From positions 1-64,000 of the forward strand of contig NZ_BBRK01000006.1 in NCBI RefSeq assembly GCF_002090115.1: a stretch of 64,000 nucleotides of DNA, in the 5' to 3' direction. Below, in pieces: positions 1-64,000 of the stretch. The position numbers were made by a program, and so were the translations under genes. The stretch is from Demequina sp. NBRC 110054. GTDB lineage: Bacteria; Actinomycetota; Actinomycetes; Actinomycetales; Demequinaceae. Each line of letters starts with the position of its first letter. Positions within the stretch are counted from its first letter, which is position 1. The notes under the pieces were generated by a model that was not told the DNA's origin, did not search any database, and worked only from the letters and a program-made list of their open reading frames with translations.

Positions 1-204
1 AACTCTCACCATGCGGTGGAGCCGCTTATCCGGTATTAGACCTCGTTTCCAAGGCTTATCCCAGAGTCTGGGGCAGGTTACTCACGTGTTACTCACCCGT
101 TCGCCACTGATCCACAAGAGCAAGCTCTCGCTTCACCGTTCGACTTGCATGTGTTAAGCACGCCGCCAGCGTTCGTCCTGAGCCAGGATCAAACTCTCCG
201 TAAA
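1..204 (-). rRNA. 16S ribosomal RNA, 5' end (partial)
   Basis: Read on the minus strand, this is the first ~200 nt of 16S rRNA: the universal 27F site (AGAGTTTGATCCTGGCTCAG), then the conserved GAACGCTGGCGGCGTGCTTA block and the helix-6 region ending in GTGAGTAACACGTGAGTAA. The gene continues past the left edge. The mature 5' end is put near 204 by analogy with other 16S genes. V1/V2 features fit Micrococcales; genus is not resolved by eye. Confidence 0.97.
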
Positions 205-420
205 TGTTCAAACCACGACCCCATCCAAAGACAAGACCGTGAAACCTTTTACGAAAACAGTCAAAGACTGCGTTCGAACCCCGGCATCAAACAAAACATC
301 ACTGACATTTCGTTATCTACCAAAGGAATCCCACATCCCCACCACCAAAACTGGCAGCCAGGATGCCGGGAATTAATAATTTGGCATCGACTATGTGGCA
401 CACTGTTGAGTTCTCAAAGT
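205..420 (-). promoter_or_regulatory. rrn leader with boxA-like antitermination/processing element
   Basis: AT-richer spacer between the last rrn promoter and 16S. At 406-418 the minus strand reads TTTGAGAACTCAA, the motif typical of actinobacterial rrn leaders (boxA/processing region), followed by CAGTGTGCC. A short inverted repeat GATGCC...GGCATC at 362-388 could form part of a precursor-processing stem. No protein-coding signal. Confidence 0.6.
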
Positions 421-471
421 TCGGACACGCACCTCACTCAGTCTCACAACCTCGCTCGGGGCAACCCTTCA

Positions 472-499
472 ATCTTACCCATTCTCACTGGAAAGTCAA
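472..499 (-). promoter_or_regulatory. rrn promoter P3 (proximal)
   Basis: Minus strand: -35 TTGACT (494-499), 16-bp spacer, -10 TAAGAT (472-477). The -10 and the preceding GGG are identical to those of the upstream promoter at 579-606, so the two look like a duplicated strong rRNA promoter. Confidence 0.75.
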
Positions 500-578
500 A
501 CCGGCTTCCCGGTCATTTTCCATATTGAATGGCGGTGCTTTTCCGAATCATTTCCGATCCGGCTGAAGCAACCTCTCA

Positions 579-606
579 ATCTTACCCATTTCCTGGAGCC
601 TGTCAA
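579..606 (-). promoter_or_regulatory. rrn promoter P2
   Basis: Minus strand: perfect -35 TTGACA (601-606), 16-bp spacer, -10 TAAGAT (579-584). Sequence around the -10 (ATGGGTAAGATTGA) is shared with P3 about 107 bp downstream. Confidence 0.78.
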
Positions 607-719
607 ATCGCTATTCTCGCGATCCATCAGTCAGGAGCCGGGCGTCCTCGGTCGCATCCAGTCCAAGCGCACGCACTTAGTCTTCGATACATTCGAGGAG
701 CTGCTTCGACGCCTCCCGC

Positions 720-775
720 GGCCTTGTTCAGTCCTGCGGTGAGCGTGGAGCCCGTGGCCTTCTTCAGTCCTCCGG
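720..775. repeat. imperfect 20-bp direct repeat in rrn upstream region
   Basis: GGCCTTGTTCAGTCCTGCGG (720-739, counting its first G) and GGCCTTCTTCAGTCCTCCGG (756-775) differ at two positions and start 36 bp apart, between rrn promoters P1 and P2. Role unknown. Confidence 0.6.
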
Positions 776-805
776 AGCTCGTTCCCGTCGTCGGCAACGG
801 AGAAA

Positions 806-834
806 ACATTACGGGCTTGTGAACGCCAGGTCAA
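806..834 (-). promoter_or_regulatory. rrn promoter P1 (distal)
   Basis: Minus strand: -35 TTGACC (829-834), 17-bp spacer, -10 TAATGT (806-811). It lies about 600 bp before 16S, after the tyrS stop. The stretch between P1 and P2 holds an imperfect 20-bp direct repeat (720-739 and 756-775, two mismatches) and no convincing gene. Confidence 0.6.
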
Positions 835-913
835 ATCCCGTGTCGCCCGGGCGTGTCGCACCTGTCTTCCCTGGCAGACAGCCAGATTGGCCGTGCAACG
901 CGCCCTCGCGACG

Positions 914-2176
914 TCACACCTGCCGCAGAAGTCCCACGGTCTTCTTTCCTCGCCGCAGCACGGACCACCCACCTGCGACGACGTCCTCGGTTCCCAGCAC
1001 CGCGTCGACGTCCTCGACCTTCACGTTGTTGACGTACGCGCCGCCCTCCTGGATGGCGCGACGGGCGGCCGACTTCGACGGCACGATGCCCGTCGCGACG
1101 AGCGCATCGGCCACGGAGATCCCGGCTACGGCCTCGACGCCGCCGAGCTCCTTGGCGCAGCCCGAAAGCGTCTGCTCATCGAGGGACACCAGATCGCCGC
1201 GACCGAACAGCGCCTGCGAGGCATCGACCGCGCCCTGCGCGGCCTTCTCGCCGTGCACGAGCGTGGTGACCTCCCACGCAAGCGTCCGCTGCGCCTCGCG
1301 CTTGAACGGTTCCTCGGCCACCTTGGTCTCCAGCGCATCGATCTGCTCGCGCGTGAGGAAGGTGAACACCTTGAGGTAGCCGATGACGTCCGCGTCGGCC
1401 TGGTTCAGCCAGAACTGGTAGAAGGCGTACGGGCTCGTCATCTCCGGGTCGAGCCAGACGGTGCCCGACTCGGTCTTCCCGAACTTCGTGCCGTCCGCCT
1501 TCGTGATGAGCGGGGTGGCCAGCGCGTGCGCGCTCCTACCCTCCGCCTTGCGGATCAGCTCGGTGCCTGACGTGAGGTTGCCCCACTGGTCGGAGCCACC
1601 GGTCTGAAGCGTGCAGTCGTAGCGGCGGTACTGCTCGAGGAAGTCCATGCCCTGCAGCAGCTGGTAGCTGAACTCGGTGTACGAGATGCCCTCGTCCGAG
1701 TTGAGGCGGCGCGCAACCGTGTCCTTCGAGATCATCGTCCCGAGTCGGAAGTACTTGCCGACGTCGCGCAGCAGCTCGATCGCCGACATGTCCTTGGTCC
1801 AGTCGTAGTTGTTGACCATCCGAGCGGCGTTGTCGCCCTCGAAGCTCAGGAACGGCTCGATCTGACCGCGGATGCGCTCGACCCACTGGTGGACGACGTC
1901 GACCGGGTTCAGCGTGCGCTCCCCCGCCATCTTGGGGTCGCCGATCAGGCCGGTCGCACCGCCGACGAGTGCGAGGGGCTTGTGCCCCGCCATCTGGAAG
2001 CGACGCACCGTGAGGATCTGCACGAGGTTGCCGATGTGCAGGCTCGGCGCCGTCGGGTCGAATCCGCAGTAGAGCGTGACAGGCCCCTCATCGAGGTGAG
2101 CCCGCAGCTCATCCTCTCCGGTGGTGAGCGCGATAAGCCCGCGCCAGGTCAGCTCGTCAAGGATGTGCTCAGTCAT
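914..2176 (-). CDS. tyrS: Tyrosyl-tRNA synthetase
   Basis: Charges tRNA-Tyr with tyrosine in the cytosol. The 420-residue protein has the class I signature PSLHIGN (about residues 44-50) inside a Rossmann core, a KMSKS-type loop KFGKT near residue 230, the tyrosine-site region with GGSDQWGN, and a C-terminal S4-like RNA-binding domain ending in GLLRQV. Length and order match bacterial TyrRS. The start chosen is ATG at 2176 (MTEHILDEL); the upstream in-frame sequence belongs to another reading of the neighbouring operon. A CACAAT hexamer sits 9 nt before this ATG, so the gene may have its own promoter just after the racemase operon. It is followed by the rrn promoter region. Confidence 0.97.
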   Translation of the reverse strand: MTEHILDELTWRGLIALTTGEDELRAHLDEGPVTLYCGFDPTAPSLHIGNLVQILTVRRFQMAGHKPLALVGGATGLIGDPKMAGERTLNPVDVVHQWVERIRGQIEPFLSFEGDNAARMVNNYDWTKDMSAIELLRDVGKYFRLGTMISKDTVARRLNSDEGISYTEFSYQLLQGMDFLEQYRRYDCTLQTGGSDQWGNLTSGTELIRKAEGRSAHALATPLITKADGTKFGKTESGTVWLDPEMTSPYAFYQFWLNQADADVIGYLKVFTFLTREQIDALETKVAEEPFKREAQRTLAWEVTTLVHGEKAAQGAVDASQALFGRGDLVSLDEQTLSGCAKELGGVEAVAGISVADALVATGIVPSKSAARRAIQEGGAYVNNVKVEDVDAVLGTEDVVAGGWSVLRRGKKTVGLLRQV

Positions 2177-2191
2177 GATGGGGCCATTGTG

Positions 2192-2225
2192 CCAGTGCGT
2201 GCCGACTACCAGTGCGTGCCGACTA
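2192..2225. repeat. perfect 17-bp tandem duplication spanning a stop codon
   Basis: CCAGTGCGTGCCGACTA occurs twice head to tail (2192-2208 and 2209-2225). On the minus strand each copy begins with TAG; the right-hand one is the stop codon of the racemase gene. It lies between that gene and tyrS. Confidence 0.9.
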
Positions 2226-3347
2226 CGACTCCACGTGCAGCTGGTCCACGGTCGCCGCCTCGAGCCGGCCCGCATCGGGGACGCGGGCCAGGCCGGGCTC
2301 GCGTGGGATCGCGAGCTGACCGTCCTCGATGACGAACGGGTCGGTGATGTCCTCGGCGTAGAAGCGGTCGGAGGCCGAGATGTCACCCGGCAGGGTGAAG
2401 CCCGGCATGCCGGCGAGCGCCGCGTTGGCGGCGCGACCGATGCCGGTCTCGAGCATCCCGCCGCACCACACCGCGATGCCGTGCGCGCTCGCGAGGTCGT
2501 GGATCCTCCGCGCCTCGAGGTAGCCGCCGACGCGCGAGGGCTTGATGTTGATGATCTGCGCCGCGCCCATCGCGATCGCGTCGGCGGCCTTGGTGACCGA
2601 CACGACGGACTCGTCGAGGCACATCGGCGTGCGCATGCGCGTGGCGAGCTCGGCATGCTGACGCATGTCGTCCTCGGCGAGCGGCTGCTCGATGAGCAGC
2701 AGGTCGAACTCGTCGAGCTTCGCGAGGTGGTTCGCGTCGACGAGCGTGTAAGCGGCGTTCGCGTCGACCTGGAGGGGGACGTCGGGATGCGCCTCGCGCA
2801 CCGCACGCACCGGGTCGAGATCCCAGCCGGGCTTGATCTTCAGCTTGATGCGCACGTAGCCCTCGTCCAGGTAACCCTGCACGACGTCGAGCAGCTGCGG
2901 GACCGAGTCCTGGATGCCGATCGAGACGCCGGAGGGAACGGACGTGCGCGTGACCCCCAGGTAGTCGGCGAACGAGGTGCCCGCGGCGCGCAGCTGGGCG
3001 TCGAGGACCGCCATCTCGACGGCGGCCTTCGCCATCCGGTGGCCCACGATGCGCTCGAGGTGGTGCGCGACCGTCTCCGCGGTGAGCGGCGCCTTGCGCT
3101 GCGCCTCGAACAGCATCGGGAAAAGGTAGGTCGTCATCACGTCGATGACACCCGCCGTGTACTCCTCGGAGTAGACGGGCTCGCTGAGCGCGCCGCACTC
3201 GCCCCACCCGACCACCTCGACGCCGTCGACGTCCGCATGGAGCTCGAGCACGAGCACCCGGCGATGGGTCTGGGTTGAGAACGAGGTGGTGAACGGAGCG
3301 ACCAGCGGCAGGTCGAGCGTGCGCAGGGCGACGTGGGTGATCCTCAT
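2223..3347 (-). CDS. Enolase-superfamily N-succinylamino acid racemase / o-succinylbenzoate synthase
   Basis: The 374-residue protein belongs to the MenC type 2/NSAR group of the enolase superfamily. Visible catalytic residues are the KLK pair K168/K170 (acid-base), metal ligands D195 (VDANAAYT), E220 (IEQPL) and D245 (CLDES), and the opposite base K269 (NIKPSRVGG). The start is ATG 3347, which overlaps the stop of the GNAT gene (ATGA). Family members make o-succinylbenzoate for menaquinone, racemise N-succinyl amino acids, or both. No other men gene is nearby; instead the gene sits in an operon with an acyltransferase and an M20 amidohydrolase, which favours the racemase role (inference). 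A 17-bp duplication covers its stop codon. Confidence 0.85.
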   Translation of the reverse strand: MRITHVALRTLDLPLVAPFTTSFSTQTHRRVLVLELHADVDGVEVVGWGECGALSEPVYSEEYTAGVIDVMTTYLFPMLFEAQRKAPLTAETVAHHLERIVGHRMAKAAVEMAVLDAQLRAAGTSFADYLGVTRTSVPSGVSIGIQDSVPQLLDVVQGYLDEGYVRIKLKIKPGWDLDPVRAVREAHPDVPLQVDANAAYTLVDANHLAKLDEFDLLLIEQPLAEDDMRQHAELATRMRTPMCLDESVVSVTKAADAIAMGAAQIINIKPSRVGGYLEARRIHDLASAHGIAVWCGGMLETGIGRAANAALAGMPGFTLPGDISASDRFYAEDITDPFVIEDGQLAIPREPGLARVPDAGRLEAATVDQLHVES

Positions 3348-4171
3348 GGCTTCTCCAGCAGGTAGTGACCATCGCGGGTGGCGGCGACCAGCCGCCACCC
3401 GGCGTCGAGCAGGGGGACGAGGGTGTCGCGCAACGCGACTCGCCACAGCGCGGCCGTGGCGGGATCCCGTCGGCGCAGGCCCTCGATGTCGGCGGGCAGC
3501 GCCGCCGACACGGACGATGCGGCAGCGGGCAGGGGCGCGACGACGGGCAGGTCGTCGGGACCGACGGACAGCACCTCAGGGACACCCTCGGCGGACGCGG
3601 GCTGCGAGTCCGCCGAGGGCAGCGGCACATCGAGCGGCCAGCTCACGAGGATGCGATCGCTTCCCTGGCCAGCGTTCACCCCGTCGACCATCTCTCCGTA
3701 GAAGTCGACGAGGTAGTCGGCCAGCCCGGCGCCGAGCCTGCGCATGTTGAACGCGGCGTTGCGCGCGACGAGCGGGTCGTACGTCCAGGTGATCCGCGTC
3801 AGTCCGCGGTCGAGGCACCAGGCCCGCTGATGCAGTTTCATCGCGGTGCCGATGCCACGGCCCGCGGTCCCCGAGACGACGCCGGCGACGTGCGAGTGCA
3901 GCGCCTCCCCGAGCGGCTGGGCGAGGAAGCCGACGCACACGCCGACCATCGTCTCGCCCTCGAAGGCCGCGGCCACGTAGCTGCCCGCATGCTCGAGCGC
4001 GACGAGCGCGGGCGCGGTCAGCACCGTGGCGCCCCAGATCTCGTCCAGCACCCTCTCCGCCTCGGGGCACTGCGCGGGGTGAAGCGTGCGCACGACGACG
4101 CCCGCGCGGACGGCGGACTCGTCGGCGTCCTTCCACGCGTCGGCGAGGACCTGGGTGTCCACGGCGTTCAT
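3344..4171 (-). CDS. GNAT-family N-acyltransferase (COG3375-like)
   Basis: This 275-residue protein has a GNAT fold with an acyl-CoA-binding segment around GTAGRGIGTAMK (about residues 99-110), followed by the TWTYDPLVARNAAFN block typical of the COG3375 group, and a C-terminal part of about 90 residues that is low-complexity around 190-215. Proteins of this group are often encoded beside NSAR-like enolase enzymes, where they succinylate D-amino acids. Both flanking genes overlap it by 4 nt (3344-3347 and 4168-4171), so the three are almost certainly one transcript. Substrate is inferred from context only. The linker carries a GGACGATGCG copy at 3512-3521. Confidence 0.75.
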   Translation of the reverse strand: MNAVDTQVLADAWKDADESAVRAGVVVRTLHPAQCPEAERVLDEIWGATVLTAPALVALEHAGSYVAAAFEGETMVGVCVGFLAQPLGEALHSHVAGVVSGTAGRGIGTAMKLHQRAWCLDRGLTRITWTYDPLVARNAAFNMRRLGAGLADYLVDFYGEMVDGVNAGQGSDRILVSWPLDVPLPSADSQPASAEGVPEVLSVGPDDLPVVAPLPAAASSVSAALPADIEGLRRRDPATAALWRVALRDTLVPLLDAGWRLVAATRDGHYLLEKP

Positions 4172-5334
4172 CGGCGGCCTCCCTCGGCGAGCAGGTCCCT
4201 GATCAGCAGCGAGGCGAGCGCCGTCCGATGCGGGACGTGCGCGAGCACCACGTGCTCGTCCTCGGCATGCGCGCCGCCGCCGACGGCCCCGAGCCCGTCG
4301 AGCGTCGGGCAGCCGACCCCGGCGGCGAAGTTGCCGTCGGAAGCGCCGCCGACGGCGATCTCCTCAAGCGCGTCGATCCCCGCCTCCGGCGCCAGTCGTG
4401 CCGCCCTCTCGTACAGCGGCAGGGCGGATTCGCGCTCGAGCGGACGGCGGTTGACCTCTCCGTGCAGCACGATCCGCGCGCCGTCGAGCACGGGCTCGAG
4501 GCGGCGGAGAGCGGCATCGACGCGGTCCTGCTCGGCGACGGTCCGACACCGCACATCCACGTTGACCCGCGCGTTCGCGGGCACGGTGTTGCCCGTCGTG
4601 CCGATCGTCGCTCGGGTAGGCGTCACGGTCGTCCCTGCCGCGGCGTCCGCGATCGACTCGAGCGCGAGGATCTGGTGGGACAGCTCGATCCCCGCGTTGA
4701 CGCCCTTCTCGGGGTCGAGCCCGGAGTGGGAGGCGCGGCCGACCGCCTCGACCTCGTACCAGGAGACGCCCTTGCGCGCAGTCTTGAGCGCGCCTTGCGC
4801 ACCCGCGGAGGCCTCGAACACGAGGGCCGCCTCGTGTCGTGCGGCCTCCTCCTCGATCAGCGTGCGCGAGGTCAGCGAGCCGATCTCCTCGTCACCCGTG
4901 ACCAGCAGGGTCACGCCGTCGACTGCCTCCGGACCCCCGGCCTGTGCGAGCATCGCGACCGCATGCACGGCCTGCACGGTGCCCACGATCATGTCGAAGC
5001 ACCCCGGCCCTCGCAGCACTCCGTCCCGCACCGAGAACGGGATGCGCGCAAGCGTGCCGAGCGGCCACACGGTGTCGTGGTGACAGATGAGGAGCACCCG
5101 GCGCGGGCCGGTGCCCAGGGACCAGCGCAGGTGCGGGACTCCGTCGATGACGAGTCGCTCCGATGCGGCGGCCAGCCCCGCCTCGGCGAGCCTCGCGCCG
5201 ATGACCGCGTCCGTGAGGTCGGCGCTGAGGGCGATCGCGCGCGGATCCTCCGACGGCGACTCGCACTCGATCAGCTCTTTCGCATCGGCGATCATGCTGT
5301 CGAGCCGGGCGCCGGCGGAGTCGAGAAGAGTCAC
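4168..5334 (-). CDS. M20-family metallohydrolase (carboxypeptidase G2-like, probable N-acyl amino acid amidohydrolase)
   Basis: The 388-residue M20 peptidase-family protein has the dinuclear-metal ligands in order: HHD (residues 85-87), D114 in GPGCFD, E149/E150 in TGDEE, a later FEAS glutamate, and the C-terminal GGGAHAEDEH histidine. A lid domain with ASHSGL lies in the middle. It is the first gene of the operon with the acyltransferase and racemase; together they could remove an N-succinyl group after racemisation. The start is GTG 5334. A CACGAT hexamer exactly 6 nt before it suggests a leaderless mRNA. The real acyl group and amino acid are not visible from sequence. Confidence 0.8.
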   Translation of the reverse strand: MTLLDSAGARLDSMIADAKELIECESPSEDPRAIALSADLTDAVIGARLAEAGLAAASERLVIDGVPHLRWSLGTGPRRVLLICHHDTVWPLGTLARIPFSVRDGVLRGPGCFDMIVGTVQAVHAVAMLAQAGGPEAVDGVTLLVTGDEEIGSLTSRTLIEEEAARHEAALVFEASAGAQGALKTARKGVSWYEVEAVGRASHSGLDPEKGVNAGIELSHQILALESIADAAAGTTVTPTRATIGTTGNTVPANARVNVDVRCRTVAEQDRVDAALRRLEPVLDGARIVLHGEVNRRPLERESALPLYERAARLAPEAGIDALEEIAVGGASDGNFAAGVGCPTLDGLGAVGGGAHAEDEHVVLAHVPHRTALASLLIRDLLAEGGRR

Positions 5335-5470
5335 CTCGTCATCGTGGCACGGCCCGCGTTACGGCGTCGTTTCCCGCTCGGCCCGTCGGAACCGTCCTGT
5401 CGCGCTCGAGCTGCCGTCGCATCGTCCTGGTCCCCGCGACGTGGTCCCCCCGGCCGATCGAGGCGCGGGG
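5335..5470. other. intergenic spacer with one GGACGATGCG motif
   Basis: 136 bp between the M20 operon promoter and the end of the kinase gene. It contains the 10-mer GGACGATGCG on the minus strand at 5418-5427 and the probable CACGAT -10 of the M20 operon at 5341-5346. No gene seen. Confidence 0.6.
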
Positions 5471-6031
5471 TCAGTCGAGGTAGGGCTGCGTGCCGTCCAC
5501 GATCACGTCGGCCGCGCCTCGCACGCCCTCGTCGGCCAGGAACACCTGCTCGCTCGCCTGCCACCGCTCCCATTCGTTGCGCATCGCCTCGCCGTCGCGC
5601 TCAACGCCCCTCGCGACCCGCACGTCCCACGGCGCCTCGACGAAGACCACGAGCGACGCGAAATCGCGGGCGGCTCGCTGCCCGACCCCCACACCCTCGA
5701 TCACGAGCGTGTCCGCCACGGGCACCGGGATCGTCTCCGCGCGTCGTCCCTCGTACCAATCCCAGCGGCCGAAGGCGCCGTGCTCGTGCCGCGACAGCGG
5801 CTCAAGGATGCCGTGACCCAGGATCGGCCACATGGTCGGCAGTCCGTCCCAGCCCTCGTAGATGTCGTCGCCGTGGATCACCTGCGCGCACATCTCCTCG
5901 CCGAGCCTTCCGCCCAGCGTGGTCTTCCCCGAGCCGGCGGGGCCGTCGATCAGCACCACGCGGGTCGTCCCGCAGCGCACCGGGGATCTCCGCACCCGGG
6001 CCGCGAGGTCCCGCACCGAGAGCTGTCCCAT
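5471..6031 (-). CDS. Uridine kinase-like P-loop kinase
   Basis: A 186-residue P-loop NTPase with Walker A GPAGSGKT (about residues 30-37), a DD pair in HGDDIYEGW that resembles the uridine/cytidine kinase substrate site, and the hydrophobic strand TLVIEGVGVG before a Lid-like RDFASLVVFVEAP region. Actinobacterial homologues are annotated as (d)NMP or uridine kinase-like ATP-binding proteins; the substrate is unproven. The start chosen is ATG 6031 rather than 6043 because TATGCT lies 7 nt upstream of 6031 and overlaps the later ATG, so 6043 would lie inside the promoter. Divergent from the YbaK-type gene with only 23 bp between starts. Confidence 0.7.
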   Translation of the reverse strand: MGQLSVRDLAARVRRSPVRCGTTRVVLIDGPAGSGKTTLGGRLGEEMCAQVIHGDDIYEGWDGLPTMWPILGHGILEPLSRHEHGAFGRWDWYEGRRAETIPVPVADTLVIEGVGVGQRAARDFASLVVFVEAPWDVRVARGVERDGEAMRNEWERWQASEQVFLADEGVRGAADVIVDGTQPYLD

Positions 6032-6038
6032 GGGGCAC

Positions 6039-6048
6039 AGCATAGGGT
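6039..6048. promoter_or_regulatory. overlapping divergent leaderless -10 elements
   Basis: Minus strand TATGCT (6039-6044) stands 7 nt before ATG 6031; plus strand TAGGGT (6043-6048) stands 6 nt before ATG 6055. The two hexamers share two bases, leaving no room for two ribosome-binding sites, so both mRNAs are probably leaderless. Confidence 0.6.
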
Positions 6049-6054
6049 GTGAGG

Positions 6055-6534
6055 ATGGCGAACGAGGCGCTTCACCCCAGGGTCCAGCAGGTGCAGGCGG
6101 CGCTCCACGCGGGCGGCGTCGACGTGACGGTGAGGCAGATCGACGAGTCCACGCCGACCGCCGCAGCCGCCGCCGAGTACCTGGGATGCGACGTCGGCGC
6201 CATCGCGAACTCGCTCGTGTTCATGGCGGATGACGAGCCGATCCTCGTGCTCACCTCGGGGGCGCATCGCGTGGACACCGCGCACCTCGCCGAGCGCATC
6301 GGCGCCGCCAAGGTGCGCCGCGCCTCGGCCGCTCAGGTCACGTCCGCCACGGGGCAGGTGATCGGCGGGGTCGCCCCGGTCGGTCATCCCGCTCCCGTGC
6401 GCACCTACCTCGACGTGGCGCTGCTCGAGTACGACGAACTGTGGGCGGCGGCGGGCATCCCCGCGTCACTGTTCCCGATCAGCTACGCCGACCTGCTCCG
6501 CGTCACGGGCGCGATCGAGGTCGAGGTCGACTGA
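6055..6534 (+). CDS. YbaK/EbsC-type aminoacyl-tRNA deacylase
   Basis: A 159-residue protein of the YbaK/aminoacyl-tRNA editing superfamily. Characteristic parts are TAAAAAEYLGCDVGAIANSL near the N terminus, the VLTSGAHRVD strand, and IGGVAPVGH, the family's GG-x-x-P-x-G-H motif. Family members hydrolyse mischarged tRNAs such as Cys-tRNA-Pro in trans. ATG 6055 is chosen over GTG 6049 because TAGGGT ends exactly 6 nt before it. Specificity within the family cannot be read from sequence. Confidence 0.85.
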   Translation: MANEALHPRVQQVQAALHAGGVDVTVRQIDESTPTAAAAAEYLGCDVGAIANSLVFMADDEPILVLTSGAHRVDTAHLAERIGAAKVRRASAAQVTSATGQVIGGVAPVGHPAPVRTYLDVALLEYDELWAAAGIPASLFPISYADLLRVTGAIEVEVD

Positions 6535-6612
6535 GGGGTCAAGGTCGGCACCGGCTGAGGCCTGCGAGGGTCGACCCTCGCCTCGACGCGAAGCGGTCCG
6601 GCCGAGCCCCGG

Positions 6613-8253
6613 CTACTGCTCGTAGGACGTGAAGCCGCTGCCGCTCACGCGAGCGAAGTAGCCGAAGCCCCAGCCGCCGCCCGAGGCAAGCTGCCACCCG
6701 TAGTAGGAGTCCGAGGAGTCACGCGTTCCGGTGAACCAGATGACGTCGTCCACGCCGTCGCCGTCGAAGTCGCCGGAGGCGACATCGTGCAGCGCGGGTG
6801 ACACCGTGCTCCACTTGGCCCGCTCCCAGTCGTCGAAGCCCTCGACCGTGCCCGAGGCGAGCTGCCAGCCGTTGTACGCCGTGTCGCTGCTCGACGTCCC
6901 CGTCATCCAGATGATGTCGTCCGCACCGTCGCCGTCGTAGTCGCCGTACGTGAAGCGCTTCTTGCTCGGCACGAGGACGCTGTTCTTCACCTTGAGGTAG
7001 CGGCTGAACTTCTCTGTCGAGCCGTAGCTCATCTGCCAGCCGGACTTCTTGGACGACGAGCTCCGCGTGCCTGTGAACCACACGACGTCGTCCGCCCCGT
7101 CGCCGTTGAAGTCGCCGTAGCCGAACTCCTGCTTCGCCGGGGTCACGCTGCTGGCCTTCACCTGCACGAAGCTCCGGAAACCCGTGGTCTTCTTGCCGCG
7201 GGCGAGCTGCCACCCCGACTTCTGCGCGGTCGCACTCGCTGTCCCCGTGAACCACAGGACATCGTCCCGCCCGTCCCCGTTGAAGTCTCCGTACGCGAGG
7301 GTGCGGTCGGCAGGGGTCGAGGAGCTTCCGCTCACGCGGACGAACCCAGAGATCCCGTTGGCCTTGCCGTAGGCGATCTGCCAGCCCCAGAACTTGGCGT
7401 TCGATTTGCTGCCCTTGCCGGTGAACCAGAGGACGTCGTCATATCCGTCGCCGTTGAAGTCACCGATCGCGACCTCATGGTTCAGAGGAGAGACCGCGCT
7501 GTGGCGGACCTTCGTGAACGACGCCATCCCGCTCGCGCCGCCATACGAGACCTGCCATCCGTTCTTCTTGACGTCAGCACGCGTCGTGCCGGTGAGCCAC
7601 AGCACGTCCTCGTAGTTGTCGCCGTTGAAGTCGCCGTACCGGAACTCGTCCGTGAATCCCGCGTCGAACACGTCGAAGTCGATCGAGTCGACCTCCTTGC
7701 CTGCACCCTTGGGGCGCAGCGCGTACGCCATGCGGGCGTCCTTGTCGTCGTTGATCGATCCGATCCACGACGTCCGTCCCTGCGCGGTCTGCAGGATGCG
7801 CCCGTGGCCGAGGTAGATGGCGACGTGACGGATGTCGTCGGGATCGCCGGTGTCGGACCAGAACATGAGGTCGCCCGGTTCCAGGGAGTCGCTCGCGAGC
7901 GTCGTCCCGCGGCCGACCTTGATCTGCTTTCCGTCGCCCCAGTACTGACCCCTCGACGAGGCTGGGTCGACGACGCCGGGGCTGACGTGCCTCCACGCCA
8001 GGTACACCGATCCCGAACAGTCGAAGCGGCCCTGCTCACGCGCGCCGAGCGCGTAGTCGACCCCCACGAGCGAGGTGCGGGCGTAGTAGGCCGCGGCCTG
8101 CCCGGCGGTGACCGTCGCGGCCTGCGCGGGCGGCGACACGACTGCGGTGACGAGGCCCCATGCGAGGGCGAGGATGAGCGCGAAGCCGAGCCTGGCCATC
8201 CATGACCGTTCCGCGTCGCCGCCCTGGGCGGACCGTACGCGTGCGTGCGTCAT
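6613..8253 (-). CDS. Secreted NlpC/P60 hydrolase with six FG-GAP (VCBS) repeats
   Basis: The 546-residue protein starts with a signal peptide (arginine-rich n-region, hydrophobic ARLGFALILALAWGLVTAVV, PAQAA cleavage region). Residues ~50-180 form an NlpC/P60 domain with the catalytic cysteine in RFDCSGS and histidine in IRHVAIYLG, so it probably cuts peptidoglycan peptides. Residues ~200-546 hold six repeats of about 57 residues, each with a calcium-type DxNxDGxxD motif (GDFNGDGYDDVLWFTG and variants) and a GWQ core, likely a seven-bladed-type propeller or part of one. The repeats are probably for wall or ligand binding. Start ATG 8253 has a GAGG site 5 nt upstream. Confidence 0.85.
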   Translation of the reverse strand: MTHARVRSAQGGDAERSWMARLGFALILALAWGLVTAVVSPPAQAATVTAGQAAAYYARTSLVGVDYALGAREQGRFDCSGSVYLAWRHVSPGVVDPASSRGQYWGDGKQIKVGRGTTLASDSLEPGDLMFWSDTGDPDDIRHVAIYLGHGRILQTAQGRTSWIGSINDDKDARMAYALRPKGAGKEVDSIDFDVFDAGFTDEFRYGDFNGDNYEDVLWLTGTTRADVKKNGWQVSYGGASGMASFTKVRHSAVSPLNHEVAIGDFNGDGYDDVLWFTGKGSKSNAKFWGWQIAYGKANGISGFVRVSGSSSTPADRTLAYGDFNGDGRDDVLWFTGTASATAQKSGWQLARGKKTTGFRSFVQVKASSVTPAKQEFGYGDFNGDGADDVVWFTGTRSSSSKKSGWQMSYGSTEKFSRYLKVKNSVLVPSKKRFTYGDYDGDGADDIIWMTGTSSSDTAYNGWQLASGTVEGFDDWERAKWSTVSPALHDVASGDFDGDGVDDVIWFTGTRDSSDSYYGWQLASGGGWGFGYFARVSGSGFTSYEQ

Positions 8254-8371
8254 GGATGCCTCGCTTTCTCTCGAATGACCTCACACCCCCTATCGGGCGC
8301 GATGGTCGAGGGTAGACAGCAAATCGGACGATGGCACTGCAAATGTGACGAAGCCCACCGCGTGGCGTCGA

Positions 8372-8992
8372 TCAGACCCCGGGAGGCCAGCCGGCGAGCT
8401 CCGCGGCGAACCATCCGCACCAGCCGGCGACGCCCGCCATGAGCGCGAGGCCCACCCACGTGGGCATGAGGTACGCGTACGACAGCGCTACGCAGACCGC
8501 CGCGGCGAGGAAGGAGGCGATCGCGAAGGGCGGCCCAAGGAGATCCCTTGCGTCGAGCCCCAGGCAGACGAGCGCGACGGCCTCCAGGAGCGCCACCACG
8601 TGGAGCGCCGAGTAGAACGCGCTGACGATGAGGGTGATCCGAGCAGCGTCCCCCGCGCCGTCGAGCGATCCGATGCGGTAGACCAGCCGACCGTGGAGCG
8701 CGGATGTCGCGATCGCGACCGCCGCGGCGACGACGGTCAGCACGGCTGCAAGCGCTGTGCCGAGCCCCACCGGGCTCATGGTGCGCCACGCGGCCACCAC
8801 GCCGACGATCGCGACGACGCTCAGGATCACGAGCAGCTCGTCGATCCACGCGATCCGCGTGCGCCGCGGGGCGACCCAGCCGTCGACCTCATGCGCCGCG
8901 GGCGCGCCACCCACGGAATGCTCGAGCACCGCGGCCACGATCAGCCCGAGACCGAGCACCACGAATGCGATTGCTGCGACGGCCTGGTCCAT
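8372..8992 (-). CDS. Hypothetical polytopic membrane protein
   Basis: A 206-residue protein with about five hydrophobic segments (near residues 5-25, 50-70, 78-98, 123-145 and 155-200) and two short polar loops. I recognise no family. ATG 8992 is taken as the start; an in-frame GTG at 8998 is an alternative. It stands alone between the NlpC/P60 gene and argH, all on the minus strand. Confidence 0.7.
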   Translation of the reverse strand: MDQAVAAIAFVVLGLGLIVAAVLEHSVGGAPAAHEVDGWVAPRRTRIAWIDELLVILSVVAIVGVVAAWRTMSPVGLGTALAAVLTVVAAAVAIATSALHGRLVYRIGSLDGAGDAARITLIVSAFYSALHVVALLEAVALVCLGLDARDLLGPPFAIASFLAAAVCVALSYAYLMPTWVGLALMAGVAGWCGWFAAELAGWPPGV

Positions 8993-9092
8993 CGGCACCC
9001 CCGGGGACGGCGGAGCCCCCGTCCGCCTCCGCCAGGGTACGACGCGGGCTCGCGCGGGTGACGACCGTGCAAGGTGGCGACGCAGGCGCGCG

Positions 9093-9109
9093 GAGGCGCA
9101 ACGCGCCTC
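9093..9109 (-). terminator. hairpin after argH
   Basis: GAGGCGC-AAC-GCGCCTC, a perfect 7-bp stem directly downstream of the argH stop at 9113. No T-run follows. Probable terminator of the arginine operon. Confidence 0.5.
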
Positions 9110-9112
9110 AGA

Positions 9113-10597
<1,485 letters not shown>

Positions 10598-10599
10598 TC

Positions 10600-10624
10600 A
10601 CCCGCAGGATGCCTCGACCTGCGG
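10600..10624 (-). terminator. small hairpin upstream of argH
   Basis: CCGCAGG-ATGCCTCGA-CCTGCGG forms a 7-bp stem with a 9-nt loop between argG and argH. It could be a secondary terminator or a processing/attenuation element in the argH leader; sequence alone does not decide. Confidence 0.35.
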
Positions 10625-10671
10625 AAACCGACACTGACCTACCCGGATGGCGTAGCCCGCCGCCCGACACG

Positions 10672-10713
10672 GCGACCGGGTGCCCGGTGGTCACCCACCC
10701 GGCACCCGGTCGC
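10672..10713 (-). terminator. stem-loop between argG and argH
   Basis: GCGACCGGGTGCC and GGCACCCGGTCGC form a perfect 13-bp stem with a 16-nt loop, 11 nt after the argG stop. No T-run, as is common in high-GC genomes. Likely reduces read-through from argG into argH. Confidence 0.6.
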
Positions 10714-10723
10714 GATGTGGCTG

Positions 10724-11926
10724 CTAGTAGCCGAGGCGCGCCTGACGCGCCGCCGCCTGCTTCGCCGCGAGACCGTAGATCTCGATGTAGCCGCGGGCGG
10801 CCGACTGGTCGAACGTGTCGCCCTCGTCGTAGGTGGCCAGGTTGAAGTCGTACAGGCCGGTATCCGACTTGCGGCCGTCGACGATCGCCTTGCCGCCGTG
10901 CAGCTGCATGCGGATCTCGCCCGACACGTACTTCTGGGTGTCCTCGATGAACGCGTCGAGCGACTGCTTGAGGGGCGAGGACCACATGCCGTCGTAGACC
11001 AGCTCGGTCCACTCGTCGGACATGCGGCGCTTGAAGCGGGCCTGCTCGCGCTCGAGCGTGACGTTCTCGAGCTCCTTGTGGGCCTCGATCAGGGCGATCG
11101 CGCCGGGAGCCTCGTAGATCTCGCGCGACTTGATGCCGACCAGGCGGTCCTCGACGATGTCGATGCGGCCGATGCCGTGGGCGCCGGCGCGCTGGTTCAT
11201 GATCTCGATCGCCTGGAGCGGGGTGACCTTCTCGCCGTCGATCGCGACGGGGATGCCCTTCTCGAACGTGATGAGCACCTCGTCGGGCACCGGCGGGAAG
11301 GCCGGGTCGTCGGTGTAGTCGTACACGTCCTTCGTCGGGGCGTTCCAGATGTCCTCGAGGAAGCCGGTCTCGACGGCGCGGCCCCACACGTTCTGGTCGA
11401 TCGAGAAGGGGTTCTTCTTGGTGGTCGCGATCGGCAGGTTGTGCTTCTCCGCGTAGTCGATCGCCTTGTCGCGGGTCAGCGCGAGGTCGCGCACCGGCGC
11501 GATGCACTTGAGCTCGGGTGCGATCGAGGTGATGCCGACCTCGAAGCGGACCTGGTCGTTGCCCTTGCCGGTGCAGCCGTGCGCCATCGTGTCGGCGCCG
11601 AACTGCTTCGCCGCGGCCGCGATGTGCTTGACGATCACGGGCCGCGACAGCGCCGAGACCAGCGGGTACTTGTCGTGGTAGAGCGCGTTCGCCTTGAGCG
11701 CGGGCATGCAGTACTCGTTCGCGAACTCGTCGCGCGCGTCGGCGACGTACGCCTCGACGGCGCCGCAGTCCAGGGCTCGCTGGCGGATGACCTCCAGGTC
11801 TTCACCACCCTGGCCGACGTCCACGGCCACGGCGATGACCTCGGCGCCGGTGGCGTCGGCGATCCAGCCGATGGCCACCGAGGTGTCCAGGCCTCCTGAG
11901 TAGGCCAGCACGATCCGATCCGTCAT
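10724..11926 (-). CDS. argG: Argininosuccinate synthase
   Basis: Joins citrulline and aspartate with ATP to argininosuccinate. The 400-residue protein begins with the PP-loop ATP site [10 protein letters not shown] (residues 8-17), has the [14 protein letters not shown] segment near residue 115, and ends in the multimerisation helix [15 protein letters not shown] 11926 is preceded by GAAGGAAGA. It lies 45 bp after argR and is probably part of the same regulon. Confidence 0.98.
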
Positions 11927-11971
11927 GAGCTTCTTCCTTCTACGAGTGCTTGTGTGAATGTTCTGGGTGGT

Positions 11972-12469
11972 TCAGTGGTCATGCGGGGCCACGCCCGAGG
12001 CGCGGTCCAGGAACTTCTGGGCGAGCCGCAGCCCGCCGTCCGCGTCGCGCGAGATCACGAGCACGGTGTCGTCTCCCGCGACGGTGCCGACGATGTCGGG
12101 GTCGTCGTGGCTGTCGATCGCCGACGCGAAGTACTGCGCGCCGCCCGAGGGCGTGCGCAGGACGGTGATGTTGGCCGAGCCGTCCGCGCTGAACAGCAGC
12201 TCGCCGCACAGGCGCGTGAGCCGCTCGCCGGTGGTCTCCTCGGGGTCGCCCTCGTTGCCCACGGCGTACACGTGGCCACCGGAGGAGGCCCGCACCTTCA
12301 CGGCGCCGATGTCGCCCAGGTCGCGCGACAGCGTCGCCTGGGTCACGGAGATCCCCTCCGCCTCGAGCCGCAGCGCGATCTCGCCCTGAGAGCCGATCTT
12401 CTCGGTCTCGATGAGGCGACGGATCAGCGCCTGACGCGCGGCCTTGGTGGCGGGGACGGCGGCCTTCAC
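11972..12469 (-). CDS. argR: Arginine repressor ArgR
   Basis: Arginine-responsive hexameric repressor of the arg genes. The 165-residue protein has an N-terminal winged helix (KAARQALIRRLIETE...QATLSRDLGDIGAVKV, residues ~8-60) and a C-terminal oligomerisation/arginine-binding domain with GTVAGDDTVLVISRD (GTIAGDDT-type motif). The GTG start at 12469 overlaps the argF stop (GTGA), so translation is coupled. The likely operator is over the argC promoter at 17831-17859. Confidence 0.96.
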   Translation of the reverse strand: MKAAVPATKAARQALIRRLIETEKIGSQGEIALRLEAEGISVTQATLSRDLGDIGAVKVRASSGGHVYAVGNEGDPEETTGERLTRLCGELLFSADGSANITVLRTPSGGAQYFASAIDSHDDPDIVGTVAGDDTVLVISRDADGGLRLAQKFLDRASGVAPHDH

Positions 12470-13395
12470 TGCGACACCAGCCACGTGAGCAGCGCCTTCT
12501 GCGCGTGGAGCCGGTACTCGGCCTCGAGCCACACGATCGACTGCGGGCCGTCGATGACCTCGGCGGTGATCTCCTTGCCGCGGTAGGCGGGCAGGCAGTG
12601 GAGCACCTGCGCGCCGTCGGCCGCGAGCTCGAGCGTGCGCGCGTTCACCTGGTACTGGTCGAACTGGCCGTGCCTCGCGGACGACTCCTCCTCGTCGCCC
12701 ATCGAGATCCACGTGTCGGTCGCGATGATGTCGGCGCCGCGCACCGCGTCGTCGTGATCCGTCGTCACGGTGATGGACCCGCCCTGCTCGGCCGCGATCT
12801 TCTTCGCGTCCAGGACGATGCGCTCGTCGGGCATGTAGTCGGACGGGGCGCCCACGCGCACGTGCATCCCGGCGAGCGCGCAGCCCAGCAGGTACGAGTG
12901 CGCCATGTTGTTCGCGCCGTCGCCCACGTAGGTGAGCGTGAGCCCCTTGAGGGAGTCCACTCCCCCGCGCGCATCCGCGATCGCGGCCAGGTCGGCGAGG
13001 ATCTGGCACGGGTGGAACGAGTCGGTCAGCGCGTTGACGACCGGCACGCCGGCGTGCTCCGCCATCTCCTCGATGAGCTCCTGCCCGAACGTGCGCCACA
13101 CGATCGCGCTGACCTGCCGCCCGAGCACCTTGGCGGTGTCGGACACGGACTCGCCGCGGCCCATCTGCGAGGTGTTGGAGTCGAGCACGAGCGGGTAGCC
13201 GCCGAGCTCCGCGACGCCGGCCGAGAACGACACGCGGGTGCGGGTGGACGGCTTGTCGAACAGCACCGCGACCGCGCGCGGCCCGGCGAACGGCTGGAGG
13301 AGGTGACGATCTGCCCGGAAGGCGAGCGCGAGCTCGAGGACCTCGCGCTGCTCGGCCGCGGTGAGGTCGTCGTCCCTCAGGAGGTGGCGGGTCAC
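12466..13395 (-). CDS. argF: Ornithine carbamoyltransferase
   Basis: Makes citrulline from ornithine and carbamoyl phosphate. The 309-residue protein has the carbamoyl-phosphate motif STRTR (residues 50-54), the SFHPCQ motif near residue 130 and the ornithine-binding HCLPAYRG near residue 262. GTG 13395 overlaps the argD stop by 4 nt. Confidence 0.97.
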   Translation of the reverse strand: MTRHLLRDDDLTAAEQREVLELALAFRADRHLLQPFAGPRAVAVLFDKPSTRTRVSFSAGVAELGGYPLVLDSNTSQMGRGESVSDTAKVLGRQVSAIVWRTFGQELIEEMAEHAGVPVVNALTDSFHPCQILADLAAIADARGGVDSLKGLTLTYVGDGANNMAHSYLLGCALAGMHVRVGAPSDYMPDERIVLDAKKIAAEQGGSITVTTDHDDAVRGADIIATDTWISMGDEEESSARHGQFDQYQVNARTLELAADGAQVLHCLPAYRGKEITAEVIDGPQSIVWLEAEYRLHAQKALLTWLVSQ

Positions 13396-14666
13396 GAGAG
13401 CGCCTCCTCGGGGGCGGTCGCGGACGATGCGGCGGCTGCCTTCGCGAGGTGCTCGCCCAGGTGGGCCTGGAGCCACTCGACGAACGTGTCGGCCTCGGGC
13501 CGGGTCAGGACGAGCGCCGGGGCCAGGCGGATCGTGTCGGGGCTGGGCGGGTTCACGATGAAGCCGTCCTCGAGCGCGGCGGCGGCGACCGCGGCGCTGA
13601 TCTCCGCCTCGAGCTTGATGCCGAGCAGAAGGCCCTCGCCACGCACCTCCGAGACGCCAGGGATCGCCCCGATGGTCTCCTTGAGGTGCTCGCCGAGGGA
13701 CTTCACGTGAGCGAGCAGGTCGCGCTGGTCGATCGCGTCGAGGGTCGCGAGGGACGCGGCCGCCGCGAGCGGGTTGCCGCCGAACGTCGTGCCGTGCTGG
13801 CTCTTGCCGAGCAGCGAGCCCGCCTCCTCACCGAAGCCGATGACCGCACCGATCGGGAAGCCGCCGGCGAGGCCCTTCGCGAGCGTGACCACGTCGGGCT
13901 GGATGCCGTGCGCCTGCATCGCGAGCCACGTGCCCGTACGCGCGATGCCGGTCTGGACCTCGTCGGCGATCATGAGCGCGCCGTGGCGGCGCGTGAGCTC
14001 GCGCACCGCGGTGAGGTACTCGTGGGTCAGCGGGATCACGCCGGCCTCGCCCTGGATCGGCTCGAGGAACATCGCGGCGACGTCGTCGCCCATCGCGGCC
14101 TCGAGCGCGGCGATGTCGTTCGCGGGCACCCACTCGACGCCCGGAGCGAGAGGCTCGAAGGGCTCGCGGTAGGCGGCGTTGTATGTGAGCGCGAGGGCTC
14201 CGGTCGAGCGGCCGTGGAAGGCCTTCTCAAGCGCGAGGATCCGCGTGCGGCCGGTGCGCCGGGACATCTTGAACGCGGCTTCGTTGGCCTCGGTGCCCGA
14301 GTTCGCGAAGAACACGCGCGAGCCGGCGGGCGCGCCGGAGATCTCGAGCAGGCGCTCCGCGAGCTTGATCTGCGGCTCGGTCGCGAAGAAGTTCGAGACG
14401 TGGCTGAGCGTCGCGGCCTGGGTCGCGATCGCGCCGGCCCACTCGGGGTCGGCGTGGCCGAGGACGTTCACGGCGATGCCGCTCAGGAGGTCCAGGTAGC
14501 GCTTGCCGTCGGTGTCCCACACGTGGCTGCCCTCGCCGTGGCTGAGCACGCGCATCGGCACGCCGTAGGTCGCCATGATCGAGTGCTCGTAGCGCTTGAG
14601 GCCGACTGCCCCGGCGGTCGCGCCGGACTCGCCGTGCGCCGAGAGGTCGGATCCGTCGTGGTTCAT
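13392..14666 (-). CDS. argD: Acetylornithine aminotransferase
   Basis: PLP-dependent class III aminotransferase converting N-acetylglutamate semialdehyde to N-acetylornithine. Of 424 residues, K264 in [10 protein letters not shown] is the expected Schiff-base lysine; SGTEANEAA (123-131) and DEVQTG (235-240) are fold-type I landmarks. ATG 14666 overlaps the argB stop (ATGA) and has AAGGAG 8 nt upstream, so it is preferred to GTG 14672. The last ~15 residues are an Ala/Ser-rich tail that contains a GGACGATGCG copy (13432-13441). Confidence 0.97.
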
Positions 14667-15580
14667 GTCCACAGCTCCTTGTCGGGAAGGATCATCGTGC
14701 CGATGCCTTCCGAGGTGAAGATCTCAGTGAGGATCGAATGCGGCACGCGACCATCGATGACGTGCGCCTGCTTGACGCCGCCGCGCACCGCGCGCAGGCA
14801 GGCCTCCATCTTGGGGACCATGCCCGACTCGAGCGTCGGCAGGATCGTGTCGAGCTCGCCCGCGTGCAGGCGCTGGATCAGCGAGTCCCTGTCCGGCCAG
14901 TTCCGGTAGAGACCCTCGACGTCGGTCAGCGCGATGAACTTGCGCGCGCGCAGCGCCACGGCGAGCGCCGAGGCCGCGGTGTCCGCGTTCACGTTGAGCA
15001 CGGTCGTGGAGTCGTCGACGTCGGGGGCGACGGTGGAGACGACGGGGATGCGCCCCGCCTCGATGATGTCCTGCACGGCGGCCGGGTTGACCTTGACGAC
15101 GTCGCCGACCAGGCCGACGTCCACCGGCTGACCGTCGACGGTCGCGTAGCGGCGACGCGCCTGGAAGAGGCCCGCGTCCTCGCCGGACAGGCCGACCGCG
15201 CGGGGGCCATGCTCGTTGATGAGGCCCACGAGCTCCCGGGTGACCTGCCCGGACAGCACCATGCGGACCACGTCCATGGCCTCGGGGGTCGTGACACGCA
15301 GGCCCCCGCGGAACTCGGACTCGATGCCGAGCTTGCCGAGCATCTGTGAGATCTGCGGTCCACCGCCGTGCACCACGACGGGGCTCAGGCCCAGCAGGCG
15401 CAGGTGGACGACGTCCTGCGCGAAGGCGCGCTTGAGCTCGTCGTCGACCATGGCGTTGCCGCCGTACTTCACCACGACGACCGCGCCGCGGAACTCCTCG
15501 ATCCACGGCATGGCGTCGATGAGGACGGAGATCTTCTGGGCGGCGCTGAGGCCGTCAGTCATACGTGCTTCGGCAGTCAT
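14663..15580 (-). CDS. argB: Acetylglutamate kinase
   Basis: Phosphorylates N-acetylglutamate. About 305 residues of the amino acid kinase fold, with [11 protein letters not shown] near the N terminus, VHGGGPQI for substrate binding and [10 protein letters not shown] toward the nucleotide site. The start is uncertain among GTG 15586, ATG 15580 and ATG 15562; 15580 is taken because AGGTG precedes it. 5-7 nt separate it from argJ. Confidence 0.96.
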
Positions 15581-15587
15581 GGTCACC

Positions 15588-16763
15588 TCAGGAGGAGTAG
15601 GCCGAGTTCTCGTGGACGTAGTCGTGGGTGAGGTCGTTGGTCCACACCGTGGCGCTCGCCTCGCCGGCGTGCAGGTCGACCTCGACCAGCACCTCGCGGC
15701 CGGTGAGGTCCACGAGGTCGCGATCGTCGCCGACGCCCGCGGCGCGGCACACCTGGACGCCGTTGATGACGACGTCGAGGGCGTTCGCGTCGTACGGGGC
15801 GACCTCCTCGGGAACCGTGCCCGCGGCGGCGATCACGCGACCCCAGTTAGGGTCCTGGCCGAAGATCGCGGCCTTGAACAGGTTGGAGCGCGTGATCGCG
15901 CGGGCGACGGCCTCGGCCGCGTCCTCGCTCGATGCGTTCACGACGGTGACAGCGATGTCGTGGCTCGCTCCCTCGGCGTCGGCCACGAGGCCGCGCGACA
16001 TCTCCGCGGAGACCTGGGTGAGCGCGGCGACGAAGTCAGCCTCCGACGGGGCGACTCCCGAGGCGCCCGAGGCCAGCAGCAGCACCGTGTCGTTGGTCGA
16101 CATGCAGCCGTCCGAGTCGACGCGGTTGAACGTGGTGCGGACGGCCTCGGCGAGCGCGGCCGACGCAAGCTCCTCGGTGACGACGGCGTCGGTCGTGATG
16201 ACGCACAGCATCGTCGCCATCCCCGGCGCGAGCATGCCCGCGCCCTTGGCCATCCCGCCCACGGACCAGCCCTGGCCCTCGGCGACCGCCTGCTTGGTGA
16301 CCGTGTCGGTGGTGAGGATCGCGTGGGCCGCATCGTCCCCGCCCTCGGCGGAGAGCCCGGCCGCCGCATCGTCCACTCCTGCCAGGAGCTTCTCCATGGG
16401 AAGCCGGACACCGATGAGCCCGGTCGAGCACACCGCGACGTCGCCTGCGGACACGTCCTTGCCCGCGGCCTGGAGGACCTCGGCGACGTGCTCGGCGGTG
16501 CGATGGGTGTCGGCGAAGCCCTCGGGACCCGTCGACGCGTTCGCGCCGCCCGAGTTCAGGACGACGGCGTCGACACGACCGTCGGCGACCACCTGGCGGC
16601 TCCAGGCCACGGGCGCGGCGAAGACGCGGTTGGAGGTGAACACGCCGACGCCGACGTGCTCAGGCCCCTCGTTGACGACGAGCGCGACGTCCTTCTTGCC
16701 GGTCGACTTGAGGCCCGCGACCACTCCGGCCGCGGCGAATCCCTGGGGGTGAGTGATGCTCAC
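15588..16763 (-). CDS. argJ: Glutamate N-acetyltransferase / ornithine acetyltransferase
   Basis: Recycles the acetyl group from N-acetylornithine to glutamate. The 391-residue precursor contains [14 protein letters not shown] near residues 175-190; the threonine of ATML is the autocleavage nucleophile that creates the alpha and beta chains. GTG 16763 start. The gene holds two GGACGATGCG copies on the coding strand (16329 and 16365), both reading Asp-Asp-Ala with the rarer codon GAT. Confidence 0.97.
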
Positions 16764-16785
16764 TGCAGTGCCTTCCCTGCGCGCC

Positions 16786-17829
16786 CTACGGCGCGACGCC
16801 GATCGTGTTGAGGCCCGTGGTCTCGGGCAGGCCGAGCGCGACGTTCATGCTCTGCAGCGCGGCGCCCGCGGTGCCCTTGACCAGGTTGTCGATCGCGCAC
16901 ACGACGACGACGCGACCGGCCTTCTCGTCGACCGTGACCTGCATCTGAGCCACGTTCGCACTCAGGGTCGAGGCCGTCGTGGGCCACTGCCCCTCCGGCA
17001 GGACGATCATGAAGGGCTCGTCCTTGTACGCCTCGATCCACGCGTCGCGCACGGTCGCGGGGTCGACGCCCTCCGCGAGGGGCGCAGTGATGGTCGCGAG
17101 GATCCCGCGGGCCATCGGCACGAGCGTCGGGGTGAAGCTGATCCGCACGTCAGCGGCGCCGGCCTTCGAGAGGTTCTGGACGATCTCCGGGATGTGCCGG
17201 TGGGTACCGCCGACGGCGTAGGGCACCGCGGCGCCCATCGCCTCGGAGGCGAGGTACGGAACCGCGAGCTTCTTGCCCGCGCCCGAGTAGCCGTTCGCGA
17301 GCACCGCGACGATGTCGGTCGGGTCCACGAGGCCAGCGGCGACGCCCGGCTGGAGGCCGAGGGAGACGGCAGTGACGTTGCAGCCGGGGACGGCGATGCG
17401 CTTGACGCCCTCGAGACGCGAGCGCTGGTGGCCGTCGGGCGTGATGAGCTCGGGCATGCCGTAGGGCCACGTGCCCGAGTGCTCGCCTCCGTAGTACTCG
17501 GCCCACGCCTCGGCGCTCGCGAGCCGGTGGTCGGCGCCGCAGTCGATCACGAGGGTCTCGGGCGGCAGCTGCGCGGCGATCGCACCCGACGTGCCGTGCG
17601 GCAGGGCGAGGACGACGACGTCGTGACCGGCGAGGTTCTCCGGGGTCGTGTCGACGATCACCCGGTCCGCGAGATGCGGCAGGTGCGGCTGGTGCTTGCC
17701 GAGCGGATCACCCGCCGAGGAGTGCGCGGTGAGCGCACCGAACTCGACATCGGGGTGCGCGCTGAAGACGCGCAGCACCTCGCCTCCTACGTAGCCGGAG
17801 GCACCTGAGACAGCGACCGAGATCGTCAT
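16786..17829 (-). CDS. argC: N-acetyl-gamma-glutamyl-phosphate reductase
   Basis: NADPH-dependent reduction of N-acetylglutamyl phosphate. The 347-residue protein has the dinucleotide motif GASGYVGGE (9-17) and catalytic C150 in AVPGCN. It is the first gene of argCJBDFR. ATG 17829 is chosen over ATG 17835 because TATAGT ends 7 nt before it, suggesting a leaderless transcript with the operator over the -10. Confidence 0.97.
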
Positions 17830-17830
17830 A

Positions 17831-17859
17831 TGCATAACTATACACAGGAATGAATACAA
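17831..17859 (-). promoter_or_regulatory. argC promoter with ARG-box-like operator
   Basis: TGCATAACTATACA (17831-17844) is a near-palindrome with arms TGCATA/TATACA, and TGAATACAA follows at 17851-17859, matching the paired half-site layout of ArgR operators. The minus-strand -10 TATAGT (17837-17842) lies inside the first box, so bound ArgR would block RNA polymerase. argR is in the same operon, giving feedback control. Confidence 0.6.
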
Positions 17860-17941
17860 CGGGGTTCGGTGGCGTCACCGCGTGTCGCCGCATACCCGGG
17901 GCGCGTTCTTCCGGCCGCCGGGACGCCTGCACAATGGACGC

Positions 17942-18586
17942 ATGAAGCGCACGCTCACCCTCGCCGCGGCCGCGGCGCTCGCCCTGTCGGGATGCTCAGG
18001 AAACGACGCTACCCCCACGAGCAGCGCGTCCGCGAGCGCAACGCCCTCCGCATCGTCGTCGGCGACCGCCTCTGCCTCCGCGGGCCCCGCGATCTCGATC
18101 GACCCCTCGGCGTCCACGATCGCGCTTCCCGAGGCGTTCTGCGACGATGCCGACCAGCTCTATCAGCGCGACCTCACCGTCTCGGAGGCGCTGGGCGCGA
18201 TCGATCCCACCGCGCTCACGGAGGAGCAGCTCGCCGATCCCGACGTGTTCTCCGGATACCTCCAGGCGATCGACATCGACGGCTGGGAGTCGTGGCGCGC
18301 CCTGTACCTGCAGGCGGCCGAGGACTCGCAGTCCGAGCAGATGCGGGAGTGGATCGACGTGATCGTCGCCGCCACCGACCTGCAGTACGAGGCGTACGCC
18401 GAGGCCGCCGAGACGACGGACAACATCACCGACTGGACCGCGGCGGTCAACGAGATCCTCTACGAGCGCGCGGATGAGCTCGAGGCGACCGGCAACGAGG
18501 CGCTCAACGCATCCGAGGCCTCGCTCGCGTCGTGCAGCATGCCGCTGTCGGTCCCGGCGGGCGAGCTGCTCGGCTACGTCGGCTGA
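17942..18586 (+). CDS. Lipoprotein of unknown function
   Basis: A 214-residue protein with a lipoprotein signal (MKRTLTL, Ala-rich core, lipobox ALSGC, Cys18), then an Ser/Ala/Thr linker to about residue 50 and an acidic helical domain with two late-spaced cysteines. I recognise no domain. CACAAT at 17930-17935 lies exactly 6 nt before ATG 17942, so the message is probably leaderless. Upstream GTG at 17882 is rejected because it would bury the signal peptide. Confidence 0.75.
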   Translation: MKRTLTLAAAAALALSGCSGNDATPTSSASASATPSASSSATASASAGPAISIDPSASTIALPEAFCDDADQLYQRDLTVSEALGAIDPTALTEEQLADPDVFSGYLQAIDIDGWESWRALYLQAAEDSQSEQMREWIDVIVAATDLQYEAYAEAAETTDNITDWTAAVNEILYERADELEATGNEALNASEASLASCSMPLSVPAGELLGYVG

Positions 18587-18690
18587 CCCTGGGCCACGGG
18601 CGCCCCGGCTTCCTCAGCTCGCAGGTGCCCGACTGGACCCGCTCCCCCAGCCGCGGGAATCGCCGCGGCCGGGCATACGCTGACAGCACC

Positions 18691-19671
18691 ATGAGAGCCA
18701 TCCAGATCTCCGCCACCGGAGGACCCGAGGTCCTCACCGTCGCCGACCTGCCCGAGCCCACACCGCAGCCCGGCCGCGTCCTCGTGAGGACCACAGCCGT
18801 CGGCGTGAACTTCATCGACACATACCACCGCAGCGGCGCCTACCCGATGCCGTTGCCGTTCGTGCCCGGCCGCGAGGGCGCGGGCGTGGTCACGGACGTG
18901 GGCGACGGCGTCGACGGGATCGCGGTCGGGGACCGCGTCGCGTGGCCCTTCAGCCCCGGCTCGTACGCCGAGATCGTGTCGCTCGCGCCCGAGGACATCT
19001 ACGCCGTCCCCGAGGGAGTGTCCCTCGAGACTGCCGCCGCCGCGATGCTACAGGGGCTCACGGCGCACTACCTCGTGACGTCCGTGCACCCGGCCGCCGA
19101 CGGCGAGACGGTGCTCGTGCACGCCGCCGCGGGAGGCGTGGGGCTGCTGCTCACGCAGATGGCGACGTCGCGCGGCGCCCGCGTGCTCGGCACCGTCAGC
19201 TCGGACGCGAAGGCGGAGCTCGCCCGCGGGGCCGGGGCGGAGGTGATCCGCTACGACGCGATGACCGACATCGCGACCGAGCTTCCCGAGGCCGTGCGCT
19301 CCCTCACCGGCGGCGAGGGTGTCCATGCCGTGTACGACGGCGTCGGCGCCTCGACCTTCGACGGCTCCCTCGCGTCGCTGCGACCACGCGGGATGATGGC
19401 ACTGTTCGGCGCCGCGTCCGGACCGGTGCCGCCCTTCGACCTGCAGCGCCTCAACGCGGGCGGATCGCTGACCATCACGCGCCCGTCGCTCGGGCACTTC
19501 CTCGCGACCCCCGACGAGCGCGCCTGGCGCGGCGCGGAGCTGTTCGGCGCGATCCGCGACGGCTCGCTCGACGTGCGCATCGGCGCGACGTATCCGCTCA
19601 CCGAGGCCGCCGACGCGCACCGCGCGCTCGAGGGCCGCGCGACGACCGGCAAGGTGCTGCTCCTGCCCTAG
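18691..19671 (+). CDS. Quinone oxidoreductase (zinc-independent MDR family)
   Basis: A 326-residue medium-chain dehydrogenase/reductase without zinc ligands, most like NADPH:quinone reductase (QOR). Landmarks: GVNFIDTYHRSG near residue 35, PGREGAGVV, the nucleotide motif HAAAGGVGLLLTQMA (~140-154), and the QOR-type ending ATTGKVLLLP. Probable one- or two-electron quinone or enone reduction in the cytosol; physiological substrate unknown. TACGCT lies 9 nt before ATG 18691. Confidence 0.88.
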   Translation: MRAIQISATGGPEVLTVADLPEPTPQPGRVLVRTTAVGVNFIDTYHRSGAYPMPLPFVPGREGAGVVTDVGDGVDGIAVGDRVAWPFSPGSYAEIVSLAPEDIYAVPEGVSLETAAAAMLQGLTAHYLVTSVHPAADGETVLVHAAAGGVGLLLTQMATSRGARVLGTVSSDAKAELARGAGAEVIRYDAMTDIATELPEAVRSLTGGEGVHAVYDGVGASTFDGSLASLRPRGMMALFGAASGPVPPFDLQRLNAGGSLTITRPSLGHFLATPDERAWRGAELFGAIRDGSLDVRIGATYPLTEAADAHRALEGRATTGKVLLLP

Positions 19672-19764
19672 CCCGGCGCATGTCGCCCCCGCGCGGCGCG
19701 ACGGCGTAGACAGCGGCGCGCCCTTCTGGGCGGCGACGCCAGGGTCAGCGCACCCGTGCGCCGT

Positions 19765-21261
19765 TCACGGCAGCGGCGCCTCGCCGAGAGCGGTATCCGG
19801 CGCCTCGACCCGCATGTGATGCGGCTTCACGAAGAACGCCGTGAGCACGCTCGCGACGAGGATCGCGGCGGCGGGCAGCATGACGGTCTGGGACATCGCG
19901 ACGGAGAAGGGCTCGGCGAGCTCCTCGGGAAGCGTGAACGATCCCGAGATCTCGGTCGAGAACCCCTCTCCTCCCCCGCCCAGGTGCGCGGACAGGCGTC
20001 CCACGATCAGCGTCGCGACGGCCGCGGAGCCGATCACCGAGCCCACCTGTCGGGTCGCGTTGTAGACGCCCGATCCTGCCCCCGAGGACTGCGGCGGAAG
20101 GGCACGGTTGGCGGTCGTCGCGAGCGGCCCCCACGTGAACGCCGAGCCGACGCCGATCAGCAGCGACGCCCCGAGCAGCAGGACGATCGAGGCGCCGGGT
20201 CTCATGAGCACGGCATAGACCCATAGGCCCGCGGACATCATCACGGTGCCGGGCACGGCGAGCAGCCGCGGGTGGACCGTGTCGACCAGACGTCCCGAGA
20301 GCCGTGCGAGGAAGAGGGACATGAGCGCCGACGGCGCGGTCATGAGCGCGGCCTGCGTCGGGCTCATGCCGAGCACGATCTGGAAGAAGTACATGACCGG
20401 GATCATCATGCTCGTGACCGTGAAGCCGACGGCGATGACCGCGCCGTTCGCGATCGCGAAGTTGCGGTCGTGGAACAGCGACAGTGGCAGCAGCGGCTCC
20501 TTGCGCGTCCTCCCCTGCCACCACACGAAGACGGCGAGGCACGCGAGGCCGCCGACGATGCACAGCCACACCCACGGCGCCCAGTCCTTCGCCTGACCTT
20601 CCTGAAGCCCGAAGACGAGGCCGAACATGCCGAGTCCCGACAGCGCGACGCCGACCCAGTCGAACGAGTGCGAGTGCGTCTCGAGCGTCGGCACGAGGAA
20701 CCACGCGGCGACGAACGCAATGATGCCGATCGGCACGTTGACGATGAAGATCCATTCCCAGCCTGGACCGTCGACCAGGACGCCTCCCGCGAGCGGGCCC
20801 AGCAGGCCGGCGATGCCGGCGGTCGCGCCCCACAGTGCCATCGCGCTGCCGCGCCGGGCCGCGGGGAAGGTGCGGGTGATGACCGCCATCGTCTGCGGCG
20901 TCATGAGGCTCGCACCGAGGCCCTGGAACGCGCGCGCGGCGACGAGGTTGCCGATCGCGGAGCCCGGCAGCACGTCCGCAAGCCCGCAGAGAAGGGACGA
21001 CACGGTGAAGACCGCAAGGCCGATGAGATAGATCCGCCGGGGCCCGAACCGATCACCGAGCCTGCCGGTGATGAGGAGGGGCACCGCGTAGGTGAGCAGG
21101 TAGGCGCTCGTGACCCAGATGACCGCATTGGTGTCCACGCCGAGCGCGGACTGGATCGACGGGTTCGCGACCGTGACGATCGTCGTGTCGATGAGGATCA
21201 TGAAGAAGCCGAGGATCAGCGCCCACAGCGCGCGCCACGGATTCTGGACCTCTTCCAACAT
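19765..21261 (-). CDS. DHA2-family (EmrB/QacA) drug:H+ antiporter
   Basis: A 498-residue major facilitator with 14 predicted membrane helices. Motif A is visible as GRLGDRFGPRR, helix 1 has FFMILIDTTIVTVANPSI (motif D1 of DHA2), and the antiporter motif C appears as WGATAGIAGLLGPLAGG. Likely multidrug or toxic-compound efflux. ATG 21261 has GGAAGG upstream; the sequence before it lacks a membrane or signal character. Divergent from a GNAT gene. Confidence 0.9.
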   Translation of the reverse strand: MLEEVQNPWRALWALILGFFMILIDTTIVTVANPSIQSALGVDTNAVIWVTSAYLLTYAVPLLITGRLGDRFGPRRIYLIGLAVFTVSSLLCGLADVLPGSAIGNLVAARAFQGLGASLMTPQTMAVITRTFPAARRGSAMALWGATAGIAGLLGPLAGGVLVDGPGWEWIFIVNVPIGIIAFVAAWFLVPTLETHSHSFDWVGVALSGLGMFGLVFGLQEGQAKDWAPWVWLCIVGGLACLAVFVWWQGRTRKEPLLPLSLFHDRNFAIANGAVIAVGFTVTSMMIPVMYFFQIVLGMSPTQAALMTAPSALMSLFLARLSGRLVDTVHPRLLAVPGTVMMSAGLWVYAVLMRPGASIVLLLGASLLIGVGSAFTWGPLATTANRALPPQSSGAGSGVYNATRQVGSVIGSAAVATLIVGRLSAHLGGGGEGFSTEISGSFTLPEELAEPFSVAMSQTVMLPAAAILVASVLTAFFVKPHHMRVEAPDTALGEAPLP

Positions 21262-21358
21262 CCCCGCCTTCCCGCTGACCTTGCCCCTCGTCGACTCTAG
21301 ACCAGCGGGTCGCGGCCCAGGTGCCGCATGAGGGATCACCACCAGGCACAATGGCTCC

Positions 21359-21859
21359 ATGCAGAACCTCAGGATGCGGATGATGCGGGAGGAGGACGTC
21401 CCTGCGGTGACGTCCCTGAACCGAGGCGCGTCTCCCGCGGTCAACATCCTCACCGAGGAGGAGGTGTCTGCCCTGTTCGGGCTGTGCGACATCGCGCTCG
21501 TCGCGACCAACCGCGAGCGCCAGGTCCAGGCGTTCCTGCTGTCGCTCGCCCCCGGGCAGCCCTACGAGTCCGAGAACTACCAGTGGTTCGAGAGCCGCGG
21601 CATCCGCCACCAGTACATCGACCGCATCGTCGTGTCCCCGTCGGCCAAGGGCACCGGCATCGGCCGCGCGCTGTACGAGTCGGTGTTCGAGCGGGCACGC
21701 GAGCGCGGCGCCAACGAGGTGAGCTGCGAGGTCAACACCGAGCCCGCGAACCCCGGCTCCCTCGCGTTCCACGAGCGGCTCGGGTTCCGGCTGCTCGCGG
21801 AGCAGTGGACCAAGGGCGACACGGTGAAGGTCGCGCTCCTCGCGCGCTCCGTCTACTGA
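21359..21859 (+). CDS. GNAT-family acetyltransferase
   Basis: A 166-residue GNAT protein: motif A VVSPSAKGTGIGRALYE (about 99-115) binds acetyl-CoA, and the C-terminal half has NPGSLAFHERLGF typical of motif B. Similar to the COG3818 group; substrate unknown. CACAAT (21347-21352) is followed by 6 nt and ATG, the same arrangement as at 17930, so the mRNA is probably leaderless. Confidence 0.85.
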   Translation: MQNLRMRMMREEDVPAVTSLNRGASPAVNILTEEEVSALFGLCDIALVATNRERQVQAFLLSLAPGQPYESENYQWFESRGIRHQYIDRIVVSPSAKGTGIGRALYESVFERARERGANEVSCEVNTEPANPGSLAFHERLGFRLLAEQWTKGDTVKVALLARSVY

Positions 21860-21869
21860 GTCCCGCGCG

Positions 21870-22478
21870 CTACAGGACGCGGCACTCCCACACGCCGACG
21901 AAGTGATCGCCGGAGTCGGGGTCGGCGACGTCGAACGTGCCTGAATCGAGGCCGTCGCTCACCGTGACGATGCCCGCACCCTGGATCGCCTTGCCGCTCG
22001 CGTCGAGGAAGGTCACGACGCCGTCATACGTTCCCGCGTCGTCGACGTCCTGGGGGACGCCGAGCGTCGCGGTGGCCACTCCCTCCGCGACCGCGAGGTC
22101 CTGGACCACGATCGCGAGGCCGCCGTGCGTCTCGGGGTCGCCGCAGTCCGCCGTCACGAGCGGGTCGTCATCGACGGCCCGGGAGGCCTCGACGCGCACC
22201 CCGATCGGCTGACCGTCGGACTGGCGCACCCCCTCGATCACGGCCGTCACGGGGCCGCGGCGGATCGACGCCATCGGTGTGGCGGCTCCTGGAGAGACCG
22301 AGGGATCGACCGAGGGGACGGGATCGGCCGCGACGGGCGCGGACGCGTCGCTCGACTGCACGACATTCGTCGGCAGGGAATCGGTGGACAGCGCGGAGTC
22401 CTCGGGAGGAGCGCTTGCGCATCCTGCGAGGGTGAACGCGAGCGCGGCCGCTGCCAGCGTGGCCGTCACCTCGCGCAT
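21870..22478 (-). CDS. Lipoprotein of unknown function
   Basis: 202 residues with a lipoprotein signal (MREVTATL, hydrophobic Ala/Leu core, lipobox TLAGC), a 60-residue Ser/Pro/Asp linker, and a beta-rich C-terminal domain with two cysteines (ADCGDPE and the final WECRVL) that could pair outside the cell. No recognised family. GGGAGAGG precedes ATG 22478. Confidence 0.7.
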   Translation of the reverse strand: MREVTATLAAAALAFTLAGCASAPPEDSALSTDSLPTNVVQSSDASAPVAADPVPSVDPSVSPGAATPMASIRRGPVTAVIEGVRQSDGQPIGVRVEASRAVDDDPLVTADCGDPETHGGLAIVVQDLAVAEGVATATLGVPQDVDDAGTYDGVVTFLDASGKAIQGAGIVTVSDGLDSGTFDVADPDSGDHFVGVWECRVL

Positions 22479-22499
22479 GGGCCCTCTCCCGTCGCTCAC

Positions 22500-22517
22500 G
22501 GGGCGCTCCGACGCCCC
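22500..22517 (-). terminator. hairpin after the DUF2233 lipoprotein gene
   Basis: GGGGCG-CTCCGA-CGCCCC, a 6-bp GC stem 94 bp past the stop of the upstream minus-strand gene and just before the next lipoprotein gene. Either a terminator or part of the next gene's leader. Confidence 0.35.
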
Positions 22518-22611
22518 GTCTACGACAGTTGTACCGCGACCGGGGGTGGCGTGTCGATGACATTGGTCACACCGGCGAGTCGCGTCATCCGGGGACGCCG
22601 TCCCGAACCGT

Positions 22612-23487
22612 TCAGTCCACCCTCGTCGCGGCGATGATCCCTGCGTACGGCTGGAGGATCAGGTCGAGGTCGCGGTCGGCGCCCTCGGCCCACAGGCCCG
22701 AGATCTGGCCATCGAGATAGAGGGCGTTCGGCGCCCCGAGCCCGTCCCTGAACATGCGTGCGAAGGTGTCGAGGTTGACCACGTCGTCCGAGATCGCGAG
22801 ATACACGATGCCGCCGTCCTCGGACACCCCGACGCCGCTGCGATAGGCGACGTTGGACGAGCCGGGGGTGAACTCGGGATGGATCTCGCCGTCGAGCACG
22901 AGCGCAGGCCCGGACTGGGTCGCCTGGACCACTCCCGCGGGATCGTACGCGGTCGAGTCCACGACCTCGGCGGTGCCGTCGTCCAGGACCGCGAAGACGC
23001 CGTTGGGCTTGAGGTGGAAGTTCCCGTAGCCGTCGTTGAGGTTGAGACCGACGAGCTGCTCGCCGTCGGAGACGAGCAGGCCGCCCGGAGTGTAGGTCTC
23101 GGTGAAGATGCCGGCGTTGGTGAGGACGTCGCCGTCGACCTCCGCCAGGTAGGTGCCGCCTGGCTCGCCGTCCCAGACCACGCGGATGTCCCACTCGGAC
23201 AGGTCGAGCTCGGCGACGGCGAACTCGAGCCCCTCGAACTCGTAGGGCTGGACGGCGGAATCGGGGTCGACACCGTCCTCGACCGGGTCCTGGGCGCTCG
23301 AGGTGGCCGAGGGCGACGGAGAGGACGACGGAGAGGACGATGCGGTGGCGGTGCTCTCGCTCGACGCGTCGGTCGTGTCGGCGCCGTCCGTCCCGGAGCA
23401 CGCGGCGAGCAGCAGCACGACGGCACCGAGCGCCGCGACCCGGCCGTGCAGGGGCCGGCGGGACACGATCGTGAGGGGCGAACGCAT
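22612..23487 (-). CDS. Lipoprotein with phosphodiester glycosidase (NAGPA/DUF2233) domain
   Basis: 291 residues: lipoprotein signal with lipobox LLAAC near residue 30, a Ser/Thr/Asp linker to ~75, then a NAGPA-like domain with the family landmarks NAGIF..., TPGGLLVSDGE, GYGNFHLKPNGVF and YLDGQISGLW. Relatives of this fold remove phosphodiester-linked sugars; the bacterial substrate is unknown. TAGGCT (23495-23500) is 7 nt before ATG 23487. The linker carries a GGACGATGCG copy (23335-23344). Confidence 0.75.
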   Translation of the reverse strand: MRSPLTIVSRRPLHGRVAALGAVVLLLAACSGTDGADTTDASSESTATASSSPSSSPSPSATSSAQDPVEDGVDPDSAVQPYEFEGLEFAVAELDLSEWDIRVVWDGEPGGTYLAEVDGDVLTNAGIFTETYTPGGLLVSDGEQLVGLNLNDGYGNFHLKPNGVFAVLDDGTAEVVDSTAYDPAGVVQATQSGPALVLDGEIHPEFTPGSSNVAYRSGVGVSEDGGIVYLAISDDVVNLDTFARMFRDGLGAPNALYLDGQISGLWAEGADRDLDLILQPYAGIIAATRVD

Positions 23488-23643
23488 GGCGCACAGCCTA
23501 GGCGGTCGGCGGTCGCGTCGAACGCGCCGGGGCGAGCGCGACGATGGCCGGGGAACAGATCGAACGCGTCACGGGTTTGACCGCATGGACGCCGTGGTCG
23601 CGGTCAGGCTCCGCGACCGCGAGCGCCACTGAGGAGACAGACA

Positions 23644-25077
23644 GTGAGCGACTCGACGCACCGGTACGACCCCCACCGCTCCCCCCTCGCGCGCTCCGAT
23701 GCGTTCGTGTTCTTCGGGGCCACCGGGGACCTCGCCCGCAAGCAGATCTTCCCCGCACTGCTGGCGATGGTGAGGGACGGCACCCTCGACGTCCCCATCG
23801 TCGGCGTCGCCTCCTCCGGATGGACGGTCGACGACCTCAAGGCGCGCGTCCGCGAGTCCGTCGGCTCCTCAGCCTCCCGACACCCCGAGGCCTTCGCGCG
23901 ACTGCTCGAGCTGCTGCGCTACGTCGACGGCGACTACCGGGACGCCGCGACCTTCGACGCCCTGCGGCGTGCGCTCGGCGACGCGACCCGCCCGACCCAC
24001 TACCTCGCGATCCCGCCCGCGCTGTTCGGCACCGTGGTCGAGGGCCTCGCGGCCGCAGGCCTCCACGAGGACGCGCGCGTCGTGGTGGAGAAGCCCTTCG
24101 GGCGCGACCTCGAGACGGCGGTCGAGCTGGATGCGATCATCTCCTCGGCCTTCCCCGAGCAGTCGGTGTTCCGGATCGATCACTTCCTGGGCAAGGAGGA
24201 GATCATGAACCTCCTCTACTTCCGCTTCGCCAACGCGCTCGTCGAGCCCGTCTGGAACCGCGACAGGATCGCGAGCGTGCAGGTCACCGTAGCGGAGGAC
24301 TTCGGCGTCCAGGGGCGCGGCGCGTTCTACGAGTCGGCGGGCGCGCTGCGCGACGTGGTCGAGAACCACATGTTCCAGATGGTCGCGCTGCTCGCGATGG
24401 AGGCTCCCGCCTACCAGGGCTACAAGGCCGTCCACGACGCCAAGGTCGCCGTGTTCAAGGCGATGCGCCCCCTCACGCGGGAGGACATCGTGCGCGGGCA
24501 GTTCGAGGGATATCGCGACGAGCCCGGCGTCGCGCCCGACTCCGACGTCGAGACGTTCGCCGCGGTGCGGCTGTGGATCGACTCGTGGCGCTGGGCCGGC
24601 GTGCCCTGGTACCTGCGCACGGGCAAGCATCTGCCGACGAAGGCCGCCGAGGTCGTGGTCGAGTTCAAGCGTCCCCCGCAGCAGCTGTTCGACGACGCGC
24701 TGAGCGGCGCCGACCGACCCAACTACCTGCGCTTCCGGCTCTCCCCCGTGCCGCAGATCGCCCTCGCCGCGCGGGTGAAGACCCCCGGCGAGGAGTTCCG
24801 CGGCAGCCAGCAGGAGCTGCGCGTGCATGTGGATCCCGCATCCGACAGGCCCGCGTACGCCCGCCTCCTGTCGGATGCGCTGCGCGGCGACCCCTCGCTC
24901 TTCACCCAGGAGGAGTCGATCGAGGCCGCATGGCGTGTGGTCGACGCGGTGCTCGACGATCACGCCCCCGCGGTCACGTACCCGCGCGGGAGCTGGGGTC
25001 CCGCCGAGGCCGACGATCTGATCGCTGCGCACACCACCTGGATGAACCCCACCACCGATGAAGGAGACGACGCATGA
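23644..25077 (+). CDS. zwf: Glucose-6-phosphate 1-dehydrogenase
   Basis: Oxidises glucose 6-phosphate to 6-phosphogluconolactone, first step of the oxidative pentose phosphate pathway. The 477-residue protein has the coenzyme motif GATGDLA (25-31), EKPFGRD (149-155) and the catalytic RIDHFLGKE (177-185). GTG 23644 is preceded by GAGGAGA. It overlaps gnd by 4 nt (ATGA). The leader contains an 8-bp hairpin (GGTCGCGG/CCGCGACC) of unknown role. Confidence 0.97.
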   Translation: MSDSTHRYDPHRSPLARSDAFVFFGATGDLARKQIFPALLAMVRDGTLDVPIVGVASSGWTVDDLKARVRESVGSSASRHPEAFARLLELLRYVDGDYRDAATFDALRRALGDATRPTHYLAIPPALFGTVVEGLAAAGLHEDARVVVEKPFGRDLETAVELDAIISSAFPEQSVFRIDHFLGKEEIMNLLYFRFANALVEPVWNRDRIASVQVTVAEDFGVQGRGAFYESAGALRDVVENHMFQMVALLAMEAPAYQGYKAVHDAKVAVFKAMRPLTREDIVRGQFEGYRDEPGVAPDSDVETFAAVRLWIDSWRWAGVPWYLRTGKHLPTKAAEVVVEFKRPPQQLFDDALSGADRPNYLRFRLSPVPQIALAARVKTPGEEFRGSQQELRVHVDPASDRPAYARLLSDALRGDPSLFTQEESIEAAWRVVDAVLDDHAPAVTYPRGSWGPAEADDLIAAHTTWMNPTTDEGDDA

Positions 25078-26117
25078 CCACCGACACCCCCCTGCAGCTC
25101 GGCATGATCGGCCTCGGCCGGATGGGCGCCGGCCTCACGCGGCGCCTGCTCGCCGACGGACACACGGTGGCGGTGCACGACGTCTCGGCCGACGCGGTCG
25201 ACGCGCTCGCCGCCGAAGGCGCGGCGCCCGCGCACGACCTCCCCGCGCTCGTGGCCGCCCTGGACGCTCCCCGCGCCGTGTGGGTCATGGTGCCCGCGGG
25301 CGAGATCACCGAGGACGTCATCGGTCGGCTCGCCGACGTGCTCGAGCCCGGCGACGCGATCATCGACGGCGGCAACTCGTACTACCGCGACGACCTTCGC
25401 CACGCCGCGGAGCTCGCCGCGAAGGGCATCTCCTTCGTGGACGTCGGCACCTCGGGCGGCGTGTGGGGCGCCGAGCGCGGCTTCTCGCTCATGATTGGAG
25501 GCGACGACGCGACGGTGGGACGCCTCACGCCGATCTTCCGCACCCTCGCGCCCGGCGTCGAGGCCGCCGCACGCACGCACGGCAAGGATGGCAAGCTCGA
25601 GCCCGGCGAGGAGGGCTGGCTGCACTGCGGGCCTGTCGGCGCGGGCCACTTCGTGAAGATGGTGCACAACGGCATCGAGTACGGGCTCATGGCCGCGTAC
25701 GCCGAGGGATTCAACATCCTCAAGGCGGCCAACGCGGGAGTTCCCGGCAGCGCCGCGCATGAGGCGCAGACCGCCCCGATGTCGAACCCCGAGTACTACC
25801 AGTACGACTTCAAGGTGGACGAGGTCGCCGAGGTGTGGCGTCGCGGCTCCGTCGTCGGGTCGTGGCTGCTCGACCTCACCGCCGACGCCCTCCACGCCTC
25901 CCCCGAGCTCTCCGAGTTCTCGGGCGAGGTCGCCGACTCGGGCGAGGGGCGCTGGACCTCGATCGCCGCGATCGACGAGGGTGTGCCCACCCCCGTGCTC
26001 ACGACCGCGCTGTACTCGCGGTTCGCCTCGCGCGATCTCGACGCCTACGCCGAGAAGGTCCTGAGCGCGATGCGCAAGGGCTTCGGCGGGCACGTCGAGA
26101 AGCCGACCGGCGAGTAG
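25074..26117 (+). CDS. gnd: 6-phosphogluconate dehydrogenase, decarboxylating (short NAD-type)
   Basis: Converts 6-phosphogluconate to ribulose 5-phosphate with CO2 release. At 347 residues it belongs to the shorter GndA/YqeC class rather than the 470-residue class. It has the nucleotide motif GLGRMG (13-18), DGGNSYYRDD, the catalytic-site HFVKMVHNGIEYG and the SRFASRD C-terminal motif. Translationally coupled to zwf. Confidence 0.95.
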   Translation: MTTDTPLQLGMIGLGRMGAGLTRRLLADGHTVAVHDVSADAVDALAAEGAAPAHDLPALVAALDAPRAVWVMVPAGEITEDVIGRLADVLEPGDAIIDGGNSYYRDDLRHAAELAAKGISFVDVGTSGGVWGAERGFSLMIGGDDATVGRLTPIFRTLAPGVEAAARTHGKDGKLEPGEEGWLHCGPVGAGHFVKMVHNGIEYGLMAAYAEGFNILKAANAGVPGSAAHEAQTAPMSNPEYYQYDFKVDEVAEVWRRGSVVGSWLLDLTADALHASPELSEFSGEVADSGEGRWTSIAAIDEGVPTPVLTTALYSRFASRDLDAYAEKVLSAMRKGFGGHVEKPTGE

Positions 26118-26160
26118 CCGAGGTCCAGGGCGCGGGATCCGCCCCGCACACCACGTGCCT

Positions 26161-26187
26161 CGCGTCGGGGCGCGCTGCCCCGACGCG
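26161..26187 (+). terminator. zwf-gnd terminator hairpin
   Basis: CGCGTCGGGGC-GCGCT-GCCCCGACGCG, a perfect 11-bp stem with a 5-nt loop, 43 nt past the gnd stop. No T-run. The rest of the 302-bp spacer to the next gene (26188-26419) holds a possible -10 TAGCCT near 26235 and the AAGGAG of the next gene, and no ORF I would support. Confidence 0.75.
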
Positions 26188-26419
26188 TCCACCCGCCTCG
26201 GCGCTCACCCCTCGCGAGCGGGAACGGTCCGACTTAGCCTGGTGCTCACGAGACGCGACACAGTCCTGGGACCCTTGTCCCGCGCGAAGCAGCCCAGCCA
26301 AAGGCAAACTTCAGGTAAAGGACGGGTCCCCGGGAGTCTGCCTGTCCTCGCCGCGACAGCGGCCACACCGGCACCGCCACCTCAGGCACCGCCGTACACC
26401 TGACGACGAAGGAGTCCAC

Positions 26420-28333
26420 GTGAGCACCACTGCCCCGACTCAGCTGCTTGCCGACGTCGACCTCGCACCCGAGGTCCGCGCGGCGCTCGAGGCGAGCCCC
26501 CGCGTGACGATCCCCGCCACGCGCGAGGAGCTGTACCGGATCGCCCTCGGACCGGAGGGCGGCCCCGTCTTCTCGGTCGACTACGACGTCAACGGCACGC
26601 CCGTGACCGAGGCCACGGTGACCCGCTGCCGCAACGGCATCGCGGTGAACTACCCCGAGGACTACATGCGGCGCCGCGACCCCAAGTGCATGGTGATCGC
26701 CGACGACCGTCCCACCGACAAGACCCGCTACGCGGACCGCTTCGGCGAGTCCTTCGACCGCGTGCGCATGGAGACGATGCAGTGGCTGGGCGAGCAGGAG
26801 CTCGTGGTCGTGCCGTTCAAGGCCGGTGGCCTCACCTACGGCTCGCCCTCGCTCGCGATCGTGCCCGCCAGCTCGGCGTTCTTCGCGCTCGCGCTGGTCG
26901 ACCTGCAGGGCTGGACGACGTTCGAGGAGATCGGCACCTTCAGCCCGCGCTCGATCCTCTACGTCGCGCCGCCCTTCCGCCACACCCACTTCGACGGCAA
27001 GCAGGTCGTCGTCCACGACCGCACCGAGACGCTCCACGAGATCTTCGCGTACAACCTGTACCCGGGCCCGAGCGCCAAGAAGGGCGTCTTCTCCGTGCTG
27101 CTCGACATCGGCGAGGAGGAGCGCTGGATCACGGCGCACGCCTCGTCCGTGCGCGTCACCACGCCGTACGACAACGACACTGTGATCATGCACGAGGGCG
27201 CCTCGGGCGGCGGCAAGTCCGAGATGTGCCAGGACCTGCGCCGCGAGGACGACGGCCGCATCCTCGTCGGCCGCAACGTCGTGACCCAGGAGGACTACCG
27301 CATCACGCTGTCGGAGACCTCCGAGCTCTCCCCCGTGACCGACGACATGACGCTGTGCTACCCGTCGATCCAGGACGGCTCGGGACGCATGGTCGTCGCC
27401 GACGCCGAGGACGGCTGGTTCGTGCGGGTGGACGGCCTCACCGAGTACGGCAACGAGCCGCACTTCGAGCAGGCCGTGATCCACCCCGAGGAGCCGCTGG
27501 TCTTCTTCAGCATCGACGGCGTGCCCGACGCGACCGCGCTGCCGTGGGAGCACACGCCCGACTCGAACGGGAAGCCCTGCTCGAACCCGCGTGTGGTGAT
27601 CTCCCGCAAGAACATCCGGAACATCGTCAACGAGCCCGAGCCCGTCGACGTCCGCACGTTCGGCGTCCGCATGCCCGCGTGTACGGAGGACAACCCCACG
27701 TACGGGATCATGGGCCTCACGCACTTCGTGCCGCCGGCCATCGCGTGGATGTGGCGCATCATCGCGCCGCGCGGCGACAAGAACCCCTCGATCGGCGAGC
27801 ACGCGGACGCGGTGAAGAAGCTCGAGCACGGCGGCATGGTGTCCGAGGGCGTCGGCTCGTACTGGCCGTTCTCGACCGGCACCAAGGTCGCGGCCGCGAA
27901 CCTGCTGATGGAGCAGATCGTCACCTACGACCGCACCCGCTACGTGCTCGTTCCCAACCAGCACATCGGCGCGTACAAGGTCGGCTTCTCGGCCGAGTGG
28001 CTCACCCGCGAGTGGCTGGCCCGCAAGGGCGGCGGCCGCATGCGCGTGGACCAGCTCGAGGCCGCCCGCTGCCCGCTGTTCGGCTACAGCCCCAAGGAGA
28101 TCACGCTCGACGGACAGCCCATCCGTCAGACCCTGCTGCGTCCCGAGATGCAGTCGGCGGTCGGCGAGGCCGCATACGACGCGGGCTGCCAGATCCTCAC
28201 CGGGTTCTTCAAGTCCGAGCTCGAGCAGTACCTCACCGATGACCTTCACCCGCTCGCGCGTCAGATCATCGAGACCTGCATGAACGACGGCACCGTCGCG
28301 GACTACGAGAAGCTCACGCCGATGTTCCTGTGA
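26420..28333 (+). CDS. DUF4914-family protein with PEPCK/HPr-kinase-like P-loop
   Basis: A 637-residue cytosolic protein I recognise as DUF4914. The key motif is HEGASGGGKSEM (258-269): G260-x-S-G-x-G-K266-S267, a Walker A that resembles HPr kinase and PEP carboxykinase more than classic ATPases. Other landmarks are VTDDM near 305, WEHTPDSNGKPCSNPRV near 395 and the highly conserved-looking GVGSYWPFSTGTKVAAANLL near 475. It therefore probably binds and uses a nucleotide; the substrate is unknown. GTG 26420 follows AAGGAG. It stands alone downstream of zwf-gnd, so a link with central carbon metabolism is only suggestive. Confidence 0.75.
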   Translation: MSTTAPTQLLADVDLAPEVRAALEASPRVTIPATREELYRIALGPEGGPVFSVDYDVNGTPVTEATVTRCRNGIAVNYPEDYMRRRDPKCMVIADDRPTDKTRYADRFGESFDRVRMETMQWLGEQELVVVPFKAGGLTYGSPSLAIVPASSAFFALALVDLQGWTTFEEIGTFSPRSILYVAPPFRHTHFDGKQVVVHDRTETLHEIFAYNLYPGPSAKKGVFSVLLDIGEEERWITAHASSVRVTTPYDNDTVIMHEGASGGGKSEMCQDLRREDDGRILVGRNVVTQEDYRITLSETSELSPVTDDMTLCYPSIQDGSGRMVVADAEDGWFVRVDGLTEYGNEPHFEQAVIHPEEPLVFFSIDGVPDATALPWEHTPDSNGKPCSNPRVVISRKNIRNIVNEPEPVDVRTFGVRMPACTEDNPTYGIMGLTHFVPPAIAWMWRIIAPRGDKNPSIGEHADAVKKLEHGGMVSEGVGSYWPFSTGTKVAAANLLMEQIVTYDRTRYVLVPNQHIGAYKVGFSAEWLTREWLARKGGGRMRVDQLEAARCPLFGYSPKEITLDGQPIRQTLLRPEMQSAVGEAAYDAGCQILTGFFKSELEQYLTDDLHPLARQIIETCMNDGTVADYEKLTPMFL

Positions 28334-28485
28334 CGCGGACTCTGTCGCTCGCGATGCCGGCTCACCGGCCTTCGGGCGCCTGACGGCCGTCCGCCCCGCT
28401 CACCGCCCTGTCGCGGGACTACGCTGGAAGAACAGCGTGATCCTGCGGCAGGGCGGTCGTGCTTCGGCCGCCGAGGAGGTGTCCG

Positions 28486-31227
28486 ATGGCGGGGCTCTCG
28501 ACGGGTTTCGATCCCGCACTGAGCGACCCGCGGTCGGTGATCGCCGAGGCCCGCGGCGACGTCGACTCGGGACTGACGTCGGCCCAGGCCGCCGAGCGCC
28601 TCGCGCGTGACGGCCCCAATCGGCTCACGGAGTCCGTACGCACTCCTGCCTGGAGACAGCTCCTTCACCAGCTCCGGGACCCCCTCGTCTACCTGCTGCT
28701 CGGCGCGATCGTCATCTCGCTCGCGGCATGGATCGCGGAGGGTCACGACGAGACTCCGTGGGACGCGCTCGTCATCATCGTCGTGGTGGCCGTCAACGCG
28801 GTCCTCGGCTTCGTGCAGGAGCGCCGCTCCGAGAACGCGGTGGCGGCCCTGCAGCGGATGTCGGGCGCGACGGCGCTGGTCGTGCGCGACGGAACCGCCG
28901 TCCGCATCTCCGCCGCCGACGTGGTCGTGGGCGACCTCGTCATGCTCGCCGAGGGTGACGCGGTCGTCGCCGATGCGAGGATCATCGACGGCAGCGTGTG
29001 GGCCGCGGAGGCCTCGCTCACGGGCGAGAGCGCACCGGTCGCGAAGGACCCCGCGACCCTCGCGGAGAGCGCACCCTTGGGCGACCGCTCGTGCATGGCG
29101 TTCGCGGGCACCGGCATCACCCGCGGCGCCGCGCGAGCCGTGGTCACGGCCACGGGCATGCAGACCGAGACGGGAAGGATCGCGGGACTCCTCGAACAGA
29201 CCGAGCAGGCCCCCACTCCCCTGCAACGCCAGATCAGGACGCTGAGCCGCATGCTCGGCATCGCGGTCGTGATCATCGCCGCCGTGGTGATCGCCGCGGT
29301 GTTCCTCACGCGCGAGGTCTCGACGCCGAGCGAGCTCGTGGCCGTACTCCTCCTCGGAGTCGCTCTCGCGGTCGCGGCGGTGCCGCAGGCGCTGCCCGCC
29401 GTCATGACGGTCGTGCTGGCCCTCGGGGTCCAGCGCATGGCGCGCCGCAACGCGATCGTGAAGGAGCTGTCCTCACTCGAAGCGCTCGGCTCTGCCTCGG
29501 TCATCTGCACCGACAAGACCGGCACCCTCACGGAGAACCGGATGACGATCCGCGCCCTCGTCACCGCCGCCGGCGAGACGGAGATCCGGAGCGAGACGAC
29601 CATCGGCGACGACGCCGCCGCGGCGGTGGTGCTGACGTACGGCTCCCTCGCGGGCGACGCGGTCCTGTCCTGGCAGGACGGCGAGCCAGTCTTCGAGGGC
29701 GATCCCACCGAGACCGCCTTCCTTGCCGCCGAGCATCGGCTCGGACTCGCCTCGCGCCGCTCGGGCCTCACGCGAGTCGCGGATGTCCCCTTCAGCTCGG
29801 AGCGTCAGCGCATGAGCATCGTCGCCACGGACGACGCGGGTGGCGCCCTGCTCGCCACCAAGGGCGCCCCAGACGTGATCCTGCCGCGCTGCACGAGGGT
29901 GCTCGACGCGGCTGGCGAGGCGCGCTGGGACGAGGAGGCCCACGCGACCATCGAGCACGGGATGGCGGATCTCGCGGAGCGCGGGATGCGCACCCTCGCC
30001 GTCGCGTATCGGCGCTTCCCCGCGATCGTGGAACCCTCAGAGGAGCACGAGACCGACCTGGTCCTGGCGGGAGTCGTCGGAATCGTCGACCCGCCACGCG
30101 CACAGGTCCCGGCCGCCGTCGCGGAGGCGCGAGCGGCCGGCGTCCGGGTGGTCATGGTCACGGGCGACCACCCCGCGACCGCCCAGGCGATCGCGGCCGA
30201 CGTCGGGATCGCCGACGCGGAGAGCCCCGTCGTGTCAGGGGCGGATCTGGCCGCGATGACGGATGACGAGCTCGACGACGTAGTCGGCCGCTCGGTGGTG
30301 TTCGCGCGCGTCGCCCCCGAGGACAAGCTCCGGCTCGTCGACGCATACCAGGCGCGCGCGGAGGTCGTCGCGATGACGGGCGACGGCGTCAACGACGCCC
30401 CGGCGCTTCGCGCCGCGGACATCGGAGTCGCGATGGGTCGCGGCGGCACGGAGGTCGCGCGCGAGGCGGGCGCGATGATCCTCGCCGACGACAACTTCGC
30501 GACGATCGTGATGGCGATCAGGGAGGGGCGCGGCATCCTCGAGAACATCGCGCGCTTCCTGCGGTTCCTCATCGCGGCGAACCTCGGCGAGGTGCTCTCG
30601 GTGTTCTTCGGCGTCGTCGGCGCGGCGACGCTCGGGCTGACGGCGTCGGACGGCACGCTCGTCGCTCCCCTGCTCGCGACCCAGATCCTGTGGATCAACC
30701 TGCTCACGGACATGGGGCCGGCGCTCGCCGTGTCGGCGGAGCGCTACGCCGACGACCTGATGGAACGGCAGCCTCGTCGCCCGCGCGACCCGATCCTCAC
30801 GCCCCGGACGTGGCTGTTCATGGGCTGGACCGCGGTCTGGATGGCGCTCGCGACGCTGCTGACGCTCGACGGCTTCCTGCCGGGCGGACTGATCGAGGGC
30901 ACGTCGGACCTCGAGACCGCCCGCACCGCGGCGTTCACGGTGCTCGTGTTCGCCAACCTCACCGTCGCGTTCACCGCAAGGTCCGAGACGGTCACGGTGA
31001 TGCGCGGGCTCCTGTCGAACGGCTGGCTGTGGGGCGCGGTCGCACTGTCGGTGCTGCTGCAGATCGCCGTCGTCCACGTGCCCATGCTCAACACGGCCTT
31101 CGAGACGGCGCCGCTGAGCCTCGGGCAATGGGGCGTCTGCGTCGCGGCGACGGTCGCGGTGCCGCTCGCAACCGAGGCGCTCAAGGCGGTCCTGCGCGCC
31201 CGCGACCGCAACCGCAGCCGTGGATGA
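28486..31227 (+). CDS. Cation-transporting P-type ATPase (P2-like)
   Basis: 913 residues: N-terminal cation-ATPase domain, two helices, actuator domain with LTGES, helices 3-4, phosphorylation site CTDKTGTLTENR (D343), nucleotide domain, MTGDGVNDAPAL hinge and four C-terminal helices. The order matches Ca2+/Mn2+-type P2 ATPases. Helix 6 keeps NLLTD, but helix 4 reads P300-Q301-A-L-P where calcium and sodium pumps have PEGLP; the ion-binding glutamate is a glutamine. Ion identity is therefore open. ATG 28486 has GAGGAGG 6 nt upstream. A possible -10 TACGCT is at 28418. Confidence 0.9.
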   Translation: MAGLSTGFDPALSDPRSVIAEARGDVDSGLTSAQAAERLARDGPNRLTESVRTPAWRQLLHQLRDPLVYLLLGAIVISLAAWIAEGHDETPWDALVIIVVVAVNAVLGFVQERRSENAVAALQRMSGATALVVRDGTAVRISAADVVVGDLVMLAEGDAVVADARIIDGSVWAAEASLTGESAPVAKDPATLAESAPLGDRSCMAFAGTGITRGAARAVVTATGMQTETGRIAGLLEQTEQAPTPLQRQIRTLSRMLGIAVVIIAAVVIAAVFLTREVSTPSELVAVLLLGVALAVAAVPQALPAVMTVVLALGVQRMARRNAIVKELSSLEALGSASVICTDKTGTLTENRMTIRALVTAAGETEIRSETTIGDDAAAAVVLTYGSLAGDAVLSWQDGEPVFEGDPTETAFLAAEHRLGLASRRSGLTRVADVPFSSERQRMSIVATDDAGGALLATKGAPDVILPRCTRVLDAAGEARWDEEAHATIEHGMADLAERGMRTLAVAYRRFPAIVEPSEEHETDLVLAGVVGIVDPPRAQVPAAVAEARAAGVRVVMVTGDHPATAQAIAADVGIADAESPVVSGADLAAMTDDELDDVVGRSVVFARVAPEDKLRLVDAYQARAEVVAMTGDGVNDAPALRAADIGVAMGRGGTEVAREAGAMILADDNFATIVMAIREGRGILENIARFLRFLIAANLGEVLSVFFGVVGAATLGLTASDGTLVAPLLATQILWINLLTDMGPALAVSAERYADDLMERQPRRPRDPILTPRTWLFMGWTAVWMALATLLTLDGFLPGGLIEGTSDLETARTAAFTVLVFANLTVAFTARSETVTVMRGLLSNGWLWGAVALSVLLQIAVVHVPMLNTAFETAPLSLGQWGVCVAATVAVPLATEALKAVLRARDRNRSRG

Positions 31228-31244
31228 ACGACGCCCGGGACCTC

Positions 31245-31254
31245 CGCATCGTCC
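31245..31254 (-). repeat. GGACGATGCG motif, intergenic single copy
   Basis: Exact 10-mer on the minus strand in the 82-bp gap between the P-type ATPase and the acetyltransferase genes, upstream of the acetyltransferase's probable promoter TAGTAGGTT (31271-31279). Confidence 0.7.
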
Positions 31255-31309
31255 CGTTGCCTTCTCGCGATAGTAGGTTGAAGGCGGCAACTTGCGAGCA
31301 GGAGGACGA

Positions 31310-31921
31310 ATGGACGCGGCTGAGCAGCGGGCCCGCATGAACGAGGTCCCGGTCGAGGACCCGACCCGCACCGAGTACGAGAAGCTCATGAACGACGAGT
31401 GGTTCAAGTACCGCTCGGGCCCTGAGCTGGCGGACATGCAGCGCGCGACGATCGGCACGCTGCGTGAGATCAGCGCGAACTACTTCGACGACCCCGTGCG
31501 CTCGACGGAGATCCTGTCGGAGCTGGTCGGCGACTGCGGCCCCGGGCTCGACTTCCGTCCGCCGATCTACCTCGAGTACCGCGAGCGCGTGCACTTCGGC
31601 ACGAACGTCTTCATCAACTCGAACCTCATGATCCTCGGCTCAGGCGAGGTGACGATCGGCGACAACGCCCTGATCGGTCCCGAGGCGCGGTTCTACACCG
31701 TCAACCACGCGTTCGACGTCGAGACGCGTCGCGAGGGCTGGGAGCGCGCGTTCCCGATCGTGCTCGAGCCCGACGTGTGGCTCGGCGGCTCGGTCGTGAT
31801 CTGCCCGGGCGTGACGATCGGGCGCGGCTCGGTCGTGGCCGCGGGCTCGGTCGTCACGAAGGATGTCCCTCCGATGACCGTCGTGGGCGGCAACCCCGCG
31901 CGCGTGCTCAAGCACCTCTGA
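31310..31921 (+). CDS. Maltose/galactoside-type O-acetyltransferase (left-handed beta-helix)
   Basis: 203 residues: N-terminal Maa domain (EYEKLMNDEWFKYRSGPEL) followed by hexapeptide repeats and the catalytic histidine in FYTVNHAFD, ending in VVGGNPARVLKHL. Members acetylate sugars with acetyl-CoA. AGGAGG lies just before ATG 31310. Confidence 0.9.
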   Translation: MDAAEQRARMNEVPVEDPTRTEYEKLMNDEWFKYRSGPELADMQRATIGTLREISANYFDDPVRSTEILSELVGDCGPGLDFRPPIYLEYRERVHFGTNVFINSNLMILGSGEVTIGDNALIGPEARFYTVNHAFDVETRREGWERAFPIVLEPDVWLGGSVVICPGVTIGRGSVVAAGSVVTKDVPPMTVVGGNPARVLKHL

Positions 31922-31937
31922 TCGATCATCTCTGATC

Positions 31938-31962
31938 GAGGCCGCGCGCGGCGCGCGGCCTC
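31938..31962. terminator. bidirectional terminator hairpin
   Basis: GAGGCCGCGC-GCGGC-GCGCGGCCTC, a perfect 10-bp stem between the convergent acetyltransferase (+) and small membrane protein (-) genes. Symmetric, so it can serve both. Confidence 0.75.
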
Positions 31963-31990
31963 GCGGTGAGGCGCCGGGCCGTGTGCGGGA

Positions 31991-32296
31991 TCAGCGCGTG
32001 GTGTCGTCCTCGTCGGCGTCGGCGTCGGAGGTGTCGGCGGGCTCAGCGTCGGCAGACTCGGCAGCCGATCCCTCGGGCTCGTCCGCGGCATCGGTGCCGG
32101 TCGCCTCGACAGCCTCCGCGCTCGCGTCGTCCTTCTTCTTGGGGCCGGTGAGCCAGCCGGTGTTCAGCGGACCCTCCTCCTTGGCGCCCTTGTAGAACTG
32201 CCAGCCGAAGTAGATGACGGCGATGGCGATGGCGATGTAGAAGAACGCCTGCGCGGCGATCTCGGTACCCTGCCCGGCGGCTTCGGCGAGAATCAT
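31991..32296 (-). CDS. Small single-span membrane protein with acidic tail
   Basis: 101 residues: a short N terminus, one transmembrane segment (AAQAFFYIAIAIAVIYFGWQF, about 14-34, give or take), a basic patch (GPKKKDD) and about 45 residues rich in Asp, Glu, Ala and Thr. No family recognised. Orientation by the positive-inside rule puts the acidic tail in the cytosol. Confidence 0.65.
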   Translation of the reverse strand: MILAEAAGQGTEIAAQAFFYIAIAIAVIYFGWQFYKGAKEEGPLNTGWLTGPKKKDDASAEAVEATGTDAADEPEGSAAESADAEPADTSDADADEDDTTR

Positions 32297-32418
32297 GCGG
32301 GGATTCTCTCACGGCCAGCGCGTGCGGGCACAGCCCCCGGGGAAGCACCGTGCGCGACAACGAGAACGGTCCTCATGACCGACTTCTCCTGAGGAGGAAG
32401 CGGCCCTACTGTCGAGGC

Positions 32419-33324
32419 ATGAGTCCCCACAGCCACGGGCCAGCCGAGCACGCGGGAGGACGCCACCGCGCGCGCCTCACGGCGGTATTCGTGATGGTGG
32501 CGGCATTCATGGCCGTCGAGATGGCGGTCGCCCTCGCGAGCGGTTCGCTCGCGCTGCTGTCCGACGCCGGTCACATGGCCGCCGACGTCGTGACGCTCGG
32601 AGCCGCCCTGATCGCGACGCGCGTCGCGACGCGCACGGACTCGACGGGCACGCGCACCTACGGCTCGTACCGTGCCGAGGTCTTCGCCTCCGGCATCGCC
32701 GTCGCCGTGATGCTCGCGGTCTCGGCGTACGTGGTGATCGAGGCGGTGCAGCGCATCGGCTCGTCTCCGGAGATCCCCACGTGGCCGATGCTCGTGGTCG
32801 GCGCCCTCGGTCTCGCGGTCAACGTGGTGAGCCTCGTGCTGCTGAGGGCAGGTGCCGAGGAGTCCCTCAACGTGCGAGGCGCCTACATGGAGGTGATCGC
32901 GGACGCGGCCGGCTCGGTGGGAGTCCTGGTCGCCGCCGGGCTCATGATCGTGACCGGCTCGCCCGTGTGGGACGTCGTGGTCGCCCTCGCGATCGGCGCG
33001 TTCGTCGCCGTGCGCGCGGTTCTGCTCGGCCGGGAGGTGCTCGCGGTCCTGGGCCAGCACGCGCCGCGCGGCTTCGACGTCGCCGCGGCGGCCCGGGACC
33101 TCGCCGCGGTCGACGGCGTGCTCGATGTGCACGACCTCCACGCGTGGACGCTCACGTCCGGCATGAATGTCGCGACCGCCCACCTGCTCCTGGCCCAGGA
33201 CGCTCAGCCGCGCGCTGCGCTCCTGGCCTCGCAGGAGGTGCTGCGCGACCGGCACGGCATCGCGCATGCGACTCTTCAGCTCGAGGAGTCGCCGTCGGCG
33301 CAGTGCCACGACGTGCGCTGGTGA
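32419..33324 (+). CDS. Cation diffusion facilitator (CDF) exporter
   Basis: A 301-residue CDF-family antiporter, CzcD/ZitB-like, with a His-rich start (MSPHSHG), six membrane helices and a cytosolic C-terminal domain. Site A on helix 2 is H52-x3-D56; on helix 5 the partner reads E158-x3-D162, with Glu instead of the usual His. Likely Zn2+ or related metal export. TACTGT (32407-32412) is 6 nt before ATG 32419, so leaderless. Confidence 0.9.
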   Translation: MSPHSHGPAEHAGGRHRARLTAVFVMVAAFMAVEMAVALASGSLALLSDAGHMAADVVTLGAALIATRVATRTDSTGTRTYGSYRAEVFASGIAVAVMLAVSAYVVIEAVQRIGSSPEIPTWPMLVVGALGLAVNVVSLVLLRAGAEESLNVRGAYMEVIADAAGSVGVLVAAGLMIVTGSPVWDVVVALAIGAFVAVRAVLLGREVLAVLGQHAPRGFDVAAAARDLAAVDGVLDVHDLHAWTLTSGMNVATAHLLLAQDAQPRAALLASQEVLRDRHGIAHATLQLEESPSAQCHDVRW

Positions 33325-33345
33325 CTTCCAGCGCTCGCCCAGGCG

Positions 33346-34992
33346 CTACAGCTCGAGCCGGATCTGCTCCGCGTCGAGCTCGCGCATCGACGCCTGAAGC
33401 GTCGCGCTCGTGAAGATCCCGACCGAGCGCGCGTCCAGCAGGACCTCGCGCTGCGCGTGGATCACGGCGAGCCGCTCTCCTCGCTCGTCGAGCTCGAGCC
33501 CCTCCTCCCGGGCCTGAGCGACCGCATCGTCGGCCGCCTCGCCGAGCATCTCGTCGAGCTTCGCCCGCTCCTGCGCGCGCTGCTGAGGAGTCTGACCGGG
33601 GTCGGGCTTGAGGAACTTCACGAGGGTCTCCGCGGTGCCGCCCTGCACGCCGAGGGACACGACCGCGACGACGAACGCGATGAGGATCAGCAGCGACCTT
33701 TCGGGGGCGTCGGAGGGAAGCGTCTGGGCACCCGCGATCGTGACGACGCCCCGCATGCCGGACCACACGAGCAGCGCGCCGTCGCGCCAGCCGAGCTGTG
33801 TCGACGCCTGGTGCGTCGCATCGGCCTCCGCGCGCACCAGCCGCACCCGGATGCGGCGATGCAGCTCCTCCTCGGGACGCCCGGGTCGCAGCCGGACGCT
33901 CACGCGGTCGAACCAGATGAGCGGCGGCGGGGTGCTCAGATCGGCGAGCTGCGCCTGGTCGGCCGCGATCCGCTCGCGCTTCTGGTCCGCCGTCTCGGCG
34001 TCGCGGCGCAGGATCCCCATGAGCGGCACGATGAAGGCCGTGCGGATGAGGAGGCTCAGCGCGAGCGCGGCCAGCGCGATCCCGACCGCGCGCCCGACGC
34101 CCTGGTGACGCTCCTCGACCTCCTCGATGACACCGAGCAGCTCGAGGCCGAGGATGAGGTACACGGCGCCCTCGAGCACGAGCTCGAGCGCATGCCAGGT
34201 CTGACGGTCGGCGACGCGATGCTGCGGGCTGAGGACGTGCGCGGCGCCGTTGCCGGTCACGAGCCCGGCGACCACGGCGGCGACGAGTCCCGAGGCGCCC
34301 ATCATCTCGGCGGGGATGGCCGCGACGAACGGGACGGTGAACGTGATGACGGTGTTCACCGTGGTGTCGCGCACGTACGACCGGACCCACAGGTTCAGCA
34401 GGCCGACGATCCAGCCGACGATGACGGCCACCGTCAGCGCGCTCACGAACACCCAGCTGACCGACCAGAAGGTCACCGCGGCCGCGGTGGCGGCGACGGC
34501 CGCGCGCAGCAGGACCAGGGCCACGGCGTCGTTGAGCATCGACTCGCCCTCGAGCACCGTCGTGACGCGCGGGTTCACGCCGAGCCGCTTGATGATCGCG
34601 GTGGCCACGGGGTCCGTGGGGCTCACAAGCGCACCCAGCGCGAGCGACCATGCCCAGCTGAGGTCGAGGATCCAGTGGAAGAAGACCCCGAGCAGCGCGG
34701 TGGAGAGCAGGACGAGGATCACCGAGAGCCCAGAGATCGTGCGCAGCTCGCGCCTGAAGTCGGTCGCGGGGATCTGCACGGCGGCCGCGTAGAGCAGGGG
34801 CGGCAGCACGCCGGAGAGGATGATCTCGGGCTCGACCTCGACCTCGGGCATGCCGGGCACGACGCTGGCGAGCACGCCGAGCGCGACGAGCAGCAGCGGC
34901 GCGGCGATGCCGAGCCGAGGGCTGAGGGCGTGCGAGGCGGCGATGCCGACCAGGGCGAGGACGCCGAGGATGAGCAGCTGCTCCACGGTCAC
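33346..34992 (-). CDS. Na+/H+ antiporter (NhaP/CPA1 family)
   Basis: 548 residues with about 12 membrane helices. CPA1 hallmarks: GALVSPTDPVAT (about 119-130) and the double motif EGESMLNDAVALV. A hydrophilic insertion (~320-380) precedes WSGMRGVVTIAGA, and a 100-residue charged, coiled-coil-like C-terminal tail faces the cytosol. GTG 34992 overlaps the stop of the upstream ACT-domain gene (GTGA), so the two are coupled. Confidence 0.92.
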   Translation of the reverse strand: MTVEQLLILGVLALVGIAASHALSPRLGIAAPLLLVALGVLASVVPGMPEVEVEPEIILSGVLPPLLYAAAVQIPATDFRRELRTISGLSVILVLLSTALLGVFFHWILDLSWAWSLALGALVSPTDPVATAIIKRLGVNPRVTTVLEGESMLNDAVALVLLRAAVAATAAAVTFWSVSWVFVSALTVAVIVGWIVGLLNLWVRSYVRDTTVNTVITFTVPFVAAIPAEMMGASGLVAAVVAGLVTGNGAAHVLSPQHRVADRQTWHALELVLEGAVYLILGLELLGVIEEVEERHQGVGRAVGIALAALALSLLIRTAFIVPLMGILRRDAETADQKRERIAADQAQLADLSTPPPLIWFDRVSVRLRPGRPEEELHRRIRVRLVRAEADATHQASTQLGWRDGALLVWSGMRGVVTIAGAQTLPSDAPERSLLILIAFVVAVVSLGVQGGTAETLVKFLKPDPGQTPQQRAQERAKLDEMLGEAADDAVAQAREEGLELDERGERLAVIHAQREVLLDARSVGIFTSATLQASMRELDAEQIRLEL

Positions 34993-35375
34993 ACCACGCT
35001 CTCGGCGAGCACCTCGAGCGCGCGGTGGCGCTGCTCGTACGGGACGAAGAGGTGGTCGTGCTTGGCGCCGGCCACGACGTTGCAGGCGATGCCCGCGTCC
35101 GCGAGCGCCGTCGAGAAGGCCGCGGTGAGACCCACCGCGTCGAGCGACGAGTGCACCTCAAGCGTGATCCATGCCGACTCGAACTCGTGGTCGAGCCGGA
35201 GGTTGGTCGCCGTCGCGAGGTCGACGACGATCGAGATCCCCTCGTCCTCGACCATCGTCGCGACGGGCGTCACCCCCCTCGGCACGGCGGGCACGGTCGC
35301 CCAGACGTAGCGTCCCTCGTTGAGCCGAGGGTTCATGCCGCCGAGGAGCAGCTCGAGATCGTCGATGCCTGACAT
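34989..35375 (-). CDS. ACT-domain protein (COG3602-like)
   Basis: 128 residues with two ACT-like modules: MNPRLNEGRYVWATVP and a second half with AWITLEVHSSLDAVGLTAAF...CNVVAGAKHDHLFVP. The family is predicted to bind small ligands such as amino acids. Coupled to the antiporter gene, so it may sense a ligand for it (inference). TAGGCT (35382-35387) lies exactly 6 nt before ATG 35375. Confidence 0.8.
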   Translation of the reverse strand: MSGIDDLELLLGGMNPRLNEGRYVWATVPAVPRGVTPVATMVEDEGISIVVDLATATNLRLDHEFESAWITLEVHSSLDAVGLTAAFSTALADAGIACNVVAGAKHDHLFVPYEQRHRALEVLAESVV

Positions 35376-35434
35376 GACCCCAGCCTAGGGACTCGAGCCG
35401 CGGAAATGGCAGGGAGTGCCCGGGGATTCGCAAG

Positions 35435-35491
35435 GGACGATGCGGCACGTGGTCCAGGACGAAGCGGCCGGGGTGGGCGAGGGACGATGCG
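35435..35491 (+). repeat. three-unit GGACGATGCG cluster
   Basis: Exact GGACGATGCG at 35435-35444 and 35482-35491, with a degenerate GGACGAAGCG at 35457-35466 between them; units start 22 and 25 bp apart. Lies in the 219-bp gap between the radical-SAM and ACT genes, just before the G-rich repeat. Confidence 0.75.
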
Positions 35492-35507
35492 GTGAAAGGT
35501 GCAAGGT

Positions 35508-35592
35508 CGGGGCCTGGTCCGGGGCCGGGGCCTGGTCCGGGGCCGGGGCCTGGTCCGGGGCTGGGGCTGGGGCCGGGGCCGGGGCTGGGGCC
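35508..35592 (+). repeat. G-rich tandem repeat with strong G-quadruplex potential
   Basis: About three copies of the 18-bp unit GGGGCCTGGTCCGGGGCC run into a 6-bp GGGGCT/GGGGCC array. From 35557 to 35590 the plus strand has six GGGG runs separated by 2-nt loops. It begins 3 nt after the stop codon of the minus-strand radical-SAM gene, so that gene's mRNA would be C-rich here and the G-strand is its template. Confidence 0.85.
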
Positions 35593-35594
35593 TG

Positions 35595-36845
35595 TCAGAA
35601 GAGCGTGGCCGGGGCGGCGATGCCGGCACGCGCGAGCTCAAGCTCGACCAGGTTCGTCTCGTTCCCCGCCTGGCGGGCCTTCACGTTCCCTCGGTCGGCG
35701 CGCCCCATCGCACCGTCGGCGTCGGCGCCGCGCACGACGCGCGCCTCTGTCCCGACCGCCCGTGTGCGCCTCCACTCCCCCTCGCGATCGCGACCGGTCG
35801 AGGGCCCGGCCCCGCACGCCTCCGAAGAAGCCGAGGCCGAGGCGGTCCCCGTCACCGCGGAGGACGCGACGCCGCCGGTGTTCTCGTCGAGGAACGCGCG
35901 GTCGAGGCGGTGCGCGCGGATGAGCGGCTTGATGCGCGCGGCGAGTTCGCGCCTGTAGCCCTTCGGCGCGTACGCGCCGTCGCCGTACAGCGCGCGGTAG
36001 CGGGGCGTGAGGTCCGGGCGGTGGGTGTTGAGCCACCGCGCATACCACTCCTTGACGCCCGGTCGCAGGTGGAGCGCTGTGTAGGTGACGGCGGTTGCCC
36101 CCGCGTCCTTGATGCGACCGAGCGCCGCGTTGAGGTACTCCTCACTGTCGGTGAGGAACGGCAGGATCGGCATCATGAAGACGGTGACGTCGAAGCCCGC
36201 GCCTGCGGCCGCGGACACCGTGGCGAGCCGCGCGGCGGTCGTGGGCGTTCCCGGCTCGATGGTCTGCTGGAGGTCGTCGTCGAAGATCGCGATCGACATC
36301 GCGAGGTCCACGGGCACCCTCGTGGCGGCCTCGGCGAGGAGCGGGAGGTCGCGCCGCAGGAGCGACCCCTTCGTGAGGATCGAGAACGGCGTGCCCGAGT
36401 CCGCGAGCGCCGCGATGATCCCCGGCATGAGCCGGTAGCGCCCCTCGGCGCGCTGATACGGATCCGTGTTCGTGCCGAGGGCGACGTGCTCGTGCGACCA
36501 GCTGGGCCGCGACAGCTCTCGCCTGAGCACCTCGGCGATGTTCGCCTTGACGATCAGCTGCGAGTCGAAGTCCCGCCCCGCGTCGAGCTCGAGGTACTCG
36601 TGGCTGGGCCTCGCGAAGCAGTACACGCACGCATGGCTGCAGCCTCGATACGGGTTGATGGTCCACGTGAACGGGACCACGGAGGACTCGCCGACGCGAT
36701 TGAGCGCGCTCTTGGCGGCGATCTCATGGAAGACGATGCCGTCGAACTCGGGGGTGCGGACCGACCGGATGAGGTTGCTCATCCGCGCGAGGCCCGGCAG
36801 CGCGTCGGGCGCCTCCGCCTTGAGCGTCTGGCCGTTCCACCTCAT
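35595..36845 (-). CDS. Radical SAM protein, Rv2578c / SplB-like family
   Basis: 416 residues. The 4Fe-4S motif is CSHACVYC (about 69-76) inside NPYRGCSHACVYCFARPSHEYL, the signature of the Rv2578c family related to spore photoproduct lyase. The core ends near residue 310; the last ~105 residues are Ala/Ser/Arg-rich and look disordered. A perfect LexA-type palindrome covers the promoter, so the gene is probably SOS-induced and may act on DNA damage (inference). ATG 36845 stands 6 nt after the hexamer TCGAAT inside the palindrome. The start of a G-rich repeat follows directly after its stop. Confidence 0.85.
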   Translation of the reverse strand: MRWNGQTLKAEAPDALPGLARMSNLIRSVRTPEFDGIVFHEIAAKSALNRVGESSVVPFTWTINPYRGCSHACVYCFARPSHEYLELDAGRDFDSQLIVKANIAEVLRRELSRPSWSHEHVALGTNTDPYQRAEGRYRLMPGIIAALADSGTPFSILTKGSLLRRDLPLLAEAATRVPVDLAMSIAIFDDDLQQTIEPGTPTTAARLATVSAAAGAGFDVTVFMMPILPFLTDSEEYLNAALGRIKDAGATAVTYTALHLRPGVKEWYARWLNTHRPDLTPRYRALYGDGAYAPKGYRRELAARIKPLIRAHRLDRAFLDENTGGVASSAVTGTASASASSEACGAGPSTGRDREGEWRRTRAVGTEARVVRGADADGAMGRADRGNVKARQAGNETNLVELELARAGIAAPATLF

Positions 36846-36850
36846 GCCCT

Positions 36851-36872
36851 GATTCGAACACGTGTTCGAATC
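36851..36872 (-). promoter_or_regulatory. LexA/SOS box over the radical-SAM gene promoter
   Basis: Core TCGAACACGTGTTCGA (36854-36869) equals the actinobacterial SOS consensus CGAAC-N4-GTTCG, and symmetry extends to 22 bp. It covers the probable -10 and ends 5 nt before ATG 36845, so LexA binding would block initiation. Confidence 0.85.
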
Positions 36873-36946
36873 CGGGTCAAGCGACGCGCCGCGCTCGTGG
36901 AAGGGCGTCAGCGGCGCCCGCCGTCGCGCACGCGGGGCAGGGAAGC

Positions 36947-37046
36947 GTCAGGCGAGGACTGTGCAGGTCAGGCGAGGACGGTGCAGGTCAGGCGAGGACG
37001 GTGCAGGTCAGGCGAGGACGGTGCAGGTCAGGCGAGGACGGTGCGG
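36947..37046. repeat. five 20-bp tandem repeats over a gene's 3' end
   Basis: Unit GTCAGGCGAGGACGGTGCAG at 36947, 36967, 36987, 37007 and 37027; the first and last copies have one base change each. On the minus strand the last copy is the final codons and TGA stop of the GvpU-like gene; the other four are duplicated downstream of it. Confidence 0.95.
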
Positions 37047-37423
37047 CCGAGCGCGAAGCCCGTGACGTGCGCGATGTAGACGCGGTACCAGTCGATCGCG
37101 AAGCTGTGGTCGCCTGCGGCGATCTGGACGTCGCGGAGGTACAGCGAGTCCGGCACGGTGTCCGCGCGCTCCTCGAACTCGATCATGCCCTCGGTGGGGT
37201 CGTGCGCGAGGTCGCCCGCGAGCGCGGCGAGGGTCTCGATGCCGACGTCACCCGGGTGGCCGCCCGTGTTGTAGCGACCCCAGTACTCCCGCGCCGACAC
37301 GAGCTCGCCGGTGATGACGAGCCCGCCCGTGCTGAGGGTGAGTCCGACCGAGGACACGGTCGAGAGGGTGGTGGCCTTCGCAAGACCCTCGAGGGAGAGG
37401 GGCGACAGCTCTGTAGCGGACAT
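37028..37423 (-). CDS. GvpU-like protein (gas vesicle accessory family)
   Basis: 131 residues. The hydrophobic beta pattern STVSSVGLTLSTGGLVITGELVS followed by a C-terminal LRDVQI...DWYRVYIAHVTGFALG resembles GvpU proteins; this is by memory of the family pattern. No other gvp gene is in the window. GGAGG precedes ATG 37423 and TAGCGT (37454-37459) is a likely -10. The stop codon lies in the first unit of a 20-bp tandem repeat. Confidence 0.5.
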   Translation of the reverse strand: MSATELSPLSLEGLAKATTLSTVSSVGLTLSTGGLVITGELVSAREYWGRYNTGGHPGDVGIETLAALAGDLAHDPTEGMIEFEERADTVPDSLYLRDVQIAAGDHSFAIDWYRVYIAHVTGFALGRTVLA

Positions 37424-37527
37424 GCGGATACCTCCGTAGGGACGGTTTCCGTCACGCTAACAGCGAGGATCACACCGGGGAACGGGTAGGTGCGACACCC
37501 CACAACCGCTCACATCGGGCCCTTGCT

Positions 37528-37537
37528 GGACGATGCG
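37528..37537 (+). repeat. GGACGATGCG motif, intergenic single copy
   Basis: Exact 10-mer in the 175-bp gap between the GvpU-like gene and a GNAT gene. Nothing else is evident there apart from the TAGCGT promoter at 37454-37459. Confidence 0.7.
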
Positions 37538-37598
37538 GCGGCCACCGCGGGGCCAGGGCCGGGAGACGGGGTGCTGAAGTGAGGCGGACCGCCTGGCG

Positions 37599-38120
37599 TC
37601 AGCCCCTCGGGTCGCGCATCTCGACGACGTCGAGCAGCGCCCCCGTGCGGCTGAGCCGCCGGCCGCGCGCGACGATGTCCATGCCGAGCCGCTCGTAGAG
37701 GGCGATGTTGCCCTCCTCCTCGGCGCGCACGGTGCACGACAGCCCCTCGAGGCCGCCCGCCTGCGCGGTCTCGCGCAGCGCGGCGACCACGAACGAGGCG
37801 ATGCCCCTGCCGCGCGCCTCGGGCACCACTCCCAGACGCCCGAAGTAGCGGGTGCCGTCACCCGCGTCGTGATGCTTGACCATCGCGACGGCGACTCCGT
37901 CGAGGCGGGCGACGGCGACGTGCACGCCGTTGCCCATCTCCTTGGCGAGGGAGCGCGCGTTCTCGAGCATCGCACCGGCGGTCTGACCCTTGGCGGTGTA
38001 CTCGGCGAAGGCACGATGCATGACGTCGATCGCCTCGACCGCACCCTCGGGCGCGATGCTCAGCTCGATGTCGACCTGCGGGGCGCCCTCGGCGCTGCCA
38101 CGCTTCTTGGTTGCGTTCAC
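37599..38120 (-). CDS. GNAT-family acetyltransferase
   Basis: 173 residues with GNAT motif A LGVVPEARGRGIASFVVAAL (about 97-116) and GNIALYERLGMDI in motif B. Substrate unknown. GTG 38120 (VNATKKRG) is taken as the start; TATCGT lies 8 nt before it. Upstream in-frame sequence to 38162 lacks a ribosome site. Confidence 0.8.
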   Translation of the reverse strand: MNATKKRGSAEGAPQVDIELSIAPEGAVEAIDVMHRAFAEYTAKGQTAGAMLENARSLAKEMGNGVHVAVARLDGVAVAMVKHHDAGDGTRYFGRLGVVPEARGRGIASFVVAALRETAQAGGLEGLSCTVRAEEEGNIALYERLGMDIVARGRRLSRTGALLDVVEMRDPRG

Positions 38121-38202
38121 GAGGTGACACGATAACCCGGTCGCGCCGGGACCCCGGACCACGCCCCTCTTAGGCCTGGCAGATGTCCGCTTTGCGGGGC
38201 GC

Positions 38203-38952
38203 TCAGGCCCCCATCGCGAGCGCCACGGCGAGGCCAGCCATCACGGCGGCGATGACGCCGTCGAGCACCCTCCATGCGCCGGGACGGGACAGCGGCCCCG
38301 AGAGCAGCCGCGCGCCGTAGCCGAGCGCGAGGAACCAGACCACCGAGCCGCTCATCGCGCCCGCGGCGAAGATCCAGCGGAGGTCGCCATACGTCGACGC
38401 GACGGTTCCCATGAACAGCACGGTGTCGAGGTACACGTGGGGGTTGAGCCACGTCACGGCGAGGACCGCGAGGAGCGTCACACGCAGGGTCGATGGGGTC
38501 AGGGAGGGGGCGAGCGTCGTCGCGGCGCGGCGGGGATCACGGCTGGTGAGCTCGCTGCCGACGGCTCGGTGCCCCAGGCCCGCTTCCCCGACCGGCCCGA
38601 CACCTGCATCGTCCGAGGAGGCGCGCCGACCACCCGAGGCGACGCGCACATCGTCCACCTCGAGTGCCGCCCCCGCGGGCCGCCAGGCGCGCCGCGCGGC
38701 CACGACGGCGTAGCCGAGCAGGAACGCCGCCCCGCCCCACCGCGCGACGCCGACCAGCCAGGGCACGCTCAGGACCGCGGCCCCGACCCCGGAGACCCCC
38801 ACGGCGATGAGCACCGCGTCGGAGGCCGCGCAGATCGCCACGACCATCAGCACGTGCTCGCGGCGCAGCCCCTGACGCAGGACGAACACGTTCTGCGCGC
38901 CGATCGCGACGATGAGCGACAGGGAGAAGCCGAGCCCGGCGAGGTAGGTCAT
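38203..38952 (-). CDS. lysE: LysE-family basic amino acid exporter
   Basis: 249 residues with LysE hallmarks GFSLSLIVAIGAQNVFVLRQGL at the N terminus and TWLNPHVYLDT in the second half, six helices in total. The loop between helices 3 and 4 is enlarged by about 60 Ala/Gly/Arg/Ser-rich residues (~95-150). Exports lysine and/or arginine. TACCGT (38959-38964) lies 6 nt before ATG 38952. Divergent from its probable activator lysG. Confidence 0.9.
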   Translation of the reverse strand: MTYLAGLGFSLSLIVAIGAQNVFVLRQGLRREHVLMVVAICAASDAVLIAVGVSGVGAAVLSVPWLVGVARWGGAAFLLGYAVVAARRAWRPAGAALEVDDVRVASGGRRASSDDAGVGPVGEAGLGHRAVGSELTSRDPRRAATTLAPSLTPSTLRVTLLAVLAVTWLNPHVYLDTVLFMGTVASTYGDLRWIFAAGAMSGSVVWFLALGYGARLLSGPLSRPGAWRVLDGVIAAVMAGLAVALAMGA

Positions 38953-39022
38953 ACGGCGACGGTAGCCAGCCCGCAGAAGAAGCACCACTAAGCATTTGCG
39001 ATGCTCCATTAGCCTTGCTTAT

Positions 39023-39907
39023 ATGCAGATTCCCGCAGACCTCGCCCACACGCTCGCGACCGCGGTCGCGGAGGGCTCGCTCGAGGCCGCGGCCCGCGCG
39101 CTGCACCTCACCCAGCCCGCGGTCAGCCAGCGCCTGAGAACCCTCGAGCGGCTCACTGGCCAGGTGCTGCTCGTGCGCTCCCGCCCCGTGCGCGCGACCG
39201 CCGCGGGCGAGATCGTCATCCGCTACGCCAAGCAGGTCGCGCGGCTCGACGCCGACGCGTCCGACCTGCTCGGGCTCACGGGCGCTGGCGCGCCGTCGCT
39301 GTCGATCGGGGTGAACTCCGACTCGCTCGCCACATGGTTCCTCGCTCCCCTGGCCCGGCTGACGGAGAGGCTCGGCGTCGTGTTCGACCTCCATCGGGAC
39401 GACGAGGGGCGCACGGCCGACCTGCTGGCGAACGGCACGGTGGCGGCCGCGGTCACCACCCAGCGCGATCCCGTGCCGGGCTGCACCTCGACGCGCCTCG
39501 GCACGATCGCCTACCGGGCGGTCGCATCGGAGGGATTCGCGCGTCGCTGGTTCCCCGAGGGAGCCACTCGCGAGGCGCTCGAGTCCGCCCCGCTCGTGGA
39601 CGTGGACCGCGAGGACAGGCTGCAGACCCGCTACCTCGAGGCCGTGGGAGCGGACGCCGCGCTGCCCCCGCGCCATCGGATCCCGACCACGCCGGACTTC
39701 GGGCGCGCGATCGCGATGGGCATGGCATGGGGCCTGATGCCTCAGGTCCAGCGCGAGGCGACGACGGGCATCGTCGAGCTCGGCGGGCCGGAGATCACGG
39801 TCGACCTGCACTGGCAGCAGTGGCGCGTGCACTCGACGCTGCTCGACGAGGTCGCCGCGGAGGTCGCGGCCGAGGCGGCGCTGCACCTCACGGCTCAGCC
39901 CGGCTAG
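39023..39907 (+). CDS. lysG: LysR-type regulator LysG/ArgP
   Basis: 294 residues: N-terminal winged helix ([41 protein letters not shown]) and LysR effector domain. The pairing with a divergent lysE is the classic LysG-LysE arrangement, where LysG with lysine/arginine activates lysE. TAGCCT (39010-39015) lies 7 nt before ATG 39023. Only 70 bp separate the two starts. Its stop overlaps the convergent macro-domain gene's stop. Confidence 0.93.
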
Positions 39908-40419
39908 CGATCCGCGAGCGCCGCGAGGAACGCCTCCTCGTCGGCGGCCGCGAACACGGTGAGGATCACCTCGGACACCGAGGTCGGCCCCGCGAGGTGC
40001 ACGACCACCTCGTGCACCGCGATCGGCGCGGCGATCTCGACGGGGAACCCGTAGATGCCGGTGCTGATCGCGGGGAAGGCGACGGAGCCCAGCCCATGGG
40101 CGGCCGCGAGCGCGAGCGACTCCCGGTAGCACGAGGCGAGCAGCTCGGCCTCGCCGCGGCCCCCTCCGTGCCAGACGGGACCGACGGTGTGGATCACGTG
40201 GCGCGCGGGCAGCCGGTACGCGCCCGTGATCCTCGCCTGTCCCGTCGGGCAGCCGCCCAGGGTGCGGCATTCGGCGAGCAGCTCGGGCCCGGCCGCGCGG
40301 TGGATCGCGCCGTCGACTCCCCCGCCGCCCAGCAGCGACTCGTTCGCGGCGTTGACGATCGCGTCGACCGCGAGCGTCGTGATGTCGGCGCGCTCGACCC
40401 GGATCCCCGGCCCCCGCAT
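39904..40419 (-). CDS. Macro domain protein (O-acetyl-ADP-ribose deacetylase type)
   Basis: 171 residues, a single macro domain. [25 protein letters not shown] (about 20-44) is the ADP-ribose-binding signature with the catalytic-loop asparagines, and [12 protein letters not shown] forms the second phosphate loop. Family members deacetylate O-acetyl-ADP-ribose or remove ADP-ribose from proteins. It starts 13 nt after the NSS small-subunit gene, so it is probably co-transcribed with the transporter. Confidence 0.92.
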
Positions 40420-40432
40420 CGTCGCTGGCCCG

Positions 40433-40579
40433 TCAGTCCGAGGGCGGCGGATCGTCCTCGCCGCCCGGAGGCATGTGCGTGTGCTCGGGCGCCCTCGCGA
40501 GGAAGACGATCGATGCGGCGAGGCCTCCCCAGATGACGGCCATCGCGAGCAGCATGAGCAGCAGGGCGTCGGCGCTCAT
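40433..40579 (-). CDS. NSS transporter small subunit (MetS-like, 48 aa)
   Basis: A 48-residue protein with one membrane helix ([20 protein letters not shown]), then [19 protein letters not shown]. This matches the 'methionine/alanine import NSS transporter small subunit' family, whose members are required by the adjacent NSS permease. ATG 40579 overlaps the permease stop (40576-40579) and has GGAGG upstream. Easily missed because of its size. Confidence 0.85.
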
Positions 40580-42240
40580 CGCGCACCTCCGTTCGCGTCA
40601 GGCGGGCCGGGTTCCTCGCCGTCCCCGGACGACGCGGTCGCGGGGTCGTAGGGCTCGGTCACCTTGGCGCCGACCTCGGCGGGCAGCCGCAGCTGGGCGC
40701 GCGTGGGCCAGACGTTCGGGTGCTCGACGTCGCGGCGCCACCGCAAGCGCGGCATCACGAGACCCATCACGATCAGGAACGCCACGGTCCCCCAACCGAA
40801 GGTGACGAGGAACCACGTCGGGTAGCCCTCGTAGCCGTCGACTGCGAGCGTCACGGCCTTGTCGACGAGCATGTAGATGAGCAGCACGCCGACCGCGCTC
40901 ACGAGCAGATGCCAGTAGCGGCCGGGGCGCAGCGGCGAGACGGCGGCGAGGTGTCGCTCGAGCTCGACCGCCCGCTTGCCGAACCACAGCGACGCCGCGA
41001 TCATCCCGATCGCCCCCGCCACGATGCCGAGCTGGTTGGACCACTGGTCGACGGTGTCGAGGACGTACAGCCCGGTCGTCGTCCCGAAGGCCACGATCGA
41101 CAGGCACGCGGAGACCAGGCCGAGGACGGTCGCGCTGATGCGGGGGTTCCAGCCGAACTTGTCCTGCAGCGCGGCGGACATCGTCTGCATGATGGAGATG
41201 AGCGAGGTGAGCCCGGCGAGCACGAGCGAGGCGAAGAACAGGGCACCGAAGATCCACCCGCCGGACATCTCCGCGATCACCGCGGGGAACGTGACGAAGG
41301 ACAGCGACACGCCCGCGATGCCCGACAGCTCAGAGACCCCCACCCCCTGCTCGTGGGCGAGGAAGCCGAGCGCCGCGAAGACCGCGATGCCGGCCAGGAG
41401 CGAGAAGGAGCTGTTGCCGAAGGCCACGACGAGCGCAGGCCCCGTGATGTTCGAGCGGCGGCGCCGGTACGAGGCATACGTGATCATCACGCCGTACGCG
41501 AGGGACAGCGAGAAGAACACCTGGCCGTACGCGGCCACCCACACGTCGAGGTTCGCGAGCGCGGAGAAGTCCGGGGTGAAGAGTGCCTCGACCCCGTCCC
41601 ATGCGCCTGGCAGGAACAGCGCGCGCACCACGAGGATCCCGAAGGTCGCGATGAGCAGCGGGATGCCGACCACGTTGAGCCGCTCGACGCCGTTGTGCAG
41701 GCCCAGGGCGAGCACCCCGATGGTGAGACCCCACACGAGCACGAGGGGCAGGACCACGCCGGGCACGAAGTCCAGGCTCACGCTCGCGCCGTCGGCGAGA
41801 GCAAGGTAGTCGCCGAAGAAGAAGCCGCTCGGGTCGTCCGCATAGTCGAGCCCGAAGCTGAACCAGAAGTAGCTCAGCGCCCACGCGATGATCACCGTGT
41901 AGTAGAGCCCGATCACGAAGTTGATCGCGATCTGGAACCAGCCGAGCCCCTCGGCATGGCGGTGGACCCGATGCATCGACAGTGGCGCGGAGCCGCGGAA
42001 GCGGTGGCCGATGGCGTTCTCGAGGAACAGGATCGGGATGCCCGCGGTCACGAGGGCGAGCAGGTACGGGATCATGAAGGCGCCGCCGCCGTTCTCGAAT
42101 GCCTGTCCGGGGAAGCGCCAGATGTTCCCCAGGCCGACGGCCGAGCCGACCGCGGCGAGGATGAAGGCCGTCTGGCCGCTCCAGTGCTCGCGCGTGGCGG
42201 GCGCCGGCTCGACGGCGTCCTGCGCCGCGTCTCGGGACAT
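40576..42240 (-). CDS. Sodium-dependent neurotransmitter-symporter family (NSS) amino acid transporter
   Basis: 554 residues, 11-12 helices. NSS signatures: AAVGSAVGLGNIWRFPGQAFENGGGAF in helix 1 (sodium/substrate site) and the helix 6-8 region with FFSLSLAYGVMITYASY and TSLISIMQT. Probably methionine/alanine import, given the small subunit downstream. ATG 42240 has GGAGGAGG upstream; the possible -10 TAGCGT is at 42303-42308. Confidence 0.92.
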   Translation of the reverse strand: MSRDAAQDAVEPAPATREHWSGQTAFILAAVGSAVGLGNIWRFPGQAFENGGGAFMIPYLLALVTAGIPILFLENAIGHRFRGSAPLSMHRVHRHAEGLGWFQIAINFVIGLYYTVIIAWALSYFWFSFGLDYADDPSGFFFGDYLALADGASVSLDFVPGVVLPLVLVWGLTIGVLALGLHNGVERLNVVGIPLLIATFGILVVRALFLPGAWDGVEALFTPDFSALANLDVWVAAYGQVFFSLSLAYGVMITYASYRRRRSNITGPALVVAFGNSSFSLLAGIAVFAALGFLAHEQGVGVSELSGIAGVSLSFVTFPAVIAEMSGGWIFGALFFASLVLAGLTSLISIMQTMSAALQDKFGWNPRISATVLGLVSACLSIVAFGTTTGLYVLDTVDQWSNQLGIVAGAIGMIAASLWFGKRAVELERHLAAVSPLRPGRYWHLLVSAVGVLLIYMLVDKAVTLAVDGYEGYPTWFLVTFGWGTVAFLIVMGLVMPRLRWRRDVEHPNVWPTRAQLRLPAEVGAKVTEPYDPATASSGDGEEPGPPDANGGAR

Positions 42241-42363
42241 GACGTCCTCCTCCGCTCTCGTGGGCATGCGACTGACCGCGCGCACCAGCGACGATGTGGC
42301 CCACGCTAGTCCGACAGAGCCGGGAGCGCGCCCCGAGTCCGCTGCCCGGTGTCAAAGATCACC

Positions 42364-42381
42364 GCCCCCAGAAATGGGGGC
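42364..42381. other. perfect hairpin/palindrome in divergent promoter region
   Basis: GCCCCCA-GAAA-TGGGGGC lies between the two outward -10 candidates TAGCGT (42303-42308, minus) and TAGCGT (42405-42410, plus). It is upstream of both, so an operator is more likely than a terminator. Confidence 0.45.
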
Positions 42382-42448
42382 TGTCCGGCGGCGCCCGGTG
42401 TCGATAGCGTCCAAGCAGTCCCCCGGACCACGAGAAGGACGCGCACCG

Positions 42449-42679
42449 ATGCCGTACTACCGCCACGAGGCTTTCCGGTTCTTCCTCACCATCGTCGGCG
42501 CGACCACCGTCGTCGCCATGGTGACGGGGCTGTTCGTGCCGCCGCTCACCGCGGTGTGCAGCACTCTCCTCCTGGGGGCGGGCGCCACCTTCCTGGCCGT
42601 CGTCGTCGCGATGGAGACCCGCGAGGCGCTGCGCGGCCTCCGCCGGCGCCACGCTGCCGCGTCCCGCCGACTTTCCTGA
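42449..42679 (+). CDS. Small two-helix membrane protein
   Basis: 76 residues: MPYYRHEAFRF, a first helix FFLTIVGATTVVAMVTGLFV, a second CSTLLLGAGATFLAVVVAM and an Arg-rich tail. No family recognised. GAGAAGGA precedes ATG 42449; TAGCGT (42405-42410) fits as -10 with a ~32-nt leader. Confidence 0.65.
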   Translation: MPYYRHEAFRFFLTIVGATTVVAMVTGLFVPPLTAVCSTLLLGAGATFLAVVVAMETREALRGLRRRHAAASRRLS

Positions 42680-42771
42680 GAGGCGCGATTGCGGCCGGGT
42701 CCGCGCTCGCGCGGGCGAATTCCTCCCGCCGGACGATGACGCATCACTCCAGGAATGCCTATGATCGCCGC

Positions 42772-42831
42772 ATGCCCGATGGCCATAGATCCCCGCTGAC
42801 CACCCATCGCCGTACGGGAGGGCGCCCGTGA
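42772..42831 (+). CDS. Putative 19-residue leader peptide upstream of CNNM gene
   Basis: TATGAT (42760-42765) is followed by 6 nt and ATG 42772, giving MPDGHRSPLTTHRRTGGRP and a TGA that overlaps the GTG start of the next gene (GTGA, 42828-42831). If the mRNA is leaderless as in its neighbours, ribosomes would translate this peptide first and reinitiate on the CNNM gene. A non-coding leader with the ribosome site GGGAGGG is the alternative. Confidence 0.5.
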   Translation: MPDGHRSPLTTHRRTGGRP

Positions 42832-44216
42832 CCGAGGCATGGCTCCTCCTCCTGCTCGCGCTGCTGCTGATCGCCGCGAACGCACTCTTCGTCGCCGCCG
42901 AGTTCGCCTTCATCACCGTGGACCGGCCCACGGTCGACAAGGCCGCCGAGTCCGGAGACAAGCGCGCTGCATCGATTCAAGCGGCGCTCAAGCACCTCTC
43001 GACGGAGCTGTCGGGCGCGCAGCTCGGCATCACCGTGACCTCCCTGCTGGTCGGCTTCATGGCCGAGCCCTCTGTCGCGACGCTGCTCGCTGCGCCGCTC
43101 GAGGCGACTGCCCTTCCCGAGTCGACCGCGACCGCCGTGGCGCTGGTCCTCGCGTTCCTGATCGCGACCGGGACCCAGATGGTGTTCGGCGAGCTCGTCC
43201 CCAAGAACTGGGCGCTCGCGGAGCCGCTCAAGATCGGCCGCGCCGTCGCGGGCGCCAACCGCGGCTTCACGTGGTTCGCCGGACCGCTCATCCGCGTGCT
43301 CAACGGCTCCGCCAACCGCGTCGTGCGGATGTTCGGGATCGAGCCCCGCGAGGAGCTCGCCTCCGCGAGGTCCGCCCAGGAGCTCGAGTCGCTCGCCGAG
43401 AGGTCGGCGCAGCGCGGAACCCTCGAGCCGAGGGTCGCCCGACGCCTCGCGCGCGCGGCGGAGATGAAGGCGACCACTGCGTCGGACGCGATGACGCCTC
43501 GCACCCGCGTGCACTTCCTCGACGCGGACGACTCCGTCGCGGAGCTGCTCACGGTGGCCTCGCACACCGGCCACGCGCGCTTCCCCGTGCTCGGCGAGGA
43601 CGTCGATGACGTCGTGGGCGTCGCGCACTTCAAGCGTGCGCTCGCGGTGCCCGCGCGCCAGCGGTCCTCGACGCCGGTGCGCGAGATCTGCCTGCCCATC
43701 GCCTCCGTGCCGTCGACCATGCCCCTGAGCGCGGTGCTCACCGCTCTGCGCGAGGGCTCGCAGATCGCTGTGGTGGTCGATGAGTACGGCGGCACCGACG
43801 GGGTCGTCACGCTCGAGGACCTGGTCGAGGAGATCGTGGGCGAGATCGAGGACGAGCACGACCGGCCCGTGTCGCGCTTCCGCCGCGTCGCGGAGCGCAC
43901 GTGGTCGCTCTCGGGCCTGCTGCGACCCGACGAGGCGGGCGACATCATGCACCTCGCGATGCCCGAGGCACGCGAGTCCGACACGCTCGGCGGCCTGCTG
44001 ACCGAGAGGCTCGAGCGCTTCCCCCGCCTGGGAGATCAGGTCGAGCTCGAGGCGCGGGACGAGGACGCGCGCGACGAGGACGACCTCGCCACCCCTGTGA
44101 GCGTGCGGCTCACGGTCACACGCCTCGACGGCCACCGCGTCGACCGCGTCCTCGTCGAGGTCAGGCCTCTGACCGACGACGATGCCGAGCCCGAGGGAGA
44201 GGACCACGATGCCTGA
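42828..44216 (+). CDS. CNNM/CBS domain protein (CorC/HlyC 'hemolysin' family), first copy
   Basis: 462 residues: DUF21/CNNM membrane domain with four segments (residues ~1-190, NALFVAAEFAFITVDR at the start), two CBS motifs (~215-345, with VVDEYGGTDGVVTLEDLVEEIVGEIEDE) and a C-terminal CorC_HlyC transporter-associated domain. Family members are tied to Mg2+ or Co2+ efflux. GTG 42828; overlaps the next paralogue by 8 nt. Confidence 0.92.
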   Translation: MTEAWLLLLLALLLIAANALFVAAEFAFITVDRPTVDKAAESGDKRAASIQAALKHLSTELSGAQLGITVTSLLVGFMAEPSVATLLAAPLEATALPESTATAVALVLAFLIATGTQMVFGELVPKNWALAEPLKIGRAVAGANRGFTWFAGPLIRVLNGSANRVVRMFGIEPREELASARSAQELESLAERSAQRGTLEPRVARRLARAAEMKATTASDAMTPRTRVHFLDADDSVAELLTVASHTGHARFPVLGEDVDDVVGVAHFKRALAVPARQRSSTPVREICLPIASVPSTMPLSAVLTALREGSQIAVVVDEYGGTDGVVTLEDLVEEIVGEIEDEHDRPVSRFRRVAERTWSLSGLLRPDEAGDIMHLAMPEARESDTLGGLLTERLERFPRLGDQVELEARDEDARDEDDLATPVSVRLTVTRLDGHRVDRVLVEVRPLTDDDAEPEGEDHDA

Positions 44217-45261
44217 CTACGCCGCGATCCTCATCGCGCTCGCGCTGCTCGCGGGCAACGCATTCTTCGTGGGCGCGGAGTTCTCGCTCGTCTCCGCGCG
44301 CCGCACCCAGATCGAGCCCCACGCAGAGGCGGGCTCCTACCGGGCCCGGGTCACCGTGAGGGCGATGGACCGGGTGTCGCTCATGATGGCGGGCGCGCAG
44401 CTCGGCATCACGGCATGCTCGCTGGGCCTCGGCGCCATCGGTGAGCCCGCGGTCGCGCACCAGCTCGAGAAGCCGCTCGCGGCGATCGGCGTCACGGGGG
44501 CATGGCTTCACGGCATCGCCTTCGCCGTGGCGCTCGTGATCGTCGTCGGTCTGCACATGGTGCTCGGTGAGATGGTGCCCAAGAACATCGCGATCGCCGG
44601 GCCCGAGCGCTCCGCCCTCCTGCTGGGCCCACCCATGTACTACCTGGTGGTCCTGCTCAAGCCGCTGATCGTCGCGCTCAACTGGATCGCGAACGGCGTC
44701 CTGCGCCTCCTGCGCGTCCAGCCGACCGACGAGGTCGCGAGCGCCTTCGACGCCGACGGGGTCGCGGCCCTGGTCGCGGAGTCGCGCGAGGAGGGCCTGC
44801 TCGACGAGCACGAGCACCGGGTGATGGAGGGCTCGCTGCAGCTGTCGTTCGAGACGGTCCGCGACGTGCTCACGCCGGTCGACTCGCTCGTGACGCTGCC
44901 GGTCGACGTCACGCCGCAGCGCGCCCAGAAGGAGTGCGTGCGCACGGGCTTCTCACGGTTCCCGCTGGTCGATGCTTCCGGCGATTACGTGGGATATCTT
45001 CACCTCAAGGATTTCGTGGCGGTGCCGCGCGGCGGCGCGACCAAGCCCGTGCCGGACGACGCGGTGCGGCCGCTCACGGTGCTCAGCCCCGATGCGTCGC
45101 TCGAGGAGGCGCTCACGGCGATGCAGGCGCGCGGCACCCACATCGCGCTCGTGCGCGACGAGGCAGGCACGCTCCTCGGGGCGGCCATGCTCGAGGACGT
45201 CATCGAGCGCCTCGTGGGCGAGGTCGCGGACGCCGGCCAGGCGGTCGCCTCGCAGGGCTGA
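44209..45261 (+). CDS. CNNM/CBS domain protein, second copy lacking the CorC domain
   Basis: 350 residues: CNNM domain (NAFFVGAEFSLVSARR) and two CBS motifs ending with GAAMLEDVIERLVGEVAD. It has no C-terminal CorC_HlyC domain, unlike the first copy, so the pair may form a heteromer. ATG 44209 overlaps the end of the first gene by 8 nt. Confidence 0.92.
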   Translation: MPDYAAILIALALLAGNAFFVGAEFSLVSARRTQIEPHAEAGSYRARVTVRAMDRVSLMMAGAQLGITACSLGLGAIGEPAVAHQLEKPLAAIGVTGAWLHGIAFAVALVIVVGLHMVLGEMVPKNIAIAGPERSALLLGPPMYYLVVLLKPLIVALNWIANGVLRLLRVQPTDEVASAFDADGVAALVAESREEGLLDEHEHRVMEGSLQLSFETVRDVLTPVDSLVTLPVDVTPQRAQKECVRTGFSRFPLVDASGDYVGYLHLKDFVAVPRGGATKPVPDDAVRPLTVLSPDASLEEALTAMQARGTHIALVRDEAGTLLGAAMLEDVIERLVGEVADAGQAVASQG

Positions 45262-45320
45262 GCCGATACCGCGACTCGACTCCGGGAGCCGGCGAGAGGC
45301 GTGCGGCGAGGGACATCCGC

Positions 45321-46313
45321 TCAACAGCCAGCGAGCGCGAGCCTCTCCTCGCCGTCGATGAGCAGCCGGGCGGTGACCTCTCCCGGCGCGCCATGGAGGT
45401 GCTCGAACGCGGCGTTGTAGGAAGCGAGCCACGCGGTCGCGGCCCATGCCACCTCGCGCTCCTCGACCGTGAAGGCCCTTCCCCGCGCGGCCTCGTACGC
45501 GACGAGGACCCGATCCCCCGTCGCGACGTCGGCGATGCGCCCCCGCTCGGGCAGCGCGACGTGGTCGACGGCAAGCGTCCCTACCAGCACGGCCTCGGGG
45601 CGCGCGGCGATCGAGTCCCAGTCGTGAACGACGGGGCGCGGAGCGCCGTCGTCGTTCACCCACCTCACGTTGAGGCCGTTGAGGTCCGTGTGGCCGACGA
45701 CGTGGGGCAGGTCCGCCGCAAGCAGCCGGTCCCGCGCACGGCGCGCGATCCGCACGAGCGCGGGCGGCAGGTCGGCCTCGATGCGGTGCGGATCCCACCG
45801 GGCGGACGCGGCGGGCGGCCATACGCGGGCGGCGTCGTGGTCGTAGTGGAGCCACGGCGGCGGGGCGAGCCCGTCGGAGTCGAGCCCCACGAGCGCGTCG
45901 ATGAGGCTCGCGAGCAGTCGCGCGTAGGGCTCAGCGGCGTCTCCCTCGGGCTCGACGTCGCCGCCGTCGCGCCACTGCTCGGCCGTGACGACCTCACCCG
46001 TCGCGCCCACGGACGCGGCCTCGCTCGTCCCGGCGGTGGCGTCACCCGCCACCCATTCGAGCGGAGCGGGCCCGGCGAGCAGTGCGGGACACTCGATACC
46101 CGCCCGCGCGGCGGCGAGCTGGGCCCGGGCCGCGGCGGCCACGTGCGCGCCCCCACCGCGTCGCTTGAGCGCGATCCGCCGTCCGTCCTCGAGCAGCACC
46201 CCGGACACGTCGGACATGGACCTCGCGCCGAAGAACACCTCGCGGGGCGCGACGCCGAGGTGCGCTGTGACCCACTCGGCGAGCGCGTCGTCCAGGATCG
46301 GTCCGCCTGCCAT
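45321..46313 (-). CDS. Aminoglycoside phosphotransferase-fold protein
   Basis: 330 residues. Catalytic loop GHTDLNGLNVRW (H-x-D-x4-N) around residue 208 and the metal-binding VHDWDS around 227 identify an APH-type kinase fold. An N-lobe with ALKRRGGG near 50 holds the ATP lysine. Substrate unknown; resistance is not implied. TAGCGT (46320-46325) is 6 nt before ATG 46313. Confidence 0.75.
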   Translation of the reverse strand: MAGGPILDDALAEWVTAHLGVAPREVFFGARSMSDVSGVLLEDGRRIALKRRGGGAHVAAAARAQLAAARAGIECPALLAGPAPLEWVAGDATAGTSEAASVGATGEVVTAEQWRDGGDVEPEGDAAEPYARLLASLIDALVGLDSDGLAPPPWLHYDHDAARVWPPAASARWDPHRIEADLPPALVRIARRARDRLLAADLPHVVGHTDLNGLNVRWVNDDGAPRPVVHDWDSIAARPEAVLVGTLAVDHVALPERGRIADVATGDRVLVAYEAARGRAFTVEEREVAWAATAWLASYNAAFEHLHGAPGEVTARLLIDGEERLALAGC

Positions 46314-46319
46314 GGGCCC

Positions 46320-46329
46320 ACGCTAGCGT
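46320..46329. promoter_or_regulatory. palindromic bidirectional -10 (ACGCTAGCGT)
   Basis: The perfect palindrome yields TAGCGT on both strands: 46320-46325 (minus), 6 nt before the phosphotransferase ATG, and 46324-46329 (plus), about 37 nt before the SSB-like ATG. Confidence 0.55.
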
Positions 46330-46366
46330 GGGGCGCATCGGTCCGGGCGAGGAGACGGAGAGCCAC

Positions 46367-46648
46367 ATGGCCTACATCGCGACGGGGCGCGTGGCAACGG
46401 AGCCGGAGCTCGCAAGCGCCGACGACGGCGTCGAGATCTGTACGTTCCGGCTCGCCGCGACCAGGCTCGACCGCTGCGGCAACCCTCAGACCGAGTGGTT
46501 CATGGTCCGGCTCCACGGTGACGATGCGGCGGTCGCTCGCGACACGATCGCGAAGGGCGCGGACGTGGTCGCGACGGGGACTCTTCGGCCGGTGCCGGGC
46601 GAATCGAGAATGCTGATCGACGGCGCATCGGTCGCACTCTCCGGCTGA
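46367..46648 (+). CDS. SSB-like single OB-fold protein
   Basis: 93 residues forming only an OB fold (MAYIATGRVATEPEL...TFRLAATR...TEWFMVRLHGDDAA...GTLRPVPGE). It lacks the flexible C-terminal tail and acidic tip of housekeeping SSB, so it is probably a secondary SSB rather than the replication protein. ATG 46367 follows GAGGAGACGGAG. Confidence 0.75.
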   Translation: MAYIATGRVATEPELASADDGVEICTFRLAATRLDRCGNPQTEWFMVRLHGDDAAVARDTIAKGADVVATGTLRPVPGESRMLIDGASVALSG

Positions 46649-46661
46649 CGAGGATGCACGA

Positions 46662-46692
46662 AGGCCCGGGCGCTCTCGGAGCGCCCGGGCCT
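46662..46692. terminator. bidirectional terminator hairpin
   Basis: AGGCCCGGGCGCTC-TCG-GAGCGCCCGGGCCT, a perfect 14-bp stem between the convergent SSB-like and helicase genes. Confidence 0.85.
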
Positions 46693-46705
46693 GTGCTGGA
46701 TCGCG

Positions 46706-48268
46706 TCAGCGTCCGCGGCGACGACCACCCGCGGAGAAGGCCGCGGCGGACGAGTAGCCGCCTCCTTGGCCGGACTGCGACGACGAGCGCCCGCGGCCGG
46801 AGCCGGAACGGCCCCCACCCGAACGCCCCTGCGGCGCGTGGCCCTGCGCGTGCTCGGCGGCGCCACGGTCGCGTCCCTGGCCGCGACCGCCGTGCGACTG
46901 CCCACCGCGGGACTGACCGCCACGCGACTGTCCGCCGCGCGAACCCGCGGCCTCGTCCCGGCGCGGTCCGCGACCCGAGCGGGCCTGACCACCCTGACCA
47001 CCCTGGCCGCCACGCGCGCCACCGGAGCGCGAGCCGCCGGAGCGACCGCGACCGCCGCCGCGCGAGCCCGACGTCTCCGACGCCGGGGCCGGCTTCACGT
47101 AGGGAGCGACCTCTCCGACCAGACGCACGACCTGCTTGGACTCGGAGTTCACGGCCTGCGCCTCGACCGTGATGGAGGCCTTGCGCAGCAGCTGCTGCGT
47201 GTCGCGGCGCTGCTCGGGCAGCACGACGGTGACGACGTCGCCGGAGGTGCCGGCGCGCGCGGTACGGCCCGAACGGTGCAGGTACGCCTTGTGCTCGGCC
47301 GGCGGGTCCACGTGGACCACGAGCTCGATGCCGTCGACGTGGACGCCGCGCGCGGCGACGTCCGTCGCGACGAGCACCTTCACGTCGCCCGACGCGAACT
47401 GGGCGAGGTTGCGGTCGCGGGCGTTCTGCGACAGGTTGCCGTGCAGGTCGACCGCGGGGATGCCGTCGGCGGTGAGCTGCTTGGCCATCTTCTTGGCCTG
47501 GTGCTTGGTGCGCATGAACAGCACGCGGCGGCCCATGCCGGAGGCGAGCGCGCGCACGACGGCCTTCTTCGAGTCCACGGAGTCGACGTGGAAGACGTGG
47601 TGCGTCATCGCGTCGACGTGCGAGTCGGCGCTGTCGACAGAGTGGAGAAGCGGGTCGCTCATGAACTTCTTGACGAGCTTGTCCACGCCGTTGTCGAGAG
47701 TCGCGGAGAACAGCAGGCGCTGGCCCCGCTTCGGGGTGGCGTTCATGATGCGCGTCACGCCGGGCAGGAAGCCGAGGTCGGCCATGTGGTCGGCCTCGTC
47801 GAGCACGGTGATCTCGACCGAGTCGAGAGAGACGATGCGCTGGCCCATGAGGTCCTCGAGGCGGCCGGGGCACGCGACGACGATGTCGACGCCGCGCGAA
47901 AGCGCCTGCTCCTGGCGACGCTGGTTGACGCCGCCGAAGATCGTGGTGGTCGACATGCCGTACGCGGCGGCGAGCGGCGCGATGACCGCGTCGATCTGGG
48001 TCGCGAGCTCGCGGGTCGGGCACAGGATCAGCGCGCGAGGCTGGCCGGCGCGGGCGCGGCCGCCCTTCGCACCGAGCCGCGCGACGACGGGCAGCGAGAA
48101 CGCGAGCGTCTTGCCGGAGCCGGTCTTGCCGCGGCCGAGCACGTCGCGGCCCGCGAGCGTGTCGGGGAGGGTGTCCTCCTGGATGGGGAACGGGGTGGTC
48201 TTGCCCTCGCGCTCGAGCACGGTGGTGAGCTGCGTGGGCACGCCGAGATCGGCGAACTGGAGAGACAT
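46706..48268 (-). CDS. DEAD-box ATP-dependent RNA helicase
   Basis: 520 residues: Q motif FPIQ (27-30), Walker A GKTGSGKT (47-54), LDEADHMAD, FSATLD and HRSGRTARAG, then a ~130-residue Gly/Arg/Ser-rich RNA-binding tail from about residue 385. RhlE/RhlB-like. It has a long leader: the best -10, TATCCT, is at 48481-48486, giving about 205 nt of 5' UTR, as in cold-responsive helicase genes. Confidence 0.95.
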   Translation of the reverse strand: MSLQFADLGVPTQLTTVLEREGKTTPFPIQEDTLPDTLAGRDVLGRGKTGSGKTLAFSLPVVARLGAKGGRARAGQPRALILCPTRELATQIDAVIAPLAAAYGMSTTTIFGGVNQRRQEQALSRGVDIVVACPGRLEDLMGQRIVSLDSVEITVLDEADHMADLGFLPGVTRIMNATPKRGQRLLFSATLDNGVDKLVKKFMSDPLLHSVDSADSHVDAMTHHVFHVDSVDSKKAVVRALASGMGRRVLFMRTKHQAKKMAKQLTADGIPAVDLHGNLSQNARDRNLAQFASGDVKVLVATDVAARGVHVDGIELVVHVDPPAEHKAYLHRSGRTARAGTSGDVVTVVLPEQRRDTQQLLRKASITVEAQAVNSESKQVVRLVGEVAPYVKPAPASETSGSRGGGRGRSGGSRSGGARGGQGGQGGQARSGRGPRRDEAAGSRGGQSRGGQSRGGQSHGGRGQGRDRGAAEHAQGHAPQGRSGGGRSGSGRGRSSSQSGQGGGYSSAAAFSAGGRRRGR

Positions 48269-48486
48269 GCAGAGTCTTTCTGTCAGGTGCCGGACGCGCG
48301 CACGCGCACATCACCCCTGCGTTCAGGGGCACCGGCAGTGGTGGCGAATCGCGGAGGTATCCGCGCTCGTTCGCCGAAGAGAGGATTTCTACGAGCCGCG
48401 CAGTATCGGGGACTGGCGCTGGCGAGAAGGAGAAGCAATCTGCGACGCATGTCGGGCCGAGCGGCCCGAACACCCGACCAGGATAG
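48269..48486 (-). promoter_or_regulatory. long 5' leader and -10 of the helicase gene
   Basis: The minus-strand TATCCT (48481-48486) is the most likely -10. The ~200-nt leader contains a GGGCCG/CGGCCC stem near 48452-48465 and no ORF. The remaining spacer (48487-48642) belongs to the GH16 gene's upstream region, where I see only a GGGAAGG ribosome site. Confidence 0.4.
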
Positions 48487-48642
48487 CAGGCGGGTCCCGC
48501 TCCCGCGTGAGACTTTCCTCTCACAGGCTTCCCAAATGCACCGATATGCCCGATTCTGGGAACGCTCGACCCTCACGCGGGCCACGCTCGCGATGCATCT
48601 GTCCGCCATGCCGTCCGGAAGCGGCTACGGGAAGGTCCCCTC

Positions 48643-50739
48643 ATGCACCGCTCGCTCGCGCCCAGGCTCGGCGCCGCGCTCGCCGCCGTCGGCCTGGTGA
48701 CCCTGGGATGCGCCACGGCCGCGACGTCGGGTCTCGACGCGCACGCCGACGCCCTGAGCGGCACGCAGTCCGCCGCCGCGCAGGACGCGCAGGGCTCCGG
48801 GGGCCAGACCGCGGGATCTGCGTCGGACGGCGATGCCGAGGGCGAGCAGGCGCAGTCCGCCTCATACGAGGCCATCGCTTCCGACACCACGAGTGCCGAG
48901 GCTACGGGTTCAGAGGCGCCGGGCGACGAGTCCACCTCGTCGACGGATTCCGCGACCGGCGCGTCGCCCTCCGCCTCCGCGGAGCCGGGTCACACGCTCG
49001 CGACGCTCCTGGTCGACCCGCTCGGCCTCAACGTCGACCTCGACCCGGACCTCGACGAGGATGCGGCCGAGGAGGCCGCCCCCGCCGAGCCCGAGACGCC
49101 CTCGACGGTACCCGTACCGATCGTGCCGGTGCGCGAGGCAGGATCAGGGATCACAGTCGTGGCCTCGAGCACCGCGAGCGACCGCAGCGTGCAGGCCCTG
49201 ACCGACGCCGGCGACGCCGCAACCAACGACACGGGCGAGGCGTGGGAGGCCGCGTCGTCGGGCGAGCAGTGGGTCGAGCTGCGCTTCGACGAGCCGCGCA
49301 CCATCTCCGCCGTGGAGCTCTTCGGCTCCGACGACGACACCGGCACGGTCTCGTGGGGCCAGCTCGCGTTCTCGGACGGCACCAGCGTCCTCGTCGGCGG
49401 CGTGATCGCGGGCGACGCACCTCCGACCACGGTCGCATTCCCGTCACGCACCGTGACGTCGGTGCGCTTCGAGATCACGGGGACGCTCGACGGCACCCCC
49501 GCGTCGCTGCGCGAGATCGTCGTGCACGACACGGGATCCGTCGTCCCCCAGTACGTGGGCGCCGACGCCTCCACCCTGATGCCCACGCAGACCGCGACGG
49601 CCGCGCAGGCCTGCGAGACCCCCTTCGGCGACGTCGACCACTCCCGCCTGCACCTCGTCTGCCCCGATACCGGCGCGACGCTGACCGGCGTGTCCAGCAT
49701 CGTGCTCGCGGGACCGAGAAACACGACCGCCACGGTGACCGCCTGGGCCCCCGCATCGTCCGGATCCTCGACGGGAAGCGTGACGACCATCGGGACCGTA
49801 GCGCTTGACTCGAACGGCTACGGGACGTTCACGCCGTCCGTGGCGACCCTCGCGGACCTCATGGCCGGCCCCCTGCCCCTGCGTTTCACGCTGCCGGATG
49901 GCGGTGACCTCACCGCGCAGTTCTGGAACCCCGGCGGCGTCCCGACTGCGGAGGCCTCCTCGAGCGCGGCGACCGACGGGCTCGCGCTCGTCTACGACCT
50001 GGACTTCCGCGAGGACGTGTCGATCGCGAAGGGCGGCGTCGACGCCCTCTTCTCCTCGAACAAGCCCAACTCCGGCGGCACTGGCGACGAGTACGGCGCC
50101 GCGATCTTCGCCGACCCCAGCGCGGGCTACGGCAACCTCACGCGAGTCGCTGACGAGTACCTGCGGATGCGGACGTCGCCGCTGCCGGAGGGCGAGTCAG
50201 ACCCGAACAAGTGGGGCCGCGACAAGGTGGGCGGCATGCTGGCCTCGGGAGGCGCGGCGGGCAGCGGCCTCGCGGCGCAGTACGGGTACTTCGAGGCGCG
50301 TCTCCTCGCCCCCGATGCTCCCGGCACCTGGCCGGCGTTCTGGCTGCTGTCGGCGGGCCAGTTGCGTCAGGGCTTCGAGGAGACGCCGGTGGACGAGGTC
50401 GACATCGCGGAGATCTACGGCGTCGACTCGACCAAGTACTGCCTCGCCGTCCACGGCTGGCTCACTCCCGAAGGGGCGGACGACATCGCCTGCGAGGGCT
50501 ACGAGCACCTGGACGATGTGGCGCTCAGCTGGCACACGTACGGCGCCAGGATCACGGAGGACGGGGCGGAGTTCTACCTGGACGGCGTGAAGGTCGACCA
50601 GATGGGACCGCTGCCCAACGACGACGAGCCGTTCCACTTCCTCGTGACGATGGCGCTCGGCGGAGGCTGGGACGTGGATCTGTCGGCCACGGACGGCATC
50701 ACCGACCTGTACGTCGATTACGTGCGGGTCTACGCCTGA
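48643..50739 (+). CDS. GH16 beta-glucanase-type lipoprotein with discoidin-like domain
   Basis: 698 residues: lipoprotein signal (lipobox VTLGC, Cys23), a long Ser/Ala/Asp/Glu-rich linker to ~165, an F5/8C-like domain (~170-300, WVELRFDEPRTISAVELFG), a small beta domain (~305-435) and a GH16 domain with the catalytic signature DEVDIAEIYG (E-x-D-x-x-E, near residue 588). It would cut beta-1,3/1,4-linked glucans at the cell surface. GGGAAGG precedes ATG 48643. A GGACGATGCG copy (49752-49761) lies in a Ser-rich linker. Confidence 0.85.
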   Translation: MHRSLAPRLGAALAAVGLVTLGCATAATSGLDAHADALSGTQSAAAQDAQGSGGQTAGSASDGDAEGEQAQSASYEAIASDTTSAEATGSEAPGDESTSSTDSATGASPSASAEPGHTLATLLVDPLGLNVDLDPDLDEDAAEEAAPAEPETPSTVPVPIVPVREAGSGITVVASSTASDRSVQALTDAGDAATNDTGEAWEAASSGEQWVELRFDEPRTISAVELFGSDDDTGTVSWGQLAFSDGTSVLVGGVIAGDAPPTTVAFPSRTVTSVRFEITGTLDGTPASLREIVVHDTGSVVPQYVGADASTLMPTQTATAAQACETPFGDVDHSRLHLVCPDTGATLTGVSSIVLAGPRNTTATVTAWAPASSGSSTGSVTTIGTVALDSNGYGTFTPSVATLADLMAGPLPLRFTLPDGGDLTAQFWNPGGVPTAEASSSAATDGLALVYDLDFREDVSIAKGGVDALFSSNKPNSGGTGDEYGAAIFADPSAGYGNLTRVADEYLRMRTSPLPEGESDPNKWGRDKVGGMLASGGAAGSGLAAQYGYFEARLLAPDAPGTWPAFWLLSAGQLRQGFEETPVDEVDIAEIYGVDSTKYCLAVHGWLTPEGADDIACEGYEHLDDVALSWHTYGARITEDGAEFYLDGVKVDQMGPLPNDDEPFHFLVTMALGGGWDVDLSATDGITDLYVDYVRVYA

Positions 50740-50774
50740 ACCTGCACCGCCCGGAAGGCCCTGGCGCCTCGGCC

Positions 50775-51713
50775 CTAGTGGAGCGAGCCCACCATGTCGG
50801 CGAAGGCGCCGCGCGCCTCGACGGCGACGCCGCCCTGGCCGTTGGGCCGGGAGATGGTGTGCAGCGCCGCGCCGTCCCACCAGTACAGGTGCGGGGACAG
50901 CGCGCCGGCCGCTCCCGACGACGAGCGGGCGACGAACTGCGCGGCGGCGCTGATCGCCTGTACCGAGCCCGCGCCCTCGACCGCGTGCAGCACGATGCCG
51001 TGCCGGTGCGGCGCCCCCACGACCACGCCGCGAGGGAGGGCCCGCGGGCCGTAGACCTCGTGGAGCAGCGCCGGCATGTCGAGGATCCGCCCGGCGAAGA
51101 AGTAGGACTCCGAGGACAGCAGCGTGAGCACCGCTCCGGGTTGGACCTCGAGGTCCTCGCGGTCCTCGATGGGCGTGGCGAGCGTCCGTGCGCGGCCGGC
51201 GGCCCAGAGCGCCTCGACGTCGCGCCCCGCGAGCGCGTCGCCACCGAGCATCTGGACGCTGTCGGGGAAGTCGAGCGCGAGCACCTCGACCACCCCCTCG
51301 GCGACGGGCCTCGCCTGCTCCGCGGTGAGCGGCGTGCCGGGCTCGGACAGCGCGGCCGCCGGCAGAACGCGCGCGTGGACGATGCCGATCATGTCCTGGT
51401 CCGACAGGTCGGCCGCAGCGAGCGGCGGGTTGAGCAGCGTCTCGACGTGGCCGTGGACGATCGCTCCCCACGCGCGCGGGTCGGGCGAGGCCTTGACGCA
51501 CGCGACGGCGAGGTTCCACAGGCCGAAGGCGCGCCCGTCCTCCGCGATCACTGCTCCCCGCGCGGGCCTGACGTGGAGCCCCCCTGCGGCGAACGCGTCG
51601 ATCACGAGCCCCCTGAACGTGTGCGCCTCCTCCGCGGTCAGGAACGTCAGCTCCGGATCCTGCGGTTGCTGCTGCGGTTCCTGAGCGCGCTCGCGCCGAC
51701 GTCGTCCGAACAT
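50775..51713 (-). CDS. Conserved hypothetical protein
   Basis: 312 residues with an Arg/Gln-rich N terminus (MFGRRRRERAQEPQQQPQ) and a soluble alpha/beta body. No catalytic motif or family I can name. ATG 51713 is chosen; upstream in-frame codons have no coding character. Convergent with the GH16 gene. Confidence 0.6.
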   Translation of the reverse strand: MFGRRRRERAQEPQQQPQDPELTFLTAEEAHTFRGLVIDAFAAGGLHVRPARGAVIAEDGRAFGLWNLAVACVKASPDPRAWGAIVHGHVETLLNPPLAAADLSDQDMIGIVHARVLPAAALSEPGTPLTAEQARPVAEGVVEVLALDFPDSVQMLGGDALAGRDVEALWAAGRARTLATPIEDREDLEVQPGAVLTLLSSESYFFAGRILDMPALLHEVYGPRALPRGVVVGAPHRHGIVLHAVEGAGSVQAISAAAQFVARSSSGAAGALSPHLYWWDGAALHTISRPNGQGGVAVEARGAFADMVGSLH

Positions 51714-51992
51714 GGAATCCCCCAGATGATGCCGTCGCGCACCGCGCCCCCGCACGGTACCGGCGAGCCCACTTTGCCGTATCGGAAAGGTCCGACGCAA
51801 GGGTCATCCCTGGCAATCACCCCATTCACGGGGATTCCCGCACGCACCGGACGGGTTTTCGCGGCACCCGAGAGCACTTGACGATGTGTCCAAGCAGACA
51901 TCGGCGCGTCTCACCCGCCCCCTGCGGGTACCGATGGGACATTTGGACGCCCGTGATCCCCGCGCGAGCGCAGTCCCCAAAGGAGTAGGACC
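51714..51992. other. divergent intergenic region with hairpins
   Basis: 279 bp between two hypothetical genes. It has TTGACG (near 51878) without a good -10, an ACCCGC-CCCCT-GCGGGT hairpin near 51915, and the ribosome site AAAGGAG just before 51993. No ORF. Confidence 0.4.
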
Positions 51993-52418
51993 ATGAAGCC
52001 GACGCTCACCCCCGGCTCGCCACTCGCGAAGGCCGCCGATGCGGCCCTGCAGTGGGGCCATTCGATGGAGACTCTCACGGGCACGCCGCTCGAGCAGATC
52101 CAGCGCACGTCGCGCATCGCCGCATGGCTGCTCGGCCAGGGCATCTCCCCCGTGATCATCCAGACTCCTTCCACGGAGTACGCCGCCTGCATGCGGGACG
52201 ACCTTGACCGCGAATGGATCGACCGGGGCGCGTGCTGGACCGTGAACCCGCCCGTGGGCACGCCGACGTTCCCCGAGAGTGCCGTGGTCGCGGTGCTCGA
52301 CGAGGCGGACGCGGAGCGCACCGAGACGCTCGACGAGGACACCAAGCCTCACGTGATCCTCACTGCGACGGGGATCCTCCGCATCGTCCTCAACCACCCG
52401 GTGCGGGGTCCGCGCTAG
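51993..52418 (+). CDS. Conserved hypothetical protein
   Basis: 141 residues, no signal or membrane segment. It contains TGTPLEQIQRTSRIAAWLLG and a C-terminal HVILTATGILRIVLNHPV strand pair. No family recognised. Its end overlaps the convergent HAD-like gene by 4 nt and has a GGACGATGCG copy (52380-52389, minus). Confidence 0.6.
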   Translation: MKPTLTPGSPLAKAADAALQWGHSMETLTGTPLEQIQRTSRIAAWLLGQGISPVIIQTPSTEYAACMRDDLDREWIDRGACWTVNPPVGTPTFPESAVVAVLDEADAERTETLDEDTKPHVILTATGILRIVLNHPVRGPR

Positions 52419-52966
52419 GCGTCATCCGCCCGCAGCGCGTGCCTGACGAAGGCGCCGATCTCCGCGAGCTCCTGGGGCGCGAGACCGACCTCGGACGCGG
52501 GCGACACCGCGAGCAGACGCCCTCCCGGCCACGACTCGGGCCCGGGCAGCGCCGCATCGTCCAGCGAGGCCCGCCAGGAGTCGATCAGGTCGTCGATCCA
52601 CACCACGGCATCGTGAGACGCCACCGCCTCGCGCGCCCGCGCAGCCTTCCACCAGCCCGGTCCCGCGAAGTGGTTCTCGCCATCGCCGGGCGCGAGCGCC
52701 GGCCACCCGCGTCCCAGGTCGATCGCCGGCGCGAGCCGCTTGGGCGCCTGCCGACCCCACGTGGTGCACCACGCGCCGTCGACGCCGGGCAGCCACGCGA
52801 GCCGGCGCAGCTCCTCGACCATCGCCGTCGAGTACTCGACGCCGAGCATCCCGCCGACGGGCGCGGTCTCCCATGACTCGGCGGGCCACACGTCGCCGTG
52901 CGAGCCGGGCATGGCCTGCGGGGCGATGACGCCGTCGACGTCGAGCAGGAGCAGGACCCGAGCCAT
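52415..52966 (-). CDS. HAD-like hydrolase domain protein
   Basis: 183 residues. LLLLDVDGVIAP (residues 4-15) is HAD motif I, and a late DAVVWIDD segment provides the motif IV acidic pair. Resembles small HAD proteins of unknown substrate. The leaderless -10 TAGCTT (52973-52978) is 6 nt before ATG 52966 and includes the TAG stop codon of the upstream gene. Confidence 0.7.
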   Translation of the reverse strand: MARVLLLLDVDGVIAPQAMPGSHGDVWPAESWETAPVGGMLGVEYSTAMVEELRRLAWLPGVDGAWCTTWGRQAPKRLAPAIDLGRGWPALAPGDGENHFAGPGWWKAARAREAVASHDAVVWIDDLIDSWRASLDDAALPGPESWPGGRLLAVSPASEVGLAPQELAEIGAFVRHALRADDA

Positions 52967-52975
52967 GCGGTGAAG

Positions 52976-53287
52976 CTACCGGGCGAGGTCGAACACGACG
53001 ACGCGCTCGCTCCACTCCCCGATCGCCGCCGCGACCGGAAGGTGCTCGGGGTGATCCAGGTAGCCGTCGCGCGCGACCGCGTCCTCGAACGTGACCACGA
53101 GGCCCCAGTCGAAGCCATCCTCAAGACCCTCGGAGCTCGCGCTCGCGCCCTCGACCGCGTCGACCACACCGTCGATCGTCGACGTGAACCCCGCGACGCG
53201 GCGCCCCACGTCGTCGAGCACGCGGGACGGCATGTCCTCGCGCCATCGCACCAGCACCACATGGACCAGACTTCCCGTCTCGCTCAT
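52976..53287 (-). CDS. Dabb-family stress-responsive alpha/beta-barrel protein
   Basis: 103 residues: VHVVLVRWRED, a central YLDHPEHLPVAAAIGEW and a C-terminal VVVFDLAR, the pattern of dimeric ferredoxin-like Dabb domains. Function unknown. AAGACT lies 6 nt before ATG 53287. Its stop is part of the next gene's -10. Confidence 0.75.
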   Translation of the reverse strand: MSETGSLVHVVLVRWREDMPSRVLDDVGRRVAGFTSTIDGVVDAVEGASASSEGLEDGFDWGLVVTFEDAVARDGYLDHPEHLPVAAAIGEWSERVVVFDLAR

Positions 53288-53474
53288 GCGTCGAGTCTTG
53301 CACCAGGAGTGCCTCGGCGCGCGCCCGACGGCCGCTTGCAAGGGCGAGCCTCGTCCTCCTCGGGGCCGCAAGGAGCCTACCCCGCGGGGGACCTTGGTCC
53401 CCCGCTCACCCCGGGAAGACGGCGCTCGGGGACGATTCTGCGGAGAGCCTGAGCGACACATGTCATTCTCAGGT
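53288..53474. other. intergenic region upstream of tetR-type gene
   Basis: It contains a GGGGGACC/GGTCCCCC inverted repeat at 53385-53404 and a motif-like variant GGACGATTCTGCG near 53430. No ORF supported. Confidence 0.4.
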
Positions 53475-53529
53475 TTGACGGTGTTGTGCACCCATGCGAA
53501 CATGAATTTCCAGCGCCTGATGGAAATTC
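53475..53529 (+). promoter_or_regulatory. TetR-gene promoter with perfect 9-8-9 operator
   Basis: -35 TTGACG (53475-53480), 17-bp spacer, weak -10 GAACAT (53498-53503), then the perfect inverted repeat GAATTTCCA-N8-TGGAAATTC (53504-53529) over the transcription start. Typical TetR autorepression layout. No second copy is seen before either GH2 gene. Confidence 0.75.
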
Positions 53530-53552
53530 AAAGACGAAGGAGGTCCGGCGCC

Positions 53553-54245
53553 ATGATCGACGACGATTCGGACACCACGGCGAGCAACCTCGCACCCATC
53601 GCCTCCTTCCCCTCAGCACCGGCCGCAGGGCGCGACGAGGCGACCTCCAAGGGGCCGCGGGGCCCTTACAAGAAGTCCGCACAGACCCGCGCGGCAATCC
53701 TCGCCGCGGCCACCGACGTGTTCGCCGAGAAGGGCTATCACGCGAGCTCGATGCGCGAGATCGCGCGGCGCTGCGACATCGACCAGTCGACCGTGACGCA
53801 CCACTTCCCGAACAAGTCGGCCCTCCTGCTGTCCCTCATGCAGGAACGCGACGCCCAGGGCGACGAGGTCATCGCCGCCGCCCATCCCGACTCCCTCGAC
53901 CAGATCCCCCGCGCCGTCATCGCACTCGCGGAGCACAACGCGCGCACGCCCGAGATCATCGCGCTCTACACGCTCCTTGCGGCCGAGTCGGCCACTCCCG
54001 ATCACCCGCTTGAGGAGTTCTTCAAGGCGCGCACGGCGCGGGTCCGCGAAGGCTTCCAGGGATGGTTTGCGGACCTGGAGGAGGCGGGCCGGCTCCGTAG
54101 CGACGTCACGCCCGAGTTCGCCGCGACGGCCTTCCTCGCCCTCTGGGAAGGCGTCCAGCTCCACTGGCTGATCGACCGCGATTACGTGGACGTGGTCGCG
54201 ACCCTCGAGGGCTTCCTTCGAGTGATCATGCGCGACGCCGACTGA
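53553..54245 (+). CDS. TetR-family regulator
   Basis: 230 residues. A disordered N-terminal stretch (~40) precedes the TetR helix-turn-helix (QTRAAILAAATDVFAEKGYHASSMREIARRCDIDQSTVTHHFPNK) and a ligand-binding domain. AAGGAGG precedes ATG 53553. It is 55 bp upstream of the first GH2 gene in the same direction, so it probably represses that cluster from its operator at 53504-53529. Ligand likely a glycoside or sugar (inference). Confidence 0.9.
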   Translation: MIDDDSDTTASNLAPIASFPSAPAAGRDEATSKGPRGPYKKSAQTRAAILAAATDVFAEKGYHASSMREIARRCDIDQSTVTHHFPNKSALLLSLMQERDAQGDEVIAAAHPDSLDQIPRAVIALAEHNARTPEIIALYTLLAAESATPDHPLEEFFKARTARVREGFQGWFADLEEAGRLRSDVTPEFAATAFLALWEGVQLHWLIDRDYVDVVATLEGFLRVIMRDAD

Positions 54246-54300
54246 TGACCCTCCTCATGCTTGACCACCACCCTCCATCCCAGAAAAGAGTGCAGCACCG

Positions 54301-56703
54301 ATGACCACCATCCCCCTCAACTCCGAGTGGACCTACCGCAGGCCCGCCGGCCCCTTCGCGGGCGTCAACGGCAGCCCCGAGGTGCTGGGAACGGTCCGCC
54401 TGCCGCACGATGCCCTGCGGGACGAGACCCGCGCGGCGGACGTCCCCGCCAAGGGCGCCGCGGCCTTCTACCCGTCCGCCGCCTTCACGTATGAGCGCGC
54501 GCTCGACGTCCCGGCCGAGTGGGAGGGCAAGACCGTCCAGCTCGAGGTCGAGGGCGCGATGCGCCGCGCGCAGGTGTTCCTCAACGACGAGCTCGCTGGC
54601 GTCCGCGCGGACGGCTACGCGCGCTTCTTCGTCGACCTCACGCCCTTCCTGAAGTACGGCGAGGCCAACGACCTGCGCATCGAGGTCCGCACGGGCGAGG
54701 ACTCCCGCTGGTACTCCGGCGCCGGGCTGCACCGTCCGGTGACCCTGCACGTGGACGATGCGATCCGCATCGTCTCCGATGGCGTGCGCCTGGTGACGGA
54801 GCGGGTCGAGGACGACCAGGCCGTCGTCTCGGTCGCCACGACCGTGGTCAACGACACGAGGACGACGCGCACCGTCTGGGTGGTCACGGACATCACCTCC
54901 CCCTTGGGCGCGCGGGTCGAGGGCGACAACACGCCCCTCACCCTGGCCCCCGGCGAGACCTCGACCGTGCGTCAGATGATGTACCTCGGCGACCCCGACC
55001 TGTGGAGCCCCGACTCCCCCGCGCTGTACCGCGCCGCCGTCACGATCGACAACGGCGTGCCGGTCGAGACGGCCTTCGGCATCCGCACCGTGACCGTGGA
55101 CCCCAAGAAAGGGCTGCGGATCAACGGCGACGAGGTGCTGATGCGCGGCGCGTGCATCCACCACGACAACGGCCCGCTCGGCGGCGCCGCGATCGGCCGC
55201 GCCGAGGAGCGCCGCATCGAGCTGCTCAAGGAGGCCGGGTTCAACGCGATCCGCGCGGCCCACAACCCGCTGTCGAGCGCGATGCTCGACGCGTGCGACC
55301 GGCTCGGCATGCTCGTCATGGACGAGGCCTTCGACATGTGGACGCGCTTCAAGACGCCCTACGACTACGCCGCGGACTTCCCCGTGTGGTGGGAGGCCGA
55401 CCTCGAGGCGCTCGTCGCGAAGGACCGCAACCACCCGTCCGTGATCATGTACTCGATCGGCAACGAGATCGTCGAAGTCGGCACGCCCCACGGAGCCCGC
55501 TGGGCACGCAAGCTCGCGGACAAGGTCCGCGCGCTCGACCCCACGCGTCCCGTCACGAACGGCGTCAACGCGCTGCTCGCGATCATCGACGAGATGCCGC
55601 AGATCATCGAGGAGATGGGCGGTCTCAACGCCCTCATGGCCGACAAGAACGCGATGGCGACGGTCGGCGCGACCGACACGGCCACCGCTCGCATCGAGGA
55701 GTCGTCGGCAGCGGTCGATGTGCTCGGCCTCAACTACGCGGAGAAGCGCTACGCGCCCGACCGCGAGCGCTTCCCGCACCGCGTCATCGTCGGCTCGGAG
55801 ACCTTCGGCCCGATGATCGGCGAGCTGTGGCCGCAGGTCGTCGAGAGCCCGAACGTGATCGGCGACTTCACGTGGACCGGATGGGACTACCTGGGCGAGG
55901 TCGGTATCGGCTCCACCATGTACGTCGGCGACGAGAACGCCTCGGGCCAGCTCGAGCGCGAGTTCCCGTACCTCACCGCGTGGTGCGGCGACATCGACAT
56001 CACGGGCCACCGCCGCCCGCTGTCGTACTACCGGGAGATCGTGTTCGGGATCAGGACCGAGCCGTACATCGCGGTGCGCCGCCCCGAGTTCCACGGGCGC
56101 GAGATCCTCAACCCGTCCATGTGGGCGTGGAGCGACTCGGTGTCCTCGTGGACATGGAACGGCTTCGAGGGCAAGCCCGTGACCGTCGAGGTCTACGCCA
56201 ACGCCTCCGAGGTCGTGCTCGAGCTCGACGGCGCGGAGATCGCGCGCGGCCAGGTGGGTGACGAGAAGGCGATGCTCGCGGTCCTCGAGACCACGTACCA
56301 GCCCGGTTCGCTCGTGGCCATCGCCTACCGCGACGGCGCCGAGGTGGGCCGGACCTCCCTGGTGACCGCCGACTCGCCGTCGCTCGTCGCGTCGGTGGAC
56401 CGTTCCTCGCTGACCAACTCCGACGACGACCTCGCGTTCGTGGCGATCGAGCTGCGTGATGCCGCGGGGGTGCTCGCGGCCGACGCTTCCGCAACCGTCA
56501 CCGTGACCGTCGAGGGCGCTGCAGTCCTCGCGGGCATGTGCTCGGCGAACCCGTCCACGGAGGAGCGCTTCGACGCCTCGACGTGGGAGACCTTCGATGG
56601 CCGCGCGCTCGCCGTGGTGCGCCCCTCGGGTGCCGGTACCGCGACGGTGACCGTGTCCGCCGAGGGCCACGAGGACGTCGCCCTGGAGCTCACCATCGCG
56701 TAG
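54301..56703 (+). CDS. Glycoside hydrolase family 2 enzyme, copy 1
   Basis: 800 residues: GH2 sugar-binding domain (~1-170), Ig-like domain (~170-265), TIM barrel (~270-560) and two C-terminal beta domains (DUF4982-like, then Ig-like). Acid/base E389 in YSIGNEIVE and nucleophile E500 in VGSETFG. No signal peptide, so cytosolic. Could be beta-galactosidase, beta-glucuronidase or related; the sequence does not settle it. It probably shares a transcript with the TetR gene. Confidence 0.88.
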   Translation: MTTIPLNSEWTYRRPAGPFAGVNGSPEVLGTVRLPHDALRDETRAADVPAKGAAAFYPSAAFTYERALDVPAEWEGKTVQLEVEGAMRRAQVFLNDELAGVRADGYARFFVDLTPFLKYGEANDLRIEVRTGEDSRWYSGAGLHRPVTLHVDDAIRIVSDGVRLVTERVEDDQAVVSVATTVVNDTRTTRTVWVVTDITSPLGARVEGDNTPLTLAPGETSTVRQMMYLGDPDLWSPDSPALYRAAVTIDNGVPVETAFGIRTVTVDPKKGLRINGDEVLMRGACIHHDNGPLGGAAIGRAEERRIELLKEAGFNAIRAAHNPLSSAMLDACDRLGMLVMDEAFDMWTRFKTPYDYAADFPVWWEADLEALVAKDRNHPSVIMYSIGNEIVEVGTPHGARWARKLADKVRALDPTRPVTNGVNALLAIIDEMPQIIEEMGGLNALMADKNAMATVGATDTATARIEESSAAVDVLGLNYAEKRYAPDRERFPHRVIVGSETFGPMIGELWPQVVESPNVIGDFTWTGWDYLGEVGIGSTMYVGDENASGQLEREFPYLTAWCGDIDITGHRRPLSYYREIVFGIRTEPYIAVRRPEFHGREILNPSMWAWSDSVSSWTWNGFEGKPVTVEVYANASEVVLELDGAEIARGQVGDEKAMLAVLETTYQPGSLVAIAYRDGAEVGRTSLVTADSPSLVASVDRSSLTNSDDDLAFVAIELRDAAGVLAADASATVTVTVEGAAVLAGMCSANPSTEERFDASTWETFDGRALAVVRPSGAGTATVTVSAEGHEDVALELTIA

Positions 56704-56718
56704 CGCGCAGGTTCATTG

Positions 56719-56752
56719 AACGGCCACGCGAGTGTGCACTCGCGTGGCCGTT
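56719..56752 (+). terminator. terminator between the GH2 genes
   Basis: AACGGCCACGCGAG-TGTGCA-CTCGCGTGGCCGTT, a 14-bp perfect stem 15 nt after the copy 1 stop. TAGGCT (56764-56769) just after it may start a separate transcript for copy 2. Confidence 0.8.
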
Positions 56753-56807
56753 CGTGCATTCCCTAGGCTGGCGGCATCACCACCGGTTTCAGCTAAGGAA
56801 GCACACC

Positions 56808-59213
56808 GTGACGATCATCCCCCTCAACGACGAGTGGACCTACCGCCTCCCCACCGGCCCCTTCGCGGGTGCCGACGGGAGCCGACCGAGCGTGCTCGGC
56901 ACGGTCCGCCTGCCTCACGACGCGCTGCGCGACGAGGACCGCTCCCCCGACGCCCCGTCGAAGGACGCGTCCGGCTACTACCCGCGCGCGGCCTTCACGT
57001 ATGAGCGCGCGCTCGATGTGCCCGCCGAGTGGGAGGGACAGACCGTCCAGCTCGAGATCCAGGGCGCGATGCGCCGTGCGCAGGTGTTCGTGAACAACGA
57101 GCTTGCCGGGATCCGCGCCGACGGCTACGCGCGCTTCTTCGTCGACGTCACGCCGTACCTGCTTTTCGGCGCGTCCAACGCACTGCGCATCGAGGTGCGC
57201 ACGGGCGAGGACTCGCGCTGGTACTCCGGCGCCGGACTGCATCGTCCCGTCTTCCTGCACGTGGACGATGCGGTGCGCATCGTCAACGACGGGGTCACCA
57301 TCGTGACGGAGCGGATCGAGGACGACCAGGCGGTCGTGTCCGTCACCACCACGGTGGTCAACGACACCAGGACGACGCGCACCGTGCGCGTGGTCACGGA
57401 CGTCGCCTCGCCCTCCGGCTCGTCTTGTGAGGGCGACTCGACGCCGCTCACGCTCGCCCCCGGCGAGACCGCGTCGGTGCGGCAGTTGCTGTACGTCGCC
57501 GATCCCTCGTTGTGGAGCCCCGACTCGCCGGCCCTGTACACGGCGTCGGTGGGCCTCGAAGGTTCCTCGCCTGTGGTGACCGCGTTCGGCATCCGGACCA
57601 TCACCGTCGACCCCAAGAAGGGGCTGCGACTCAACGGCGAACCCGTGCTGATGCGTGGGGCGTGCATCCATCACGACAACGGGCCGCTCGGCGGCGCTGC
57701 GATCGGCCGTGCCGAGGAGCGCCGGATCGAACTGCTGAAGGAGGCGGGCTTCAACGCGATCCGCACGTCGCACAACCCGGCATCGGTCGCGATGCTCGAC
57801 GCATGCGACCGGCTCGGCATGCTCGTCATGGACGAGGCCTTCGACATGTGGACGCGCTTCAAGACACCCTACGACTACGCCGCCGACTTCCCTGTGTGGT
57901 GGGAGGCGGACGTCGAGGCGCTCGTCGCCAAGGACCGCAACCACCCCAGCGTGATCATGTACTCGACGGGCAACGAGATCGTCGAGGTCGGCACGCCCCA
58001 CGGCGCGCGGTGGGCGCGCAGGCTCGCGCAGAAGTTCCGCTCGCTCGACCCCACGCGGCCGGTGACCAACGGCGCGAACGCCCTGCTCGCGGTGATCGAC
58101 GAGATGCCCGAGTTCATCGAGAAGATGGGCGGACTCAACGCCGCGATGGCGGACTACGACCTGTTCGACGAAATCGGGAAGTCGCCGTCCGCGACCGCGC
58201 GCATGGAGGAGGCGGCGTCGTCGCTCGACGTGTTCGGCCTCAACTATGCGGAGTCGCGGTATGAGCAGGATCTGGAGGCGTTCCCCCACCGCGTGATCGT
58301 GGGCTCGGAGACGTTCCCGTCGCAGATCGGGCGGCTGTGGCCGCTCGTGAAGTCGCATCCCAACGTCATCGGCGACTTCACGTGGACCGGCTGGGACTAC
58401 CTGGGTGAGGTCGGCATCGGCTCGGTGCAGTACGCCGACGACCCGAAGGCGAACGGCCAGCTGATGCGCGAGTACCCGTGGCTGACCGCGTGGACCGCGG
58501 ACATCGACATCACGGGCTGGCGCAGGCCGGTGTCGTACTACCGAGAGATCGTGTTCGGGCTGCGGACCGAGCCGTACATCGCGGTGCAGCGGCCCTCTCG
58601 GTATGGGGTCAAGGTCGTGGCGCACTCGCAGTGGTCGTGGAGCGACACGGTCTCGTCGTGGTCGTGGAACGGGTTCGAGGGCAAGCCCGTCGTGGTCGAG
58701 GTGTATGCCGATGCCGACACTGTTTCACTCGAATTGAATGGCTCCGAGGTCGCTCGTGGTCCCGTGGGGGACATGAAGCCGATGCTCGCCTCGCTGGAGA
58801 CGACGTATCAGCCGGGTTCGCTGGTGGCCGTCGCCTTCCGGGATGGGGCCGAGGTTGGCCGGACTTCGTTAGTGACCGCCGGCGCGCCTTCGCTTGTCGC
58901 GTCGCTCGACCGTTCCGCGATCACGAACTCGGACGACGACCTGGCGTACGTGGCGATCGAACTGCGCGATGCTGCTGGGGTCCTTGCGGCCGACTCGGTG
59001 TCGTCGGTGACGGTGATCGTGGAGGGCGCGGCGGTACTGGCGGGCATGTGCTCAGCGAACCCGTCGACCGAGGAGCGGCTGGACGCGTCGACGTGGAAGA
59101 CGTTCGACGGCCGCGCGCTGGCCGTGGTGCGGCCGACAGGGACGGGCGCCGCGAAGGTGACCGTGACGGCCGAGGGCTACGAGGACGTGGTGCTGGAACT
59201 CAGAATCGCGTAG
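56808..59213 (+). CDS. Glycoside hydrolase family 2 enzyme, copy 2
   Basis: 801 residues, collinear with copy 1 over the full length, roughly three-quarters identical by eye. Acid/base E390 (STGNEIVE) and nucleophile E501 (VGSETFP) are kept. Differences cluster around residues 455-480 (YDLFDEIGKSPS versus KNAMATVGATDT), near the active-site rim, and suggest different substrates. GTG 56808 follows AAGGA. The last third uses more A/T-ending codons than copy 1. Confidence 0.88.
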   Translation: MTIIPLNDEWTYRLPTGPFAGADGSRPSVLGTVRLPHDALRDEDRSPDAPSKDASGYYPRAAFTYERALDVPAEWEGQTVQLEIQGAMRRAQVFVNNELAGIRADGYARFFVDVTPYLLFGASNALRIEVRTGEDSRWYSGAGLHRPVFLHVDDAVRIVNDGVTIVTERIEDDQAVVSVTTTVVNDTRTTRTVRVVTDVASPSGSSCEGDSTPLTLAPGETASVRQLLYVADPSLWSPDSPALYTASVGLEGSSPVVTAFGIRTITVDPKKGLRLNGEPVLMRGACIHHDNGPLGGAAIGRAEERRIELLKEAGFNAIRTSHNPASVAMLDACDRLGMLVMDEAFDMWTRFKTPYDYAADFPVWWEADVEALVAKDRNHPSVIMYSTGNEIVEVGTPHGARWARRLAQKFRSLDPTRPVTNGANALLAVIDEMPEFIEKMGGLNAAMADYDLFDEIGKSPSATARMEEAASSLDVFGLNYAESRYEQDLEAFPHRVIVGSETFPSQIGRLWPLVKSHPNVIGDFTWTGWDYLGEVGIGSVQYADDPKANGQLMREYPWLTAWTADIDITGWRRPVSYYREIVFGLRTEPYIAVQRPSRYGVKVVAHSQWSWSDTVSSWSWNGFEGKPVVVEVYADADTVSLELNGSEVARGPVGDMKPMLASLETTYQPGSLVAVAFRDGAEVGRTSLVTAGAPSLVASLDRSAITNSDDDLAYVAIELRDAAGVLAADSVSSVTVIVEGAAVLAGMCSANPSTEERLDASTWKTFDGRALAVVRPTGTGAAKVTVTAEGYEDVVLELRIA

Positions 59214-59348
59214 GCGCCCGATCCGGGTGTGCCGGGGGGTGCTTCGGCGCGACTCAGATCGGCTTGGCCGCGATGGTGGGCCTGCTGGCACAGGAGGTCG
59301 GCAGGCTAGTAGCGTGCATCCGGGGGATCGTTCAATCGAAGCGCCGAG

Positions 59349-59828
59349 ATGTCCTTGGCGGAGGGGGCATTGTTGTCAGTCAGCAAGAAGGGCTTGAGCA
59401 CGCTCGTCGCGGCGTTGGCAGCCACCTTGCTCGCCGGATGCACTGGCGGGTCCGAGGCTCGGGTGCCCGAAGTCGCGGAAGTCGAGGCGCTCGTCGCACA
59501 GGCATATGGCTCGCGCGGAGACGCTGCGGCACTGTGCGACCTGGCGTCCTCGCAAGGCAACTGCGATGTGCTGCTCCAAGAAGCGGGCACCGCACCCACC
59601 GCCCAGCCTGAGATCGTCTGCACACAGCCGTACGAAGGCCACGACAACTACACGCCGGGCCTGCTGGTGAGAACCGTCACGGACGATGGCTCCGGAGACG
59701 ACATCACCCACGACACGATCGCGATCGACACCCCCGAGGGCCCGAAGCTCATGAACGTCGTGTACTGGGTGTCATCCAAAGTCTCGGACGGAAACACAAC
59801 GGACGACGCGATCGACTTCACCTGTTGA
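59349..59828 (+). CDS. Small lipoprotein of unknown function
   Basis: Up to 159 residues, lipobox LLAGC near residue 31, then a 125-residue secreted domain with cysteines at several positions including the last residue. Start is uncertain: ATG 59349 has no clear ribosome site, whereas GGAGG precedes an in-frame TTG near 59373. No family recognised. Confidence 0.6.
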   Translation: MSLAEGALLSVSKKGLSTLVAALAATLLAGCTGGSEARVPEVAEVEALVAQAYGSRGDAAALCDLASSQGNCDVLLQEAGTAPTAQPEIVCTQPYEGHDNYTPGLLVRTVTDDGSGDDITHDTIAIDTPEGPKLMNVVYWVSSKVSDGNTTDDAIDFTC

Positions 59829-59955
59829 CAGCGGCTGTAAGTACCACGCGGTCGATGCAGGTCCGCAGGGGGGTGGATTGGCAACTGGCCGGCTTGCTGG
59901 CCTGAGTGGCACCGTATGGGCGCGAGATCATCGGGAGCACAAGCAGAACGAGGAG

Positions 59956-59988
59956 GGGCCGGTCGACCACATGGTCGACCGGCCCTTT
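59956..59988. terminator. strong intrinsic terminator
   Basis: GGGCCGGTCGACC-ACAT-GGTCGACCGGCCC followed by TTT on the plus strand: a 13-bp stem between convergent lipoprotein and pheT genes. The rest of 59829-60005 holds nothing recognisable. Confidence 0.9.
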
Positions 59989-60005
59989 CTCTGCAGTCAG
60001 CAGCG

Positions 60006-62624
60006 CTACCGCAGCACGGCCCCGAACTCGTCGCTGGCCTTCGCGATGATCGCTTCGCGCACAGCGAGCACCTCATCAGCAGACAGCGTCCGGTCGGCAG
60101 CACGCATCACGACGTTCACAGCCAGCGACTTCTTGCCCTCGCCGATCTGCTCGCCCGTGTACACGTCGAACACGTGCGCGTCCTCGACCAGCTCGCCGCC
60201 AGCCGCGCGAACGGCAGCCACGAGCGCACCGGCCGGCACAGAGGACGCGACGACGAACGCGAAGTCCTCCTTCGCCAACACCTGCTGCGACACGGGAGTC
60301 GCGGGAGCAATCCGTCCCTCGGACGCCTCGATCATCGGATCGAGCACGACCTCGAACGCCACGGTCCGGGCCGGGAGGCCCAGGTTCTCGCACACCTTCG
60401 GGTGCATCTCGCCGGCGTAGCCGATCGGGGTGCCGTCGGGCAGGCGGAACGCCGCCGTGCGGCCCGGGTGCAGCGGCGCGAGCGACAGGCGCTCGAACGG
60501 CTCCGTGCCGATCTCCAGCTCGACTCCGCACACGCCAGCGACCTTCTGAACCATGGCGATCGCATCGGTCCAGTCGAAGGCCTCCGCGCCGTGGTTCCAC
60601 GACGCCGGCACGCGGTTGCCGGTCATGATGCCCGCCACGCGACGACGCTGACCCGGCAGGGCCTCGTTGAGTCGCTCGACGTCATCGGGCGTGATGGTCG
60701 AGCCCGAGAACGTCGTCGGCACGTCGCCGATCAGGTCGGCGCGGTACGCTCGGCCGATCTCGTAGACGGCGACGTCCTGCGCGCCGCGGCCCAGGTTCGT
60801 CTTCACGGCGTCGATCAGCGTCGCGATCATGCCGGTACGCATGAGCGGCATCGTCGACGACAGCGGGTTCGCCAGGCGGATTGCCTGCGCGCGCCGGAAG
60901 TCGTCCGCGGGGATCAGCATGTCGTCCAGACGGGACTCAGCCATGAACGGGTACGTGAGCACCTCGGTCAGGCCGGCCTCGGCCAGGGTCCGCGCCACGG
61001 ATCGACGCGTCTTCTGCGAGTGCGTGAGACCACGCCCGGGGGGCGCGACCGGCAGGATCGACGGCAGGGTGTCGTAGCCCTCGAGGCGCGCGACCTCTTC
61101 GACGAGGTTCACCGGCGACTCCAGGTCGGGACGCCACGACGGCGGGGTCACGGTGAGGGTCGTCCCGGAGGCCGACACCAGGCAGCCGACCTGCTCGAGC
61201 GAGTCGACCACGACGTCCTGTCGGTACTCCACCCCGACGAGCGTCGACGGGTACGAAGCATCCATGACGATCGGCTTCACGGGCTCGACGTGGTTGATGT
61301 CGGTGTAGATCTCCTCGATCTCACCGCCACCGAACTCCTTCATGAGCCCGAGCGCGCGCTCGATCGCGTGCGGCGGCAGCGCGGTGTCGACGCCGCGCTC
61401 ATAGCGGCGCGACGCCTCGGAGCCGAGCTTGTGACGGCGCGCGGTGCGCGCGATCGTGATCGGGTCCCAGTGCGCGGCCTCGAGAAGGATGTCCGTGGTG
61501 GTCTCCGAGATCTCGGTCTCGAGTCCACCCATGACACCGCCGAGGCCGATGATGCGCTCGCCCGCGCCGCCGACCGAGTCGGTCACGAGGATGTCCTCGG
61601 GGTCGAGCTTGCGCTCCACGTCGTCGAGCGTGACCAGGGTCTCCCCCGGCTTCGCGCGGCGCACCACGATCGGCTCCTCGAGCTTCGCGAGGTCGTACGC
61701 GTGCAGCGGCTGACCGAGCTCGAGCATCACGTAGTTGGTGACGTCCACGGCGAGCGAGATCGGGCGCATGCCTGCCTGATCGAGCCTGCGCTTCATCCAC
61801 GTCGGGCTCGGCGCGGCCGGGTCGAAGCCGCGCAGAATGCGCGCGGCGAAGCGGTCGCATCCCACGCGCCCCCGGATGGGCGCCTGGTCGTCGATGTCCA
61901 CAGGGAAGCCCGCGCCGCGTCGTCCGGAGACCTCGATGTGCGCGGGGTCGCGCAGCGGCTGGCCGGTCGAGTGCGAGTACTCGCGAGCGACGCCGCGCAC
62001 CGAGAACGAGTAGCCGCGGTCGGGCGTCACGTTGATCTCGATGGTCTGCTCGTCGAGCCCGAGCAGCGGGATCGCGTCGGCACCGGGCACGAGCGCGTCG
62101 GAAGGCACGGAGACGCCCGCGAAAACCTCGGACGAGCCCGAAGGCGACGCGAGCACGATGATGCCCGAGTGGTCGTCCCCGAGGCCGAGCTCCTTGGACG
62201 AGCAGATCATGCCGTCCGACCAGTGACCGTACGTCTTGCGGCCGCCGATCGGGAACGGCCCGGGCAGCACGCCGCCGGGCAGCACGCAGACCACGTAGTC
62301 GCCCTCGACGAAGTTGTGCGCACCGCAGACGATGCCCTTCGACGCCGGGTACTCGACCTTGTGGTCGGGCTTGTGGCCCGGCCCCTCAGGATCGTTGTGC
62401 TCGCCGACATCCACGCGGCAGTAGTTGATGGTCTTGCCGTTGGACTGCTCCTCCTTCACCAAGGAGAGAACGCGGCCGATGACGAGCGGCCCCGTGACGG
62501 AGCCGCCCTCGATGCCCTCCTCCTCGAGGCCGACCTTGACGAGCGCGGCGGCCACGTCGGACGCGGTGGAACCGGGCAGCAGGTCGACGGACTCCTCGAG
62601 CCACTTCAGCGGAATCTTGGGCAT
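60006..62624 (-). CDS. pheT: Phenylalanyl-tRNA synthetase beta subunit
   Basis: 872 residues: N-terminal EMAP-like tRNA-binding domain (VGEHNDPEGPGHKPDHKVEY), B3/B4 editing domain, B5, catalytic-like core and C-terminal ferredoxin-fold anticodon-binding domain. Forms the alpha2-beta2 enzyme with PheS. ATG 62624 lies one base after the pheS stop. Confidence 0.97.
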   Translation of the reverse strand: MPKIPLKWLEESVDLLPGSTASDVAAALVKVGLEEEGIEGGSVTGPLVIGRVLSLVKEEQSNGKTINYCRVDVGEHNDPEGPGHKPDHKVEYPASKGIVCGAHNFVEGDYVVCVLPGGVLPGPFPIGGRKTYGHWSDGMICSSKELGLGDDHSGIIVLASPSGSSEVFAGVSVPSDALVPGADAIPLLGLDEQTIEINVTPDRGYSFSVRGVAREYSHSTGQPLRDPAHIEVSGRRGAGFPVDIDDQAPIRGRVGCDRFAARILRGFDPAAPSPTWMKRRLDQAGMRPISLAVDVTNYVMLELGQPLHAYDLAKLEEPIVVRRAKPGETLVTLDDVERKLDPEDILVTDSVGGAGERIIGLGGVMGGLETEISETTTDILLEAAHWDPITIARTARRHKLGSEASRRYERGVDTALPPHAIERALGLMKEFGGGEIEEIYTDINHVEPVKPIVMDASYPSTLVGVEYRQDVVVDSLEQVGCLVSASGTTLTVTPPSWRPDLESPVNLVEEVARLEGYDTLPSILPVAPPGRGLTHSQKTRRSVARTLAEAGLTEVLTYPFMAESRLDDMLIPADDFRRAQAIRLANPLSSTMPLMRTGMIATLIDAVKTNLGRGAQDVAVYEIGRAYRADLIGDVPTTFSGSTITPDDVERLNEALPGQRRRVAGIMTGNRVPASWNHGAEAFDWTDAIAMVQKVAGVCGVELEIGTEPFERLSLAPLHPGRTAAFRLPDGTPIGYAGEMHPKVCENLGLPARTVAFEVVLDPMIEASEGRIAPATPVSQQVLAKEDFAFVVASSVPAGALVAAVRAAGGELVEDAHVFDVYTGEQIGEGKKSLAVNVVMRAADRTLSADEVLAVREAIIAKASDEFGAVLR

Positions 62625-62625
62625 G

Positions 62626-63775
<1,150 letters not shown>

Positions 63776-63794
63776 TGCGGCCGCGTGCGGATTC

Positions 63795-63819
63795 AGGCCA
63801 GGCGGTCCTCGCCTGGCCT
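63795..63819 (-). terminator. terminator/attenuator hairpin upstream of pheS
   Basis: AGGCCAGGCG-GTCCT-CGCCTGGCCT, a perfect 10-bp stem that begins within the stop codon of the 30-residue ORF. Confidence 0.7.
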
Positions 63820-63910
63820 ACATAAACAGCGAAGGTGCGGGGCGGCTCTGCGCGCCCGACTCCCGAGGCACGGCGGCGCCCGCGACAGGGGCGCTCGGCT
63901 GCGTGCTCAT
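63818..63910 (-). CDS. Putative leaderless 30-residue ORF upstream of pheS
   Basis: TAAGGT (63918-63923) lies 7 nt before ATG 63910. The ORF begins MSTQPSAPVAG and ends PAPSLFM; its stop abuts the hairpin at 63795-63819. Only one Phe codon is present, so classical phenylalanine attenuation is unlikely. It may be a small protein or a regulatory leader; unproven. Confidence 0.5.
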   Translation of the reverse strand: MSTQPSAPVAGAAVPRESGAQSRPAPSLFM

Positions 63911-63928
63911 GGATGCCACCTTAGCAAT

Positions 63929-64000
63929 GGACGATGCGTCAGTCACCGGGCACCGGGACGATGCGTCGCTCCCCGGGCCACGGACGATGCGGCACCCGGG
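63929..64000 (+). repeat. three ~26-bp tandem units built on GGACGATGCG
   Basis: GGACGATGCG at 63929, 63956 and 63982 (27 and 26 bp apart). Each is followed by a C-rich stretch and CCGGG, so the whole unit is repeated with changes. The array reaches the window edge and may continue. Confidence 0.85.

Follow-up and report, generated by a model that had tools for sequence, protein, structure and literature searches.

The window, a 64,000-nucleotide stretch of DNA analysed as a whole, carries on its minus strand a gene for a radical SAM protein with a perfect palindrome just ahead of the start codon. The features of the locus, by position in the window, are:

35595-36845, minus strand: gene for an Rv2578c-family radical SAM protein of 416 amino acids with an ATG start (NF038135, 502.9 bits; PF04055, 60.9 bits)
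35598-35612, minus strand: codons 412-416, PATLF, a Gln-less form of the family's C-terminal clamp-binding-like motif (alignment A1)
35661-35849, minus strand: codons 333-395, a low-confidence variable linker (pLDDT below 50; mainly gaps in the 32-member alignment A1)
36618-36641, minus strand: codons 69-76, the CxxxCxxC cluster-binding motif CSHACVYC, whose three Cys are invariant across the family alignments
36851-36872, no strand: 22-bp perfect palindrome GATTCGAACACGTGTTCGAATC (sequence match)
36852-36857, minus strand: probable -10 hexamer TCGAAT, 6 nt before the ATG and overlapping the operator (sequence and family conservation)
36854-36869, no strand: probable LexA operator (SOS box) TCGAAC-N4-GTTCGA (genome-wide sites and conservation upstream of the family)
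36875-36880, minus strand: probable -35 hexamer TTGACC, with a 17-nt spacer (sequence and family conservation)

The gene is of the Rv2578c type, as the sequence-only reading had proposed: the protein matched positions 1-316 of the 317 positions of NF038135 with 502.9 bits, above the curated cut-off of 430. The radical SAM superfamily domain (PF04055) scored 60.9 bits against a gathering score of 29.5, and CxxxCxxC is present, its three Cys being kept by every one of the 32 sequences of the hand-picked alignment A1 and the 54 of alignment A2. The score against NF033668 (PA0069 family), 228 bits, was below the cut-off of 360, placing the protein outside that family. The window copy resembles other NF038135 members in its full-length match over the cut-off and in the SOS box upstream, but it has a longer variable linker (416 amino acids in all) and a tail without Gln. 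Inteins interrupt 35 of 200 family loci, L058, L188, L217 and L225 among them, at the position immediately ahead of the third cluster Cys, and all 35 end in HN or HQ followed by that Cys. NCBIfam already models intein-bearing members (NF038136); no intein was found in the window copy. A phage origin was rejected, as 7 of 50,697 phage records matched, at 26-28% identity and with no more than 62% of the query covered.

The gene upstream, at 37028-37423, is on the same strand as the radical SAM gene and stops before the SOS box. That the box serves another gene was considered and rejected: in the direction of transcription 37028-37423 has already ended when the box is reached, which leaves 35595-36845 as the first gene behind it. 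The radical SAM gene is probably transcribed alone. The 131-residue product of 37028-37423 has no Pfam match, and no counterpart was found in the regions flanking the remaining 29 own-genus loci. Two tandem repeats border the gene: about 4.9 copies of a 20-bp unit at 36947-37044, directly upstream of the promoter and overlapping the end of the preceding gene, and a GC-rich repeat with an 18-bp unit at 35508-35592, directly downstream.

The sequence-only reading placed a perfect SOS box, within a 22-bp perfect palindrome, over the -10 of this gene. The span given for it, 36845-36872, begins at the A of the ATG, and the palindrome was recovered inside that span at 36851-36872, five bases from the ATG, with TCGAACACGTGTTCGA at 36854-36869. 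When the window was simulated 100 times with a first-order model, 11 of the simulated sequences contained a perfect palindrome of at least 22 bp; significance through length alone was therefore rejected and length was dropped as evidence. The 22-mer GATTCGAACACGTGTTCGAATC had no second match in the window at up to three mismatches, and none occurred in 100 shuffles. The resemblance of GTTCGAATCC to a tRNA T-arm raised the possibility of a T-arm remnant, which was rejected; ARAGORN detected no tRNA in the window, and Rfam gave no match in 35000-38500 at E of 0.1 or less.

On the minus strand the palindrome does cover the proposed -10, in the order TTGACC (36880-36875), 17 nt, TCGAAT (36857-36852), 6 nt and ATG. 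The usual family layout, TTGAC-17-TCGAAT-6/7-start codon, recurs in 85 distinct upstream regions, in which the right half of the box runs into TCGAAT and TTGAC stands at a fixed distance ahead of the box. Within these 85 regions, which were selected for a box of at least 10/12 matches at -23 to -25, each base of the -10 hexamer is 75-100% conserved and the TTGAC bases of the -35 are 65-98% conserved. The box lies farther upstream, at -40 to -82, in 12 of 114 regions. A generic promoter scan found no sigma-70-like site at the window promoter; the scan demands A at position 2 of the -10, and TCGAAT does not have it. The layout predicts a leaderless promoter that LexA would block.

The genome of 3,354,474 bases contains four perfect TCGAAC-N4-GTTCGA sites, which precede an imuB-like/dnaE2-like stretch, uvrA, recA and the window radical SAM gene. 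The imuB, dnaE2, uvrA, recA and ruvA genes were named by recognition of their translations, and lexA was identified with TIGR00498 (237 bits). Three one-mismatch boxes are upstream of lexA, in the interval shared with a divergent gene that is LysM-like by eye (L019, L021), and one is ahead of ruvA. One-mismatch sites number 13 in the genome; nine of these are away from lexA and ruvA, and the two of the nine whose flanks were translated are both inside coding ORFs. The shorter core CGAAC-N4-GTTCG occurs at six genome sites, compared with two for the backwards pattern, and its two extra sites are not beside recognised SOS genes. The window operator lies over a promoter and matches the sites at recA and lexA, as a LexA-regulon member should, and on this sequence evidence the palindrome core is very probably the LexA operator of the window gene.

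Conservation of the box points in the same direction. Within 150 bp upstream, 112 of 137 family loci have a box that matches at 10 or more of its 12 positions, compared with 1.15 expected from first-order simulations; the 137 are the loci whose predicted start falls at the profile start, the others being left out and one duplicate pair (L040, L170) kept. With any start call, 141 of 185 distinct untruncated family proteins had such a box upstream. All 30 own-genus loci, the window included, have a perfect box. Three 150-bp control stretches per gene body gave boxes of that quality in 0 of 162 and 2 of 240 cases. The family loci are related and are not independent trials, and the chance figures should be read accordingly. 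In 24 of the other 29 own-genus loci, none of the four genes that neighbour the window gene was found in the flanks (about 1.5 kb per side), so the box stays with the gene and inheritance of the neighbourhood does not explain it. Eleven more distant actinobacterial homologues had no box of the window type (best 7-8 of 12 matches), and none of three box patterns was found upstream of the Legionella homologue. The loci were drawn from a first genome set in which 141 of 296 genomes matched, 34 of them over the family cut-off, and from which 30 and 60 loci were taken; a second set in which 40 of 59 genomes matched and the best 30 loci were kept; and a third search in which the best 80 of at least 580 confirmed candidate stretches were kept. 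The 185-protein count and the tail counts given below drop L050 (identical with L063, the window), L170 and the truncated L090.

That SplB-like genes can be under SOS control has been published before (PMC3323433, PMC8565304, PMC9380542). It was predicted in alpha- and betaproteobacteria (PMC3323433) and inferred from conserved motifs in Bacteroidetes (PMC8565304), and SplB-like genes were found in operons with ImuB-C domains (PMC3765255). In Streptomyces venezuelae, PMC9380542 reports LexA ChIP and about 20-fold mitomycin induction for the radical SAM gene vnz_31145; the window gene is similar by analogy, as a radical SAM gene that would be LexA-bound and mitomycin-induced. An Rv2578c-family gene serves as the integration site of a Streptomyces phage, and the authors of that study call a link to DNA repair speculative (PMC12924846). 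The literature search found no paper that links Rv2578c or PA0069 with LexA. We assume that Rv2578c itself belongs to the LexA regulon of Mycobacterium tuberculosis and that PA0069 of Pseudomonas aeruginosa is likewise under LexA control. The LexA control anticipated by the sequence-only reading is strongly supported by the other boxes in the genome, by conservation in the family and by the published S. venezuelae data, and judged by sequence it is near certain; a role of the window gene in DNA damage follows as likely.

The fold of the enzyme bears on what that role might be. An AlphaFold model of the window protein, built with the 54 sequences of alignment A2, had a mean pLDDT of 73.9, and 185 of its 416 residues scored 90 or higher. 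The cluster loop (69-73 and 75-85) and most of 333-416 were poorly modelled, and most of CSHACVYC had a pLDDT below 50. The top PDB matches of the model were spore photoproduct (SP) lyase chains, with Foldseek E values of 1.5e-6 to 1.2e-5 and VIA Z of 15.1-16.0 over 259-271 residues at 11-12% identity. A single-sequence search with the window protein gave no PDB match up to E of 10, and a profile of the 54 A2 sequences reached SP lyase chains at E values of 0.008-0.03. SP lyase is the nearest solved fold, and SOS-regulated COG1533 genes are named splB in the literature. These observations, together with the weak profile match, are what would be expected if the protein were a true equivalent of SP lyase that directly reverses thymine photoproducts in an organism that does not form spores.

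The family-level evidence makes that equivalence improbable. TIGR04070 (spore photoproduct lyase, cut-off 400) did not match the window protein at E of 1e-3 or less, nor anything in its genome at E of 1e-20 or less. Cys140 is the H-donor of SP lyase, which is consistent with mutant titles among the matched PDB entries. In the alignment, FEAACTSD of SP lyase, the stretch that contains Cys140, falls on ALGTNTDPYQ of the family, and the Cys140 column is occupied by Thr (52) or Ser (2) in the 54 A2 sequences, the window protein having Thr; this comparison is made at 11-16% identity, with the cluster loop modelled at low confidence. No SASP match (PF00269) was obtained in the genome. Two proteins from other Actinomycetota, L327 and L328, are closer relatives of SP lyase, at 275 bits and still below the cut-off of 400. 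They keep Cys140, and neither an SOS box nor the tail described below was found for them. The window family is like SplB (TIGR04070; PDB 4fhc) in fold and in the CxxxCxxC cluster motif, but it has neither an equivalent of Cys140 nor the family match, whereas it has an SOS box and its relatives have a clamp-like tail. The protein therefore shares fold kinship with SP lyase, yet it is probably not an SP lyase, and spore-photoproduct chemistry by it is unlikely. The label SplB-like given by the sequence-only reading holds for the fold and fails at the level of the family model and Cys140. Its proposed activity on thymine photoproducts is unsupported, given the lack of a TIGR04070 match, the Thr or Ser in the Cys140 column and the absent SASP match, and its description of the organism as apparently not spore-forming agrees with the genome through that missing SASP match alone.

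The same fold comparison leaves some room for an enzyme that LexA controls and that does not act on DNA, such as a radical SAM modification of tRNA, protein or a metabolite during the SOS response. Lipoyl synthase (Z up to 14.1), NifB (Z up to 12.9) and MiaB (by Foldseek) were weaker than SP lyase and still good fold matches; no substrate of the Rv2578c family, DNA included, is known to us. However, the genome's remaining perfect boxes all stand at DNA-repair genes and the family has clamp-like tails, and we regard a non-DNA substrate as unlikely, if less so than SP lyase chemistry.

The C-terminal tail is a further feature of the family. According to PMC11139829, the beta-clamp-binding motif is Q-aliphatic-x-[LM]-[FL] or a six-residue form. 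Under this strict published definition, 74 of the 156 distinct family members from genera other than that of the window carry the motif in their last 12 residues, compared with 1 of 335 distinct neighbour ORFs. When Pro was tolerated at position 2 the count rose to 92 of 156, compared with 12 of 6288 other 12-residue stretches of the same family proteins. In the 32-member alignment A1, Gln and Leu after the variable linker are nearly invariant, but A1 was picked by hand after the tails had been seen and contains none of six proteins that have no such tail at all (L093, L095, L099, L104, L115 and L118, given as examples), so its near-invariant Gln is flattering. In the 54-sequence alignment A2, Leu alone is nearly invariant at the tail. 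The first tail pattern was also devised after viewing the tails; the count relied on here is that from the published definition.

Tails in the genus of the window are less canonical. The PATLF tail of the window protein does not fit the strict motif, and neither does any of the 29 own-genus proteins (3 of 29 fit the Pro-tolerant form); a hydrophobic pair is kept within the last five residues in 29 of 29, and Gln is mostly lost. Because the window tail and all 29 own-genus tails fall outside the motif, the clamp idea leans on the wider family. According to the review, LF alone can bind the clamp and the delta subunit has no Gln (AMSLF) (PMC11139829); weak clamp binding by the Gln-less PATLF tail is possible for this reason, by analogy.

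A conserved C-terminus could instead serve another partner or the stability of the protein and be no clamp tag. The own-genus tails, which keep just the terminal hydrophobic pair, would fit such a function, as would the 82 of 156 family members from other genera in which the strict motif is missing. The Arthrobacter protein recovered in the plasmid search described below (MRW start, QEPLF end) is probably a family member and so counts against the clamp motif; it is one of five other radical SAM proteins from that search (Arthrobacter, Paenibacillus, Bacteroides, Haladaptatus and Nostoc), none of which has the motif. Against this stand the position of a predefined motif (PMC11139829) at the extreme end of the protein, after a variable linker, in 74 of 156 family proteins as opposed to 1 of 335 controls, and its appearance in Proteobacteria as well (QLSLF, QLDLF, QLTMF). 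A function other than clamp binding is thus the less favoured reading of the tail, although it is the strongest of the alternatives considered here, and clamp tethering across the family is plausible from the sequences.

Proteobacterial relatives extend the comparison. Among the matches listed (40 of 78), 12 plasmid records were opened and 7 encoded PA0069-type proteins, all 7 of which had the strict motif, with the tails QLTMF, QLSLL, QLRLL, QLSLL, QLSLF, QLRLF and QLDLF; the QLTMF tail (L313) was missed by the script, was read by eye and fits the definition. In the alphaproteobacterial PA0069 copies, GTTC-N7-GTTC was found upstream of 4 of 6, a count made without a chance control; we take this pattern to be the SOS box of Alphaproteobacteria. 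The PA0069 family (NF033668) therefore has the same core as the window protein, with GTTC-N7-GTTC in those four copies and with QLxLL, QLxLF or QLTMF tails, but the window protein scores below its cut-off, and the N-terminus and type of box differ. Of the 11 more distant actinobacterial homologues, 1 had the strict and 10 the Pro-tolerant motif, and the two that were tested are PA0069 proteins by NF033668. These homologues have the tail without a window-type box, and the Legionella homologue showed none of the three box patterns, which means that the link between tail and box is not strict. On the plasmid of Legionella adelaidensis (L324), the PA0069 gene adjoins a gene for a PolX-type polymerase.

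Clamp binding has precedents in other damage-response factors. Mycobacterial ImuB function needs the clamp-binding motif QLPLWG (PMC10421592). ImuB and other clamp-binding SOS factors are damage-inducible, as the window gene is predicted to be; the protein is a different one, however, and clamp binding is a prediction here. In archaea, SplB-like genes lie next to nreB, in surroundings linked to PCNA, and this likewise puts an SplB-like enzyme in a sliding-clamp context; there, however, it is the Nre protein that bears the PCNA motif, which is less evident in NreB, and the mitomycin results concern NreA (PMC4929162). Among the papers listed, that article was the one that joins sliding clamps and SplB, and the literature search found no radical SAM protein with a clamp-binding motif. 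Judged by these searches alone, the tail is possibly new and undescribed in print.

Taken together, we consider it likely that the window gene is a damage-inducible radical SAM gene operated by LexA, with a product that acts on DNA and, in much of the family, a tether to the clamp. A LexA dimer would sit over the -10 and the spacer and so block RNA polymerase, with transcription predicted to start at or beside the ATG (leaderless). Upon DNA damage, RecA-triggered self-cleavage of LexA would turn the gene on along with recA, uvrA, ruvA and the imuB/dnaE2-like genes. Its protein would use CxxxCxxC to bind SAM and a [4Fe-4S] cluster, and damaged DNA is the most likely target of the 5'-deoxyadenosyl radical. 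Much of the family finishes in a disordered tail, with QLxLL, QLxLF or QPTLF at the end, that probably anchors the enzyme on the sliding clamp and would thereby direct it to forks or gaps. For the more specific proposal, we judge the case to be evenly balanced: the SOS-controlled Rv2578c/PA0069 proteins may be replisome-coupled repair enzymes that are induced by LexA, delivered by the clamp to stalled forks or gaps, and apply radical chemistry other than that of SP lyase to a lesion such as a crosslink or a bulky adduct.

The SOS operator and the clamp-like tail of many members together turn the repair question into a testable one: does the enzyme bind the clamp, and which lesion does it act on? 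The tail found in many relatives hints that the enzyme may be active at damaged replication forks and may not be a classic spore-repair enzyme. If this is true, radical SAM chemistry would gain a new setting, that of repair enzymes coupled to replication forks.
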